From the IMG/VR virus record IMGVR_UViG_3300042289_000411, positions 1 through 39,688 of that record: a stretch of DNA of 39,688 bases. One strand, given 5' to 3'. The notes under the pieces were generated by a model that worked only from the letters and a program-made list of their open reading frames with translations, ran no database searches and was not told the origin of the DNA. Source of the stretch: a virus. This document shows positions 1 through 39,688 of the stretch, piece by piece (the stretch's first letter is position 1; the number at the start of each line of letters is the position of its first letter). Position numbers and translations under genes: made by a program.

Positions 1-47
1 TCATGTCACCGGGGCATGCGTAGGAATACTTCCACATGGTGTACGGC
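1..47. repeat. Left copy of 47-bp direct terminal repeat
   Basis: Bases 1-47 are identical to bases 39642-39688. The tail tubular protein A reading frame continues in phase through the repeat when the ends are joined. This shows a circular or circularly permuted molecule of about 39,641 bp rather than two separate genes. A short exact overlap of this kind is usual where an assembler closes a circle, so it is not by itself evidence of a physical terminal repeat. Confidence 0.95.
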
Positions 48-247
48 ATCGTCACCTGCGCGAGGCTGACGCGCCGCGATGCGAACGACCACGTGTGCAT
101 CTGGAGGAGCATGTCACGTGCGCTCGGATAGAACCGGGCGCAGTGCTCGGCCTGCGCTGATCCCTCCGGCGGGTCGATGCTTGCGACGGTGGCATCGTCA
201 CCGAGGTGCGCGAGCGCGAGGTTGCATATCTCGACAACCGATGCCAT
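1..247 (-). CDS. Tail tubular protein A (gp11-like), N-terminal part
   Basis: This is the 5' part of a gene that crosses the window junction. Joined to 39208-39641 it gives a 226-residue protein, close to the usual size of T7 gp11-type tail tubular protein A. The start ATG at 247 is preceded by GGGAGG with a 5-nt spacer. The N-terminus (MASVVEICNLALAHLGDD, then a segment rich in acidic and aromatic residues) is typical of this family, which forms the gatekeeper ring below the portal in short-tailed phages. It lies between the cement-protein region and the tail nozzle gene, as expected for a head-to-tail assembly operon. The ribosome site is embedded in an unusual double hairpin, listed separately. 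Confidence 0.85.
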   Translation of the reverse strand, partial: MASVVEICNLALAHLGDDATVASIDPPEGSAQAEHCARFYPSARDMLLQMHTWSFASRRVSLAQVTMPYTMWKYSYACPGDM

Positions 248-302
248 ACGTGCCTCCCGTAGGACGGGAGGGGCGCCGTGGTTTCCCGCCGACGCCCCTC
301 CC
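248..302 (-). promoter_or_regulatory. Alternative hairpins enclosing the tail tubular A ribosome site
   Basis: On the minus strand this leader has three arms. Arm A (302-293, GGGAGGGGCG) pairs perfectly over 10 bp with arm B (275-266). Arm B, shifted to 271-264, also pairs perfectly over 8 bp with arm C (260-253, ACGGGAGG) across a 3-nt loop. Arm C contains the Shine-Dalgarno sequence 5 nt before the ATG at 247. A:B and B:C exclude each other, so A:B would free the ribosome site and B:C would hide it. The pairing is seen directly; the regulatory role is inference. A:B is longer and forms first, so the default state is probably open. Confidence 0.55.
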
Positions 303-324
303 TGTTCACTAACTCGTTACAAGC

Positions 325-528
325 TCACTCCGTGCCTGCGGTTTCGGCCACCTTGCCCTTGCGGAGACGGCGAGGCGGCGCTTCGGACACGGTCGGCTCG
401 GGTTCCGAACGCACGCCCTCGATGTACTCGAGGTGGTGGTTGTGCGGTCCCGTGTACTCGAACACGTCTCCGGGATGGCGAAGCCCGTTGTCCACGAAGC
501 AAACGACTTTGGCTCTGACCTTCGGCAT
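325..528 (-). CDS. Small virion-module protein, unknown function (67 aa)
   Basis: A 67-residue protein with a compact N-terminal half (KVRAKVVCFVDNGLRHPGD, then VFEYTGP) that looks like a small beta-rich fold, and a charged C-terminal tail with lysine and arginine. It starts at ATG 528 with TAGGAG upstream, only 12 nt after the cement-protein stop. Short proteins with a GDVFEYTGP-like motif are common between capsid and tail genes in phages, but I know of no assigned function. The position between the cement protein and tail tubular protein A suggests head completion or a minor capsid role; this is inference only. Confidence 0.75.
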   Translation of the reverse strand: MPKVRAKVVCFVDNGLRHPGDVFEYTGPHNHHLEYIEGVRSEPEPTVSEAPPRRLRKGKVAETAGTE

Positions 529-540
529 GGATTGCTCCTA

Positions 541-1050
541 TCAGGACACGACGAATCCGCCCGCATAGTTGCGGCGGTCCTGGATGTCCAGCACGATGTC
601 ACCACGCACAGTACCTGCCGTGTACGTGCCAGTCGTGACCAGGTTCGCACCAAGGTAACGCTGGAGCGAACCGCCGAGTTGCTGCTGCGGCGTGATGCGG
701 ACCACGATCTGCGTGCCGACCGTAAGGCTGGCAGTCGCAATCGGTCCAACCTCGCCGCACACCAGCGGTGTGGTATCCAGGTTGTCGGTGCTATCCGTCA
801 CCGCCTGGAACGCAACATTGGTACCACCGGCAAACGCAGTGGTGACGGTGAAGATCAGCAGCAAATTACTGCCCGCACCGACATCCACAGTCTGCGTTCC
901 CTGAGCGATGGTGTACAGCGAGCCGCTTGCGGTCGCCACGTAGTTGGTGTTGGAACGCAGATCGACGACATCCGGCAGGTCATGCGTACCAGCCGAAAGG
1001 CTTGCTCCGGTTGAAAAAGAACCGAGCGAGAGGTTGTTGTCAAGAATCAT
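541..1050 (-). CDS. Bbp16-type capsid cement/decoration protein
   Basis: This 169-residue protein begins MILDNNLSLG, is rich in Val, Thr, Gly and Ser in alternating beta patterns, and ends with a VLDIQDRRNYAGGFVVS-like strand. This pattern matches the Bbp16 family of Bordetella phage BPP-1, a jelly-roll cement protein that clamps the capsid shell between hexamers. It lies immediately after the major capsid gene (27-nt gap, with a GAAAGG ribosome site) exactly as in BPP-1-like genomes. The assignment rests on sequence pattern and synteny recalled from the family, not on an alignment. Confidence 0.75.
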   Translation of the reverse strand: MILDNNLSLGSFSTGASLSAGTHDLPDVVDLRSNTNYVATASGSLYTIAQGTQTVDVGAGSNLLLIFTVTTAFAGGTNVAFQAVTDSTDNLDTTPLVCGEVGPIATASLTVGTQIVVRITPQQQLGGSLQRYLGANLVTTGTYTAGTVRGDIVLDIQDRRNYAGGFVVS

Positions 1051-1077
1051 TGTGTGTGCCTTTCTTTCTCGGTCCTA

Positions 1078-2124
1078 TCAGGACACGACGGCTTCGGTGT
1101 TGATGAGCTGATCGACGCGACGGCAGGGAACTCCGAGGAACGACAGCCACGAGGTCGGCGTGCCGAACTGCGAAAGACCCTGATTCACGGCGAGAACGTT
1201 CTGGGCGCGGTCCATCGCCTGAATCGACAGGCCGGCATGGACGGTACGGTTCATGTAGAAGGCCGGACGACCCATCGCCATGTTGGGGATGCGGTACAGG
1301 GCGCGAGCCATGCACTTCACAAGCTGCGTGGTGGTGTTCGACGCCTGCGTGCCAATAGTGGCCTGGAGATCGCTGATGTCGATGTTCGCGATGCGAACGA
1401 CGTAGCGCCAGTCCTTCACCACCAGGCCGTTCTTCCACTGGTAACGGGTCGCATACGCCTGCATGCGCTCCGTCGCCGACGCCGTCGCGGCACCGGAACT
1501 GGATGGCGTGTAGACGGTCTGCTCGCCGAGATCCTCGTGCATGAGGCCGGCCGTCGAACCCTTCGGGAAGGGGCAGTAGACGGTGTTGTCACCCCAAACG
1601 ACGAGGTAGACCGAGGTGTTGTCCGAGCCGCTGCCGCCGGCAGAGATGACGTTCTGACCATTGGTTGCGGACGTGGACGAATACCGAGCCGCAAGACCGA
1701 GGTACGACTTCGGCTCGATGGCGGGGTTGCCATAGAACATCGTCGCAGCCTGCGTCTGGTTCATGGCCTCGAGGAAGGCCACGTCCTCGGACAGGCGGAA
1801 CTGCGCGGTGTTGCCGTTCAGCATGGCGAGATCCTTATCGACCTCGCTGCGAGCCTCGAGGATGCCGCAGGCCTCATCGACCTGGGCAGTCGTGCTCTTG
1901 CTGCTCGGAACGCCCTGGTTCAGGGCACGCCAGTACACGGCTGGGAGGCCGGTGCGGATGATGACGCGCTCGCCGGTGGGCAGGTTGCCCTCCTTGAAGA
2001 CGGCGTCCTCGAGGATCTCGTTCGACTGCGAGAGGAGCTCCGCGATGACCGGGACGCGGCCCTCGGGATCGGTGCGCTTCGCCCAGTCGGCGAGCGTCAG
2101 GTTGGTGCTGGAAAGAACTGCCAT
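1078..2124 (-). CDS. Major capsid protein (BPP-1-like)
   Basis: This 348-residue protein has the start MAVLSSTNLTLADWAKR, a helix-rich N-terminal part, a region around residues 60-75 (TGLPAVYWRALNQG), and a conserved C-terminal section with YRIPNMAMGRPAFYMNR and FLGVPCRRVDQL. These are hallmarks of the capsid family of BPP-1-like podoviruses, which has an HK97-type fold. The order scaffold, capsid, cement protein supports the call. The ATG at 2124 follows a GAAAGGGA ribosome site. There is no N-terminal propeptide extension suggestive of large-scale processing. Confidence 0.88.
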   Translation of the reverse strand: MAVLSSTNLTLADWAKRTDPEGRVPVIAELLSQSNEILEDAVFKEGNLPTGERVIIRTGLPAVYWRALNQGVPSSKSTTAQVDEACGILEARSEVDKDLAMLNGNTAQFRLSEDVAFLEAMNQTQAATMFYGNPAIEPKSYLGLAARYSSTSATNGQNVISAGGSGSDNTSVYLVVWGDNTVYCPFPKGSTAGLMHEDLGEQTVYTPSSSGAATASATERMQAYATRYQWKNGLVVKDWRYVVRIANIDISDLQATIGTQASNTTTQLVKCMARALYRIPNMAMGRPAFYMNRTVHAGLSIQAMDRAQNVLAVNQGLSQFGTPTSWLSFLGVPCRRVDQLINTEAVVS

Positions 2125-2145
2125 GGTGGTTTCCCTTTCGTGGGT

Positions 2146-2841
2146 TTAGGTGCTGGTGGAGTACAGGGCGTCGGCGAGGTCATTGAACGAGCGGGGTCCG
2201 GCCGGTCTGGCTTCGCCCTTGTTGCCCGTGACCATGCTGTCCTCGCTGATCGCCTTCCCGGCGCGGAACATGAACCGGATCACTTCCGGGTGGTTCCCGA
2301 GGCCGGACTCGTTGAGCAGGCTGCGGAGTTCGGAGGTGCCGAACGCATCGAGCGCCTTCTTCGCCACGGACAGGTTCTCCGACAGACGCTCGCCGCCAAA
2401 CTCCTTGTCGGCCTTGCTGCTGTCGGCCCATCCGGTGCGGACGGCCTCGATCTGCGCCGCCTGACGTTCAGCCAGCTTGGGGCCGACTGCGTCAAGGACG
2501 CGCTGCGCGGCTTCCTGCGACAGGTTCAGCTCCTTCGCCACCTTTGAGTACTCGGCAATGACCTCGGAGTCGAACGTTCGACCCTCCGGTGCCTTGAACT
2601 CGTAGGTTTCCGGCGCGGTCGGCTTGGCGTCGGCTGGTGCCTCGGCGGCCTTGGCGTCGTTGGCTTCAGGAGCCTTGCCGGCAGCGGCCGCATCCGCGGC
2701 TTGCCGGCCCTGGGTCGTGGTCGCCTTCTGCTCGCTGCCGTAGAGCTTCTCGGCCGTCGCCGAGACAACTGCGGCAGCATCGGATGCGGGAGCGGCTGTG
2801 GTGTTGGTTTCAGCCGTTTCCATCATCGTTGGTTCGTTCAT
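2146..2841 (-). CDS. Scaffolding / capsid assembly protein
   Basis: This 231-residue protein has a long disordered N-terminal third rich in Ala, Thr, Glu and Pro (residues 1-85). A helical segment follows (roughly 90-175: VIAEYSKVAKELNLSQEAAQ, then KLAERQAAQIEAVRTGW), and then a region with HPEVIRFMFRAGKAI. This architecture and the location directly before the major capsid gene are typical of phage scaffolding proteins, which guide shell assembly and then leave the prohead. Its start overlaps the Bbp19-like gene end by 32 nt in another frame. No serine-protease motif was seen, so a protease-scaffold fusion is unlikely. Confidence 0.8.
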   Translation of the reverse strand: MNEPTMMETAETNTTAAPASDAAAVVSATAEKLYGSEQKATTTQGRQAADAAAAGKAPEANDAKAAEAPADAKPTAPETYEFKAPEGRTFDSEVIAEYSKVAKELNLSQEAAQRVLDAVGPKLAERQAAQIEAVRTGWADSSKADKEFGGERLSENLSVAKKALDAFGTSELRSLLNESGLGNHPEVIRFMFRAGKAISEDSMVTGNKGEARPAGPRSFNDLADALYSTST

Positions 2842-3148
2842 CGTGTGCCTGTTCCTTCATCATTGCCGGGTATTGCTCCGGGCAGAGCGCATGGACCATG
2901 CCGAGCATTCGTAGCCCGTAGTTCCTGCCGCCCTCCGCGAATGCCATCGACATCGCGTTGGTGTTGAAGGAACTGCGGAACACGCCCGCCTGGTCCAGCA
3001 GCCGCCACACAATGCGACGGCCTCGCTTGCTGGACATGAGCCACTTCACGTCGGCCTCCTCGTTCTGCCGTTCCAGACGCTCACGGAGCTCTTTGTCGGC
3101 TCTGTCGCGCTCCTGGCCCCGCAGGTCGAGGGGGTCGTAATTGCTCAC
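2810..3148 (-). CDS. Bbp19-like small phage protein
   Basis: This 112-residue protein has a charged, probably coiled N-terminus (QERDRADKELRERLERQNEE) and a conserved core (WLMSSKRGRRIVWRLLDQAG, then VFRSSF). The core is the recognisable signature of the Bbp19 family found next to portal and scaffold genes in BPP-1-like phages. The function is unknown; location suggests prohead assembly. The best start is GTG at 3148. The upstream 40 nt between it and the portal stop carry a recurrent 11-bp motif listed separately. The C-terminus overlaps the scaffold start by 32 nt. Confidence 0.75.
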   Translation of the reverse strand: MSNYDPLDLRGQERDRADKELRERLERQNEEADVKWLMSSKRGRRIVWRLLDQAGVFRSSFNTNAMSMAFAEGGRNYGLRMLGMVHALCPEQYPAMMKEQAHDERTNDDGNG

Positions 3149-3176
3149 GGCGGGACTGTATCCCTGTGGCTAATGC

Positions 3177-3187
3177 TTACGGGTACT
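3177..3187 (-). repeat. Recurrent motif AGTACCCGTAA, copy 1
   Basis: On the minus strand this reads AGTACCCGTAA. It lies just past the portal stop codon and 29 nt upstream of the Bbp19-like start. Two further copies sit in equivalent positions, after the large terminase end and after the giant virion gene. Twelve bases are shared with the copy at 5712-5723. Confidence 0.6.
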
Positions 3188-3188
3188 G

Positions 3189-4901
3189 TTAGACCTCAAC
3201 ACCAGAGGGCGACCCGTACCCCGAGAACATGTTCATCACGTCGGTCAGCGCGTTCTGCTGCCCAGTCGGTGCCTGCGCCATGTTCTTGACGCTCTGCGAG
3301 GTCTGCTGAAGCGCGGCTGCCTGTTCCTTCGCAGCCATCGCCTGATTGCGGGCGTCGCGCAGAAGCGCGACCTCCTTGTCGGCAACGATGAGCGACGGGT
3401 CCACGCCGAGCATGTCGGCGTATACGTCGGCCCACTGGTCCTGGTCGAACTTGTCGAGGATGTCGGGCTTCATGCGGGCGATGGCCCCGAGGTTCCCGAC
3501 GAAGCGGTCCACGGCGTTGGTGCCGATGGCACGCTGCGCCTGCGCCAGCATGCTGACGAACTCGACGTTCAGGTCCATTCCCTGCAATTCCTGCGGAGCC
3601 GGCGGCAGTGCCCCCGACGCCACCATGCGCGTGAACGTGATGTCCACGAGCGGGGACAGCAGCTCGTTGTGCAGGCGCTCGAGGACAGGCCCGAGCATGA
3701 GGAGCTTCTCCTCGTGGCGCTCGGCGACCTCGGTGGCGGTCATGCGGGTGTTTGGGGTATTGGCGAGCATCAGGAACAGGTCCGCGTAGAACGAACCACG
3801 CACTCGCTCGCGGCAGTCCATGATGTCATTCAGCAGGTACTGGAGGTTCAGGTTGACCTCGAACGCGGTCTTGATTCCGTTCGACTGCCCGTCGTAGTAC
3901 GACACTCCGCCCGGGAGCGTCTCCACGTCGCGGTTCTTCATGGACGCCGGCACCTGAAGCGGCGGCTTGGTCTGGTAGTCGATGGCCTGCGCCTTGCGGA
4001 GCTGCTCGTGCTGGAGCTGCTTGATGTCTCCGAGCGCCTCCATGCCGGGGCTGTTGCCGTAGATGTCGCCGCCAACTACCGACCAGCGTGGGCAGAGCGC
4101 CGGGAAGTACTGGAACCCGCTCTCGCGCAGGAACACGCCTTCCTCGCCGCCGACCTCGAAGTAATACGAACCCCACGGCATGTTCTTGGCGTCGCGCTTG
4201 CCGATGTCGCGGTCGGCGCGAGGCTCAATGGCGTGGATCACGGGCACCCACTGGTCGAGGTTCCCGGTGCGGTACATGTTCTGCACCGACACGCTGCACT
4301 TCTCGAGGCCGAACTCCTTGACCACCTGCGAGACGGTCATCTCGAACTCGCGGTACAGCGTGCAGACGCGACCCTTTGCGTCGGTTGAGATGCAGTACTC
4401 GCCGCAGGTCAGCGGGTAGTGGTGGATGACGCTCTGGTAGTCGGGGAGCAGGATGGTGGCTGCGGTGCCGAACGTGCCGAGCTCCTCGTACATCTGATGC
4501 AGCGCGTTGTAGGTGTTCGACTTCTGGAACACGCGCTGCATGCGCTTGGTCACGTCATCGAGCCAGAGCTTGACCGGGTCGTAGGAGTTGAGTTCCGGGT
4601 CCGGCGTGGCAAGGCGGAACCACTGCCGTGCCGGCGATGTTGCACCCGACATCATGCCTGCGCCGAGGACGCGCAGGGCGCGGGTGCCGGTCGAGTCGTA
4701 GATGTTGTTGTGGCGGCGGTAGCCGCGGTCGCGGTCCTGCCGGAAGTAGCGACCGTTGCGCGGCAGGATGTAGGAGGTGAGTTCCTGCCAGTGCGCGTAC
4801 CAGGACGCCCGCTCGCTCTTGAGTTGGCCCCACCGGGTGAACAGTCGATCCCGCGTGGGAGCGCCGGGATACGACGAGTTGTCTCCGGTGTACTCGCTCA
4901 T
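3189..4901 (-). CDS. Portal (head-tail connector) protein
   Basis: This 570-residue protein has the classic podovirus head-tail connector start: RLFTRWGQLKSERASWYAHW, a TSYILPRNGRY motif, and a GAGMMSGATSPARQWFRL segment near residues 80-97. The core continues with LGTFGTAATIL and VVGGDIYGNSPGMEALGDIK (around 270-290), and there is a helical C-terminus. This is the T7/BPP-1 connector family (Pfam Head-tail_con). Twelve copies form the ring through which DNA is packaged and ejected. The ATG at 4901 touches the stop of the preceding gene. It sits downstream of the terminase and GNAT genes, as expected for a packaging-morphogenesis cluster. Confidence 0.93.
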   Translation of the reverse strand: MSEYTGDNSSYPGAPTRDRLFTRWGQLKSERASWYAHWQELTSYILPRNGRYFRQDRDRGYRRHNNIYDSTGTRALRVLGAGMMSGATSPARQWFRLATPDPELNSYDPVKLWLDDVTKRMQRVFQKSNTYNALHQMYEELGTFGTAATILLPDYQSVIHHYPLTCGEYCISTDAKGRVCTLYREFEMTVSQVVKEFGLEKCSVSVQNMYRTGNLDQWVPVIHAIEPRADRDIGKRDAKNMPWGSYYFEVGGEEGVFLRESGFQYFPALCPRWSVVGGDIYGNSPGMEALGDIKQLQHEQLRKAQAIDYQTKPPLQVPASMKNRDVETLPGGVSYYDGQSNGIKTAFEVNLNLQYLLNDIMDCRERVRGSFYADLFLMLANTPNTRMTATEVAERHEEKLLMLGPVLERLHNELLSPLVDITFTRMVASGALPPAPQELQGMDLNVEFVSMLAQAQRAIGTNAVDRFVGNLGAIARMKPDILDKFDQDQWADVYADMLGVDPSLIVADKEVALLRDARNQAMAAKEQAAALQQTSQSVKNMAQAPTGQQNALTDVMNMFSGYGSPSGVEV

Positions 4902-5249
4902 TTAGCCCCCAAGGAGAGAGGTGCGGCCGAGCTGAAGTTCCTGCGGATTGACGCCCATCGGCCCGGTGAGCATGGTGCTCGAGGGTCCGCCACCCATCTC
5001 GGCGGCGGCACGTCCCATGATGTCGGCGACGGCGGGCTCGGCGCGGTTTGCGGCGGCCATCGCCTGCTGACTGCGGCGCTGTTGGCTGCGAGCCTGGGCA
5101 GCTGCGGCGTCCTGCGCCTGCTTCTGCTGGCCCATCGCCTGCCGCTGCATCTTGGCACCGCGTTCGCCGGATGAGATTGCGTACCCGGTTCCCGCGGCGG
5201 CTGCCGCTGCCGATGCTGCTGCTGCTGCGATTGCAATCTCAATTCCCAT
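4902..5249 (-). CDS. Small Ala/Gln-rich virion protein (115 aa)
   Basis: This 115-residue protein has a hydrophobic alanine-rich N-terminus (residues 3-25: IEIAIAAAAASAAAAAAG) that could insert into or cross a membrane. A glutamine and alanine-rich helical segment (32-75) with many Arg and Lys follows, then a Gly/Ser-rich tail. Proteins of this kind precede the portal in BPP-1-like phages and are often annotated as internal or ejected virion proteins. It is tightly packed between the GNAT gene (1-nt gap) and the portal. The assignment to the virion is inference from context and composition. Confidence 0.7.
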   Translation of the reverse strand: MGIEIAIAAAAASAAAAAAGTGYAISSGERGAKMQRQAMGQQKQAQDAAAAQARSQQRRSQQAMAAANRAEPAVADIMGRAAAEMGGGPSSTMLTGPMGVNPQELQLGRTSLLGG

Positions 5250-5250
5250 A

Positions 5251-5688
5251 TCAAAGCTCCTTCATCATTACGATGTCAGCCTGCACGTATCCGTGGCGGG
5301 CCATTGACTCGTGCAACTTGGTTCCTGATCTTGTGTGCCACAACACGCGGCACGCACCGCGTGACTTTGCCTCTTGTTCCGCAGCACGAATCATTCTTCC
5401 GCCCGTAATGCCGCGGTATTTCGGTGCAACGAACAATGCATCGTTTGAGGCAATGATGACTGACGGATTATGCATGGTCGGCGTAACGAGCATTGTGCAA
5501 TATCCAACAAGTCGTTCTCCGTCGAATGCCGCCAGCGCAAACATAATTCCGGCATCAACTAAAGCCTGATACCGCTCTGCCGAAGGATCGAACGGAAAGT
5601 CAAATCCCGTTTCGGCCCAGTTTGAACCAATCAGCTCACGAATTACGGGAATCCACTCGAGTGGCTGGATGTTCCGAATAGCCACCAT
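5251..5688 (-). CDS. GNAT-family N-acetyltransferase
   Basis: This 145-residue protein has the GNAT fold order: a helix-rich N-terminus, a central strand pair (MFALAAFDGERLVGYC), then motif A with ALFVAPKYRGITGGRMIRAA at residues about 87-106, where R-G-I-T-G-G is the acetyl-CoA pyrophosphate loop. A final strand region (HGYVQADIVMMKEL) follows. Such acetyltransferases recur inside the packaging modules of podoviruses; their substrate is unknown. The ATG at 5688 has a GGAGG site about 9 nt upstream. Codons are visibly more A/T-rich than in the terminase and portal genes either side, suggesting later acquisition. Confidence 0.85.
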   Translation of the reverse strand: MVAIRNIQPLEWIPVIRELIGSNWAETGFDFPFDPSAERYQALVDAGIMFALAAFDGERLVGYCTMLVTPTMHNPSVIIASNDALFVAPKYRGITGGRMIRAAEQEAKSRGACRVLWHTRSGTKLHESMARHGYVQADIVMMKEL

Positions 5689-5704
5689 GACTGTAGACCT
5701 CCGT

Positions 5705-7051
5705 CTAGCGGTTACGGGTACTGATCTCTTCGTACGGGTCGTAGTCGGTCGGTCGCGTGTCGATCTTCTCGCGCACCTCGCGTGGCAGCATCTTGGCGAC
5801 CGGGTAGGCGAACGTGAGGCAGAGCGCGTCGGCCATGTCCGGGCTGCCGCCGCCCTGGAGCCGCTTCTTGATTTCGTCCTTCGACTCGAGCACGCGCTTG
5901 CCGGCGGCGTCGTACCAGTAGATCGGCGTGCTGATTTCCTGCTTCAGCGTGATGTCGTTGGGGATTGAGCCGCCCGCCTGTATCCACTCTCGTATGGCCC
6001 ACCACATCTCGGTGCGCTTGTTGACGAACAGGTTGGCGTAGGTCGCCTTGCCGCCGAACGGCACCTCGGTCACGTCGTAGCCGAGCTGCCGCAGGCGGTC
6101 GATGACGCCAGCGCCTGCCCCGGCGTCGATGAACACGGCGTCCGGGTCGCGGTCCTCGATGACGTTGGCGATGGCTGCGGCGAGCGCCATGTTGTCGATG
6201 CCGTGATGGACGATGGGCGGCTCCATGCGGAGCCCCTGGCGCAGGACGATCACGCTGCGGTCATCCCCGAACCGGGCCGGGTCCACGCCGACGATGAGGG
6301 GCTGGTCGATGATGTCGCCGTCCTGGTACTGGCGCTGCGCGGCGTTCTCGGCGTCGGCGAGCGCAATGAGCTGATCGTCGCCTGCTGCGCTAAAGTCGCA
6401 CAGGTATTCGCGTGCGAACGCAGCCTCGGGCATGTCGCGCTCGAGGCGCTTGACCTCGTCGGGCGCGAGCGCGTCGGTGTCGTAGACCGTGTACTTCGCC
6501 GCATACCAGTCCTCGAGGGAACCGCTTGCGGCGCGGTAGTAGAGCTCGCTGAACAGGTTGATCCCGGCGGGGGTGCCGATGAACAGCGCCCAGCCGCGGC
6601 GGTCGGACAGGGCGGGCTGGATGATGGCCTCCCATACCTCGGGCTTGATCTGCGCGACCTCGTCGATGACGCAGCCGTCGAGCCGCACGCCACGCAGGGC
6701 GTCGGGGTTGTCGCCGCCGAACAGTCGGATCGTGGCCTTGTTCGACTTGAACGTGACGGCGAGGTCGGCCTCGTTCACGTCCACGGACCCGGTGCGGATG
6801 AACGGGTCGATCTTCTGCTTCAATCGCGCCCAAGCGATGGCCTTGGCTTGCTTTAAGAACGGGGCCACGTACACGAAGAACCCGAGATCCGACTGGCACT
6901 TCACTGCCCGGTGGAGGAGTTCCATGAGGGCGAGTTCGGTCTTGCCGGCGCGTCGGTGCAGGGCGAGGACGGTGAACCGCCGGCGCTCGAGGTGGCACCG
7001 CCGCTGCCAGTCCCGAGGCTCGTATCCGAGGCGGATGGTCTTATTCGCCAT
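5705..7051 (-). CDS. Terminase large subunit
   Basis: The 448-residue packaging motor has its ATPase motifs intact. Walker A is RRAGKT at residues 33-38, and Walker B is CVIDE with D130-E131. The RNase H-like nuclease domain shows VGVDPARFGDD (D257), VFIDAGAGAG (D309) and SPDMADAL (D405/D408). These acidic residues would bind the metals that cut concatemeric DNA. The start overlaps the small terminase by 11 nt. The last codons contain one copy of the recurrent AGTACCCGTAA motif. The length is typical of compact podovirus large subunits. Confidence 0.95.
   Translation of the reverse strand: MANKTIRLGYEPRDWQRRCHLERRRFTVLALHRRAGKTELALMELLHRAVKCQSDLGFFVYVAPFLKQAKAIAWARLKQKIDPFIRTGSVDVNEADLAVTFKSNKATIRLFGGDNPDALRGVRLDGCVIDEVAQIKPEVWEAIIQPALSDRRGWALFIGTPAGINLFSELYYRAASGSLEDWYAAKYTVYDTDALAPDEVKRLERDMPEAAFAREYLCDFSAAGDDQLIALADAENAAQRQYQDGDIIDQPLIVGVDPARFGDDRSVIVLRQGLRMEPPIVHHGIDNMALAAAIANVIEDRDPDAVFIDAGAGAGVIDRLRQLGYDVTEVPFGGKATYANLFVNKRTEMWWAIREWIQAGGSIPNDITLKQEISTPIYWYDAAGKRVLESKDEIKKRLQGGGSPDMADALCLTFAYPVAKMLPREVREKIDTRPTDYDPYEEISTRNR
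5712..5722 (-). repeat. Recurrent motif AGTACCCGTAA, copy 2
   Basis: This copy is inside the last codons of the large terminase gene, 24 nt upstream of the GNAT start codon. Fourteen bases (5709-5722) are shared exactly with the copy at 25965-25978. Confidence 0.6.
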
Positions 7052-7652
7052 CCGGGACGCCGGTGATGACGTTGAGGGTGATTCCGCCGCCGTGATCTAC
7101 GGCGACCTTCTCGCCATACTTGGCCGGGTTTGCCATGCGGAGGATCTTGAGCTTGGTGTCGATCTGGTATCGACGCCACGCGGCCTGGACGGGCGTTTCC
7201 GGCTCGATGTCTGCGATCTCCCCGCACTGCTCAAACATGGCCTCGAAGCCTGCCTCGCGTGCGGCCTTGTAGTGGGTAAGAAACTCGTGGTCTGTATCAA
7301 GCCAATTGACGATGGTCCGTCTTGTTGGCTTGCCCTTCTGTTCGCAGTACGCGAGCAGGGTCTTGCCTTGGGAGATCCACGCAAGTACCTCGCTGGCAAA
7401 TGGTTCAGGTGCCTTGGTTAGGGCTGGCCGGCCGATCTTTCGCTTGACGAGGGCGTTTCCAGTCGGCAGGGAGAGAGGCGCGGCGCTGGTAGCGGCAGAT
7501 TTTGCTGACGGTGGTCCAGCGGAGTCCGAGGGCTTTGGCGATGCGACGATAGCCCCATCGGTGCTCTTCGTGGAGCTCTCGGATCTCTTGGATGACTTCG
7601 TCGGGGATCGTGGCATTGTGGTGTGTTTCGCCGACGCGGCGGCCGTTCTCAC
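7041..7652 (-). CDS. Terminase small subunit
   Basis: The recognisable part begins about residue 72 with a DNA-binding helix-turn-helix region (KIGRPALTK, ASEVLAWISQGKT, PTRRTIVNWL). A helical oligomerisation region (YKAAREAGFEAMFEQCGEIA) follows, and then a C-terminal ANPAKYGEKVAVDHGG segment. This pattern is common in small terminases, which recognise the packaging site and recruit the large subunit, encoded next with an 11-nt overlap. The N-terminal 70 residues are a low-complexity Ser/Lys/Pro stretch lying wholly over the preceding HTH gene in another frame. The start (GTG 7652 or ATG 7616) is therefore doubtful, and a +1 frameshift from the HTH gene is an alternative. Confidence 0.82.
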   Translation of the reverse strand: MRTAAASAKHTTMPRSPTKSSKRSESSTKSTDGAIVASPKPSDSAGPPSAKSAATSAAPLSLPTGNALVKRKIGRPALTKAPEPFASEVLAWISQGKTLLAYCEQKGKPTRRTIVNWLDTDHEFLTHYKAAREAGFEAMFEQCGEIADIEPETPVQAAWRRYQIDTKLKILRMANPAKYGEKVAVDHGGGITLNVITGVPDGE

Positions 7653-7674
7653 CGTAGGCCGCGAGTTTGGTCAC
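7405..7674 (-). CDS. Small helix-turn-helix protein (89 aa)
   Basis: The GTG start at 7674 overlaps the preceding stop as GTGA. Residues about 20-55 form a clear helix-turn-helix: NATIPDEVIQEIRELHEEH, then WGYRRIAKALGLRWTTVSKI. This resembles the Hin/resolvase-type HTH of small phage proteins often found beside terminase genes. The basic tail (WKRPRQAKDRPASPNQGT) runs on across the start of the small terminase frame. It could be a transcription regulator or a DNA-binding packaging accessory. The extensive overlap with the small terminase frame is unusual. Confidence 0.7.
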   Translation of the reverse strand: MTKLAAYGENGRRVGETHHNATIPDEVIQEIRELHEEHRWGYRRIAKALGLRWTTVSKICRYQRRASLPADWKRPRQAKDRPASPNQGT

Positions 7675-7817
7675 TTGCGCTTCTTGCCCTTTGCCTTCAC
7701 GTCTGCGCGGTTGAACTTCTTGGCGACGGACATGGGGACGCCGACCTTCTTGGCAAAGCTGCGGCTGTGGGCAGCGGCTGCCATGAGCCGTCGCTGGGCG
7801 GGTGACTTGCTGGGCAT
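7671..7817 (-). CDS. Small basic phage protein (48 aa)
   Basis: This 48-residue protein runs MPSKSPAQRRLMAAAAHSRS, then FAKKVGVPMSVAKKFNRAD, with a Lys-rich end. The pattern (AQRRLMAAAAH, then FAKKVG.P.SVAKKF) recurs in many phage genomes as a conserved small protein of unknown function. The ATG at 7817 overlaps the stop of the XRE-like gene by one base, and its own stop overlaps the next GTG. Both overlaps imply translational coupling in the minus-strand operon. The strong positive charge suggests nucleic-acid binding. Confidence 0.8.
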   Translation of the reverse strand: MPSKSPAQRRLMAAAAHSRSFAKKVGVPMSVAKKFNRADVKAKGKKRK

Positions 7818-8062
7818 TACGTGGATTCCTTCGGGGTGAGGGTGATGCGGAGTCCTGCGGCATCGGCGAGTGTGATGGCGGAGTCGAAGGTGGCGGTTCG
7901 CTTCCCGATGACGGGCGCGGTGGACAGCAGGCACATCACGGTATGTGCGCGGAGTCTGCCTTGCTGCTCGAGGTCGCGTGCGACCTGGCTACGGGTGCGT
8001 CCCTGCGACACCACGGCCGTGGTGACGGCCGCCTTAAAATCGTCATACGAATGGATATCCAT
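7817..8062 (-). CDS. XRE-like helix-turn-helix regulator (81 aa)
   Basis: This 81-residue protein has a probable helix-turn-helix core (GRTRSQVARDLEQQGRLRAH, then TVMCLLSTA) and an ending of the type ITLADAAGLRITLTPKE. That ending is the characteristic last helix and strand of HipB/XRE antitoxin-like and Cro-like regulators. It could control the operon that contains it. No Shine-Dalgarno sequence precedes the ATG. Instead a TGATATACT element lies just 7 nt upstream, so the gene may be read from a leaderless transcript. The assignment as DNA-binding is moderate. Confidence 0.7.
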   Translation of the reverse strand: MDIHSYDDFKAAVTTAVVSQGRTRSQVARDLEQQGRLRAHTVMCLLSTAPVIGKRTATFDSAITLADAAGLRITLTPKEST

Positions 8063-8069
8063 TGCCCGC

Positions 8070-8078
8070 AGTATATCA
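8070..8078 (-). promoter_or_regulatory. Extended -10 element, possible leaderless promoter
   Basis: The minus strand reads TGATATACT, an extended -10 hexamer TATACT preceded by TG plus one base. No convincing -35 is present. The -10 hexamer ends 7 nt before the XRE-like ATG, so initiation would fall at or next to the start codon. The TG also overlaps the stop codon of the upstream gene. The same nonamer occurs at 10015-10023. Confidence 0.4.
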
Positions 8079-8354
8079 GGCTTTGCACACGGGTTCGCCG
8101 AAATCTTCGCTCGTTGCTGCCCAGATCAGGCGCGGGGTGCCGGGGCCGAGTTCGTTGGTTTCGATGTTGTCGGTGACGAAGGTGCGTGCTTCGCCGATGG
8201 ACATGTCGTGTTGATCGCGCAGGCGGGCCGCAATCATGTCTGCCGAGTATACGGCGACGGGTATTCCTGCTCGGTCGGTGGCCTTTGGGTACATGACGCC
8301 GAGGAGGCAGTCATCCATGTTGGCGAGGAGGATGGGATGTCGCCGCCGTCGCAT
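8076..8354 (-). CDS. Conserved phage protein of unknown function (92 aa)
   Basis: This is a protein of up to 92 residues. The motif LANMDDCLLGVMYP, then IPVAVYSADMI, GMSxxEA-like MSIGEARTFVTDNIE and LGPGTPRLIW, is a family seen repeatedly in phage early regions with no assigned function. An alternative start at ATG 8318 (MDDCLLG) would give 80 residues and fits the family better, because the arginine-rich first 12 residues look non-conserved. Neither start has a clear ribosome site. It stops 13 nt before the XRE-like gene, and its stop is within the candidate promoter. Confidence 0.7.
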   Translation of the reverse strand: MRRRRHPILLANMDDCLLGVMYPKATDRAGIPVAVYSADMIAARLRDQHDMSIGEARTFVTDNIETNELGPGTPRLIWAATSEDFGEPVCKA

Positions 8355-8376
8355 GGCGGCAGTTTACCGTTGCGTG

Positions 8377-8838
8377 TTACGGAACCTGTGGATTCTTGCG
8401 GCAATACTCAATGGCGATGGCGGTGACGCGGCGCTGCCCTGGCGTGTCGGTCTGGAGTGACAGCAGGCCAAGCCGCTCGCGGCAGTGTGCCAGTTCTGTC
8501 GCCGTCGCCGTCGCCAGCAGTTCGTCGGCCCACTCCTGCCAGTCTGCGACCTCCTGTTCAGTCGGCCCATGCTCGAGCGCATAGCGGCGCGGTTGCGGGG
8601 TCGGAACATCCGCGTAGTTCCCGCCGGTGATGCGGCAGTACGCCTTGTGGATCGCGGTCACGTCGGGGATGGTGTTGCGGTCAAATCGGTGGGATCGGAT
8701 GCACTCGCGGAGTTTGTCCTGGTCGAGGTGCAGCCATCGGCTGTTAAGCAGCGACGCCAGCTCATCGTCGGCTTTCCACTTCGGCCAGAGTCGGTGCATG
8801 AGCTTCTTGGTTTCAAGGAACGCTTCGTGGTCAGGCAT
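8377..8838 (-). CDS. Hypothetical protein next to the replication initiator (153 aa)
   Basis: This 153-residue mainly helical protein (ETKKLMHRLWPKWKADDE, LRECIRSHRFDRNTIPDV, EVADWQEWADELLATATATE) ends in a helix of type VTAIAIEYCRKNPQ. AGGAGA lies about 9 nt before the ATG and overlaps the TAG of the upstream DUF1376-type gene, so the pair is probably co-translated. I do not recognise a family. The composition (no membrane segment, no zinc site) and the neighbour suggest a replication accessory such as a loader or primosome factor; this is inference. Confidence 0.75.
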   Translation of the reverse strand: MPDHEAFLETKKLMHRLWPKWKADDELASLLNSRWLHLDQDKLRECIRSHRFDRNTIPDVTAIHKAYCRITGGNYADVPTPQPRRYALEHGPTEQEVADWQEWADELLATATATELAHCRERLGLLSLQTDTPGQRRVTAIAIEYCRKNPQVP

Positions 8839-8849
8839 GGTGGGTTCTC

Positions 8850-9341
8850 CTAGAACGGGAGTGAATCATTCCCTCTCCTCCTCCCCCCCTTCATCGAAGG
8901 GGGGGTAGGGGGGGATTCTTCTGTGGTTGTGGTTGTGGTTGTGACAGCCATCGATTTGCCATTGGGGTGGCCATTGGGGTTGCCATTGGCCACCCCATTC
9001 CCGCGTCCCCAACGGGCCTCCGCTCCGCGCTTTCCGTTCTCGGCAGCGGTCAAGTGGCGTTCGGTCACGCGCTGGCGCTCGCGCTCCATGCGTGGGTTGC
9101 ATAGGGTGGCCATTGGCCCTGCCATCGGCGCGAACCGCGACCGGATCACCGCCCAGTCCGCCTCCGTCAGATCGCACCTCGTCAACGCGGCACATGCCCG
9201 ATGGTCATCCGGGATGCTTCCATTCGTCCAGGCGTACATCAGAAGCTGGGTGTATGCCCACCCCTGCATGGGCGTCATGGTCGCCGTACTGACCAGAAAG
9301 TCGGTCGGGTACATCGGAAACCAAGGAAATTGCGTCGGCAT
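8850..9341 (-). CDS. DUF1376/YdaU-type replication initiation protein
   Basis: This 163-residue protein has an N-terminal half (FPWFPMYPTDFLVSTATMTP, then GWAYTQLLMYAWTNGSIPDD, RMERERQRVTERHLTAAENG, KRGAEARWG) that is the DUF1376/YdaU pattern found in phage replication modules. The C-terminal 60 residues are low-complexity: Asn-Gly-Pro repeats from a 12-bp tandem repeat, a run of threonines from GTGGTT hexamers, then a tail encoded by a REP-like palindrome. The last residues are DSLPF. GAGG precedes the ATG. It is the first gene after the iteron-bearing region, consistent with an origin-binding or host-primosome-recruiting role, which is inferred. Confidence 0.75.
   Translation of the reverse strand: MPTQFPWFPMYPTDFLVSTATMTPMQGWAYTQLLMYAWTNGSIPDDHRACAALTRCDLTEADWAVIRSRFAPMAGPMATLCNPRMERERQRVTERHLTAAENGKRGAEARWGRGNGVANGNPNGHPNGKSMAVTTTTTTTEESPPTPPSMKGGRRRGNDSLPF
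8863..8918. repeat. REP-like palindrome inside the DUF1376-type gene
   Basis: A 56-bp imperfect palindrome begins GAATC and ends GATTC. The centre is CCCCCCTTC, ATC, GAAGGGGGG (9-bp perfect arms, 3-nt loop), flanked by further C-rich and G-rich arms. It resembles the C-run/G-run palindromes dispersed in many bacterial genomes. It is in frame and encodes the Pro/Gly/Arg C-terminus of the gene. In RNA it would form a very stable stem near the 3' end of the message. Confidence 0.7.
8956..8991. repeat. 12-bp tandem repeat, three copies
   Basis: Three 12-bp units follow each other: TTGCCATTGGGG, TGGCCATTGGGG, TTGCCATTGGCC. They encode a 4-residue repeat of the Asn-Gly-x-Pro kind in the DUF1376-type protein. 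A hexameric GTGGTT run lies alongside at about 8923-8942 and encodes threonines. Confidence 0.85.
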
Positions 9342-9356
9342 CTCTTGCCTCGAAAC

Positions 9357-9407
9357 GGCCGGGGTGGGGCAGGGAGCGGGTGCGGCGCACCTACCCCACC
9401 GCCGGCC
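9357..9407 (-). promoter_or_regulatory. Long hairpin in the leader of the replication gene
   Basis: The arms 9357-9373 and 9390-9407 pair over about 17 bp with one bulged base and one mismatch. The loop itself contains GGTGC/GCACC. The structure lies 15 nt upstream of the DUF1376-type ATG and downstream of the candidate promoter at 9444-9452, so it would form in the 5' leader. No T-run follows on either strand. It could be an RNA stabiliser, a protein-binding leader or an origin cruciform. Confidence 0.5.
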
Positions 9408-9443
9408 TTGATTGGTTCGAGCAGTTGCACCCGCTCAGCCGGC

Positions 9444-9452
9444 AGTATACCA
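9444..9452 (-). promoter_or_regulatory. Candidate extended -10 promoter for the minus-strand operon
   Basis: The minus strand reads TGGTATACT, a TATACT hexamer with an extended TG motif. A TTGACG lies upstream but only 9 nt away, too close to serve as a -35. Initiation would fall near 9436, giving a leader of about 95 nt before the DUF1376-type gene. Two other TGnTATACT sites on the same strand (8070-8078, 10015-10023) suggest a shared promoter style. Confidence 0.4.
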
Positions 9453-9538
9453 TGTTCTCGTCAAGCGTGCCTCTCTGACGAGGCGAGGCGGTTGGAGCCG
9501 CCAAGCGCGGCGCGACTTGACAATCTAGCCCCCGGAAG

Positions 9539-9579
9539 CGCGGCCTGGTTGACGCAAGTCCCGGGCCGCGTTTGTTCTT
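9539..9579 (+). terminator. Terminator-like hairpin in the intergenic region
   Basis: CGCGGCC (9539-9545) pairs with GGCCGCG (9564-9570), followed on the plus strand by TTTGTTCTT. The shape is that of an intrinsic terminator, although no gene reads into it on the plus strand. It may insulate the region or end a short untranslated RNA. Confidence 0.4.
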
Positions 9580-9761
9580 ACCGCAGCTGCATCCGCCCCC
9601 AAAAGTTGTATGCGTTCACCGAAACGCATACAGAACGGCTACGTTCCCGCAAACGGGAATAAGTAACTACTAGTAGTTCCCTTATCCAGGGCCAGTCGCA
9701 ACACAATCTCAAGTAATCCCGACTAATTCGGGAAGAGTTCCGGTTGTTCATCATTGCCACG
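9580..9761. repeat. Cluster of inverted repeats and palindromes
   Basis: Within this gene-free, A/T-richer stretch lie a 10-bp perfect inverted repeat TGTATGCGTT/AACGCATACA (9607-9632, 6-nt spacer), TTCCCG/CGGGAA around 9644-9659, and a 14-bp perfect palindrome AACTACTAGTAGTT (9665-9678). TCCCGA/TCGGGA (9717-9733) is also present. The density of symmetric sites suggests an operator or replication-origin region. The TATGCGT core of the first repeat recurs inside the neighbouring iterons. Confidence 0.6.
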
Positions 9762-9801
9762 GCTTCACGCATATTCACGCTGCTTCACGCATATTCACGC
9801 G
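9762..9801. repeat. Iteron-like array, four TTCACGC units at 10-bp period
   Basis: Two 20-bp units in tandem each contain two copies of TTCACGC, giving copies at 9764, 9774, 9784 and 9794. The exact 10-bp spacing puts all four on one face of the helix. Such phased iterons typically bind an initiator or a repressor cooperatively. The array overlaps the extreme 3' end of a putative small minus-strand ORF. Confidence 0.65.
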
Positions 9802-10024
9802 CCAACACTTGTGCGGATCTGTAGCACTTACGCTCCGGCGGGCGATGTTTCGTCACGTGGGACAGCACCCGGACTTCGCCTGGTCTGTCCCTCGGCGGCA
9901 GGTTGTCATTACCCCAAAGGTTGCGCTGGATCGCGTCGTACCTCGCGGCCTTCTGGCGATCCCCTTGCGGGTCATAGGGCTCCGACTCCCGCACTCCCGC
10001 ATCTCCGCACACGAAGTATATCAT
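9785..10024 (-). CDS. Possible small protein (79 aa), uncertain
   Basis: An open frame of 79 residues from ATG 10024 has third positions mostly G or C, like true genes here. It has a plausible soluble composition (DPQGDRQKAARYDAIQRNLW, then DRPGEVRVL). It would be the first gene of the minus-strand unit. Against it: no family is recognised, no ribosome site is visible, its start coincides with a candidate promoter element, and its end lies in the iteron array. A cloning-free control region is the alternative. Confidence 0.35.
   Translation of the reverse strand: MIYFVCGDAGVRESEPYDPQGDRQKAARYDAIQRNLWGNDNLPPRDRPGEVRVLSHVTKHRPPERKCYRSAQVLAREYA
10015..10023 (-). promoter_or_regulatory. Extended -10 element TGATATACT, second copy
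   Basis: This is the same nonamer as at 8070-8078 on the minus strand. Read on the plus strand the same bases give TATATC ending 9 nt before the ATG at 10032, a gene with no visible ribosome site. The site could serve both directions, with a leaderless plus transcript. No -35 was seen on either strand. Confidence 0.3.
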
Positions 10025-10031
10025 CGCGCAT

Positions 10032-10601
10032 ATGCCTCGCCACGCCAATCTCCCGTTTCATCTGTATGTGCATGTGTGCAACACAGCCCTCGGGCCGACG
10101 ATGCCCGCCGGCACGACACGCGGCATCTGGCACGCGATCTACGCCCGCCCCGGCCAGATCGTGATGGCGCACGTCCTGCTCGAGACGGGCGCGGAATGGT
10201 GCGGAATCCCGCTCCATAAACTCGCGCACGATCCAAAGGCGTTCGAGCAACGTCCGATCTTGGGCTGCGCTCGAATGAGCGACCTCCAGCCTTGGGGCGC
10301 GATGGGCGATCACCTCGAGGCGCTGCACCTCGAGTACCTCGAGGGGCTGTCCGTGATGGGAACCAGCGCCGAGCGCGGGTTCTGTGGGGTGCATACCGGG
10401 ATCGTCATTGACTGGAGTGACGGGTTCAGTCGTTACCCGCAGGAACACAAGCCCCTGAATCTCATCGAGCGCACGGACGGCAGTTACCTGCTCTTCCCCA
10501 ACAACTACTGCCGCTTCCTCGACAAGCATTTCACGTCGTGCAAGCGCGACGGCGACCTCGCCAGATACCGCCGAGGCGAGGACGTGTACTGGGGTGAATA
10601 G
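10032..10601 (+). CDS. Conserved-looking phage protein of unknown function (189 aa)
   Basis: This 189-residue soluble protein has several cysteines, histidines and tryptophans (HLYVHVCNTALGP, GIWHAIYARPGQ, VLLETGAEWCGIPLH, HTGIVIDWSDGFSRYPQEHK, LLFPNNYCRF). The IVIDWSDGFSRYPQEHK segment looks strongly constrained. I do not recognise the family. It is a single-gene plus-strand unit that converges on the minus-strand zincin gene across a perfect hairpin. No signal peptide or membrane segment is present, and it does not show known endolysin motifs. A leaderless start is possible because no Shine-Dalgarno sequence precedes the ATG. Confidence 0.75.
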   Translation: MPRHANLPFHLYVHVCNTALGPTMPAGTTRGIWHAIYARPGQIVMAHVLLETGAEWCGIPLHKLAHDPKAFEQRPILGCARMSDLQPWGAMGDHLEALHLEYLEGLSVMGTSAERGFCGVHTGIVIDWSDGFSRYPQEHKPLNLIERTDGSYLLFPNNYCRFLDKHFTSCKRDGDLARYRRGEDVYWGE

Positions 10602-10609
10602 TGATCGAA

Positions 10610-10634
10610 CGTACACGTCGCAATAACGTGTACG
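10610..10634. terminator. Perfect hairpin between convergent genes
   Basis: CGTACACGT and ACGTGTACG form a 9-bp perfect stem with a 7-nt loop, sited 8 nt after the stop of the plus-strand gene and 21 nt from the stop of the minus-strand zincin gene. There is no long T-run. A bidirectional transcription end or RNA-stabilising stem is likely. Confidence 0.5.
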
Positions 10635-10655
10635 CAACTTCCACTTTCTTGAACA

Positions 10656-10919
10656 TTACTGCTCGCGCCTGTACCCGAGCTTCCACAGCAAACGCGACAG
10701 GTCGTTGGCGAGGTCGGTCACGGCCTGCTCGTCAAGCTCTGGCCGGCAGCAGTGAATCGCCTCGTGGAGCGTGGTATCTAAACGCTCCTCTTCGCTCTGC
10801 CATGTGGCAACGCGCAGCATGCGCCCAGCCGCCTTGCCGGGATCGACCATGTTCCCGTAGTCGTGCAGGTTCGGGCTAAACCGCAGCGTCCAATACTTGC
10901 CGCCGAGTCGGACGCGCAT
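10656..10919 (-). CDS. Small HExxH zincin-like protein (87 aa)
   Basis: This 87-residue protein carries HEAIH at residues 52-56, the zinc-binding and catalytic motif of zincin metallopeptidases. It follows a strand-rich N-terminus (MRVRLGGKYWTLRFSPNL) and precedes a helix (EQAVTDLANDLSRLLWKLGY). The layout fits a minimal SprT/ImmA-like peptidase fold seen in small phage proteins. A third zinc ligand is not obvious, though E61, D63 and E64 are near. It is the last gene of a four-gene minus-strand block. The substrate is unknown; related folds cleave repressors or DNA-protein crosslinks. Confidence 0.72.
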   Translation of the reverse strand: MRVRLGGKYWTLRFSPNLHDYGNMVDPGKAAGRMLRVATWQSEEERLDTTLHEAIHCCRPELDEQAVTDLANDLSRLLWKLGYRREQ

Positions 10920-10926
10920 AGGTGCC

Positions 10927-11058
10927 TCACTTGAATCCGCGCTTCATCGCTTTCCACGCTGACGCGCTGACGGTTGACTTCGACTTCGGGCGGCTGGTGC
11001 CGGCGGCCCGCCGTGCGTTGATGTTCGCGTACAGGCCGCGTGCCTTCTTCTTCGCCAT
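10927..11058 (-). CDS. Small basic phage protein (43 aa)
   Basis: This 43-residue protein runs MAKKKARGLYANINARRAAG, then TSRPKSKSTVSASAWKAMKRGF. It belongs to a very common group of tiny lysine-rich phage proteins with the pattern LYANINARRAAGTSR, whose function is unknown. I chose ATG 11058 over the longer frame because a GAGGGG ribosome site sits about 6 nt upstream and the preceding stop is 2 nt away. The high positive charge suggests DNA or RNA binding. Confidence 0.8.
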   Translation of the reverse strand: MAKKKARGLYANINARRAAGTSRPKSKSTVSASAWKAMKRGFK

Positions 11059-11060
11059 GT

Positions 11061-11327
11061 TCAGCCCCTCGAGGTTCTGCCGCTGCACTTCCACTTCGCA
11101 CGCGAGAGCCGCAGCGGGCTGTTTGGGTTGCGTGCCGCCGCCGGGCTGCGCTGCATGATTCCCCACGATCTAGCACAGAACGCATCACCCTTGGCGGTCC
11201 CCGGCTTGATGCGGTCGCCGCCGCTCTTGGCCTTCCCGGCCTGACCGTAGGAAACCTTGCGAGTACGGCCCGTCTCCGGGTTCCGCACGACCTTCACGAA
11301 TCGCTTGCCCTTGGCTGGCGTCGGCAT
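11061..11327 (-). CDS. Conserved small phage protein (88 aa)
   Basis: This 88-residue protein has the recognisable conserved pattern KRFVKVVRNPETGRTRKVSY, then GQAGKAKSGGDRIKPGT, KGDAFCARSWGIM and LSRAKWKCSG. It is a basic phage protein usually found next to the 43-residue protein encoded here, with unknown function. Two cysteines (in CARS and WKCSG) could contribute to a metal site. It ends 2 nt before the downstream ATG, so the two are probably co-translated. Confidence 0.78.
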   Translation of the reverse strand: MPTPAKGKRFVKVVRNPETGRTRKVSYGQAGKAKSGGDRIKPGTAKGDAFCARSWGIMQRSPAAARNPNSPLRLSRAKWKCSGRTSRG

Positions 11328-11362
11328 GGATGCTCCTGAATCTGTCCTTCTGAAACGGTCAA

Positions 11363-12298
11363 TTACTGCGCTTCACGGACCTCGCAGCGCAGCGTACGGC
11401 TAGCGACCCCGTTCTTGCGAAGGTTGTCCATCCAGAACCGCAGCCACAGCGCACCTTTCGGCTTCGGTGGCATGCCCTTCTCAACGGCCCACCCATTCTG
11501 CTCGCTGAACTCGTCCTTGTACCCAGGGCTTCGGACGTGCAGCACGCGGTCGAGGTAGGGTCGACCTTGCAGGGTCAGTCGCGCCCGCTGGATCGGCATG
11601 ATCCACTCGTCGTGGGTATGGCCTGTCCAGATCACGTCGGCGTCCGGCAGATAGACCGCCATGCGTGAGGTCTGGATTGTGCCGCGGGTGACGGGCCCGC
11701 CGCCGCCGTAGCCGTGGTGCATATACATCACGACGCTGTTCCCGAAGATTTGCCGGCGGTTCTTGTGCCTCACAAGGAACCGCACCCAGTTTGCATAACT
11801 GCCTGCATATGCACGGCAGTCCTTGTTCCGGGCCTTGAGCGCCTCGACTAGGCGCTCGTTCATGTCTGTTTCGTGCCGCTTGCGAACCGCGGTTTCGTGG
11901 TTGCCAGGTGCAAACAGAAGCGCCATGTCTGCCCACGGCGCGAGGTAGTCGGCGGTTGTATTGATGACCGCATCAAGGTATCGCCCCTCGCGGTGCTCGG
12001 GCCGGCAGGCCGAAGTGTCACTGCGCGGGTCCCATTTTCCCTGTAAAAGGCACAGGAAATCGCCGTTCGAGAGCCACTTCGCATTGCGCTCCCGGCACTG
12101 GCGCATGTGGCGCTCAAACATAACCCGATCCGCGTGGGCGTTATCGATGTGAGCGTCGGAAATCAGCAGGTATTCCTGCGACCAGTCAATGGATGGCACG
12201 GCTCCGTCGAAGTCCATTTCGACCGTGAACGATCCGGGCTGATGCTGCGTGATCGCGCCCATCCAGCCGCACCATAGCAACCGAATCCCGCATTTCAC
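11363..12298 (-). CDS. Calcineurin-like metallophosphoesterase
   Basis: This 311-residue protein has all dinuclear metal motifs of the calcineurin-like phosphoesterase superfamily: SDAHID (D48, H50), NGD (D80), GNHE (N133-H134), MHHG (H194/H195) and GHTH (H227, H229). Such phage enzymes may act as nucleases or phosphodiesterases in DNA processing or nucleotide-signal removal; no substrate motif is visible. The first codon is GTG at 12298; ATG 12262 (MGAITQHQ) is an alternative start, and neither has a clear ribosome site. It heads a four-gene minus-strand block diverging from the early operon. Confidence 0.85.
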   Translation of the reverse strand: MKCGIRLLWCGWMGAITQHQPGSFTVEMDFDGAVPSIDWSQEYLLISDAHIDNAHADRVMFERHMRQCRERNAKWLSNGDFLCLLQGKWDPRSDTSACRPEHREGRYLDAVINTTADYLAPWADMALLFAPGNHETAVRKRHETDMNERLVEALKARNKDCRAYAGSYANWVRFLVRHKNRRQIFGNSVVMYMHHGYGGGGPVTRGTIQTSRMAVYLPDADVIWTGHTHDEWIMPIQRARLTLQGRPYLDRVLHVRSPGYKDEFSEQNGWAVEKGMPPKPKGALWLRFWMDNLRKNGVASRTLRCEVREAQ

Positions 12299-12424
12299 GT
12301 TGTCAGAAAAAATTGTCGGAATTTCTCACGGGTTCCATCTTGACTGACGATATACGCATGGCTACACATACGCAAGCGGGTTGCGGCACGTTGCCGTGGA
12401 CCGCACGTCATCGAGGAGAGAACG
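12299..12424 (+). promoter_or_regulatory. Divergent intergenic region, weak early promoter candidate
   Basis: This 126-nt gap separates the metallophosphoesterase start from the first early gene. TTGACT (12340-12345) with a 17-nt spacer precedes TACACA (12363-12368), a poor -10. TATACG (12351-12356) is a better hexamer but lacks a -35. GAGGAGAG precedes the ATG at 12425. A promoter for the early operon must lie here or upstream, but I cannot fix it. Confidence 0.35.
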
Positions 12425-12673
12425 ATGAAGATCCGAGACACCGTCACCAACCTGATCGAGCGGCCTGACCTTCGCAAGCGGCATAACGACGTGTTGCTCG
12501 CATGCGCGATGGAGCTCGGCGACTCTTACAGCATGGAAGTCGTGCAGGCTCACCACCGCCTGGGCGAGATTCCGTTTGACGCCGAGCACGAGTTCGACTC
12601 AGCCGTCATCGAGATGGACATCGCCGAGCGTCGGTTCCTAGCCGTCCACGCCGAGACGGAGGTGACCCTGTGA
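12425..12673 (+). CDS. Hypothetical early protein (82 aa)
   Basis: This 82-residue acidic helical protein (RKRHNDVLLACAMELGDSYS, FDSAVIEMDIAERRFLAVHA) is the first gene of the early operon. It has a strong GAGGAGAG ribosome site and an ATGTGA-type overlap with the next start. I do not recognise a family. The acidic character and first-in-operon position would suit a small host-takeover or regulatory protein, but nothing in the sequence proves it. Confidence 0.7.
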   Translation: MKIRDTVTNLIERPDLRKRHNDVLLACAMELGDSYSMEVVQAHHRLGEIPFDAEHEFDSAVIEMDIAERRFLAVHAETEVTL

Positions 12674-12918
12674 GGCTCGACCAAACGCAATACGTGCGCC
12701 GCATTCTGTGGCTGGTCGCGGCCCTTGACCGTAGACCCATGACTCGCAAGGAACTTGCGTTGCGATGGGACGTGACCCCGCGGGCCGTGAATCACCTGCT
12801 CGACACCGCACGCGCCATGTTCAAAGTCCGCATCGAGCACGTGCCGCACACGGGTTACGCGCTGCGCGACCCAGGCGTCCTGAACGTCCGCGCCTTGGCA
12901 GGAAGGGGGCGGGCATGA
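12670..12918 (+). CDS. Winged helix-turn-helix DNA-binding protein (82 aa)
   Basis: This 82-residue protein has a clear helix-turn-helix: VRRILWLVAALDRRPMTRKE, LALRWDVTPRAVNHLLDTAR. A wing-like strand pair follows (VRIEHVPHTGYALRDPG), fitting the HTH_11/DeoR-like winged domain. The start is GTG at 12670, coupled by a 4-nt overlap to the upstream stop. It is probably a regulator of the early operon or of the divergent block. No effector domain is attached. Confidence 0.75.
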   Translation: MRLDQTQYVRRILWLVAALDRRPMTRKELALRWDVTPRAVNHLLDTARAMFKVRIEHVPHTGYALRDPGVLNVRALAGRGRA

Positions 12919-13220
12919 CGCTGTTCGACCCCATCGAGGCCGACCGCCGCAAGGTGATCGGCAAGGCGCTCGCCGCCGACCGCCGCAGCGAACTGCTCGC
13001 CGCCGCCCGCGGGTTCGCGGCATTCATCGCACGCGACGGCGACACCGTGACGAGCGACGAGGTAGCGAACCTCATGGCCCACAATGGCCTTGACTACAAC
13101 GACCTCGGAAACGCTCGTGGCAGCATCTTCGACGAGAAGTTCGTGTGGACCGGGCAGGTCGTGCCGTCGCGCCGGCCATCGTCGCACGGTCGCCTCATTC
13201 GCGTGTGGAGGCTTCGATGA
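12915..13220 (+). CDS. Hypothetical early protein (101 aa)
   Basis: This 101-residue protein starts at ATG 12915, overlapping the upstream stop as ATGA. Residues about 25-60 (LAAARGFAAFIARDGDTVTS, DEVANLMAHNGLDYNDLGNA) resemble a small winged-helix arrangement, followed by FVWTGQVVPSRRPSSHGRLI. This ending pattern recurs in phage proteins of unknown function. A DNA-binding role is possible from the last basic strand (GRLIRVWRLR). Both ends are coupled by ATGA junctions. Confidence 0.7.
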   Translation: MTLFDPIEADRRKVIGKALAADRRSELLAAARGFAAFIARDGDTVTSDEVANLMAHNGLDYNDLGNARGSIFDEKFVWTGQVVPSRRPSSHGRLIRVWRLR

Positions 13221-13549
13221 GAACCGTTGAAATCACGATGACGCTGCACGGCGGTCTGTTTGAGCATGCCCCAGAGGTTGCCGCATATTGCGACAAACAC
13301 GAAGTGCAAGCGTCCATTGACGCACGCTGGATGGCCGAGCAGCGAGAGGACTTCCACTACCACGGCAGCCGCGTGCGAACGATCTGGACGCTGCTCTCGT
13401 GGAACGTAGTTGCGCTGTACGTGGACAGGACACAGATCCTTACCGCAGAATCGGTGCCGGAAGGGTTCCCGATGTTGGAGATCATGCGTGTCCTTCAATC
13501 AGAAATCGGCGAGGACATCCGCGCCATCGGGCCGGGGGAGGCGTTGTAA
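13217..13549 (+). CDS. Hypothetical early protein with shared C-terminal cassette, first copy (110 aa)
   Basis: This 110-residue protein starts at ATG 13217 (ATGA overlap). The body is unlike its neighbour, but the last residues before the stop, EIGEDIRAIGPG, are identical to the ending of the next protein and are encoded by an identical 34-bp sequence. Body: residues 1-95 with FHYHGSRVRTIWTLLSWNVV, no recognised family. Shared tails on otherwise unrelated adjacent proteins suggest a common partner or delivery signal, or a recent recombination event. Confidence 0.7.
   Translation: MRTVEITMTLHGGLFEHAPEVAAYCDKHEVQASIDARWMAEQREDFHYHGSRVRTIWTLLSWNVVALYVDRTQILTAESVPEGFPMLEIMRVLQSEIGEDIRAIGPGEAL
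13505..13538 (+). repeat. 34-bp direct repeat, copy 1 (C-terminal coding cassette)
   Basis: Identical to 13906-13939. It codes for the IGEDIRAIGPG ending of the 110-residue protein and stops 11 bases short of that gene's end. Confidence 0.9.
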
Positions 13550-13551
13550 TT

Positions 13552-13950
13552 ATGCCATCAGTTCTGCATGAAGCACTTGTCGATGCAATTCGCTACAACA
13601 CAGCGCGTTTCTTTGCCATCGATGGGTTCCAGGCAACAATTGCCGACGCCGCAATCTTCAATGCGCTGCATGACTGCAAGCACTTGGGTTGGATCGCAGA
13701 TTGCTACTTCTTGTTGTCCGAGGGCGTGATCGTGTTAGAGGTTGGGCAAATGCATGATGGCAAGTGGCGCGGTATCTGTGATCCGTGCGGCACGCAGATA
13801 CGGGTCTTGCGAATTGGCAAGGATCGGTCTATTAGCCTCATTCATGCACGGCATACCGTGCAGGAAACGGCGTTCGTACAAGCAGTCGCAATGACGTTGA
13901 CCGAGATCGGCGAGGACATCCGCGCCATCGGGCCGGGGGCGACGCCATGA
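13552..13950 (+). CDS. Hypothetical early protein with shared C-terminal cassette, second copy (132 aa)
   Basis: This 132-residue protein starts at ATG 13552, 2 nt after the upstream stop. It is visibly more A/T-rich in codon use than its neighbours, up to the last dozen codons where the GC-rich 34-bp cassette begins. The body (VDAIRYNTARFFAIDGFQAT, IFNALHDCKHLGWIADCYFL) has several cysteines and no recognised family. The composition break suggests that a foreign body was joined to a resident tail. The stop overlaps the methyltransferase start as ATGA. Confidence 0.7.
   Translation: MPSVLHEALVDAIRYNTARFFAIDGFQATIADAAIFNALHDCKHLGWIADCYFLLSEGVIVLEVGQMHDGKWRGICDPCGTQIRVLRIGKDRSISLIHARHTVQETAFVQAVAMTLTEIGEDIRAIGPGATP
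13906..13939 (+). repeat. 34-bp direct repeat, copy 2 (C-terminal coding cassette)
   Basis: Identical to 13505-13538 and in the same reading frame. It sits directly before the end of the 132-residue gene and 7 nt before the methyltransferase start codon. Confidence 0.9.
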
Positions 13951-15332
13951 GATATCTATCGGTGTGCTCCGGCATTGAGGCCGCGTCAGTTGCGTGGCAC
14001 CATCTCGGCTGGGAGCCCGTGGGCTTCAGCGAGATTGAGCCGTTTCCTGCTGCGGTCCTAAAGCACCGCTTTCCGCACGTTCCCAACTACGGGGACATGA
14101 CCAAGTTCGAGGAGTGGCCCATTGAGCCAGGAACAGTTGACCTTCTGGTCGGAGGAACACCCTGCCAGTCCTTCAGCGTCGCAGGACTCCGCAAGGGACT
14201 TGAAGACCCCCGCGGGAACCTCATGCTCACCTACTTGGCAATTGCTGCTCGGCTCCGACCCAAGTATCTGGTTTGGGAGAACGTGCCCGGTGTCTTGTCA
14301 TCGAACGGAGGACGGGATTTTGGCACCTTCCTCGGGGCGTTGGGGGAACTCGGGTATGGGTGGTGCTACCGATGCCTTGACGCTCAATACGTGCGAGTGG
14401 GGGGATGGCCCCGAGCCGTCCCGCAGCGCAGGCGACGTGTCTTCGTTGTCGGATGTCTTGGAGACGGGACCGCTGCCGCCGAGGTTCTCGCTCTCCGCGA
14501 AGGCTTGCAGCGGCATCTTGAGGCGAGCGGAAAGGCGCGGAAAGGCGCTGCCGCCGATGCTGAAGGCGGCGCTCGAGGCGGTTGCTGGTGGGACGGAGGC
14601 GACTGCGCCGGGACGCTGACGAAGCAGAATGCAGGTGGCGGTCAGCGGATGCCAGACAAGGACAATCTCGGGGCGGTATTGCAGCCGACCGCATTTCGCT
14701 GGCAGAACGAACGCGACGGCTTGCAGCAGGACGATGCCGTGGCAGCTCTTCGCGCATCGGCCGGAAGCTCCGGGTTCCATGAGATGAACCACCCGGTCAT
14801 CGCGCAGCCAAACGCGGCCCATGCGGCGGTGGCGATTAGACTGACAACCTGCGAGACTCCGAAGTTCGCCCATGAAGTGCAGCCGACGCTCACCGTCCCA
14901 AGTCCGTCCGGTGGTGGTCAGCCGCCTGCGGTGGCGTTTCACCCGTTGCAAGACCCCATCAGCAGCACCGACGGATCGACGCATTGCATGGGGACAGGAA
15001 GCAGCCGTGGCGACGCGACCATTGCAGTAGCCGTCGCGCCGTCGCTGACAGCGACCAACGACCCGTCGCGCTCGCCGCAATCGTCCGAGGTGACGCAGCA
15101 GGTCGCCGCAGTCCACGCAAGCACCATGACCGTGCGTCGATTGTCGCCGCGTGAGTGCGAGAGACTCCAGGGCTTCCCGGACGACTGGACTCTGATCCCG
15201 TGGCGCAAGAAGCAGGCAGAGGACTGCCCGGATGGGCCGAGGTATCGCGCCCTTGGAAACTCGATGGCGGTCAACTGTATGGCTTGGATCGGGGAGCGGA
15301 TTGCAAAGTGGGAGGCCGAGCATGAACGCTGA
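13947..15332 (+). CDS. dcm: DNA C5-cytosine methyltransferase
   Basis: The 461-residue enzyme has all key motifs: I (SVCSGIEAASVA, residues 5-16), IV with the catalytic cysteine in GGTPCQSFS (C73), and VI WENVPG (E111). It also has VIII PQRRRRVFVVG (159-169), IX RRLSPRECERLQGFPDDW (397-414) and X YRALGNSMAV (433-442). It would transfer methyl groups to cytosine C5, probably to protect phage DNA from host restriction. The region between VIII and IX (about 171-396) is the variable target-recognition part and is low in complexity at its start. A second reading frame is nested inside from 14122 to 14619. The gene overlaps both neighbours. Confidence 0.93.
   Translation: MRYLSVCSGIEAASVAWHHLGWEPVGFSEIEPFPAAVLKHRFPHVPNYGDMTKFEEWPIEPGTVDLLVGGTPCQSFSVAGLRKGLEDPRGNLMLTYLAIAARLRPKYLVWENVPGVLSSNGGRDFGTFLGALGELGYGWCYRCLDAQYVRVGGWPRAVPQRRRRVFVVGCLGDGTAAAEVLALREGLQRHLEASGKARKGAAADAEGGARGGCWWDGGDCAGTLTKQNAGGGQRMPDKDNLGAVLQPTAFRWQNERDGLQQDDAVAALRASAGSSGFHEMNHPVIAQPNAAHAAVAIRLTTCETPKFAHEVQPTLTVPSPSGGGQPPAVAFHPLQDPISSTDGSTHCMGTGSSRGDATIAVAVAPSLTATNDPSRSPQSSEVTQQVAAVHASTMTVRRLSPRECERLQGFPDDWTLIPWRKKQAEDCPDGPRYRALGNSMAVNCMAWIGERIAKWEAEHER
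14122..14619 (+). CDS. Nested overlapping ORF inside dcm (165 aa)
   Basis: This 165-codon frame lies wholly within dcm, in another frame of the same strand. Its TTG start at 14122 has a perfect GAGGAG (14109-14114) with a 7-nt spacer. The product has ordered-looking motifs: QLTFWSEEHPASPSASQDS, TEDGILAPSSGRWGNSGMGG, LTLNTCEW, SLSDVLETGPLPPRF, then SAKACSGILRRAERRGKALP. The last segment looks like a real helical domain, while the dcm frame over the same bases is Ala/Gly/Arg-rich filler. I recall similar TFWSEE and LSAKACxGILRRAxxRGK proteins from other phages, without a known function. No other function is assigned. Confidence 0.65.
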   Translation: MSQEQLTFWSEEHPASPSASQDSARDLKTPAGTSCSPTWQLLLGSDPSIWFGRTCPVSCHRTEDGILAPSSGRWGNSGMGGATDALTLNTCEWGDGPEPSRSAGDVSSLSDVLETGPLPPRFSLSAKACSGILRRAERRGKALPPMLKAALEAVAGGTEATAPGR

Positions 15333-15579
15333 CTACGCCATCTACCTCCTGCGCCGGCGTGCCGACGAGCGTGCCGCTGCTGCCGAGCGCACGCCCACCC
15401 GGCACCACGAGTTTGCCGAACACTGTCGCGCCGAGGCGCGGTTCTTTGACGGCGTCGCTGACTGCATCGAGCAGCTCCAGCGCGAGGCCGCCGAGGAACG
15501 AACGAGCCGTGTATTGGAGAAGGCGGGGGCCGGGGGCGTTCCTCGGCCCCTGCCCGCCATCTTGAAGGAGCTGCTATGA
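15322..15579 (+). CDS. Hypothetical early protein (85 aa)
   Basis: This 85-residue, Arg/Glu/Ala-rich helical protein starts at ATG 15322, 11 nt inside the dcm end. The helical segment (YLLRRRADERAAAAERTPTR, then VADCIEQLQREAAEERTS) suggests a small coiled coil or DNA-binding helix bundle. No family was recognised. It is coupled to the next gene by ATGA. Confidence 0.65.
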   Translation: MNADYAIYLLRRRADERAAAAERTPTRHHEFAEHCRAEARFFDGVADCIEQLQREAAEERTSRVLEKAGAGGVPRPLPAILKELL

Positions 15580-15845
15580 CCCGGGACATCGTGAACCGCC
15601 TGCGGACGAACCGCGACTGCCTTGCGCCGTGCCTGATGGACGAGGCCGCCGATGAGATTGTGCGGCTTGAGCAGGTTGTGCTAGCCCTCACCGCCGAGCG
15701 CGACGAGGCGCGTTGGGATTACTGTTTGGGCTTTACAGACTTCTGCCCCAATCCGGCGCATGACGATTTGCCGCTTGATGAGGCAGCTGCGGAGGTTGCC
15801 AAGGCGTTCGGCTGGAGTTACTTGGTTGAGGAGGGCAAATCATGA
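15576..15845 (+). CDS. Hypothetical early protein (89 aa)
   Basis: This 89-residue acidic protein has an N-terminal helix rich in alternating charge (DEAADEIVRLEQVVLALTAE) of the type seen in small phage proteins that begin with DIVNRLR. A tryptophan-containing C-terminal part follows (WDYCLGFTDFCPNPAHDDLP). Both ends overlap neighbours as ATGA. The function is unknown; the first half looks like a leucine-zipper helix. Confidence 0.68.
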   Translation: MTRDIVNRLRTNRDCLAPCLMDEAADEIVRLEQVVLALTAERDEARWDYCLGFTDFCPNPAHDDLPLDEAAAEVAKAFGWSYLVEEGKS

Positions 15846-16198
15846 CTGACGGAATCACGTTTGAAATCAAAGATCAGGACGTTGCGGTGCTTGAGGACAC
15901 GACCGCGAATGAGCGGACGAGCAACCGGCACCGCGTTCGGCTTGACATCGCGGTGTATAAGCGGTTGATGGAACAAGCACTGCGAGAGCAAGTGGAGTTC
16001 CTTGTTGAGCAGGAGAACTTCCGGGACAAGATCAAGCCATCCATAGAGCGCATGATGGATATTGCTGTGAAATCCGTCCACGGACGCATGGACAAACTCG
16101 TAGCTGACGAGGTTGAACGGCTGGTCAAGGAACGAGTATCTGCGATGGTCGCGGAGTTGCCAATCAAGGTCCAAGTGAATGTGGGGTCTCATTCATGA
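15842..16198 (+). CDS. Hypothetical early protein (118 aa)
   Basis: This 118-residue protein has a strand-rich start (ITFEIKDQDVAVLED) and a long helical remainder (VYKRLMEQALREQVEFLVEQ, then DKLVADEVERLVKERVSAMV) with heptad-like leucine and valine spacing, suggesting a coiled-coil oligomer. It resembles phage tail or structural chaperone-like helical proteins only in composition; no family is recognised. ATGA overlaps occur at both ends. Confidence 0.68.
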   Translation: MTDGITFEIKDQDVAVLEDTTANERTSNRHRVRLDIAVYKRLMEQALREQVEFLVEQENFRDKIKPSIERMMDIAVKSVHGRMDKLVADEVERLVKERVSAMVAELPIKVQVNVGSHS

Positions 16199-16344
16199 CT
16201 CGGTTCCTGCTCGAGGAGCCGCCGCCGGAGGACGCCGACCCGATGGTCATGCTGGTACTTGCGGCAATCAAGGCGATGAACCAACGGCAGCAGGACGAAC
16301 TCGCACAACGGCTAGCGCAGGCCGACAAGGAGGAACAACAATGA
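16195..16344 (+). CDS. Very small early protein (49 aa)
   Basis: This 49-residue frame starts at ATG 16195 (ATGA overlap) and ends at 16344, again overlapping the next ATG. It begins MTRFLLEEPPPEDADPMVML and continues as a Gln/Glu-rich amphipathic helix. The tight coupling on both sides supports translation, though no family is known. Confidence 0.6.
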   Translation: MTRFLLEEPPPEDADPMVMLVLAAIKAMNQRQQDELAQRLAQADKEEQQ

Positions 16345-16541
16345 GCGACCCAGGCGACGAGCACAACGACCGCGACATCCTCGAGCGCCTCGATCTGCTG
16401 TGGCCTGGGATGGGCGAGATGGCGAACCACGAGCGCCGCGAGGCCGCACGCGAGATCCGCGCCCTGCGTGACGAAGTACGCAAACTGCGGGCCGTGCTGC
16501 CACAGCGCATCAGCCGCATCCTGTACGAAGGCGAGGGCTGA
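16341..16541 (+). CDS. Very small early protein (66 aa)
   Basis: This 66-residue, strongly charged helical protein (DRDILERLDLLWPGMGEMAN, EIRALRDEVRKLRAVLPQRI) looks like a short coiled coil. ATG 16341 overlaps the previous stop. A GGAGGA site lies 7 nt upstream. No family was recognised. Confidence 0.62.
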   Translation: MSDPGDEHNDRDILERLDLLWPGMGEMANHERREAAREIRALRDEVRKLRAVLPQRISRILYEGEG

Positions 16542-16543
16542 CG

Positions 16544-16729
16544 ATGCAGGTAGGGAGAGGCGAACACGAGGAGGATGTCGTGGACCGCGTCCGCGTGAGC
16601 GGGACCGATGATCCACTTACCATCGAACTAATGCAGGAGGTCGTGTACCTGCGTCTTGAACTGGCGAAGGCAATGAAACAAGTGAACTCGTTCATCCTGC
16701 GGGAGACGAACCACAGGAGGCGAGAATGA
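16544..16729 (+). CDS. Very small early protein (61 aa)
   Basis: This 61-residue protein has an acidic start and a helix (IELMQEVVYLRLELAKAMKQ) and ends in a basic RETNHRRRE. It follows the previous stop by 2 nt and overlaps the RusA start as ATGA. No family was recognised. Confidence 0.6.
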   Translation: MQVGRGEHEEDVVDRVRVSGTDDPLTIELMQEVVYLRLELAKAMKQVNSFILRETNHRRRE

Positions 16730-17136
16730 TTACGTTCACCGTACCTGGCGAGGCAGCACCGCAGGGCAGCAAGCGGGCCGTGCGCTCGAGGAGCGGGCGC
16801 ATTTTGCTGCTCGAGTCATCGGCCAAGGTCAGGCCGTACCGCGCCGTGTTTGCGTTGGCGGCACGTCAGGCGTGGACCGAGCCGCCGGCGACGGGGACCG
16901 TAGCCGTAGAGCTGCTGTTCCGCTTCGTGCGTCCCGCCAGCCACTACACGGCGAAGGGTGCGCTGAAGGCGACCGCGCCGGCTGCACCACGGCGTCCCGA
17001 CCTCGACAAGGCATGCAGAGCTGCTTTGGACGCCATGACCGGGGTGATCTACGCCGACGATTCGCAGGTCGCCATCCTGTCGGCATGCAAGGAGTACGGC
17101 GACCGAGCGGAAACCGTCGTGAAAGTATGGGCTTGA
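16726..17136 (+). CDS. rusA: RusA-like Holliday junction resolvase
   Basis: This 136-residue protein has the RusA order: a start strand with PGEAAPQGSKRAV, a central strand pair (VAVELLFRFVRP), then the catalytic block RRPDLDKACRAALDAMTGVI followed by YADDSQV. In this block the spaced aspartates (PDLDK and ADDSQV) bind metal. RusA enzymes resolve Holliday junctions as homodimers, here probably together with the RecT-like annealing protein downstream. The stop codon overlaps the -35 box of the promoter for that gene. Confidence 0.9.
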   Translation: MITFTVPGEAAPQGSKRAVRSRSGRILLLESSAKVRPYRAVFALAARQAWTEPPATGTVAVELLFRFVRPASHYTAKGALKATAPAAPRRPDLDKACRAALDAMTGVIYADDSQVAILSACKEYGDRAETVVKVWA

Positions 17137-17161
17137 CACGGCCTCTACCATCCCGTATAGT
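17133..17161 (+). promoter_or_regulatory. Near-consensus sigma70 promoter for the recT-like gene
   Basis: TTGACA (17133-17138), a 17-nt spacer and TATAGT (17156-17161) give a nearly perfect host sigma70 promoter. Initiation is expected around 17168, leaving a leader of about 50 nt that contains a TCGGGC/GCCCGA hairpin and then GAGAGGAG before the ATG. This separates recT and gp157 as an independently and strongly transcribed unit. Confidence 0.88.
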
Positions 17162-17216
17162 TCTCCTGTCGTGATCGGGCGCGTGCCCGAGGCGACGCAT
17201 ACGAGAGGAGACTCAT

Positions 17217-18176
17217 ATGGAACTTGCACGAATTGGTCAGGCGCAGCTTGACCCCATGACGGTGGCACAGGTGTTCAAGGCATCGGGAATGTTTCCCGAT
17301 ATCCAGTCCGAGGCGGCGGCGTGCGCCAAGATCATCATCGGTCGCGGGCTTGGTCTGTCCGACTACGACGCCATGACTGGGCTGCACATCATCAAGGGCA
17401 AGGCCGTCCTGGCCGCGAACCTGATGGCGGCCTCGATTAAGCGGGCCGGGAAGTACGACTACCGCGCCACATGCTCGGACACCGAGTGCAGCATCGTGTT
17501 CTTCGGTCGCACGATGGACGGCAAGTGGGAGGAGATCGGCACCACCGAGTTCACGCTCGAGGATGCACGGCGGGCGCAACTCGGCGGCGACAACTGGCGC
17601 AAGTGGCCGAAGGCGATGCTGTTCGCTCGCTGCATCTCTAGCGGGTACAAGCAGCATTGCCCGGATGCGCTCGGTGCCGCTCCCGTATACGTTGAGGCAC
17701 ACGGCGAGACGGAGATCGTTGAGGACGCCCCGCGCAGCCGCGCTGCCCTCCCGGCCCCCGAGGTCGTGGAAGCCGCCACGATGCCCCAGGACGCGCCCGT
17801 GGCCGAGGATGCCCCGAAGCCCGCCCGCAAGCGCAAAGCCGCGCAGGAGGCCCCTGCGCCCGTCCCGGTCGTCCCGGCAGCGCCCGCGCCCGCTGACTCC
17901 TACCCCGAGGAGTACGAGGGGTTGTTCCTGATCCAGCGCGTGGTGCGCCGTCCCGGCAAGCCCATCGCCGTGCAGGCCGCCGGCGAGCACGGCACCGCCT
18001 GGATCGCCACCACCGTGGCCGAATACGCCGACCTGTGCGAGCAGGCCATCGACAGCGAGCTGCGGCTCGACATCGCCCGCGTCGGGGGCGCGCTCACCAT
18101 CATGCGCGTGATCCGCACCGCGCCCGCCCACGCCCCCGTCCCGGCCACCGTGCCGGCCGACGATCTGCCCTTCTGA
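17217..18176 (+). CDS. RecT-like ssDNA annealing protein with extra C-terminal domain
   Basis: Residues 10-160 match the RecT-like annealing family of phages: VAQVFKASGMFPDIQSEAAA, GLGLSDYDAMTGLHIIKGK, LMAASIKRAGKYDY, TTEFTLEDARRA, WPKAMLFARCISSG. It pairs complementary single strands during recombination. A disordered Ala/Pro/Lys linker (about 170-230) joins a second compact domain (232-300, strand-rich, EGLFLIQRVVRRPGKPIAVQ) and a tail ending DDLPF. That ending resembles the acidic tip by which bacterial SSB recruits partners. The second domain could be OB-like; this is inference. A strong promoter and GAGAGGAG site precede it. Confidence 0.82.
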   Translation: MELARIGQAQLDPMTVAQVFKASGMFPDIQSEAAACAKIIIGRGLGLSDYDAMTGLHIIKGKAVLAANLMAASIKRAGKYDYRATCSDTECSIVFFGRTMDGKWEEIGTTEFTLEDARRAQLGGDNWRKWPKAMLFARCISSGYKQHCPDALGAAPVYVEAHGETEIVEDAPRSRAALPAPEVVEAATMPQDAPVAEDAPKPARKRKAAQEAPAPVPVVPAAPAPADSYPEEYEGLFLIQRVVRRPGKPIAVQAAGEHGTAWIATTVAEYADLCEQAIDSELRLDIARVGGALTIMRVIRTAPAHAPVPATVPADDLPF

Positions 18177-18195
18177 CCATACGAGGAGACACACC

Positions 18196-18702
18196 ATGAA
18201 CCTGTACGCCATTCAGACCGAAATTGCCACCCTCGTCGAGGCCATCCTCGACGGGGCGGGCGAAACCACCGAGGCACAGACCGCACTCGACGAAATGCTC
18301 GCCGGCCTCGACGAGGAGCTTGAGGCCAAGGCCGATGACTACGCGGCGTTGATCCAGTCGCTCCGCAGCCGTGCCGACAGCCGCGCCGAGGAGGCCAAGC
18401 GCATGCGCGAACTGGCCGCCGCCGACGAGGCGCTCGCCGACCGCCTCAAGCAGCGCCTGAAGGACGCGATGGAAGCCACCGGGAAGGGCAAGCTCGAGAC
18501 GGCTCGGTTCCGCCTGTCGGTGCAGGCCAACGGCGGAGCGCAGCCGCTCGAGGTCACCGTGCCGCCCGAGCAGCTCCCGCAGAAGTACCAGGCCGTGCGC
18601 GTCGAGGCCGACAAGGCCGCGCTGCGCGAGGCGCTAGCAGCGGGTGCTACGATCCCCGGTGTGACGCTCCTGCCACGGGGCACGAGCCTGCGGATTCGCT
18701 AA
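18196..18702 (+). CDS. Gp157-like protein
   Basis: This 168-residue protein follows the siphovirus Gp157 family pattern. It has a helical coiled-coil first half (LDEELEAKADDYAALIQSLR, AEEAKRMRELAAADEALADR), then KDAMEATGKGKLETARFRLS and a strand segment VTVPPEQLPQKY, ending in ALREALAAGATIPGVTL. Gp157 proteins accompany RecT/Erf annealing genes and are associated with phage resistance and recombination; the mechanism is not established. GAGGAG precedes the ATG. It is the last gene before the terminator. Confidence 0.85.
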   Translation: MNLYAIQTEIATLVEAILDGAGETTEAQTALDEMLAGLDEELEAKADDYAALIQSLRSRADSRAEEAKRMRELAAADEALADRLKQRLKDAMEATGKGKLETARFRLSVQANGGAQPLEVTVPPEQLPQKYQAVRVEADKAALREALAAGATIPGVTLLPRGTSLRIR

Positions 18703-18720
18703 TCCTGTCATCCTCTCCTC

Positions 18721-18763
18721 CCCCCGCTCGGCTCCTCACGACGGAGATCCGGGCGGGGGTTTT
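18721..18763 (+). terminator. Strong intrinsic terminator of the early operon
   Basis: CCCCCGCTCGG (18721-18731) pairs with CCGGGCGGGGG (18749-18759), with one G-U pair. An inner CTCC/GGAG stem extends the helix, and TTTT follows at 18760-18763. It lies 19 nt after the Gp157 stop and ends plus-strand transcription where the two units converge. Confidence 0.88.
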
Positions 18764-18837
18764 CATTTGGCGAGACGGGCGCAGCCCGTAGGCCACGCCC
18801 GCTCGCAGTGCCATTGGCGCGAACGCCTCTGGGCTGG

Positions 18838-18948
18838 TCAGCGGAGCTTGTGCCCATACTTCTTGTAGAGCCACGCGCCGGCGAGGACGCCAGCCACGGC
18901 CACGAGAGCGATGAACCAAGTCGTACCGAGGAAGTCAGCGAGAATCAT
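18838..18948 (-). CDS. Single-span membrane microprotein (36 aa)
   Basis: This 36-residue frame starts at ATG 18948 (overlapping the upstream stop as ATGA) and ends at 18838. Nearly the whole protein is one hydrophobic helix (TTWFIALVAVAGVLAGAWLY) with a KKYGHKLR cytoplasmic end. It is the last gene of the minus-strand unit, next to the lipoprotein-like and holin-like genes. A role in lysis (pinholin-like or antiholin) is inferred from location and topology. It is too short for the usual gene-calling cut-off. Confidence 0.7.
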   Translation of the reverse strand: MILADFLGTTWFIALVAVAGVLAGAWLYKKYGHKLR

Positions 18949-19427
18949 GCCTGTGTCTTTCTGCGCCCCTTGGCGCGTTTGAACGCCGCGTCGAACTCCG
19001 GGTCCGCCCGGAGCAGCGTGACGAGCTCCCTGTCCCCCTCGGGACGGGATTCATCAAGTGTATCGACGGCGAGCTCGGCGGCGGCCACCTTCCGCCTCGG
19101 CAGCCACCCTATGGCGATGCGGACGGCCGTAAACGCCCCGCTCTGCCATAGGACGAACGCCACGCCGGCGACCGCCAGCGCGATGCCCCACCACTTCAGG
19201 GTGGACAGCCACGCCGGGGTGACCGCCTGCACGTTCGGGATGTCGCCGTGGATCGCCGCGGCGTGCTCGTCGATGCGGGTCGCGCCCTGCACCACGACCT
19301 GGTCGCCCGTGGCGTTCCCGTAGTCGATGAGCGCCCCGGCCTCGTTGCGGATGGCGGTCGCGTTCGCCGAGATCCGTGCGACCGGGTTGCACCCGGCGAG
19401 GAACAAGACGAGGACAATCGCCCTCAC
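18945..19427 (-). CDS. Spanin-like lipoprotein with internal membrane segment (160 aa)
   Basis: The protein starts at GTG 19427 (GTGA overlap). A very short signal (RAIVLVLFLAGC) ends in a lipobox with Cys13. A region of about 60 residues follows, then a membrane helix at about 78-95 (KWWGIALAVAGVAFVLW) and a charged C-terminal domain of 60 residues (KRAKGRRKTQA end). A lipid anchor plus a second membrane span is the layout of unimolecular spanins that join outer and inner membranes at lysis. Here the span is central rather than terminal, so the call is tentative. An unrelated lipoprotein is possible. Confidence 0.55.
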   Translation of the reverse strand: MRAIVLVLFLAGCNPVARISANATAIRNEAGALIDYGNATGDQVVVQGATRIDEHAAAIHGDIPNVQAVTPAWLSTLKWWGIALAVAGVAFVLWQSGAFTAVRIAIGWLPRRKVAAAELAVDTLDESRPEGDRELVTLLRADPEFDAAFKRAKGRRKTQA

Positions 19428-19729
19428 GCGAACACCCGGTACGGGATGCCAGGCTCGGGCGTGAACGTCGGCAGCGCCTCGATCTGCTCGGGCGTGAGCT
19501 CGAACGTGACGCGGATGTTGGTATGGAAACGCGGGTCGCCTGCCTTGACTTGCTGCCCGTCAATGTCGTAGGTCGCCGGGATCGGCCCGATGCGGTCCAC
19601 ATAGCAGCCCGCGACGGGCATGAGGACCAGTTCGCCGTCGCCCGTGTCCTTCTCGACCAGCAGTTCTGCGGCTTCCAGCGCATCGTCCATCTGCGCCTCG
19701 GTGTCGGTGCGGAGCATGTAGTCGGTCAT
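19424..19729 (-). CDS. Hypothetical late protein (101 aa)
   Basis: This 101-residue protein starts at ATG 19729, overlapping the upstream stop as ATGA. It is acidic, with a compact mix of helix and strand (TDTEAQMDDALEAAELLVEK, then GDGELVLMPVAGCYVDRIGP) and an IRVTFELTPEQIEALPTFTP section. I do not recognise it. The pattern suggests a small soluble chaperone or tail accessory for the receptor-binding protein encoded before it. A longer frame start at 19795 was set aside because it overlaps the previous gene without a ribosome site. Confidence 0.65.
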   Translation of the reverse strand: MTDYMLRTDTEAQMDDALEAAELLVEKDTGDGELVLMPVAGCYVDRIGPIPATYDIDGQQVKAGDPRFHTNIRVTFELTPEQIEALPTFTPEPGIPYRVFA

Positions 19730-21528
19730 AGGGTGAGGCTCTGAAGTTGTGCGTTGGAAAGTTTGGTGGGCCAATACTTGAACGATTGCACCCACATGGA
19801 TCTAAGATCAGTTGCATTGACATCAATACTCGTATTCAAGCCCCATTCCGCTGCTGTCGCAAGTGTGAACGCCGCTGCGGTTGTAATCTGCGGTGCGCCA
19901 CCAGAAATGACGTACACGATAGATGATGTAGCCGTATCCAATGATGTTGCGAACTTGACTACTCCACCGTTTCCGCTGTTGTAGACATAATTTGCAGTAG
20001 TCAATGCTGTCGCGCCACCACTATTGGATGCGCTGCCAAGCAGTCGCGTTCCGACGCTCGTACTCAAGTTGTGCCGAAGCCACAACCAGCATCGACCGCC
20101 GCCGGAAGTATTGAACGAACCGTATGGCAGGAAGGTGCTATCTACTTTCTCTCGCACCTCAACCGTTGCCAAACAAGTGCCTTCTGTTTGACTAAAGTTG
20201 ATTGAGGAGAGATTCGTGAGTGCCACCTGATCTCTATTCCTCGTCGCCTGACTCGCGCCCGTGGGGATGTACGAGGAGGCACCGGAACCTGCTTCGACCT
20301 GTGCGCCCCAAACCAGAAGATCAACCGTGCCGGAATCGCTTGAAGTTGGGTATACCCAAATCAACGTACATCCAGCGGGTGTCGTAAATTGCACGGACAC
20401 GCGAACCCAAGTGGAGGATGTGTTGTTTGCGCCACCAATCTGCGAAACATAGTTGTTCACGGATTGCGTGTAGTCAACGATGGAGGAACCAGCTGTTGCG
20501 TTCCAGACACGGAATCTTGCCTGCGATCCGCCGTTATTTCGCGCCCAAAACGAGAACGTGTACGCAGTTGATGCAGTAACCGTAATGTCAGCAGAACGGA
20601 ACGACCCAGATCCAGACGCAATACTGATCCTTCGTGCGTTGCCTGTGGTTCCGTCAGGAAGAGTTGTTGACAATGTTCCCGCTGTGTAACCGGCCGCAGT
20701 CCATGAAGTGCCATCAGTCACCGTAGTATTGAAATCATCACTACGCCTTGCAAGGTTCGTCGCGCTTCCCTCAATCAGCAGCCCTTTAGCAGCCAGCGTG
20801 GTTGGGTTGTAGTCGAAGCGGGCAGAGTCGTATCGTGGAGAAGTGCCCGTGTTCTCGTAATACGCAACCGGAGCCGAACCGGGGTGCCAATGAAACTGCG
20901 TCAACGTCACCGACTCGTTCGTACGGTTGGCGAACCACGCACCGCAACCAAGTCGCACATTCATGGTGGTTGAATTTGCGATGGCCGAAACCGAAATACG
21001 ATCCCCACTTGCAACCGTAGTTCCTGATGTCGCAGCCGCACCGTTTTTGAAATATGTATTTCCCGATGCGTCCGTAAAGTCAAAGATACTTTGAATCGTT
21101 GGGCTTCCGGTCACCGACAAAGCAGTCACCGACATCACATATCGCAGCCCTTGAGAAATCCCGCTCGACGTAGTAATAACCGTGAACGACTGCCCAGCAG
21201 AACCGGAAGCGGCAATTACCGTTCCGTTTCCAACCCATTGAAAGGTTCCCGTGCCGGAAACTGTCGCAGCATTCCAACCATTACCAGTAGGACTAGTGAA
21301 GTTCCAATTTGTGCGCGGAGCGTGATTAGACGCAGACCATTCGACAAACCCGCTGCTGTTGATGAAGGTAGCGTTGCTGCCCCGCGTGAACGTCAGGCGC
21401 GAGTCGAGGACGCCCGTGGTGAAGTCAAGCGTGAGCGTGGAGCCGTCGCCGAGCGAGATCAGCGATACCAGCTGCTCCATAGCACCACGGCGCATCGGGC
21501 GGCGGAATCTGCCTACGTCATACCGCAT
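19726..21528 (-). CDS. Receptor-binding/fibre-type protein with carbohydrate-binding modules (600 aa)
   Basis: This 600-residue protein is dominated by Thr/Ser/Gly beta strands. Features are LDFTTGVLDSRLTFTRGSNA near residue 40, a repeat of the LLIEGSATNLARRSDDF type near 250, and two beta-sandwich modules ending in GAQVEAGSGASSYIPTGA. These are common in phage head- or tail-spike proteins with concanavalin- or CBM-like lectin folds. It probably binds host surface sugars. The start ATG 21528 has CGGAG upstream. Base composition is less GC-rich than in the packaging genes, consistent with exchange of host-range genes. Confidence 0.65.
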   Translation of the reverse strand: MRYDVGRFRRPMRRGAMEQLVSLISLGDGSTLTLDFTTGVLDSRLTFTRGSNATFINSSGFVEWSASNHAPRTNWNFTSPTGNGWNAATVSGTGTFQWVGNGTVIAASGSAGQSFTVITTSSGISQGLRYVMSVTALSVTGSPTIQSIFDFTDASGNTYFKNGAAATSGTTVASGDRISVSAIANSTTMNVRLGCGAWFANRTNESVTLTQFHWHPGSAPVAYYENTGTSPRYDSARFDYNPTTLAAKGLLIEGSATNLARRSDDFNTTVTDGTSWTAAGYTAGTLSTTLPDGTTGNARRISIASGSGSFRSADITVTASTAYTFSFWARNNGGSQARFRVWNATAGSSIVDYTQSVNNYVSQIGGANNTSSTWVRVSVQFTTPAGCTLIWVYPTSSDSGTVDLLVWGAQVEAGSGASSYIPTGASQATRNRDQVALTNLSSINFSQTEGTCLATVEVREKVDSTFLPYGSFNTSGGGRCWLWLRHNLSTSVGTRLLGSASNSGGATALTTANYVYNSGNGGVVKFATSLDTATSSIVYVISGGAPQITTAAAFTLATAAEWGLNTSIDVNATDLRSMWVQSFKYWPTKLSNAQLQSLTL

Positions 21529-21540
21529 CGCTGACTCCGA

Positions 21541-22092
21541 TCAGAGGAAGGCGTAGAAGCAACCCATCGTGCCAGTGCTCGACTCAAACTGCACGGTCAC
21601 GTACTGCACTCCGATGGTGTCAAGCACCACGCAGGCAGGAGGCGTGCCGGCGGCAGCTGCCGTACCAGGGCTATAGATGTTCACCGTGGGGACGCCCGTT
21701 CCGACCGTGATCTGGTGGAAGAAGTGCTGCGTCACGCTGTTCACCGACAGGCTCGGAATGCTGCCAGACGTGGCGTTGTACGAGCAAGCGCAGTCGGCGA
21801 GCATCGTCGGGACGTAGATCGGCGTTCCGCTCGTCTGCACGTAGGTCGTCCACCCGATCACGCGGAAGCCAGGGGTGGTTCCGTTGCTCACGCTAGCGAA
21901 CGGGATCAACCGAATCAGGCTCGGCTTGTCGCCGAGGTTGGTCGGGATTAGGAACGTCTGGTTGGTCGTCGAAGGCAGCGTCGCGGTCGGGACGGAGGCG
22001 TCGTAGTTTCCGGTCAGGTTGCCGGTGATCGGCATGCTGGTCGTGACCAGGTAGTTGGGCTTGTCCGTGGCGATGATGATGTCGGTAGGCAT
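21541..22092 (-). CDS. Hypothetical virion protein (183 aa)
   Basis: This 183-residue protein is beta-strand rich (IIIATDKPNYLVTTSMPITG, VIGWTTYVQTSGTPIYVP, TIGVQYVTVQFESSTG) with a cluster of cysteines (ADCACSYN, CVVL, MGCFYAFL). The spacing of strands suggests a small beta-sandwich virion or decoration protein. AAGGA precedes the ATG at 22092. Its position between the holin-like gene and the carbohydrate-binding protein suggests a tail or fibre accessory. No family was recognised. Confidence 0.65.
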   Translation of the reverse strand: MPTDIIIATDKPNYLVTTSMPITGNLTGNYDASVPTATLPSTTNQTFLIPTNLGDKPSLIRLIPFASVSNGTTPGFRVIGWTTYVQTSGTPIYVPTMLADCACSYNATSGSIPSLSVNSVTQHFFHQITVGTGVPTVNIYSPGTAAAAGTPPACVVLDTIGVQYVTVQFESSTGTMGCFYAFL

Positions 22093-22101
22093 GGTGTGTC
22101 C

Positions 22102-22326
22102 TTACGAGAGATGCTTGATGAGGTAGTTTGCGGCGAAGCTGAACATGGCCCCGATGGCCGCCGCCCAGCCGAGCATGTATCCACGCGAGTGCTCGAGCGA
22201 GCGCAGGCGAATGTCGTGGTCCTTGAGCTCCTCCTGCGTCCGCTGCTGCATGGCAAGCAGCGAATCGACCTTGCCCTCAAGGCGGCCGATGGCGAGGAAC
22301 AGTTCGTCGTGGTGGGTGGAGGTCAT
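22102..22326 (-). CDS. Holin-like membrane protein (74 aa)
   Basis: This 74-residue protein has a hydrophilic coiled N-terminal part (ELFLAIGRLEGKVDSLLAMQ, QEELKDHDIRLRSLEHSRGY) and a single membrane helix at residues 51-69 (MLGWAAAIGAMFSFAANYLI). The topology resembles XhlA-type holin-associated proteins and some class III holins. Its position after the tailspike and before the late end of the operon fits a lysis role. No partner endolysin was recognised, so the assignment remains by topology. Confidence 0.6.
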   Translation of the reverse strand: MTSTHHDELFLAIGRLEGKVDSLLAMQQRTQEELKDHDIRLRSLEHSRGYMLGWAAAIGAMFSFAANYLIKHLS

Positions 22327-22329
22327 GGA

Positions 22330-23928
22330 TTACATCGCCGCAATGATGAATGCGAGGAGTTCGTCGTATCGGATTCCGTACCGAGATCCTGCCGGGCTAG
22401 AAGCCTGGATCACCACACCGTCTTCGACGATTTCTTCGATGGCTTCCCATTCGTCGTAACAGAACATTCCGTAGGAATGTGCATCAAGGCCGTGCCTTGC
22501 AAACGCATCCTTAATGTCCTGGGCAATCATCCCGACGTGAATTCTCGCGGCACTTCCCTTGGCGTTCACGGAATCGTTGAACTTATATGACCTGACGAGC
22601 GACTTCAGTTCCATCGCGACCGCGATCTCGGCGGCGGTCAGCTGCATGATCTGCTGCTTCTCGGAGGCGTCCGACGTGTTGATCGTCGGGCTGGCCGAAT
22701 ACACGTCCGACCATCTTTGCGATGCGGACCCGCACGTGATTGCGTTGTCTGAACCAGGTCGCAGCGTAGTTGTTGCCGTGACAACCCTTGTCGCACCGCC
22801 AACAGAAACATGGACCTCTCCTGGAGAGGTCAGTGTCATCACCGAACTAGCCCCAGAACCTGATCGGTCGATGCTCACGTCGCGTGGCGTTGTGTCTGAA
22901 GTCGTGGTGTAATACGTGGTGCCGACGTTCACAGGAAATAGCAGCATCGGATACCGAGCCCACGTGCCTGTGTCTTTGATATCCGCCGTCGTGGCGTCAA
23001 AGAACTTCGCGATACCGTCGAAGGTTGCTGTTCCAGAAACAAAAGATGTTGGAAGTTTCGCCCCACTAAGCGAATAGTTGCTTTCAAGCAACACGTCAGC
23101 ACTGCTGTCTGAATCGACCGTCAAGTTCGACGCAAGCACTCTTGGAACGGTCCCGGTTCCGTCGTAATCAAAGAACAATCCCTGGTTGTCGCGTGCAGAT
23201 ACCCAGAAGTTGGCAAAGCTCGCGAACGTGTTTTTGATGTGAATTGAGTATCCGCCAAGACCAACGTTTGAATAACCGTTTGAGAAATACACGGCCGTCG
23301 TGTATTGCGGGGCAACGCTATTTATGAAGATGACTGCTTCTGTGCTTCCGACAGATCCGGCAGACGCGCTGCAATTCGTGAAATACACGAAGGTAATCGG
23401 ATATGAAGGGCCGTTTTCAATCCAAATAGCATTGCGCTCAAATCCATGTGATCTGAAATTGACGAACCGTGCGGAAAGAACGCCGCCGTGCAACCGCAAG
23501 CCGTATTGGCCGCCTACACCTCTCCACAGATTCAGGTTGATTGCCTGGAATCCGGCCACATACCCGGTATCGTCGCCAACCTGGAGGACAGGCTGCGTGA
23601 TGTCGGCAGGAATCAGCCCGACAACGCGGCCCATTGTGTCGTTGGTGCCGCCTGCTCCAGTGACGCCCTCAAGCGTGATGTTGTTCCTTTTGATGAGCAG
23701 GTTGCACTTGTATGGCCCGATGCTCGGGAAAAGAACCCGTCCGCCATTCGCTGGCAATGCTGCAATCGCGGCATTGATCGCGGCGGTGTCATCCGCCACG
23801 CCGTTTCCGATGGCCCCGAAGTCCTTTACGCTCACGACATCGCGGAGCTTGTCGAGCGCAGTGCGCTGGGTCGCGCCGGTACCGGCGGCGAGGAAGGTGA
23901 CCTGTTCAGAGGTTGGCTTGGTCATCAT
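22330..23928 (-). CDS. Tailspike with pectate-lyase-like fold and S74 chaperone
   Basis: In this 532-residue protein an N-terminal VSVKDFGAIGNGVADDTAAI motif (about 32-51) opens a right-handed beta-helix domain of the pectate-lyase type used by depolymerising tailspikes. The C-terminal 117 residues form an intramolecular chaperone (peptidase S74). It has the TSDASEK dyad (S419, K424), a YKFNDS strand, GMIAQDIKDAF helices, and an end YGIRYDELLAFII. The chaperone should cut itself off after trimer folding. The start ATG 23928 overlaps the HNH stop as ATGA. Confidence 0.85.
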   Translation of the reverse strand: MMTKPTSEQVTFLAAGTGATQRTALDKLRDVVSVKDFGAIGNGVADDTAAINAAIAALPANGGRVLFPSIGPYKCNLLIKRNNITLEGVTGAGGTNDTMGRVVGLIPADITQPVLQVGDDTGYVAGFQAINLNLWRGVGGQYGLRLHGGVLSARFVNFRSHGFERNAIWIENGPSYPITFVYFTNCSASAGSVGSTEAVIFINSVAPQYTTAVYFSNGYSNVGLGGYSIHIKNTFASFANFWVSARDNQGLFFDYDGTGTVPRVLASNLTVDSDSSADVLLESNYSLSGAKLPTSFVSGTATFDGIAKFFDATTADIKDTGTWARYPMLLFPVNVGTTYYTTTSDTTPRDVSIDRSGSGASSVMTLTSPGEVHVSVGGATRVVTATTTLRPGSDNAITCGSASQRWSDVYSASPTINTSDASEKQQIMQLTAAEIAVAMELKSLVRSYKFNDSVNAKGSAARIHVGMIAQDIKDAFARHGLDAHSYGMFCYDEWEAIEEIVEDGVVIQASSPAGSRYGIRYDELLAFIIAAM

Positions 23929-24413
23929 GGTTGTGGAAGAAAAGGGGTTTTTGCGGCAAGATATGCAGACCTAGCAGCTTCAGCGGTAACAAAACGGCCA
24001 AGATATTTGGTTGCGCCATTGACCTGGATTTGCGCAACCCATTTGCGGCGATCCCGGCTCCACGACACACCAGTCAATCCAGACTTGTTGTCGCATCGCG
24101 TTCCGCAATTGTGCAAATTCACAGTTCTGGTAACTACCCGAAGATTGACAAGACGGTTGTCGCTTGGGTTTCTGTTGATGTGATCAATTTCGCCGTCAGG
24201 AAATGATCCATGAACAATGAGCCAAGCCAAACGGTGTGCGCGATAGAAACGACCATCTACTGAAATCTGCACATATCCATGACTAGTGCGTGTTCCGGCC
24301 ACCGACCCAGCAGCAATTCCACGGCGACTGGCGCGCCATGTAATCAGCCCGGTCTGCGGGTCATAGGCCAAAAGGCTTCGTACTCGTTCAGTAGTGATTA
24401 CAGGAGCGCTCAT
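23925..24413 (-). CDS. HNH homing endonuclease with AP2-like DNA-binding domain
   Basis: This 162-residue protein has an HNH core around residues 59-102: RAHRLAWLIVHGSFPDGEID, HINRNPSDNRLVNLRVVTRT, VNLHN, with H78, N90 and H101 as likely catalytic and metal residues. An AP2-like segment follows (LTGVSWSRDRRKWVAQIQV, YLGRFVTAEAARSAYL). This pairing is typical of free-standing phage homing endonucleases. Both ends join the flanking fibre genes by ATGA, so it is fully fused into the operon. It probably cuts the allele lacking it and spreads by repair. Confidence 0.88.
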   Translation of the reverse strand: MSAPVITTERVRSLLAYDPQTGLITWRASRRGIAAGSVAGTRTSHGYVQISVDGRFYRAHRLAWLIVHGSFPDGEIDHINRNPSDNRLVNLRVVTRTVNLHNCGTRCDNKSGLTGVSWSRDRRKWVAQIQVNGATKYLGRFVTAEAARSAYLAAKTPFLPQP

Positions 24414-25921
24414 GGCGTGAAGTTCTGGCTGAAGGTGCCGTACCAGTTCGTCCCGTCCGCGACGAAGTTGATGATGTCAAGGCGGCCAAGAGTGGCCGTG
24501 ATCGTCGGCCCGGTGCCGGCGGGCCACTTGACCCCGGTGAACGTGGCGGTGGTCGTGCTGCCGGATGCAGGTTGCTTGATGAGGAGCGTAAACCGCTTGC
24601 CTGCGGTCGCGGTCGGCATCGTGAACGTGGCCGCCGTGGCCGAAGTCAGCGTGGCCGTCTGGAGCGTGCCGTTGGTCAGGTCGAACGTGTGCGCCGCCCC
24701 GACCGTGCCGATGGCGACCACGCCGTCCGTGATGTTCTTGAACGTGGTGTTCCCCTGCATCAAGACGTCAGCGCCCGACATCGTGATGGCGGTCGCCGTG
24801 CTCGACTTGATGTCGTTGCCCGTCACGGTCAGGTCGCCAGTCACCGTGACGTCCCCGCCCGACGTCCAGGACGGCCCCCCGGTCGTGAGCATGGCAGGCG
24901 CGACCACCGCATTGGCGATGGTCAGCGCGGTGCCGCCTGCGGCCTTGGTCACGTTCCCCGTGAACGCGCTTGTCTGGATGCCGCCCGACCCGGTGAACTC
25001 GATGCCGCCGCCGACTGTGAGTTCCTCGGCGTTGCCAGTAAGCAGGCTGTCGCGGCCAAGAAGGCGGTCGGTCGCAATCTGCTGCATCTTGGCGAAGGTG
25101 ACGGCGTTGGCCGCCACGGTCGCCGGCACCGTGCCCGTCCCCGATCCCGTCACATCCCCGGTCAGCGTCACAATGCCGACGCCGTTTGAGCCGCTGCCGA
25201 TCAGGAAGTTCACGAACTCAATGTTGTTTGTGCTGGCTACGGGTGCTTGGCTGAAGGTCAGCGTGGAACCAGAGATCGTGTACGTGTTGCGCTGCTGGTA
25301 CACGCCGCCGATGAAGACTTGAGCCGAGTTGCCTGCGCCGCCCGGGTCGCTTGCCAGCGTGAACACCGTCTGCGACCCTGTACCGCTGAAGACCTGGCGG
25401 GTGATTGAGGTCGGGGACGCGCTTGAGCTCGCGGCCTGCACGGTTGGAACGCCGTTGGCGTCGAAAGCAAGGAATGTGTTGGCGCGCACCGAGGCGGCCG
25501 GGAGCTCCATGTTCAGGTTGCCGTCCGAGATCGGCCCCTTCAGGCTGCGGCCAACGTCTTCGGACATCTGCTGGATCTGGATCGTGGCCCGGTCCAGCGC
25601 GTCCGTGATGACCTCGGGGTAGAACCCGCCCTGGTTCGTCAGGTCGGTCGGCTGGAGGTTGGCGATGTCCGACGTGATCGTGACCGTGCTCGTCGCCGAG
25701 GCGGCCACCGTCAGGTTCACCGTGCCGCCAGGGTTCGTGTTCTGGTTGCCGTTCAACGCGACTGTATAGTCGCTGCCAAGAACAAGCGACGTTTCAACGC
25801 CCGTTGAAGTGTTCAGGCGCACGACCTCGAGGTCGGCGGCGGCGAACACCTTGAACGTAAAGGGCAACGCGGTGCCGCTCAAGAACGGGCCAGCGATGCG
25901 GGTAGTGCTGCTAATCGTCAT
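24410..25921 (-). CDS. Tail fibre protein, T7-fibre-type N-terminus (503 aa)
   Basis: This 503-residue protein has an N-terminal half like the T7 gp17-type adhesin anchor. It shows an early strand region (FTFKVFAAADLEVVRLN), LVLGSDYTVALNGNQNTNPG, and TDLTNQGGFYPEVITDALDR followed by the QIQQMSEDVGRSLKGP helix, which attaches fibres to the tail nozzle. The rest is a Gly/Thr/Ser repeat rod (for example GDVTGSGTGTV and a TLTSATAATFTMPTAT strand set) without a recognised receptor domain. The start ATG 25921 lies 35 nt from the third AGTACCCGTAA repeat. Confidence 0.78.
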   Translation of the reverse strand: MTISSTTRIAGPFLSGTALPFTFKVFAAADLEVVRLNTSTGVETSLVLGSDYTVALNGNQNTNPGGTVNLTVAASATSTVTITSDIANLQPTDLTNQGGFYPEVITDALDRATIQIQQMSEDVGRSLKGPISDGNLNMELPAASVRANTFLAFDANGVPTVQAASSSASPTSITRQVFSGTGSQTVFTLASDPGGAGNSAQVFIGGVYQQRNTYTISGSTLTFSQAPVASTNNIEFVNFLIGSGSNGVGIVTLTGDVTGSGTGTVPATVAANAVTFAKMQQIATDRLLGRDSLLTGNAEELTVGGGIEFTGSGGIQTSAFTGNVTKAAGGTALTIANAVVAPAMLTTGGPSWTSGGDVTVTGDLTVTGNDIKSSTATAITMSGADVLMQGNTTFKNITDGVVAIGTVGAAHTFDLTNGTLQTATLTSATAATFTMPTATAGKRFTLLIKQPASGSTTTATFTGVKWPAGTGPTITATLGRLDIINFVADGTNWYGTFSQNFTP

Positions 25922-25955
25922 CTCGGGTGTTCCTCGGCGTATCGGAGGCTACGGA

Positions 25956-25978
25956 TCACGGGTACGGTTACGGGTACT
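25956..25978 (-). repeat. Recurrent motif AGTACCCGTAA, copy 3 with extra half-unit
   Basis: AGTACCCGTAA spans 25978-25968 on the minus strand. It is followed by a second GTACCCGT half-unit at about 25965-25958, giving a tandem of the motif. It begins at the stop codon of the giant gene and ends 35 nt before the tail fibre start. Confidence 0.6.
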
Positions 25979-28900
25979 AACGCTGCACGCCAGTCAGCGG
26001 CGCGAGCACGGCGGACGGCCCTTCGACCTCGCCTTCGGACACGGCTTCGATACCGTCAATGGTGGCATTGATCTGTGCGGACGGGATGCCGACTGTCGTT
26101 CCGAACAGATTGATCATCGAGCGCCGGAACGCAGCATCGAACTCTCCCTGCCGTGCCTGCACCACCGCCTGGGTGGCGTCCGTCACGATCCGAAGGCCGG
26201 ACGGGCCTCGATAGGCCTGGACGCCATCTTTGGTTCCGACGATCAGCGATCCTGCTCCACGGAACTCCCTGATTCCGAGCGGCAGTCCGACCACGAAATC
26301 AATCTGGTTTTCGGCCAGCTTCCTGATAAGGTCTTCCGGTTCCTCGTCTTCCGGCGACGGCATCAAGGCATTGCGGATCAATTCCTCCACGATGGCTCCA
26401 ACCGTCAGGATCAGGAATGCGTCCTTGGCGGCCTTGCCGTAACTCGGTGCCGTCCGCATCTGCGCCCCAAACAGGGAGTACATGGTGTTGGAGTACTGGT
26501 AGAACGGCGTGAACAGCTTGGCGTAGGCGCTCTGCTTCTTGCCTCCGCGCATTGCGCTGCTCAAGTCCTGAATACGACCGCTGCCCTGCGTGTCGATGAC
26601 CGTCTGTTCGGCAATGAACACGGCAACCTTCTCCGACTTGCCGGCCTTGATGGCATTGCTGTACGCGGCCATCCATACGGAGGTATCGACCAATCCCTGG
26701 CTGAAGGACGCAAGAACATATGCGGACGAGATATATCCGCGACGGATGCGCTGAATCCGTGATTGATCCCGCACAATGTTTGCAATCTCGTTCAGGTCGC
26801 GGAACCGCGTCCGGCCACGTTCCTGCATGAACAAGGAGCGCGACAACACGTTGCGCGACGTATCGACCGGGCTGTAGGCGAAATCCGTAACGGCACGGAC
26901 CATCGGCCCGATCCCGACGCGGGTCATTGCCGGGAAGATGCCAGTTGGCTGCACCGCCGCAGTCATCGTCTTGAGTCCCATTGCGGCTACGCTCACGTTC
27001 TGTCGTGCGAAGATCGCGAGCTTCTCAAACGAGTCGTACTTCGTTCTGTCGCCGGCAACAACGACATCAACCCAGTCCTTGATTGAGTTGTACGTCTCCA
27101 GGCCGTATCGCTCCTTGATGACGCGCTGGAACTCCCTGTCGCGCAGCAGCCGGTTCGCGGAGATCGCAAAATCGTGCCAAGCAAGGTCGTGGATCACCTC
27201 GTTCAGTCCTGCGTACATGCCGACGAACTGGCGCGATAGCACCTGTCCGACCGGTGGCCTGTCGGACCTGTTCTTCTCGAAGCTGCGGCTTGTGGTGGTC
27301 GCGGTATACGCCTCGCGCTGGAGACGTTCCGCATCCGCCGCAACATCCGATTCCCGAGCACCGACCGAGCGGCGCGGGTTGTACTTGGCCGGGTAGTACC
27401 CGCCGCGAAGCTGGACGATCTTGCCGTCTGCGGAGGTGACGCTCATCGGAAGCGGTTCCAGCCACCTCGGCTCCTTCCCGGTCAGGCGGCGCGACTTCTC
27501 GGCAACGCGATCACGGAAGGATGACATGACATCCCAGATGGCTTGAACGGCATTGAGCTGTTCTTCCGTCAGGCTTTCGATAATGACGCTGGCCTGGTCA
27601 GCGGTCCACTGCTCGCCGGTCAGAAGGCGGTCGATGTTGCTCTGGTTGCCGTAGTTGAGCGCGATTACCATGCGCTGCTCGAGCGACAGCGATTCGTCGA
27701 TGTGCCGGAAGTACATCTTCGGAGCTGCGAACTGGCCCTTCTTCGCCAGCGGACCGACGATGTCGTTCACCTTCTCGGAGATGACGGCGCGATCCCTTGC
27801 CTCCTGGTTGCCGGCATCGTTGGCAGGCATGAGCAGGGCCATTGCAAGCGGACCGTCTCGTTTCCCGCCGTCGAGGACGTAGATGATGTTGCCGATTGTC
27901 TGCTGGCTGGCATCGTAGGAAGCGATGTTGTTCATCCACTTCCTGTCTTCGTCGCCCAGTTCCTTGCGGACCTTGCGGCCCTTCTTCTCGGCGACCTCGG
28001 TCATGCTTGCGACCACTCCGTCGCGCATTTCCTCGAATATCAACTTCTGTCCGGCGAGGTAGATGTTGCGCTCGTTCTTGCCCCGGTACTCGATCAGCTT
28101 CACGGAATCCACCAGATCGCGGAATTGCGCGACCGTCAGTTCCGTGTAGTTTCTCCGTCGCGCCGAATCGGCGAGCGCAGGATCAATGTCAAGCAGGGTT
28201 CCATCGGCCTCCGCATTGGCGATCCAGTTTCGGAGATCGGCGACCTGCTCACGCTGTGCGCGGGTTATCGAGACGAGCGAGTAGTTGTCGAGGATGGCGC
28301 GAACCTGATCCGCAGCATCCGCCCCCATGCGCTTGACGTTCTCGTCGCGCAGGACGCGCCGCAGGTACTTGACCTGCTTGTCCACGTACTCCTTCACACG
28401 CAGCGCCTCGGCCGCAAGTTGGTTCTGGTAGAGCTGCGCACGCTGGGCTCGGATCAGTGCTTCCTGCGGCGTGGTCGGCCCGAACCGCTCGCGGAACTCC
28501 TGCGACCGAGCCTCCGTCTGCGCCGCAATGAACGCCTCCTGCGCCGCCGTGGCGGCGATACTGGCGTCCTCCTCCGTGCTTCCGGCGGCGAGCGCCGCGA
28601 GACGGACGCGGTCGTATTCGGCACGGCCGCGGATGCGCGGCTGCGCCTCGTACTTGACGAGGTACTCGGAATCCCTGGCCGCCCGCGCCTCGGCAGCCAC
28701 GAAGTCGTTCGGTCGCAGATTGCGGATCGTCGTGTCCGAGATCATGTCGGCGGCTACCTGCTTGGCGGCCTCCAGCATCACGCGCACGGGCGTCTGCGCC
28801 TTGGACACGAACCGCAGCTGCACTGCGACCATACGGGCGCGGGCCTCGTTGTGAAGCGCCTTTTGCACCTCAGTTTCAAGAGCAGCTGGTGTGTTCATGT

Positions 28901-31900
28901 CACCGAACCGCCGCAACATCTCAGCATCGGTGCGCTCGACCACGGCCTCCTTCATGGGCTTGGCAGCGAGCAGGGCGCGGACCATCTCGTCACCGCTGCT
29001 GTACCCGAACATCTCGGCCACCATGTCCGGGTCGAGCCCGTCGCGGCCGAGCATCCCGTACTTGCCCGTCCCGAGCGGCGTGATGTCCGGGCGCACGTTC
29101 GCTGGCACGGCCATACCCGTGGCACGGATCAGTTCCACGCCCTCGGCAGACGGAAGGCTGGCATACATGGCGCGGACCTTCTCAATGTCCAGGCGGTGAG
29201 TTCCCTCCACCTCAACCTCGGCCCCGTCCGTGTCCACGAAACGACCGTAGCGCAGGTAGGTCATAGCCCGGTACACGGGCTCCACCTTGACGGCGGCGGC
29301 CACCTCGGCGGTGACCTCCTTGCGCTTGGCGTCGTGCTTCTTCTGGAGGTCGCGCAGGATGCGGGCGCGGGCGTTCCCGAGCCACTGCACCTGTCGCATG
29401 CTGGCGGTGTTCAGGTCGGTGACGGCGGCGTCCGTAGCCTCCTGCTGCATGGCCTGGAACGCGGCCCACTGAGCATCGTCCATGCCAGATGCAAATGCTT
29501 CTTCGCGTGTCTGGAACAGACCCTTCATGCCGTTGATGGCTTCCTGACGCCTGATCTGTTCCTCGGAGGCGAGCATGCGGTCGAACACGGCACGGACCTC
29601 TGACGTGAGTATCGGGAGGTCGGTGCCAAACTTGCTGCGGTAGAGCTCGTTCAGGTCGTCGCGAATCGACGTGTAAACGCGGCGCATCCACGCCGACAGG
29701 CGCTCGAACACGCCGCGCAGCTCCACGCTCGGAGCCTTGCCCTCGTAGACGTATATCTCCGCGTTGTAGGTGACCTTCTCCTCGAGCGGCCTGCGCTGCT
29801 CGAGCGGCATCGTCTCGTAGTTGTCAAGGCGCTCCTGGAACGTGTCGCCCTTCACGCCCATGAAATCGAACAGGATGTCGAGGTCGGCGGCCACCCGCGT
29901 TGGCGGCGTGGCGCTTCTCGCCATGCGGAGGTACTCGCCGATGCGGAGGTGGATCAGCTCGTGGATGAGCGTCGATACGTCACCGCCCTTGCCGACGAAT
30001 ACGTTCAGGGTTCGCGGGTCGATGCCGCCGCGGGCTGGGCCGGGAGACGGCATAGCCTGGAACAGCGGTAGGCCGGACTCCAGCTTCTTGAGCAGTTCCG
30101 ACGTGATGTCGAAACCGGGTTGCGCTTGTGCATATTCAGCATTGTCAGCCAAATCAAGAACATCCGCGACATTCATGCCCATGCGTTCCGCATCGGCTTC
30201 CATTTCCTGCTGTCGCATGTTTGGAAGCACGACATTGCCGAGCTTCCCGCCGCCGTACTTCTTGAGCAACTTGTTGACCGCAGCCGGGACGATGTTGTCG
30301 TAGAACTCCAGCATCCCTCTGTTGCCAACCTTGAGTCCTTCGTTATCAATCGTTCGCGGGAACATCTTTTCCTGCGTCTTGGCCCGACTGACATCTTTTG
30401 GTTTTGCTGCGTTCATTGCCTTCGCAACATCCTTGCCAAACATCTGCTCAACATCAGCAAGGGTTGCGTTGTCTCGATCGAACTCGTCCGTCTGGTCCTC
30501 AAGAAAATTGACCTGAAAATTGAACGTTCCGTCTAGATTCTTGTTGTAATTGATTTCACTGACTCTCTTACTCAAGTCGTAGCGATCCGCGCTCTGGTTG
30601 CCGTTGACGAACGCCACGCGGTCATAGTTGCCCTGCGTAGCCTCAAGCAGGATGTGCTTTAGGCCGAGGTTCAGCCAACCGTCCGTGGTTTCGACGAACG
30701 GGGCGCGGGGAATTGATGCGTCGTTGATTTCCTTGTTGTATGCCTGCTCTGCGAGATCAACTCGCTCATATGCGGACGCCTGCTCATCGCTACCAGGCGT
30801 GGCTGCTGCCAGTTCTGCCTTTGCTGCGTTGTATTCGTCAATGATTTCCTGACGGCGCGTAGCAGTTGGCACAAAGCCGACCTTTCTACCCTGCTGTCCC
30901 CAGTCGCTCTGAATCTCCTCGACGAACAGCACGCGCTTCCCATCCGCATCGACGCGGTCGTTCAGGCGGAAGTGGACGAGGACGTTCGGCTGATCCCAAT
31001 GACTTGAGATGAACTCCGGCGCAAGTTGCCCTGCTTTCAGATACGCAATTGCATTTCTTGTTGCAATTTCCCTTGTCGTGCCATATAAGACATCGCCCAT
31101 GACAATTCTTCCAGAATTGTCAGCAACTTTCCAAACGCCTTCCTGTTGCACAACGGAATATCCAATTGGCAAACGATCTTCGGTTGGCAGCGTAATCAGC
31201 ACCTCGCGGTAGTTCGTGCCGCCAGGGAGTGCTTTTGTACGAAACCGAGTTTCATCAGTACGTTCTGATTTCCTGATTTGCGTAGATAGTTGGGCAACTC
31301 TGCGTCCAGCCCGATCAAGTCGATCATCGGCAGCATCCATTGCATCTGTATCTTCGCTTTCATACGCAACTCGCTGTGCCTCTTGCGCGTTTTGTAGTTC
31401 CTTTTCGGCAAGCGAAAACTCATTGAAAATCTCCTCTGTATCGCCCGCCATTCCGGGCGCAATACCACCAAGCTGCACGCGCTCCACGCGGACGCCGTTG
31501 TTCTTGAGGAATTCGGCCACCGCCTCCTTCGTGACCTTGCCCTCCTGCATGTCGAGCCAGTCCGTCAGGCCGCTCCAGTCCACCTCGTCCTGCTTGACCT
31601 CGCCCTTGTTGACGAGCCCCTTGATCCGCTCCTTCCACCCGGACGGCGCGATGCTCTTGGCGTCGATGGCATCGACCGCCTTGGCGAGCGCCGAGTAGAA
31701 GCCAGGGCTGACGGGAGCCTGCTCAAACATCGCCGCCTGCTCAAGCGGCGCGGCTGGCGGTTCAACTTCTCGCAGTTGTTCTGCGGCATTCTGCACCGCA
31801 ATTTCCAACGCATTTCCTGCCTCATCCTCGGTTCCGCCACGCTCTCCGTAAATTTCCTTTTCTTCACGTTGAGCAGTACGGAAGTTCTGAAGTGCATCAA

Positions 31901-34007
31901 GAACTGTCTGCGGAATCCGCTTACCTGCATCTTCCAAACGTTCAATTGTGTTCGCCAAATCTCCAGCGGTTTGGAATGTTTCTCCGCTGTTGTATTTATT
32001 CCACGCTTTGGAGAGTGCTGGATATTGCTGTGGTGATTTTTGCTCTAGCGTCGCACCAACCTCGCCCTGCACGCCGCGCACCTGCAACGGCACGCCGCGC
32101 TCGCGCTGGTACTGCGCAGGCGTCATACCGGCCTCGGCGGCGTCCACGACCACCATTGCCTGGCGCAGCTTGGCAATCGTCCGCGCCGCCATGTCCTTGT
32201 CAATGTCCTTTTCGATATTGATGGCATCAAGAACTGGACGGACCTGCTCAAACGCCTCGTCCTCAACCTGCTGCGCTTCGGCGACGAACGCAGCGTCGGC
32301 CTCCTGCTTCGTGGCGAGGATCGTTCGAGCCTCCTCCACCACGGCTTGACGCTGCGCCTCAAACGCCTGCGCCTCGGTCGCGCTCATGGCCTCCGGCGAC
32401 AAGCGCATGTGCGGCAGCAGCGCGTTCCCGAGTTCCGTGTTGGCGAGCCTCGCCCCGAACTGCGAAGTCGGGATCGTCACGTCGCCTCCCGTCTCCACGG
32501 CCTTCTCGAGCCGCTCGCGGATGCCAGGGAGGATGTCCTCAAGCTGCGCCGTCGTGGTGCCGCTCTGCGCGAGGATGTCGCGTGCGGTGGCGGCGTCCAC
32601 GTAGATCGTCTCTGCCGGCGTGTCCTTGGCCTGTGCGGCAAGGAAACGCTCGTATCCCTGCGGGTTGCGCTGGGCAAGCTTGCTTTCCTTGCGGTTTTCG
32701 ACGAGGCCGTCGAAGAACGCCTGCTGCCGCTGCGTAGCGTTGGCGCGGCGCAAGTCCACAACGAGGTTCGCGCCGGGGCCGATGCCACCGAGCAGGGCAG
32801 ATGCCATGCCTCCGTAGGCGAATGCCTCGATGACGCGGCCCGTCGCCTCGCGCAGGCTCGTCTCGCTGTCGATGCCATCCGCCGCCTTGGCGATCTCCTC
32901 GGACGCGATGGCAACGATCTCCTGCAACCCTTCCTCGGCCGCCTCTCCTCCAACCTGAAGCCCATACGCCTTGCCAGCGGCAATGAGTGCCGAGCGCATG
33001 GTCGGCTGCGCGATGGCCTTGGACACCTCCTCGCGGATGACCTTGGATGCAAGCGCCTTGAACGGGGCGGATGCGATCTTCATCCCGACCACTTCGATCA
33101 CGCCGTTCAAGAACCCTCCGGCGATGGCTGCCGGGATGGCCGCGTCATCGGATACGCCCTGATCGCGCATGTCGAGGTACAGGTTTCCGGCCTCCATCGT
33201 GCCCGTCCCGATCACGATGCCCGCAGCCGCGCCGAGCGTGCCGCCCGTCACGGTTCCAACAGGCCCTGCAATGCTGCCAAGCGCAGCGCCGCCGGCGGCC
33301 GTCGTGCCGATGGTTCGGAGCTGGCTGACGTTCTGTGCGATCATCTCGGCGGCTGCCCCGAGTAAACCCTGCTGCCCGAGTTGCTGCATGCGCTCCTGCA
33401 ACTGCTTTGCACGGTCGAAGTCGCCCTGCTCGGCGAACCCGGCCATTGCCTTCGCACCGATGTCTCCGCGCTCTGACACGATCTGCCCGCGCTCATATCC
33501 TCGACCGACCACGCGGAAGAATCCGCCCGGGGTTTGGAGAGTCGCTGCCTCGAGCACCATTGGCCGAAGCATGGAGAGAACGCCGACATCGTCGCTCGCC
33601 TGCGCTGCGAACTCACGGTCGGCGATGTAGCGGGCGAGGACCGGGTCTTTCCGCAGCAGGTCCATGCGCTCCGTGTCTTGGATCATCGCCTGCCGGCGCA
33701 TCTCGGACATGTTCCGCAGCGCGATGTCCTGCCCTACTCCGAATCGCCTGCCGAGCGCGTCAGCCTGCGCCGCCTCGTCTGGATTCACCTCGGACGCGGC
33801 CATGAGCGAGGACGCCATGTCCTGACGGCGCTGCGCCGCGATGTCCTGCACGGCACGGTCGATGTCCATGTCCACGGGCTCGGGCTTCGGCATCGGGACG
33901 CCTGACATCCCAGCCACGGCCTTCTCGATGGCATCGAACCCCTGGTCAGCGGGGTTCTGCGAGGGTGCGAAACGCGCCATCTGCTCGTTGATATCTGGTT
34001 CGATCAT
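25977..34007 (-). CDS. Giant polyvalent virion protein with zincin (2676 aa)
   Basis: The ATG at 34007 overlaps the previous stop as ATGA (a TTG 24 nt upstream is less likely). Domains in order: helical start; Gly/Ala hydrophobic segments near 232-267, 292-317 and 397-417; then about 915-1300 a domain with LPGGTNYREVLITLP, VLFVEEIQSDWGQQGRKVG and RVAFVNGNQSADRYDLS. A metallopeptidase follows with HELIH (H1349, E1350, H1353) and EGKAPSVELRGVFERL. The C-terminal 350 residues are LPD38-like (MGLKTMTAAVQPTGIF). These are features of phage polyvalent proteins ejected with DNA. Which step the zincin serves is unknown. Composition is patchy. Confidence 0.82.
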   Translation of the reverse strand: MIEPDINEQMARFAPSQNPADQGFDAIEKAVAGMSGVPMPKPEPVDMDIDRAVQDIAAQRRQDMASSLMAASEVNPDEAAQADALGRRFGVGQDIALRNMSEMRRQAMIQDTERMDLLRKDPVLARYIADREFAAQASDDVGVLSMLRPMVLEAATLQTPGGFFRVVGRGYERGQIVSERGDIGAKAMAGFAEQGDFDRAKQLQERMQQLGQQGLLGAAAEMIAQNVSQLRTIGTTAAGGAALGSIAGPVGTVTGGTLGAAAGIVIGTGTMEAGNLYLDMRDQGVSDDAAIPAAIAGGFLNGVIEVVGMKIASAPFKALASKVIREEVSKAIAQPTMRSALIAAGKAYGLQVGGEAAEEGLQEIVAIASEEIAKAADGIDSETSLREATGRVIEAFAYGGMASALLGGIGPGANLVVDLRRANATQRQQAFFDGLVENRKESKLAQRNPQGYERFLAAQAKDTPAETIYVDAATARDILAQSGTTTAQLEDILPGIRERLEKAVETGGDVTIPTSQFGARLANTELGNALLPHMRLSPEAMSATEAQAFEAQRQAVVEEARTILATKQEADAAFVAEAQQVEDEAFEQVRPVLDAINIEKDIDKDMAARTIAKLRQAMVVVDAAEAGMTPAQYQRERGVPLQVRGVQGEVGATLEQKSPQQYPALSKAWNKYNSGETFQTAGDLANTIERLEDAGKRIPQTVLDALQNFRTAQREEKEIYGERGGTEDEAGNALEIAVQNAAEQLREVEPPAAPLEQAAMFEQAPVSPGFYSALAKAVDAIDAKSIAPSGWKERIKGLVNKGEVKQDEVDWSGLTDWLDMQEGKVTKEAVAEFLKNNGVRVERVQLGGIAPGMAGDTEEIFNEFSLAEKELQNAQEAQRVAYESEDTDAMDAADDRLDRAGRRVAQLSTQIRKSERTDETRFRTKALPGGTNYREVLITLPTEDRLPIGYSVVQQEGVWKVADNSGRIVMGDVLYGTTREIATRNAIAYLKAGQLAPEFISSHWDQPNVLVHFRLNDRVDADGKRVLFVEEIQSDWGQQGRKVGFVPTATRRQEIIDEYNAAKAELAAATPGSDEQASAYERVDLAEQAYNKEINDASIPRAPFVETTDGWLNLGLKHILLEATQGNYDRVAFVNGNQSADRYDLSKRVSEINYNKNLDGTFNFQVNFLEDQTDEFDRDNATLADVEQMFGKDVAKAMNAAKPKDVSRAKTQEKMFPRTIDNEGLKVGNRGMLEFYDNIVPAAVNKLLKKYGGGKLGNVVLPNMRQQEMEADAERMGMNVADVLDLADNAEYAQAQPGFDITSELLKKLESGLPLFQAMPSPGPARGGIDPRTLNVFVGKGGDVSTLIHELIHLRIGEYLRMARSATPPTRVAADLDILFDFMGVKGDTFQERLDNYETMPLEQRRPLEEKVTYNAEIYVYEGKAPSVELRGVFERLSAWMRRVYTSIRDDLNELYRSKFGTDLPILTSEVRAVFDRMLASEEQIRRQEAINGMKGLFQTREEAFASGMDDAQWAAFQAMQQEATDAAVTDLNTASMRQVQWLGNARARILRDLQKKHDAKRKEVTAEVAAAVKVEPVYRAMTYLRYGRFVDTDGAEVEVEGTHRLDIEKVRAMYASLPSAEGVELIRATGMAVPANVRPDITPLGTGKYGMLGRDGLDPDMVAEMFGYSSGDEMVRALLAAKPMKEAVVERTDAEMLRRFGDMNTPAALETEVQKALHNEARARMVAVQLRFVSKAQTPVRVMLEAAKQVAADMISDTTIRNLRPNDFVAAEARAARDSEYLVKYEAQPRIRGRAEYDRVRLAALAAGSTEEDASIAATAAQEAFIAAQTEARSQEFRERFGPTTPQEALIRAQRAQLYQNQLAAEALRVKEYVDKQVKYLRRVLRDENVKRMGADAADQVRAILDNYSLVSITRAQREQVADLRNWIANAEADGTLLDIDPALADSARRRNYTELTVAQFRDLVDSVKLIEYRGKNERNIYLAGQKLIFEEMRDGVVASMTEVAEKKGRKVRKELGDEDRKWMNNIASYDASQQTIGNIIYVLDGGKRDGPLAMALLMPANDAGNQEARDRAVISEKVNDIVGPLAKKGQFAAPKMYFRHIDESLSLEQRMVIALNYGNQSNIDRLLTGEQWTADQASVIIESLTEEQLNAVQAIWDVMSSFRDRVAEKSRRLTGKEPRWLEPLPMSVTSADGKIVQLRGGYYPAKYNPRRSVGARESDVAADAERLQREAYTATTTSRSFEKNRSDRPPVGQVLSRQFVGMYAGLNEVIHDLAWHDFAISANRLLRDREFQRVIKERYGLETYNSIKDWVDVVVAGDRTKYDSFEKLAIFARQNVSVAAMGLKTMTAAVQPTGIFPAMTRVGIGPMVRAVTDFAYSPVDTSRNVLSRSLFMQERGRTRFRDLNEIANIVRDQSRIQRIRRGYISSAYVLASFSQGLVDTSVWMAAYSNAIKAGKSEKVAVFIAEQTVIDTQGSGRIQDLSSAMRGGKKQSAYAKLFTPFYQYSNTMYSLFGAQMRTAPSYGKAAKDAFLILTVGAIVEELIRNALMPSPEDEEPEDLIRKLAENQIDFVVGLPLGIREFRGAGSLIVGTKDGVQAYRGPSGLRIVTDATQAVVQARQGEFDAAFRRSMINLFGTTVGIPSAQINATIDGIEAVSEGEVEGPSAVLAPLTGVQR

Positions 34008-35782
34008 TGAGGCTTGCCTGCGCGGAGCCAAGCCTCCGCGATGTTGCGGATGTCGGTCGGGAGCCCGGATCGCTCAAGCGCGGTGCGGATCTGCGTCATG
34101 CGTGCCGGCGGGATGTCGCGGAGCATCACGTCCTGCTTGTCAACGGTGACGTATGCCTGCTCAAGTTCGCCAGGAGCCATCGACGCAAACGGCACTTCTG
34201 GGTCCCATCCCCAGCGGCTGACGAACACCTTGTCGAGAACGGTGCGGTCGATGATCCGCTGCTTCTCGTCACGCGAGAGCTGACGCCCGATGCGCTCCTG
34301 CTCTGCGTTGATAAGCGTCTTGACGTTATCGCGCATGTAGAGCGACTGTGCCGCGGCCGCTTCGTCACCACGCGGCGGATTGGCGATCTTGGTGAACCCG
34401 TTCCGCGCCAGCGTAGCCTCGAGCTGGTCGGCGTCGATGGTCGCGGCCACGATGCGGTCGGGCTTCGTGCGCTCCGACATCAACTTGACGAAGGTCGCGT
34501 GCGTCATCTTGTTGCGGTTACGCTCAAGCCAGTCGCCCTCGGCCACGAGCGACGGGTTGCGTGCAATCTGCTCCATGACCGTCATCTCGTCCTGCTGCCG
34601 CTGGCCTGCCATGTACTTGGCGCGGTCAACGGGCCGGAGCCGGCCGAACTGCTCGGGCGAAAGATCGGCGAGCGTGTTTCCTGGCACCGCGAGGAACTGC
34701 TCAACATTGTCAATCAGAATGCGGTTTTCCTGTTCAATCAGTGCATCTTCCTGCGCGAACTGCGTCCGCAATTCGGCCTGGACAAACTTGCGAGTCTGAT
34801 CGTCCTTGATCTGTTCAGATAGCACAAGCGCATCGCGCAACGTGGTCGGAGGTTCGACCGGGCCATCCTTCTGCTGCCAGTAGGTTTCCGGGTCGCTCTT
34901 GGACACCAGAAGCCCCATGTTCTTGATGCTTGATGCCAGTTCGCCAACCACCGACCGCTGACGGTTTGCATCAACGGAATCCGCGAGCGCCTGCCGCGTC
35001 TTGGCGTCAAGGCTCTCGACGGTTGCAGAGTCGGACAGGAACTCGCTCGCCTGCGCGTACTCCTTCTCGGCCATCAGCCCATTGACGATCCCGACCGCCA
35101 TCCGGTCGTAGACCTTCTGCTCGAGCTGCTTCATCTGCGCCGAGTCAGGCGCGTATCCCATGAGCTCGCCGGCCTTGCGGATCTCGGCGATGGCCGTGTC
35201 TGCGTTGGCAGCGTAGTTGATGAGCCCAACCGGGCGTCCCTCGGCGTCCTTGAGGCTGCGCTGCGAGTACGCCTGGATCGCGTAGTCTGCGCTCAACTCG
35301 GCGCGGGCCGTGGACTCGTTCGTCTGGTAGACGCGAAGCTGCTGGACGCGGTGCTGACCCATGCGGCTCTGGAAGATCCCCATGTTCCGGGCGAGGATCG
35401 GGGAGAGCATCCGCCGCTGCACGTCGTTGTCGAGCATCCCCATCGCCGACTGCCCTGCCTGCGACAGCTCAGCCTGCATGGCGTCGTAGTTCACCTCGGC
35501 GTCCTTGCCGATCATCGCCATGTACTTATCAGTCACGGCCTGCATGCCCCTGCCGGCCGCTACGTCGGCTTCTTTGGTCTTGGCCTCGTCGATGCCGTCT
35601 TGGATCGCCGAGCCGAGCCGGAAGGCTGCCATGCCCGTCTGGGTGAGCTGCTGACCAAACCGTGCGACCTGTGGCCCCGCGAGGTTCTCCGCAGGCGCGA
35701 TGCCGGGGGCTGCGAAGTCGCCGATGTCGCCGCCCCCCTGCGGGGCGACCTGCGGGACGAAGGTGGTCGGTACGGTCGGCAT
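34004..35782 (-). CDS. Internal virion protein (592 aa)
   Basis: This 592-residue, mostly helical protein (for example FGQQLTQTGMAAFRLGSAIQ, ARNMGIFQSRMGQHRVQQLR, IEQENRILIDNVEQFLAVPG) has repeated acidic-basic helices and no membrane span. Its location between the 234-residue ejection-type protein and the giant polyvalent protein is that of the T7 gp15-like internal core proteins. It is probably packed in the capsid and ejected with the DNA. No catalytic motif was seen. The stop is shared with the giant gene start. Confidence 0.7.
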   Translation of the reverse strand: MPTVPTTFVPQVAPQGGGDIGDFAAPGIAPAENLAGPQVARFGQQLTQTGMAAFRLGSAIQDGIDEAKTKEADVAAGRGMQAVTDKYMAMIGKDAEVNYDAMQAELSQAGQSAMGMLDNDVQRRMLSPILARNMGIFQSRMGQHRVQQLRVYQTNESTARAELSADYAIQAYSQRSLKDAEGRPVGLINYAANADTAIAEIRKAGELMGYAPDSAQMKQLEQKVYDRMAVGIVNGLMAEKEYAQASEFLSDSATVESLDAKTRQALADSVDANRQRSVVGELASSIKNMGLLVSKSDPETYWQQKDGPVEPPTTLRDALVLSEQIKDDQTRKFVQAELRTQFAQEDALIEQENRILIDNVEQFLAVPGNTLADLSPEQFGRLRPVDRAKYMAGQRQQDEMTVMEQIARNPSLVAEGDWLERNRNKMTHATFVKLMSERTKPDRIVAATIDADQLEATLARNGFTKIANPPRGDEAAAAQSLYMRDNVKTLINAEQERIGRQLSRDEKQRIIDRTVLDKVFVSRWGWDPEVPFASMAPGELEQAYVTVDKQDVMLRDIPPARMTQIRTALERSGLPTDIRNIAEAWLRAGKPQ

Positions 35783-35785
35783 GGG

Positions 35786-36490
35786 TCAGATCCTCTGCGT
35801 GGACACGCCCTCGAGCAGCTCCTCGATGCGGCGGTTGCGGGCCCAGGTGGTGGCAATGTCGGTGGCGCTGCCGAGGAGGCTCGTCCCGAGCGCGAGGCCG
35901 GGGTAGATCGTGCCGGCGGTCGCCTGTAGGTTCTGCGCGGAGATGTCGGCCATCGTGGCACCGACCCCGATGTTGAACGCCCGCAGGCGGGCCGCCTCCT
36001 GCTCGCGCACGGTAGCGGCGTTGATGTTCAGGCGGTCGATCTCCTTGACGAGATCCATGCTGCCGATGATCTCCTTTGCGCTGCCTGCGCCGAGGACGGC
36101 ACCACGGGAAGCGAGTGCGGCCTGTGCGCTTGCACGCGCCTGCCCCGCCCGCATGGAGTACTGCCCGAACCGCGCTGCGCCCTCGCGGCCGATCTGTCCA
36201 GCCGTGAATTCGGCGGCACGTTGGTTGATCCGCCCCATCTCGGCCGCGAACCGCTGGTTCTGGGCCTGCATCTTGAGCTGGTTCTGCTGGCTCTGCGCTG
36301 CATAGAACGAGCCGATGGCGCCCGTGATCGAACCGAAGATCCCCGCGATGGGGCCGGCGACCGTCATGGCACTGGCGAACTGCGATGCGAACCCGGGGCC
36401 AGGTCCGGGCCCACTGATGGCGTACGACTGCCCGGTCATCAGCGTCGGGCCAGTCGGGCTTGAGGAGAACGGTACCTGTACGACTGCCAT
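35786..36490 (-). CDS. Small internal virion protein (234 aa)
   Basis: This 234-residue protein has a Gly/Pro-rich N-terminus and a hydrophobic stretch (FASAMTVAGPIAGIFGSITG, residues about 36-56). A long Gln/Ala/Arg helix follows (QNQLKMQAQNQRFAAEMGRI, ARASAQAALASRGAVLG), then an apolar C-terminal part. This is typical of gp14-type ejection proteins that insert into the outer membrane. GGAGG precedes ATG 36490 with a short gap from the nozzle stop. The role is inferred from context and composition. Confidence 0.7.
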   Translation of the reverse strand: MAVVQVPFSSSPTGPTLMTGQSYAISGPGPGPGFASQFASAMTVAGPIAGIFGSITGAIGSFYAAQSQQNQLKMQAQNQRFAAEMGRINQRAAEFTAGQIGREGAARFGQYSMRAGQARASAQAALASRGAVLGAGSAKEIIGSMDLVKEIDRLNINAATVREQEAARLRAFNIGVGATMADISAQNLQATAGTIYPGLALGTSLLGSATDIATTWARNRRIEELLEGVSTQRI

Positions 36491-36491
36491 G

Positions 36492-39206
36492 TCAGCCTCC
36501 GATGCTCACTTCAAGGGTCAGCCCAACGATGGTCAGCGGGAGCGGGTCCGACTGCCGCACGTAGACGCGCCCCGCCTGCCGCCACGTGGGCGTGAGCTTC
36601 ACGCCGATCTCGTCCGTCTTGAGCCCAGGCGGCGAGCCGTATGGCTCCGTGGTGCGCTGCTTGGCCTCGACGAGATTGTCGGCGTCAGGGCCGACGAATA
36701 TTCCACTTGAGCGATATACGCGCAGGAATGCCTCATTGACGTTCTTGGCGCGGCCCTGCCCGAATGCCTCCATCTGGAGCGCCATCGGCAGCGTCTCAAG
36801 GTCGCTGACGTAGGGCAGACCGACATGCACGACCACGGACGGCCGCTGCAACACGGCCACCCCACCCGTCACCGTGACCTGCGGCATGACCGCTCCGTCA
36901 GCAAGGATGCTGACCGTCTTGCCCTCGAGGTGCGTCAGGCCGGCCACCGTATCGCGTGCAAATGCCCACACAGCCGTCGCCACCCCGCGCAGGGCCACAG
37001 GCAGGATGAGGTCCGTTCGGGCCGTAGCGACCGTCGTGGAGGTCGTGGACAGGATCGTCAGGCGATAGGTGTTTCCGTTGGCATCGGTCAGGACGATGGC
37101 GTCGCCCACGTCGGTGGTCGCCGGGAACTGGAAGATGGCGCTGCTCGCCGTAATCGTCAGCACGTCGGCCGGACCCCAGGTCGTGCCGCCCGTCACCGTG
37201 ACCGTGGTGGCAGTCGTGTTCGTGCCGTTGTAGGTCAGGCCGCTGTCCACAAAGAAGCAGTCCTTCAACTCGCCGACCTGCCGGCTTGCGAACCGCTCCA
37301 CGTATCGCTTCGTGTTGCCACCGATAGTCCGCTTCACGATGACATACAGGCGGTCCTCGGCACCCTCGGCCACGGCCGCGCACGACTCAAAGTCGCCGTC
37401 CGTTTCGTGCTGGTGCCATGCGCCGATCTGCTGCTCGGGGATGTACGTCAGCCCGAGCATGCTGCCCGTGCTCGAGATGAACCAGAGCAGCGGCTGCGGA
37501 GCCTTGCTGTAGCACATGTCCGTGATGTCGAAATTGTCGAACAGGTGCGTGGCTCTGATCGACAGATCGCCAGTCACGAATCCGCTCGCCTGCCAGGAAT
37601 AGCCAAGCTCGCGCACATGGCCGTCTCTGGCAGAGCAGTACACCACCGTGTTGTTCACGATGGATGGCTGCACGTTGTTTGCACCGACATATGACTGCGG
37701 ACGCACCGAGATGGTGGTCGGCGAGATCACGTCGCTGTTCACCGGGCTGACGCGCCACTCGGCGGCGCTCGTCAGCGCGAGCAGCTGCGTCAACGGGACA
37801 AGGTGGCGGATCGTGTTGGCTTCCCGTGCGGCGACGCGGAAGTTGATCCGGTCGGTGTCCTGCAACGGGATGTGGTAGGACATGTCGCTCTCGGTCCCGG
37901 TGCGCGTCATCCACATCGTCTGCGGCGCGTTGGTCGTGCCGGCGAACACGCGTCGCTGCTCGAAGTAACTGACCGCGCCTGGGTAGTTCCCGCTTGACGC
38001 GAACACCGTCTCGGTCACGGGCGGCGTGATTCCCATGTCTGGCGCGATGTTGTTGTCAACGAACGACGTAGCCTCGGTCTGGCCGATGAACCCGTACAAG
38101 CCGCTCTGTCGCTTGTAGACGTTGTATCGGCTCGCGCCGGATACGGCCGACCACGAGATCGTGTTGTACGCGCCGACCACTGCGAGGTTGTTCGACACGC
38201 TTCCGGCCGCGGACGGCGGCGTCTCGTCGATCCCGTTGGACGTGATCGCCGTCACCACGTAGTAGTTCGTGATGCTCTCGGTCTGCTCCATCCCCTGCAC
38301 CAGACCGCCGCTCGTATAGGTGCCGCCAGAGAAATCAATCTGGACGTGCGTCTGGTAGTTGAGAATCGAGAACGTCGAGTTCGTGTGGAAATCGGCAATG
38401 ATGAAGAACTTGTCGTTCACCAGATTCTGGAACGTGGTGTTGCCAACCACGCCGGAGATATAGATCGAATCTCCCTCTGCGATTGTCAGGTTCTGCACGT
38501 TCGACGCAAGCGTGATGCGATCCTGCGCAATGTCCACCGAAGTGATGTTGTATCCCTGCCCTCGCGTCGCGGTCACGGTCGGCGTTCCAGGCGTGGCGAT
38601 GTTCGCTCCGAAGGTGATCGTCGTGAGCGTCCACGTGGTCGCACCAAGGCGGCGCAGCTCACGCGGCGCGTAGTTCGGGTGGACGAGCGTCAGCACGTCG
38701 GCAGACTGCACGTAGTGGATGTCGAACAGGTCGGCTTCGGCGTATGGGTTCGGGATCTCGTAGATCCCCGCCGGCAGCGCGTACCAGTACGTCGCGTTCG
38801 GCGGCGCGTTGCCCGTGGTCGCCGCGATGCAGTAGTAGTTCACGCCGCCAGAGGACACCAAGTCGCCCACCATATAGGCGGTCGCTCCGTTGTATGCGGC
38901 AGGCGTCCCCGGCCCGAGCGTCGCACCCTGCGTGTGGAACCGGAAGTAGCCAGCGCCGAGCTCGAGCACCATCGTCTGCGTGGTGCTGAACGTGAACGGA
39001 AGCAGGCGCGTCCGCTTCGTGCTGTCCTTGACCTCGCGCACGAACGCCGTGCCGGGGCGGTTCTCTGCCGGACCCTGCGGGAGCGCGATGAAGTTGAGCA
39101 ACTTCGCTGCGCCCGTCTGGAACTTCACGTCATCGATCCGCCCCCACATCTCGGGCGAAACCTCGCCGCCCGCGAAGGACCGTGTGTACGTGCGGGTCAG
39201 CGCCAT
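36492..39206 (-). CDS. Tail nozzle / tail tubular protein B-like (904 aa)
   Basis: This 904-residue protein starts with a strongly conserved-looking segment (TYTRSFAGGEVSPEMWGRID, then GAAKLLNFIALPQGPAENRP). The remainder is beta-rich and seen in the large protein encoded after tail tubular protein A in BPP-1-like podoviruses. It contains fibronectin-like strands (ATPGTPTVTATRGQGYNI, SRYNVYKRQSGLYGFIGQTE) and a beta-propeller-like middle. It should form the tail nozzle, to which the fibre and tailspike attach. The start ATG 39206 follows the tail tubular A stop by 1 nt. Confidence 0.8.
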   Translation of the reverse strand: MALTRTYTRSFAGGEVSPEMWGRIDDVKFQTGAAKLLNFIALPQGPAENRPGTAFVREVKDSTKRTRLLPFTFSTTQTMVLELGAGYFRFHTQGATLGPGTPAAYNGATAYMVGDLVSSGGVNYYCIAATTGNAPPNATYWYALPAGIYEIPNPYAEADLFDIHYVQSADVLTLVHPNYAPRELRRLGATTWTLTTITFGANIATPGTPTVTATRGQGYNITSVDIAQDRITLASNVQNLTIAEGDSIYISGVVGNTTFQNLVNDKFFIIADFHTNSTFSILNYQTHVQIDFSGGTYTSGGLVQGMEQTESITNYYVVTAITSNGIDETPPSAAGSVSNNLAVVGAYNTISWSAVSGASRYNVYKRQSGLYGFIGQTEATSFVDNNIAPDMGITPPVTETVFASSGNYPGAVSYFEQRRVFAGTTNAPQTMWMTRTGTESDMSYHIPLQDTDRINFRVAAREANTIRHLVPLTQLLALTSAAEWRVSPVNSDVISPTTISVRPQSYVGANNVQPSIVNNTVVYCSARDGHVRELGYSWQASGFVTGDLSIRATHLFDNFDITDMCYSKAPQPLLWFISSTGSMLGLTYIPEQQIGAWHQHETDGDFESCAAVAEGAEDRLYVIVKRTIGGNTKRYVERFASRQVGELKDCFFVDSGLTYNGTNTTATTVTVTGGTTWGPADVLTITASSAIFQFPATTDVGDAIVLTDANGNTYRLTILSTTSTTVATARTDLILPVALRGVATAVWAFARDTVAGLTHLEGKTVSILADGAVMPQVTVTGGVAVLQRPSVVVHVGLPYVSDLETLPMALQMEAFGQGRAKNVNEAFLRVYRSSGIFVGPDADNLVEAKQRTTEPYGSPPGLKTDEIGVKLTPTWRQAGRVYVRQSDPLPLTIVGLTLEVSIGG

Positions 39207-39207
39207 A

Positions 39208-39688
39208 TCAGCGTCCAGAGATCCAAGAGGTAATGTGACCGGGCTTCACGTCGCGCTGGTTGGCGTCCGACATGCGGGCCTGTCCAAGGTAGATCGCGAC
39301 CATCTGGAGGCATCGCTGCCCCTGACGCGCACCCTCCTCGCCCTTCACGACCGGGCCAGCAAGGAAAGATGCGAGCTGCCACGACAGCGCGATGGTGAAC
39401 AGTGGGTCGAACTTGGTGGAGTCGCTCACGAGCGCCTGATATCGCAAGAGCGCATTCTCTTGATTCGTGTAGATGACCTTGTTCCCGAGCGTGTCCGTCT
39501 CAATCACGTATTCCTGCGGCACATACACGCCGGCGGTCGTGATGGGCGGGTTCGTCCATCCAAAGCCGTAGCGGTCGGCGGGGTATGCGCGGACGGAGTA
39601 GTCGTTCTCCGCGTCTGGCGGAAGCACAGCCACGGCGGTCATCATGTCACCGGGGCATGCGTAGGAATACTTCCACATGGTGTACGGC
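39208..39688 (-). CDS. Tail tubular protein A (gp11-like), C-terminal part
   Basis: This is the 3' part of the tail tubular protein A gene, open at the window edge. The in-frame ATG at 39678 is internal; the true start is at 247 across the junction. This portion carries residues from about 68 to 226. It stops just 1 nt before the tail nozzle gene start (TGA then ATG), indicating coupled translation. The role is inferred as the ring joining portal and nozzle in a podovirus tail. The 47 bases at the window end duplicate the window start. Confidence 0.85.
   Translation of the reverse strand, partial: PYTMWKYSYACPGDMMTAVAVLPPDAENDYSVRAYPADRYGFGWTNPPITTAGVYVPQEYVIETDTLGNKVIYTNQENALLRYQALVSDSTKFDPLFTIALSWQLASFLAGPVVKGEEGARQGQRCLQMVAIYLGQARMSDANQRDVKPGHITSWISGR
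39642..39688. repeat. Right copy of 47-bp direct terminal repeat
   Basis: Exact copy of bases 1-47. It lies inside the 5' part of the tail tubular protein A gene on the minus strand. One copy must be removed when the circle is closed. Confidence 0.95.

Follow-up and report, generated by a model that had tools for sequence, protein, structure and literature searches.

The window, the whole 39,688-base stretch of DNA analysed here, is a virus record in which head, terminase, tail and lysis genes of phage type are present. It carries a gene for a C5-cytosine DNA methyltransferase (dcm), and a second, shorter reading frame on the same strand lies entirely within this gene (dcm spans 13947-15332). 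As (14122-13947) mod 3 = 1, the nested frame is in the +1 frame of dcm. The features to which we refer below are all on the plus strand:

13947-15332, plus strand: phage dcm gene, C5-cytosine DNA methyltransferase, 461 aa (Pfam PF00145, E 5.5e-49; PHROG 116, 'DNA methyltransferase', E 1.7e-89)
14109-14114, plus strand: Shine-Dalgarno sequence GAGGAG of the nested gene, 7 nt before the TTG (GAGGAG, TGGCCCA, TTG)
14122-14619, plus strand: nested gene in the +1 frame of dcm, TTG start, 165 aa (open frame; 102 of 102 genes in the synonymous-shuffle test)
14151-14174, plus strand: dcm motif IV (GGTPCQSF), overlapped by PASPSASQD of the nested frame
14421-14453, plus strand: dcm motif VIII (PQRRRRVFVVG), overlapped by the start of the nested core
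14443-14586, plus strand: nested core, residues 108-155, SLSDVLETGPLPPRFSLSAKACSGILRRAERRGKALPPMLKAALEAVA, three predicted helices (from constraint and structure model)
14499-15059, plus strand: dcm variable region, residues 185-371, where the target-recognition domain (TRD) is expected (pLDDT <50 over 185-211 and 226-371)
15135-15179, plus strand: dcm motif IX (RRLSPRECERLQGFP), downstream of the nested ORF, in the dcm frame only and absent from the nested protein

The ORF listing and the upstream sequence confirmed what a preliminary description of this DNA had reported, namely a 165-codon frame inside dcm with a TTG start and a perfect GAGGAG 7 nt ahead of it. The catalytic motifs of dcm, said there to be all intact, can indeed be read in the dcm frame, which retains SVCSGIEA, PCQ, ENV, QRRRR, RRLSPRECERLQGFP and GNSMAVN; these we take to be motifs I, IV, VI, VIII, IX and X, respectively. 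The Dcm model matches the structures of M.HhaI and M.HaeIII over about 170-180 columns, with a best E of 2.1e-14. AlphaFold predicted the large domain of the window Dcm confidently (mean pLDDT of the protein 65.9). Across most of residues 185-371 pLDDT fell below 50, so that this part is mostly predicted to be disordered, and no confident small domain was seen in the model of the window Dcm. For the nested proteins that were tried, neither Pfam nor NCBIfam holds a family, and searches of the nested frame detected no HNH or other Pfam family, either in the window (E up to 1) or in loci L001-L006 (E up to 0.1). A phmmer search with the nested protein of the window returned a single match at E 1.6.

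Is the +1 frame also open in relatives of this gene? Eighty viral loci were fetched with the last 70 dcm codons, which do not overlap the nested ORF, thereby avoiding a choice by the feature itself. Motifs IV, VIII and IX were recognised in 62 of the 80, and the other 18 were dropped as truncated or unparsed. In each of the 62 parsed dcm genes the longest +1 open run spanned motif VIII; in 57 it spanned motif IV as well, and in five it began after that motif. These runs had a median length of 166.5 codons, compared to 102 under synonymous shuffling, and the corresponding values for the other frame were 64.5 and 76 codons. Taken gene by gene, the run was improbable (p<0.05) for the +1 frame in 37 and for the other frame in 3 of the 62; that the +1 count is no higher is due to the few chance stops that GC-rich genes carry. 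The frame is also open in genes of lower GC content, as it extended over 142-192 codons around the core in 74 Streptococcus-type loci (median GC of the set 39%). The second frame is thus open to a greater extent than the host frame would enforce. According to the preliminary description, scattered stops in this frame of homologous genes would speak against a gene. Relatives do have stops there, located ahead of the core. These occur in the five runs that begin late and in Enterobacter phage CobraSix, in which two stops lie within the match, upstream of the open part that holds the core; they are not scattered through the core. A profile of the nested protein matched 77 of the 80 dcm-chosen loci. 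The three that it missed (L097, L100 and L157) have no recognisable motif IV or VIII, and the nested region is therefore absent there.

Protein content of the +1 frame was assessed by scoring the nested-protein profile on this frame in 102 non-redundant genes (<75% identity) and in 50 synonymous shuffles of each. The real frame exceeded every shuffle in all 102 genes, with group median z values of 9.0-14.5. The 32 genes of group A, the window among them, were in the training set, and 21 Firmicutes-phage genes and 2 P1-like genes were outside it; in the dcm-chosen set, none of 42 genes shared a 40-residue nested peptide with a training locus. When the test was repeated with a profile built from thinned group A without the window, 70 of the 71 other genes (now including the window) scored above their 30 shuffles, at a median z of 11.5. 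Control stretches of dcm, taken just upstream and from the C-terminus, reached a median z of just 0.3-0.9 in either frame, and kinship of the DNA is therefore not the explanation of the +1 signal. The +2 frame of the nested region also scored above shuffles (69/71, median z 7.7), so the shuffle test alone cannot name the coding frame. We take the +2 signal to be passive, as the bases have little freedom left once the other two frames are given, and +2 is not maintained as an open frame.

The signal is unevenly distributed along the nested frame. It was strongest after motif VIII, where all 40 shuffles were exceeded in 60 of 60 genes; from motif VI to motif VIII it was moderate (38/60), and at motif IV it was weakest (33/60, and 0/15 in the Firmicutes set). 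Correspondingly, the three ordered motifs that the preliminary description had singled out fared differently. SLSDVLETG...LSAKACSGILRRAERRGKALP proved to be the universal part, with a z of 14.0 in the window and with each of the 60 genes exceeding every shuffle. TFWSEEHPASPSASQDS turned out to be lineage-specific and in part a by-product of dcm motif IV; its z in synonymous shuffles was 5.1 in the window and had a median of -0.6 in Firmicutes phages. Outside the window's own kind, the first ~107 nested residues are under weak constraint, and they may form little more than a permissive leader there.

Synonymous variation was analysed in 72 aligned dcm genes of 74, with codons numbered from the window's upstream stop. 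The ratio of observed to expected synonymous change in dcm was 0.79 within the nested ORF and 1.19 outside. Resolved by stretch, it amounted to 0.92-1.06 in the first part of the ORF, to 0.67-0.82 from codon 157 to motif VIII, to 0.28-0.48 over alignment codons 205-252 and to 1.27 directly past the nested stop, giving the constraint a mild edge upstream and a sharp one downstream. Within codons 205-252, first positions of dcm codons were the most variable in four of four 12-codon blocks and third positions the least variable in three; at codons 229-240, variability was 0.55 for first versus 0.19 for third positions. A variable first and a fixed third position are expected if +1 is the main coding frame.

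At 81 core positions, substitutions were classified as silent or replacing in each of the two frames. The resulting rates are raw proportions from pairs 2-20% apart, in which pairs share sequences and some contigs are counted twice: dN/dS was 0.16-0.20 for the nested frame (431 pairs) versus 0.60-0.79 for dcm, and in the Firmicutes set (1588 pairs) 0.10-0.12 versus 0.35-0.41. The P1-like set gave a dNN/dNS of 0.25 and, on dcm-silent sites with just 11 SS changes, a dSN/dSS of 1.13. These data show that, in the overlap beyond motif VIII, the hidden frame is under stronger purifying selection than the dcm frame. Selection at the protein level outside the catalytic motifs, for which the preliminary description had proposed to look, is thus present in the second frame. 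Of 72 P1-like dmt loci, one (L197) carries a nonsense codon within the nested core, and its dcm residue at this place is changed as well.

The second frame also has translation initiation signals of its own. A Shine-Dalgarno sequence of at least 5 nt preceded the candidate nested start in 51% of 74 relatives (window included) as compared to 7% of control windows, which were drawn at random, with matching length, from the same dcm genes. The respective values were 81% of 21 versus 5% in the Firmicutes-phage set and 4 of 7 versus 3% in seven further genes. The AGGAG-7-TTG of the window counts among these starts, and in 20 of the 74 relatives no Shine-Dalgarno sequence of at least 4 nt was found before the nested start. 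Among groups, the start falls at differing dcm codons, and such a shifting position suits independent initiation better than frameshifting. Openness, shuffle tests, constraint, dN/dS and Shine-Dalgarno enrichment together strongly support the earlier proposal of a second gene with its own ribosome site. That the +1 frame of dcm constitutes a true overlapping protein gene, and one that is widespread among the C5-methyltransferases of phages and prophages, is near certain.

The nested protein of the window matches 129 phage records. Among the 60 of these 129 matches that were listed are phages of Pseudanabaena, Roseobacter, Caulobacter, Mycobacterium, Vibrio, Pseudomonas and Enterobacter, and the annotated features under the matches are named methylase, methyltransferase or hypothetical protein. 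With the P1 version, 531 plasmid records were matched (449 from Escherichia), counted as sequence matches irrespective of reading frame. A scan of genome contigs with the single nested protein yielded three loci. Starting from the dcm of Streptococcus phage P0092, the core was found in +1 in 74 of 80 loci, and the other six have no recognised motif VIII; all 74 align to at most the first 46 of 68 core positions and are without most of the second half. Where annotations were compared, at six loci including P1 dmt, the nested frame was +1 in 6/6. Several of our sets hold near copies and were thinned where stated.

A quick tree of the catalytic domain, for which 68 of 219 rows were usable after thinning and which has several long branches, showed the nested state to be strongly clustered, with 4 label changes versus 21.0 in shuffles. 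A single nested clade was not rejected on it (p-AU 0.911), which does not prove a single origin of the nested state.

Two candidates for a standalone copy were set aside. One of them, L484 (G471), is a decayed locus with the front of dcm missing; the fronts of dcm and of the nested frame were lost there together, and everything from motif VIII onward is left in both frames. The other, L487, has 28% identity, one stop and no match to the core.

For the nested protein, AlphaFold gave a confident prediction only at residues ~109-156, which form three helices (mean pLDDT of the protein 64.1; 72-97 by ten-residue blocks over 111-160). The earlier impression that the nested frame looks folded therefore stands, as a prediction, for this part and not for the whole product. 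Foldseek found no match of the nested model in the PDB at E 0.001 or better. VIA-align returned five rows at Z 2.1-3.8, the best (3.8) being a chain of a sigma-factor complex, and we did not accept any of them as kin. Likewise, when PDB sequences were searched with a profile of the nested alignment, antibody light chains were the only matches (all at E of 0.45 or above), which we attribute to chance.

In an hhalign profile-profile comparison, the core aligned just after motif VIII of canonical C5-methyltransferases (P 5.8e-5). We scored the core profile on 48 unique non-nested enzymes, mainly from genomes of one phylum: at 0 bits or more it matched 13 in frame 0, 4 in +1 and none in +2, where shuffles lead to an expectation of 0.5, and at 3 bits or more it matched 5 in frame 0 and none in +1, in +2 or in shuffles. 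The best of the matches in cis were L461 (PLKKVLEKHVPEKYYFSAKAVQGMLKNR, E 4e-8) and L492 (SLSDILETNVDEKYY, E 2e-4; both for 48 sequences). Eight of the 13 start 25-37 residues past motif VIII and the other five 95-140. The core is thus similar in sequence to a stretch that is present in cis in some canonical C5-methyltransferases, where their small (target-recognition) domain begins. A core in cis was found at 3 bits or more in frame 0 of none of the 189 nested-type genes, a search of low sensitivity; as clear likeness occurs in just 5 of the 48 canonical enzymes, this absence is weak evidence. A simple ancestral frameshift of an in-frame segment was rejected, since the distance from the Q of motif VIII to the start of the nested core (LSDIL) is 7 codons in 173 of 177 genes measured (from the set of 189) and the cis segment mostly lies 25-37 residues after the motif. 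Convergence of the nested core and the cis segment is possible.

The nested product had previously been suggested to regulate, target or replace part of the methyltransferase. All three roles are compatible with our findings, and the likeness of the core to the small-domain segment favors the last. C5-methyltransferases tolerate being split: fragments of M.SssI complement best when the break lies between motif VIII and the TRD, and two C5-methyltransferases, M.AquI and M.EcoHK31I, consist of two chains by nature (PMC3404938). Core likeness, split tolerance and the two natural precedents make a trans subunit the likeliest mechanism in our view. We assign a probability of about 0.55 to the reading that the active enzyme would be an alpha/beta pair, in which the nested product serves as a small-domain subunit of Dcm supplied in trans. 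If correct, the nested protein would be translated by independent initiation on the dcm mRNA, and its C-terminal three-helix core would take the place of the cis segment at the start of the small domain, binding in trans to the catalytic large domain that the dcm frame encodes. Further downstream in dcm, the variable, disordered region would then act as a linker joining motif VIII to motifs IX-X. It is from sequence likeness that we infer the formation of a complex. Several findings speak against a subunit. The Streptococcus-type core is without most of its second half, and the Dcm of P0092 is a short, ordinary-looking enzyme. The positions of the nested and the cis core do not agree, the nested fold has no match in the PDB, L197 carries its nonsense codon, and the P1-like set yields no clear dN/dS at dcm-silent sites. 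With somewhat less confidence, and a little short of even odds, we propose that a wide group of phage cytosine methyltransferases, P1 Dmt included, would be two-chain enzymes that are annotated as single proteins, with an overlooked small-domain subunit encoded in +1 and kept across phages of Proteobacteria, Actinobacteria and Firmicutes.

The gene-level evidence would fit equally well if the overlapping gene were real and its product no part of the enzyme. It might then be a small DNA- or protein-binding factor co-expressed with Dcm, for instance one that represses dcm, one that inhibits Dcm up to the late stage of infection, or one that acts in counter-defence. In being short, helical and basic (GILRRAERRGK), the core has features often seen in small DNA-binding proteins, and we consider such a role a real, if tentative, possibility. 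However, a separate factor offers no reason for the likeness of the core to the small-domain segment of Dcm, and the nested gene accompanies Dcm. Among 327 carrying loci none held two copies; the frame was +1 relative to motif VIII in 315 of 315 scored loci (12 were unscored), and no intact standalone copy was present among 7 places in 6 of 299 genomes.

The remaining explanations dispense with a separate gene or protein. Ribosomes translating dcm might slip into +1 in a programmed manner and so produce a Dcm whose C-terminus differs and extends to the nested stop, and the nested frame does run on past motif VIII where the dcm frame turns to low complexity. However, start codon and Shine-Dalgarno sequence are enriched at the N-terminal edge of the ORF, the window's kind is constrained in +1 ahead of and across motif VIII, which would be needless for a shift after it, and the product would be without motifs IX and X, which dcm retains; we therefore regard frameshifting as improbable. 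It is very unlikely that the +1 conservation is merely a passive shadow of a conserved, GC-rich dcm. The GC content is 62% in the window and 64% in dcm, both strands contain many long chance ORFs, in 25 of the 62 genes the open run taken by itself is not improbable, and the N-terminal PASPSASQD coincides with dcm motif IV. Against this stand the shuffle tests with their internal controls, the sharp end of constraint at the nested stop, a nested dN/dS of 0.10-0.20 and the long open runs of the Streptococcus-type loci, which agree with the earlier view that the frame is no passive shadow. Equally hard to credit is a constraint on the nucleic acid (RNA structure, regulatory element or DNA site), from which synonymous constraint by itself cannot separate a protein, as no Rfam family reached its gathering score, the folding energy of the window is ordinary (z -0.35 in the start region, 0.55 in the core) and changes silent in the nested frame are tolerated (dNS 0.33 per site versus dNN 0.04-0.07).

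The small chain of M.EcoHK31I is translated from a different frame within the gene for the large chain. This enzyme, which recognizes YGGCCR, is among the closest in kind to the proposed alpha/beta pair, being a C5-methyltransferase of a large and a small polypeptide; its small chain bears motif IX and its large chain the predicted TRD (PMC3404938). In our locus, by contrast, dcm itself retains motif IX, no known motif occurs in the small protein and the TRD region of the large chain is mostly predicted to be disordered, a comparison made by description. M.AquI likewise consists of two chains, divided in the variable region between motifs VIII and IX, and its second chain comprises the distal variable region together with motifs IX-X (PMC3404938). 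Here, the putative second chain differs in overlapping the first in another frame and in providing only the small-domain-like core.

One member of the nested family is already annotated. P0092_45 of Streptococcus phage P0092 is the nested frame, 139 aa long and in +1 inside the dcm P0092_44, and bears only the name 'DNA methyltransferase'. It matches PHROG 16143 over residues 1-139 of 139 (E 2.3e-86), and the same PHROG also matches the nested proteins of L002 (E 5.2e-11) and of the window (E 0.0038). Among the papers listed in literature searches, none presents P0092_45 as an overlapping gene. Another second protein in a different frame inside a phage DNA-methylase gene is the hidden HNH endonuclease of the ShiLan-domain type, described as a mobile insertion with a disjoint distribution, an HNH domain and use of the third frame (PMC11855218). 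Unlike the ShiLan type, the nested gene reported here overlaps the catalytic motifs, uses the +1 frame and is kept across a wide Dcm group.

Owing to its position within another gene, this conserved gene is missing from the annotation of most of the annotated phage loci that we opened, including P1 dmt. Should the product be a subunit, a phage Dcm assayed on its own may seem inactive or mis-specific, and supplying the one small protein would make the specificity directly testable. As the hidden frame of this long overlap is the more constrained of the two over the core, the locus is also useful for studying how a pair of proteins shares its codons over long periods.

Individual loci showed further peculiarities. 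In Mycobacterium phage Lucky2013 (L002:2152-2991), the annotated methylase ends soon after the nested region, without motif IX or X, and the nested frame is intact; this dcm may be split or truncated. In Pectobacterium phage MA12 (L332:1966-3492), the dcm region is unannotated on its own strand, and one reverse-strand hypothetical gene is placed over it. In the window itself, the two genes directly upstream of dcm share an identical 34-base tail (13505-13538 and 13906-13939) encoding IGEDIRAIGPG, an exact direct repeat that suggests a duplicated small gene or a common tail.
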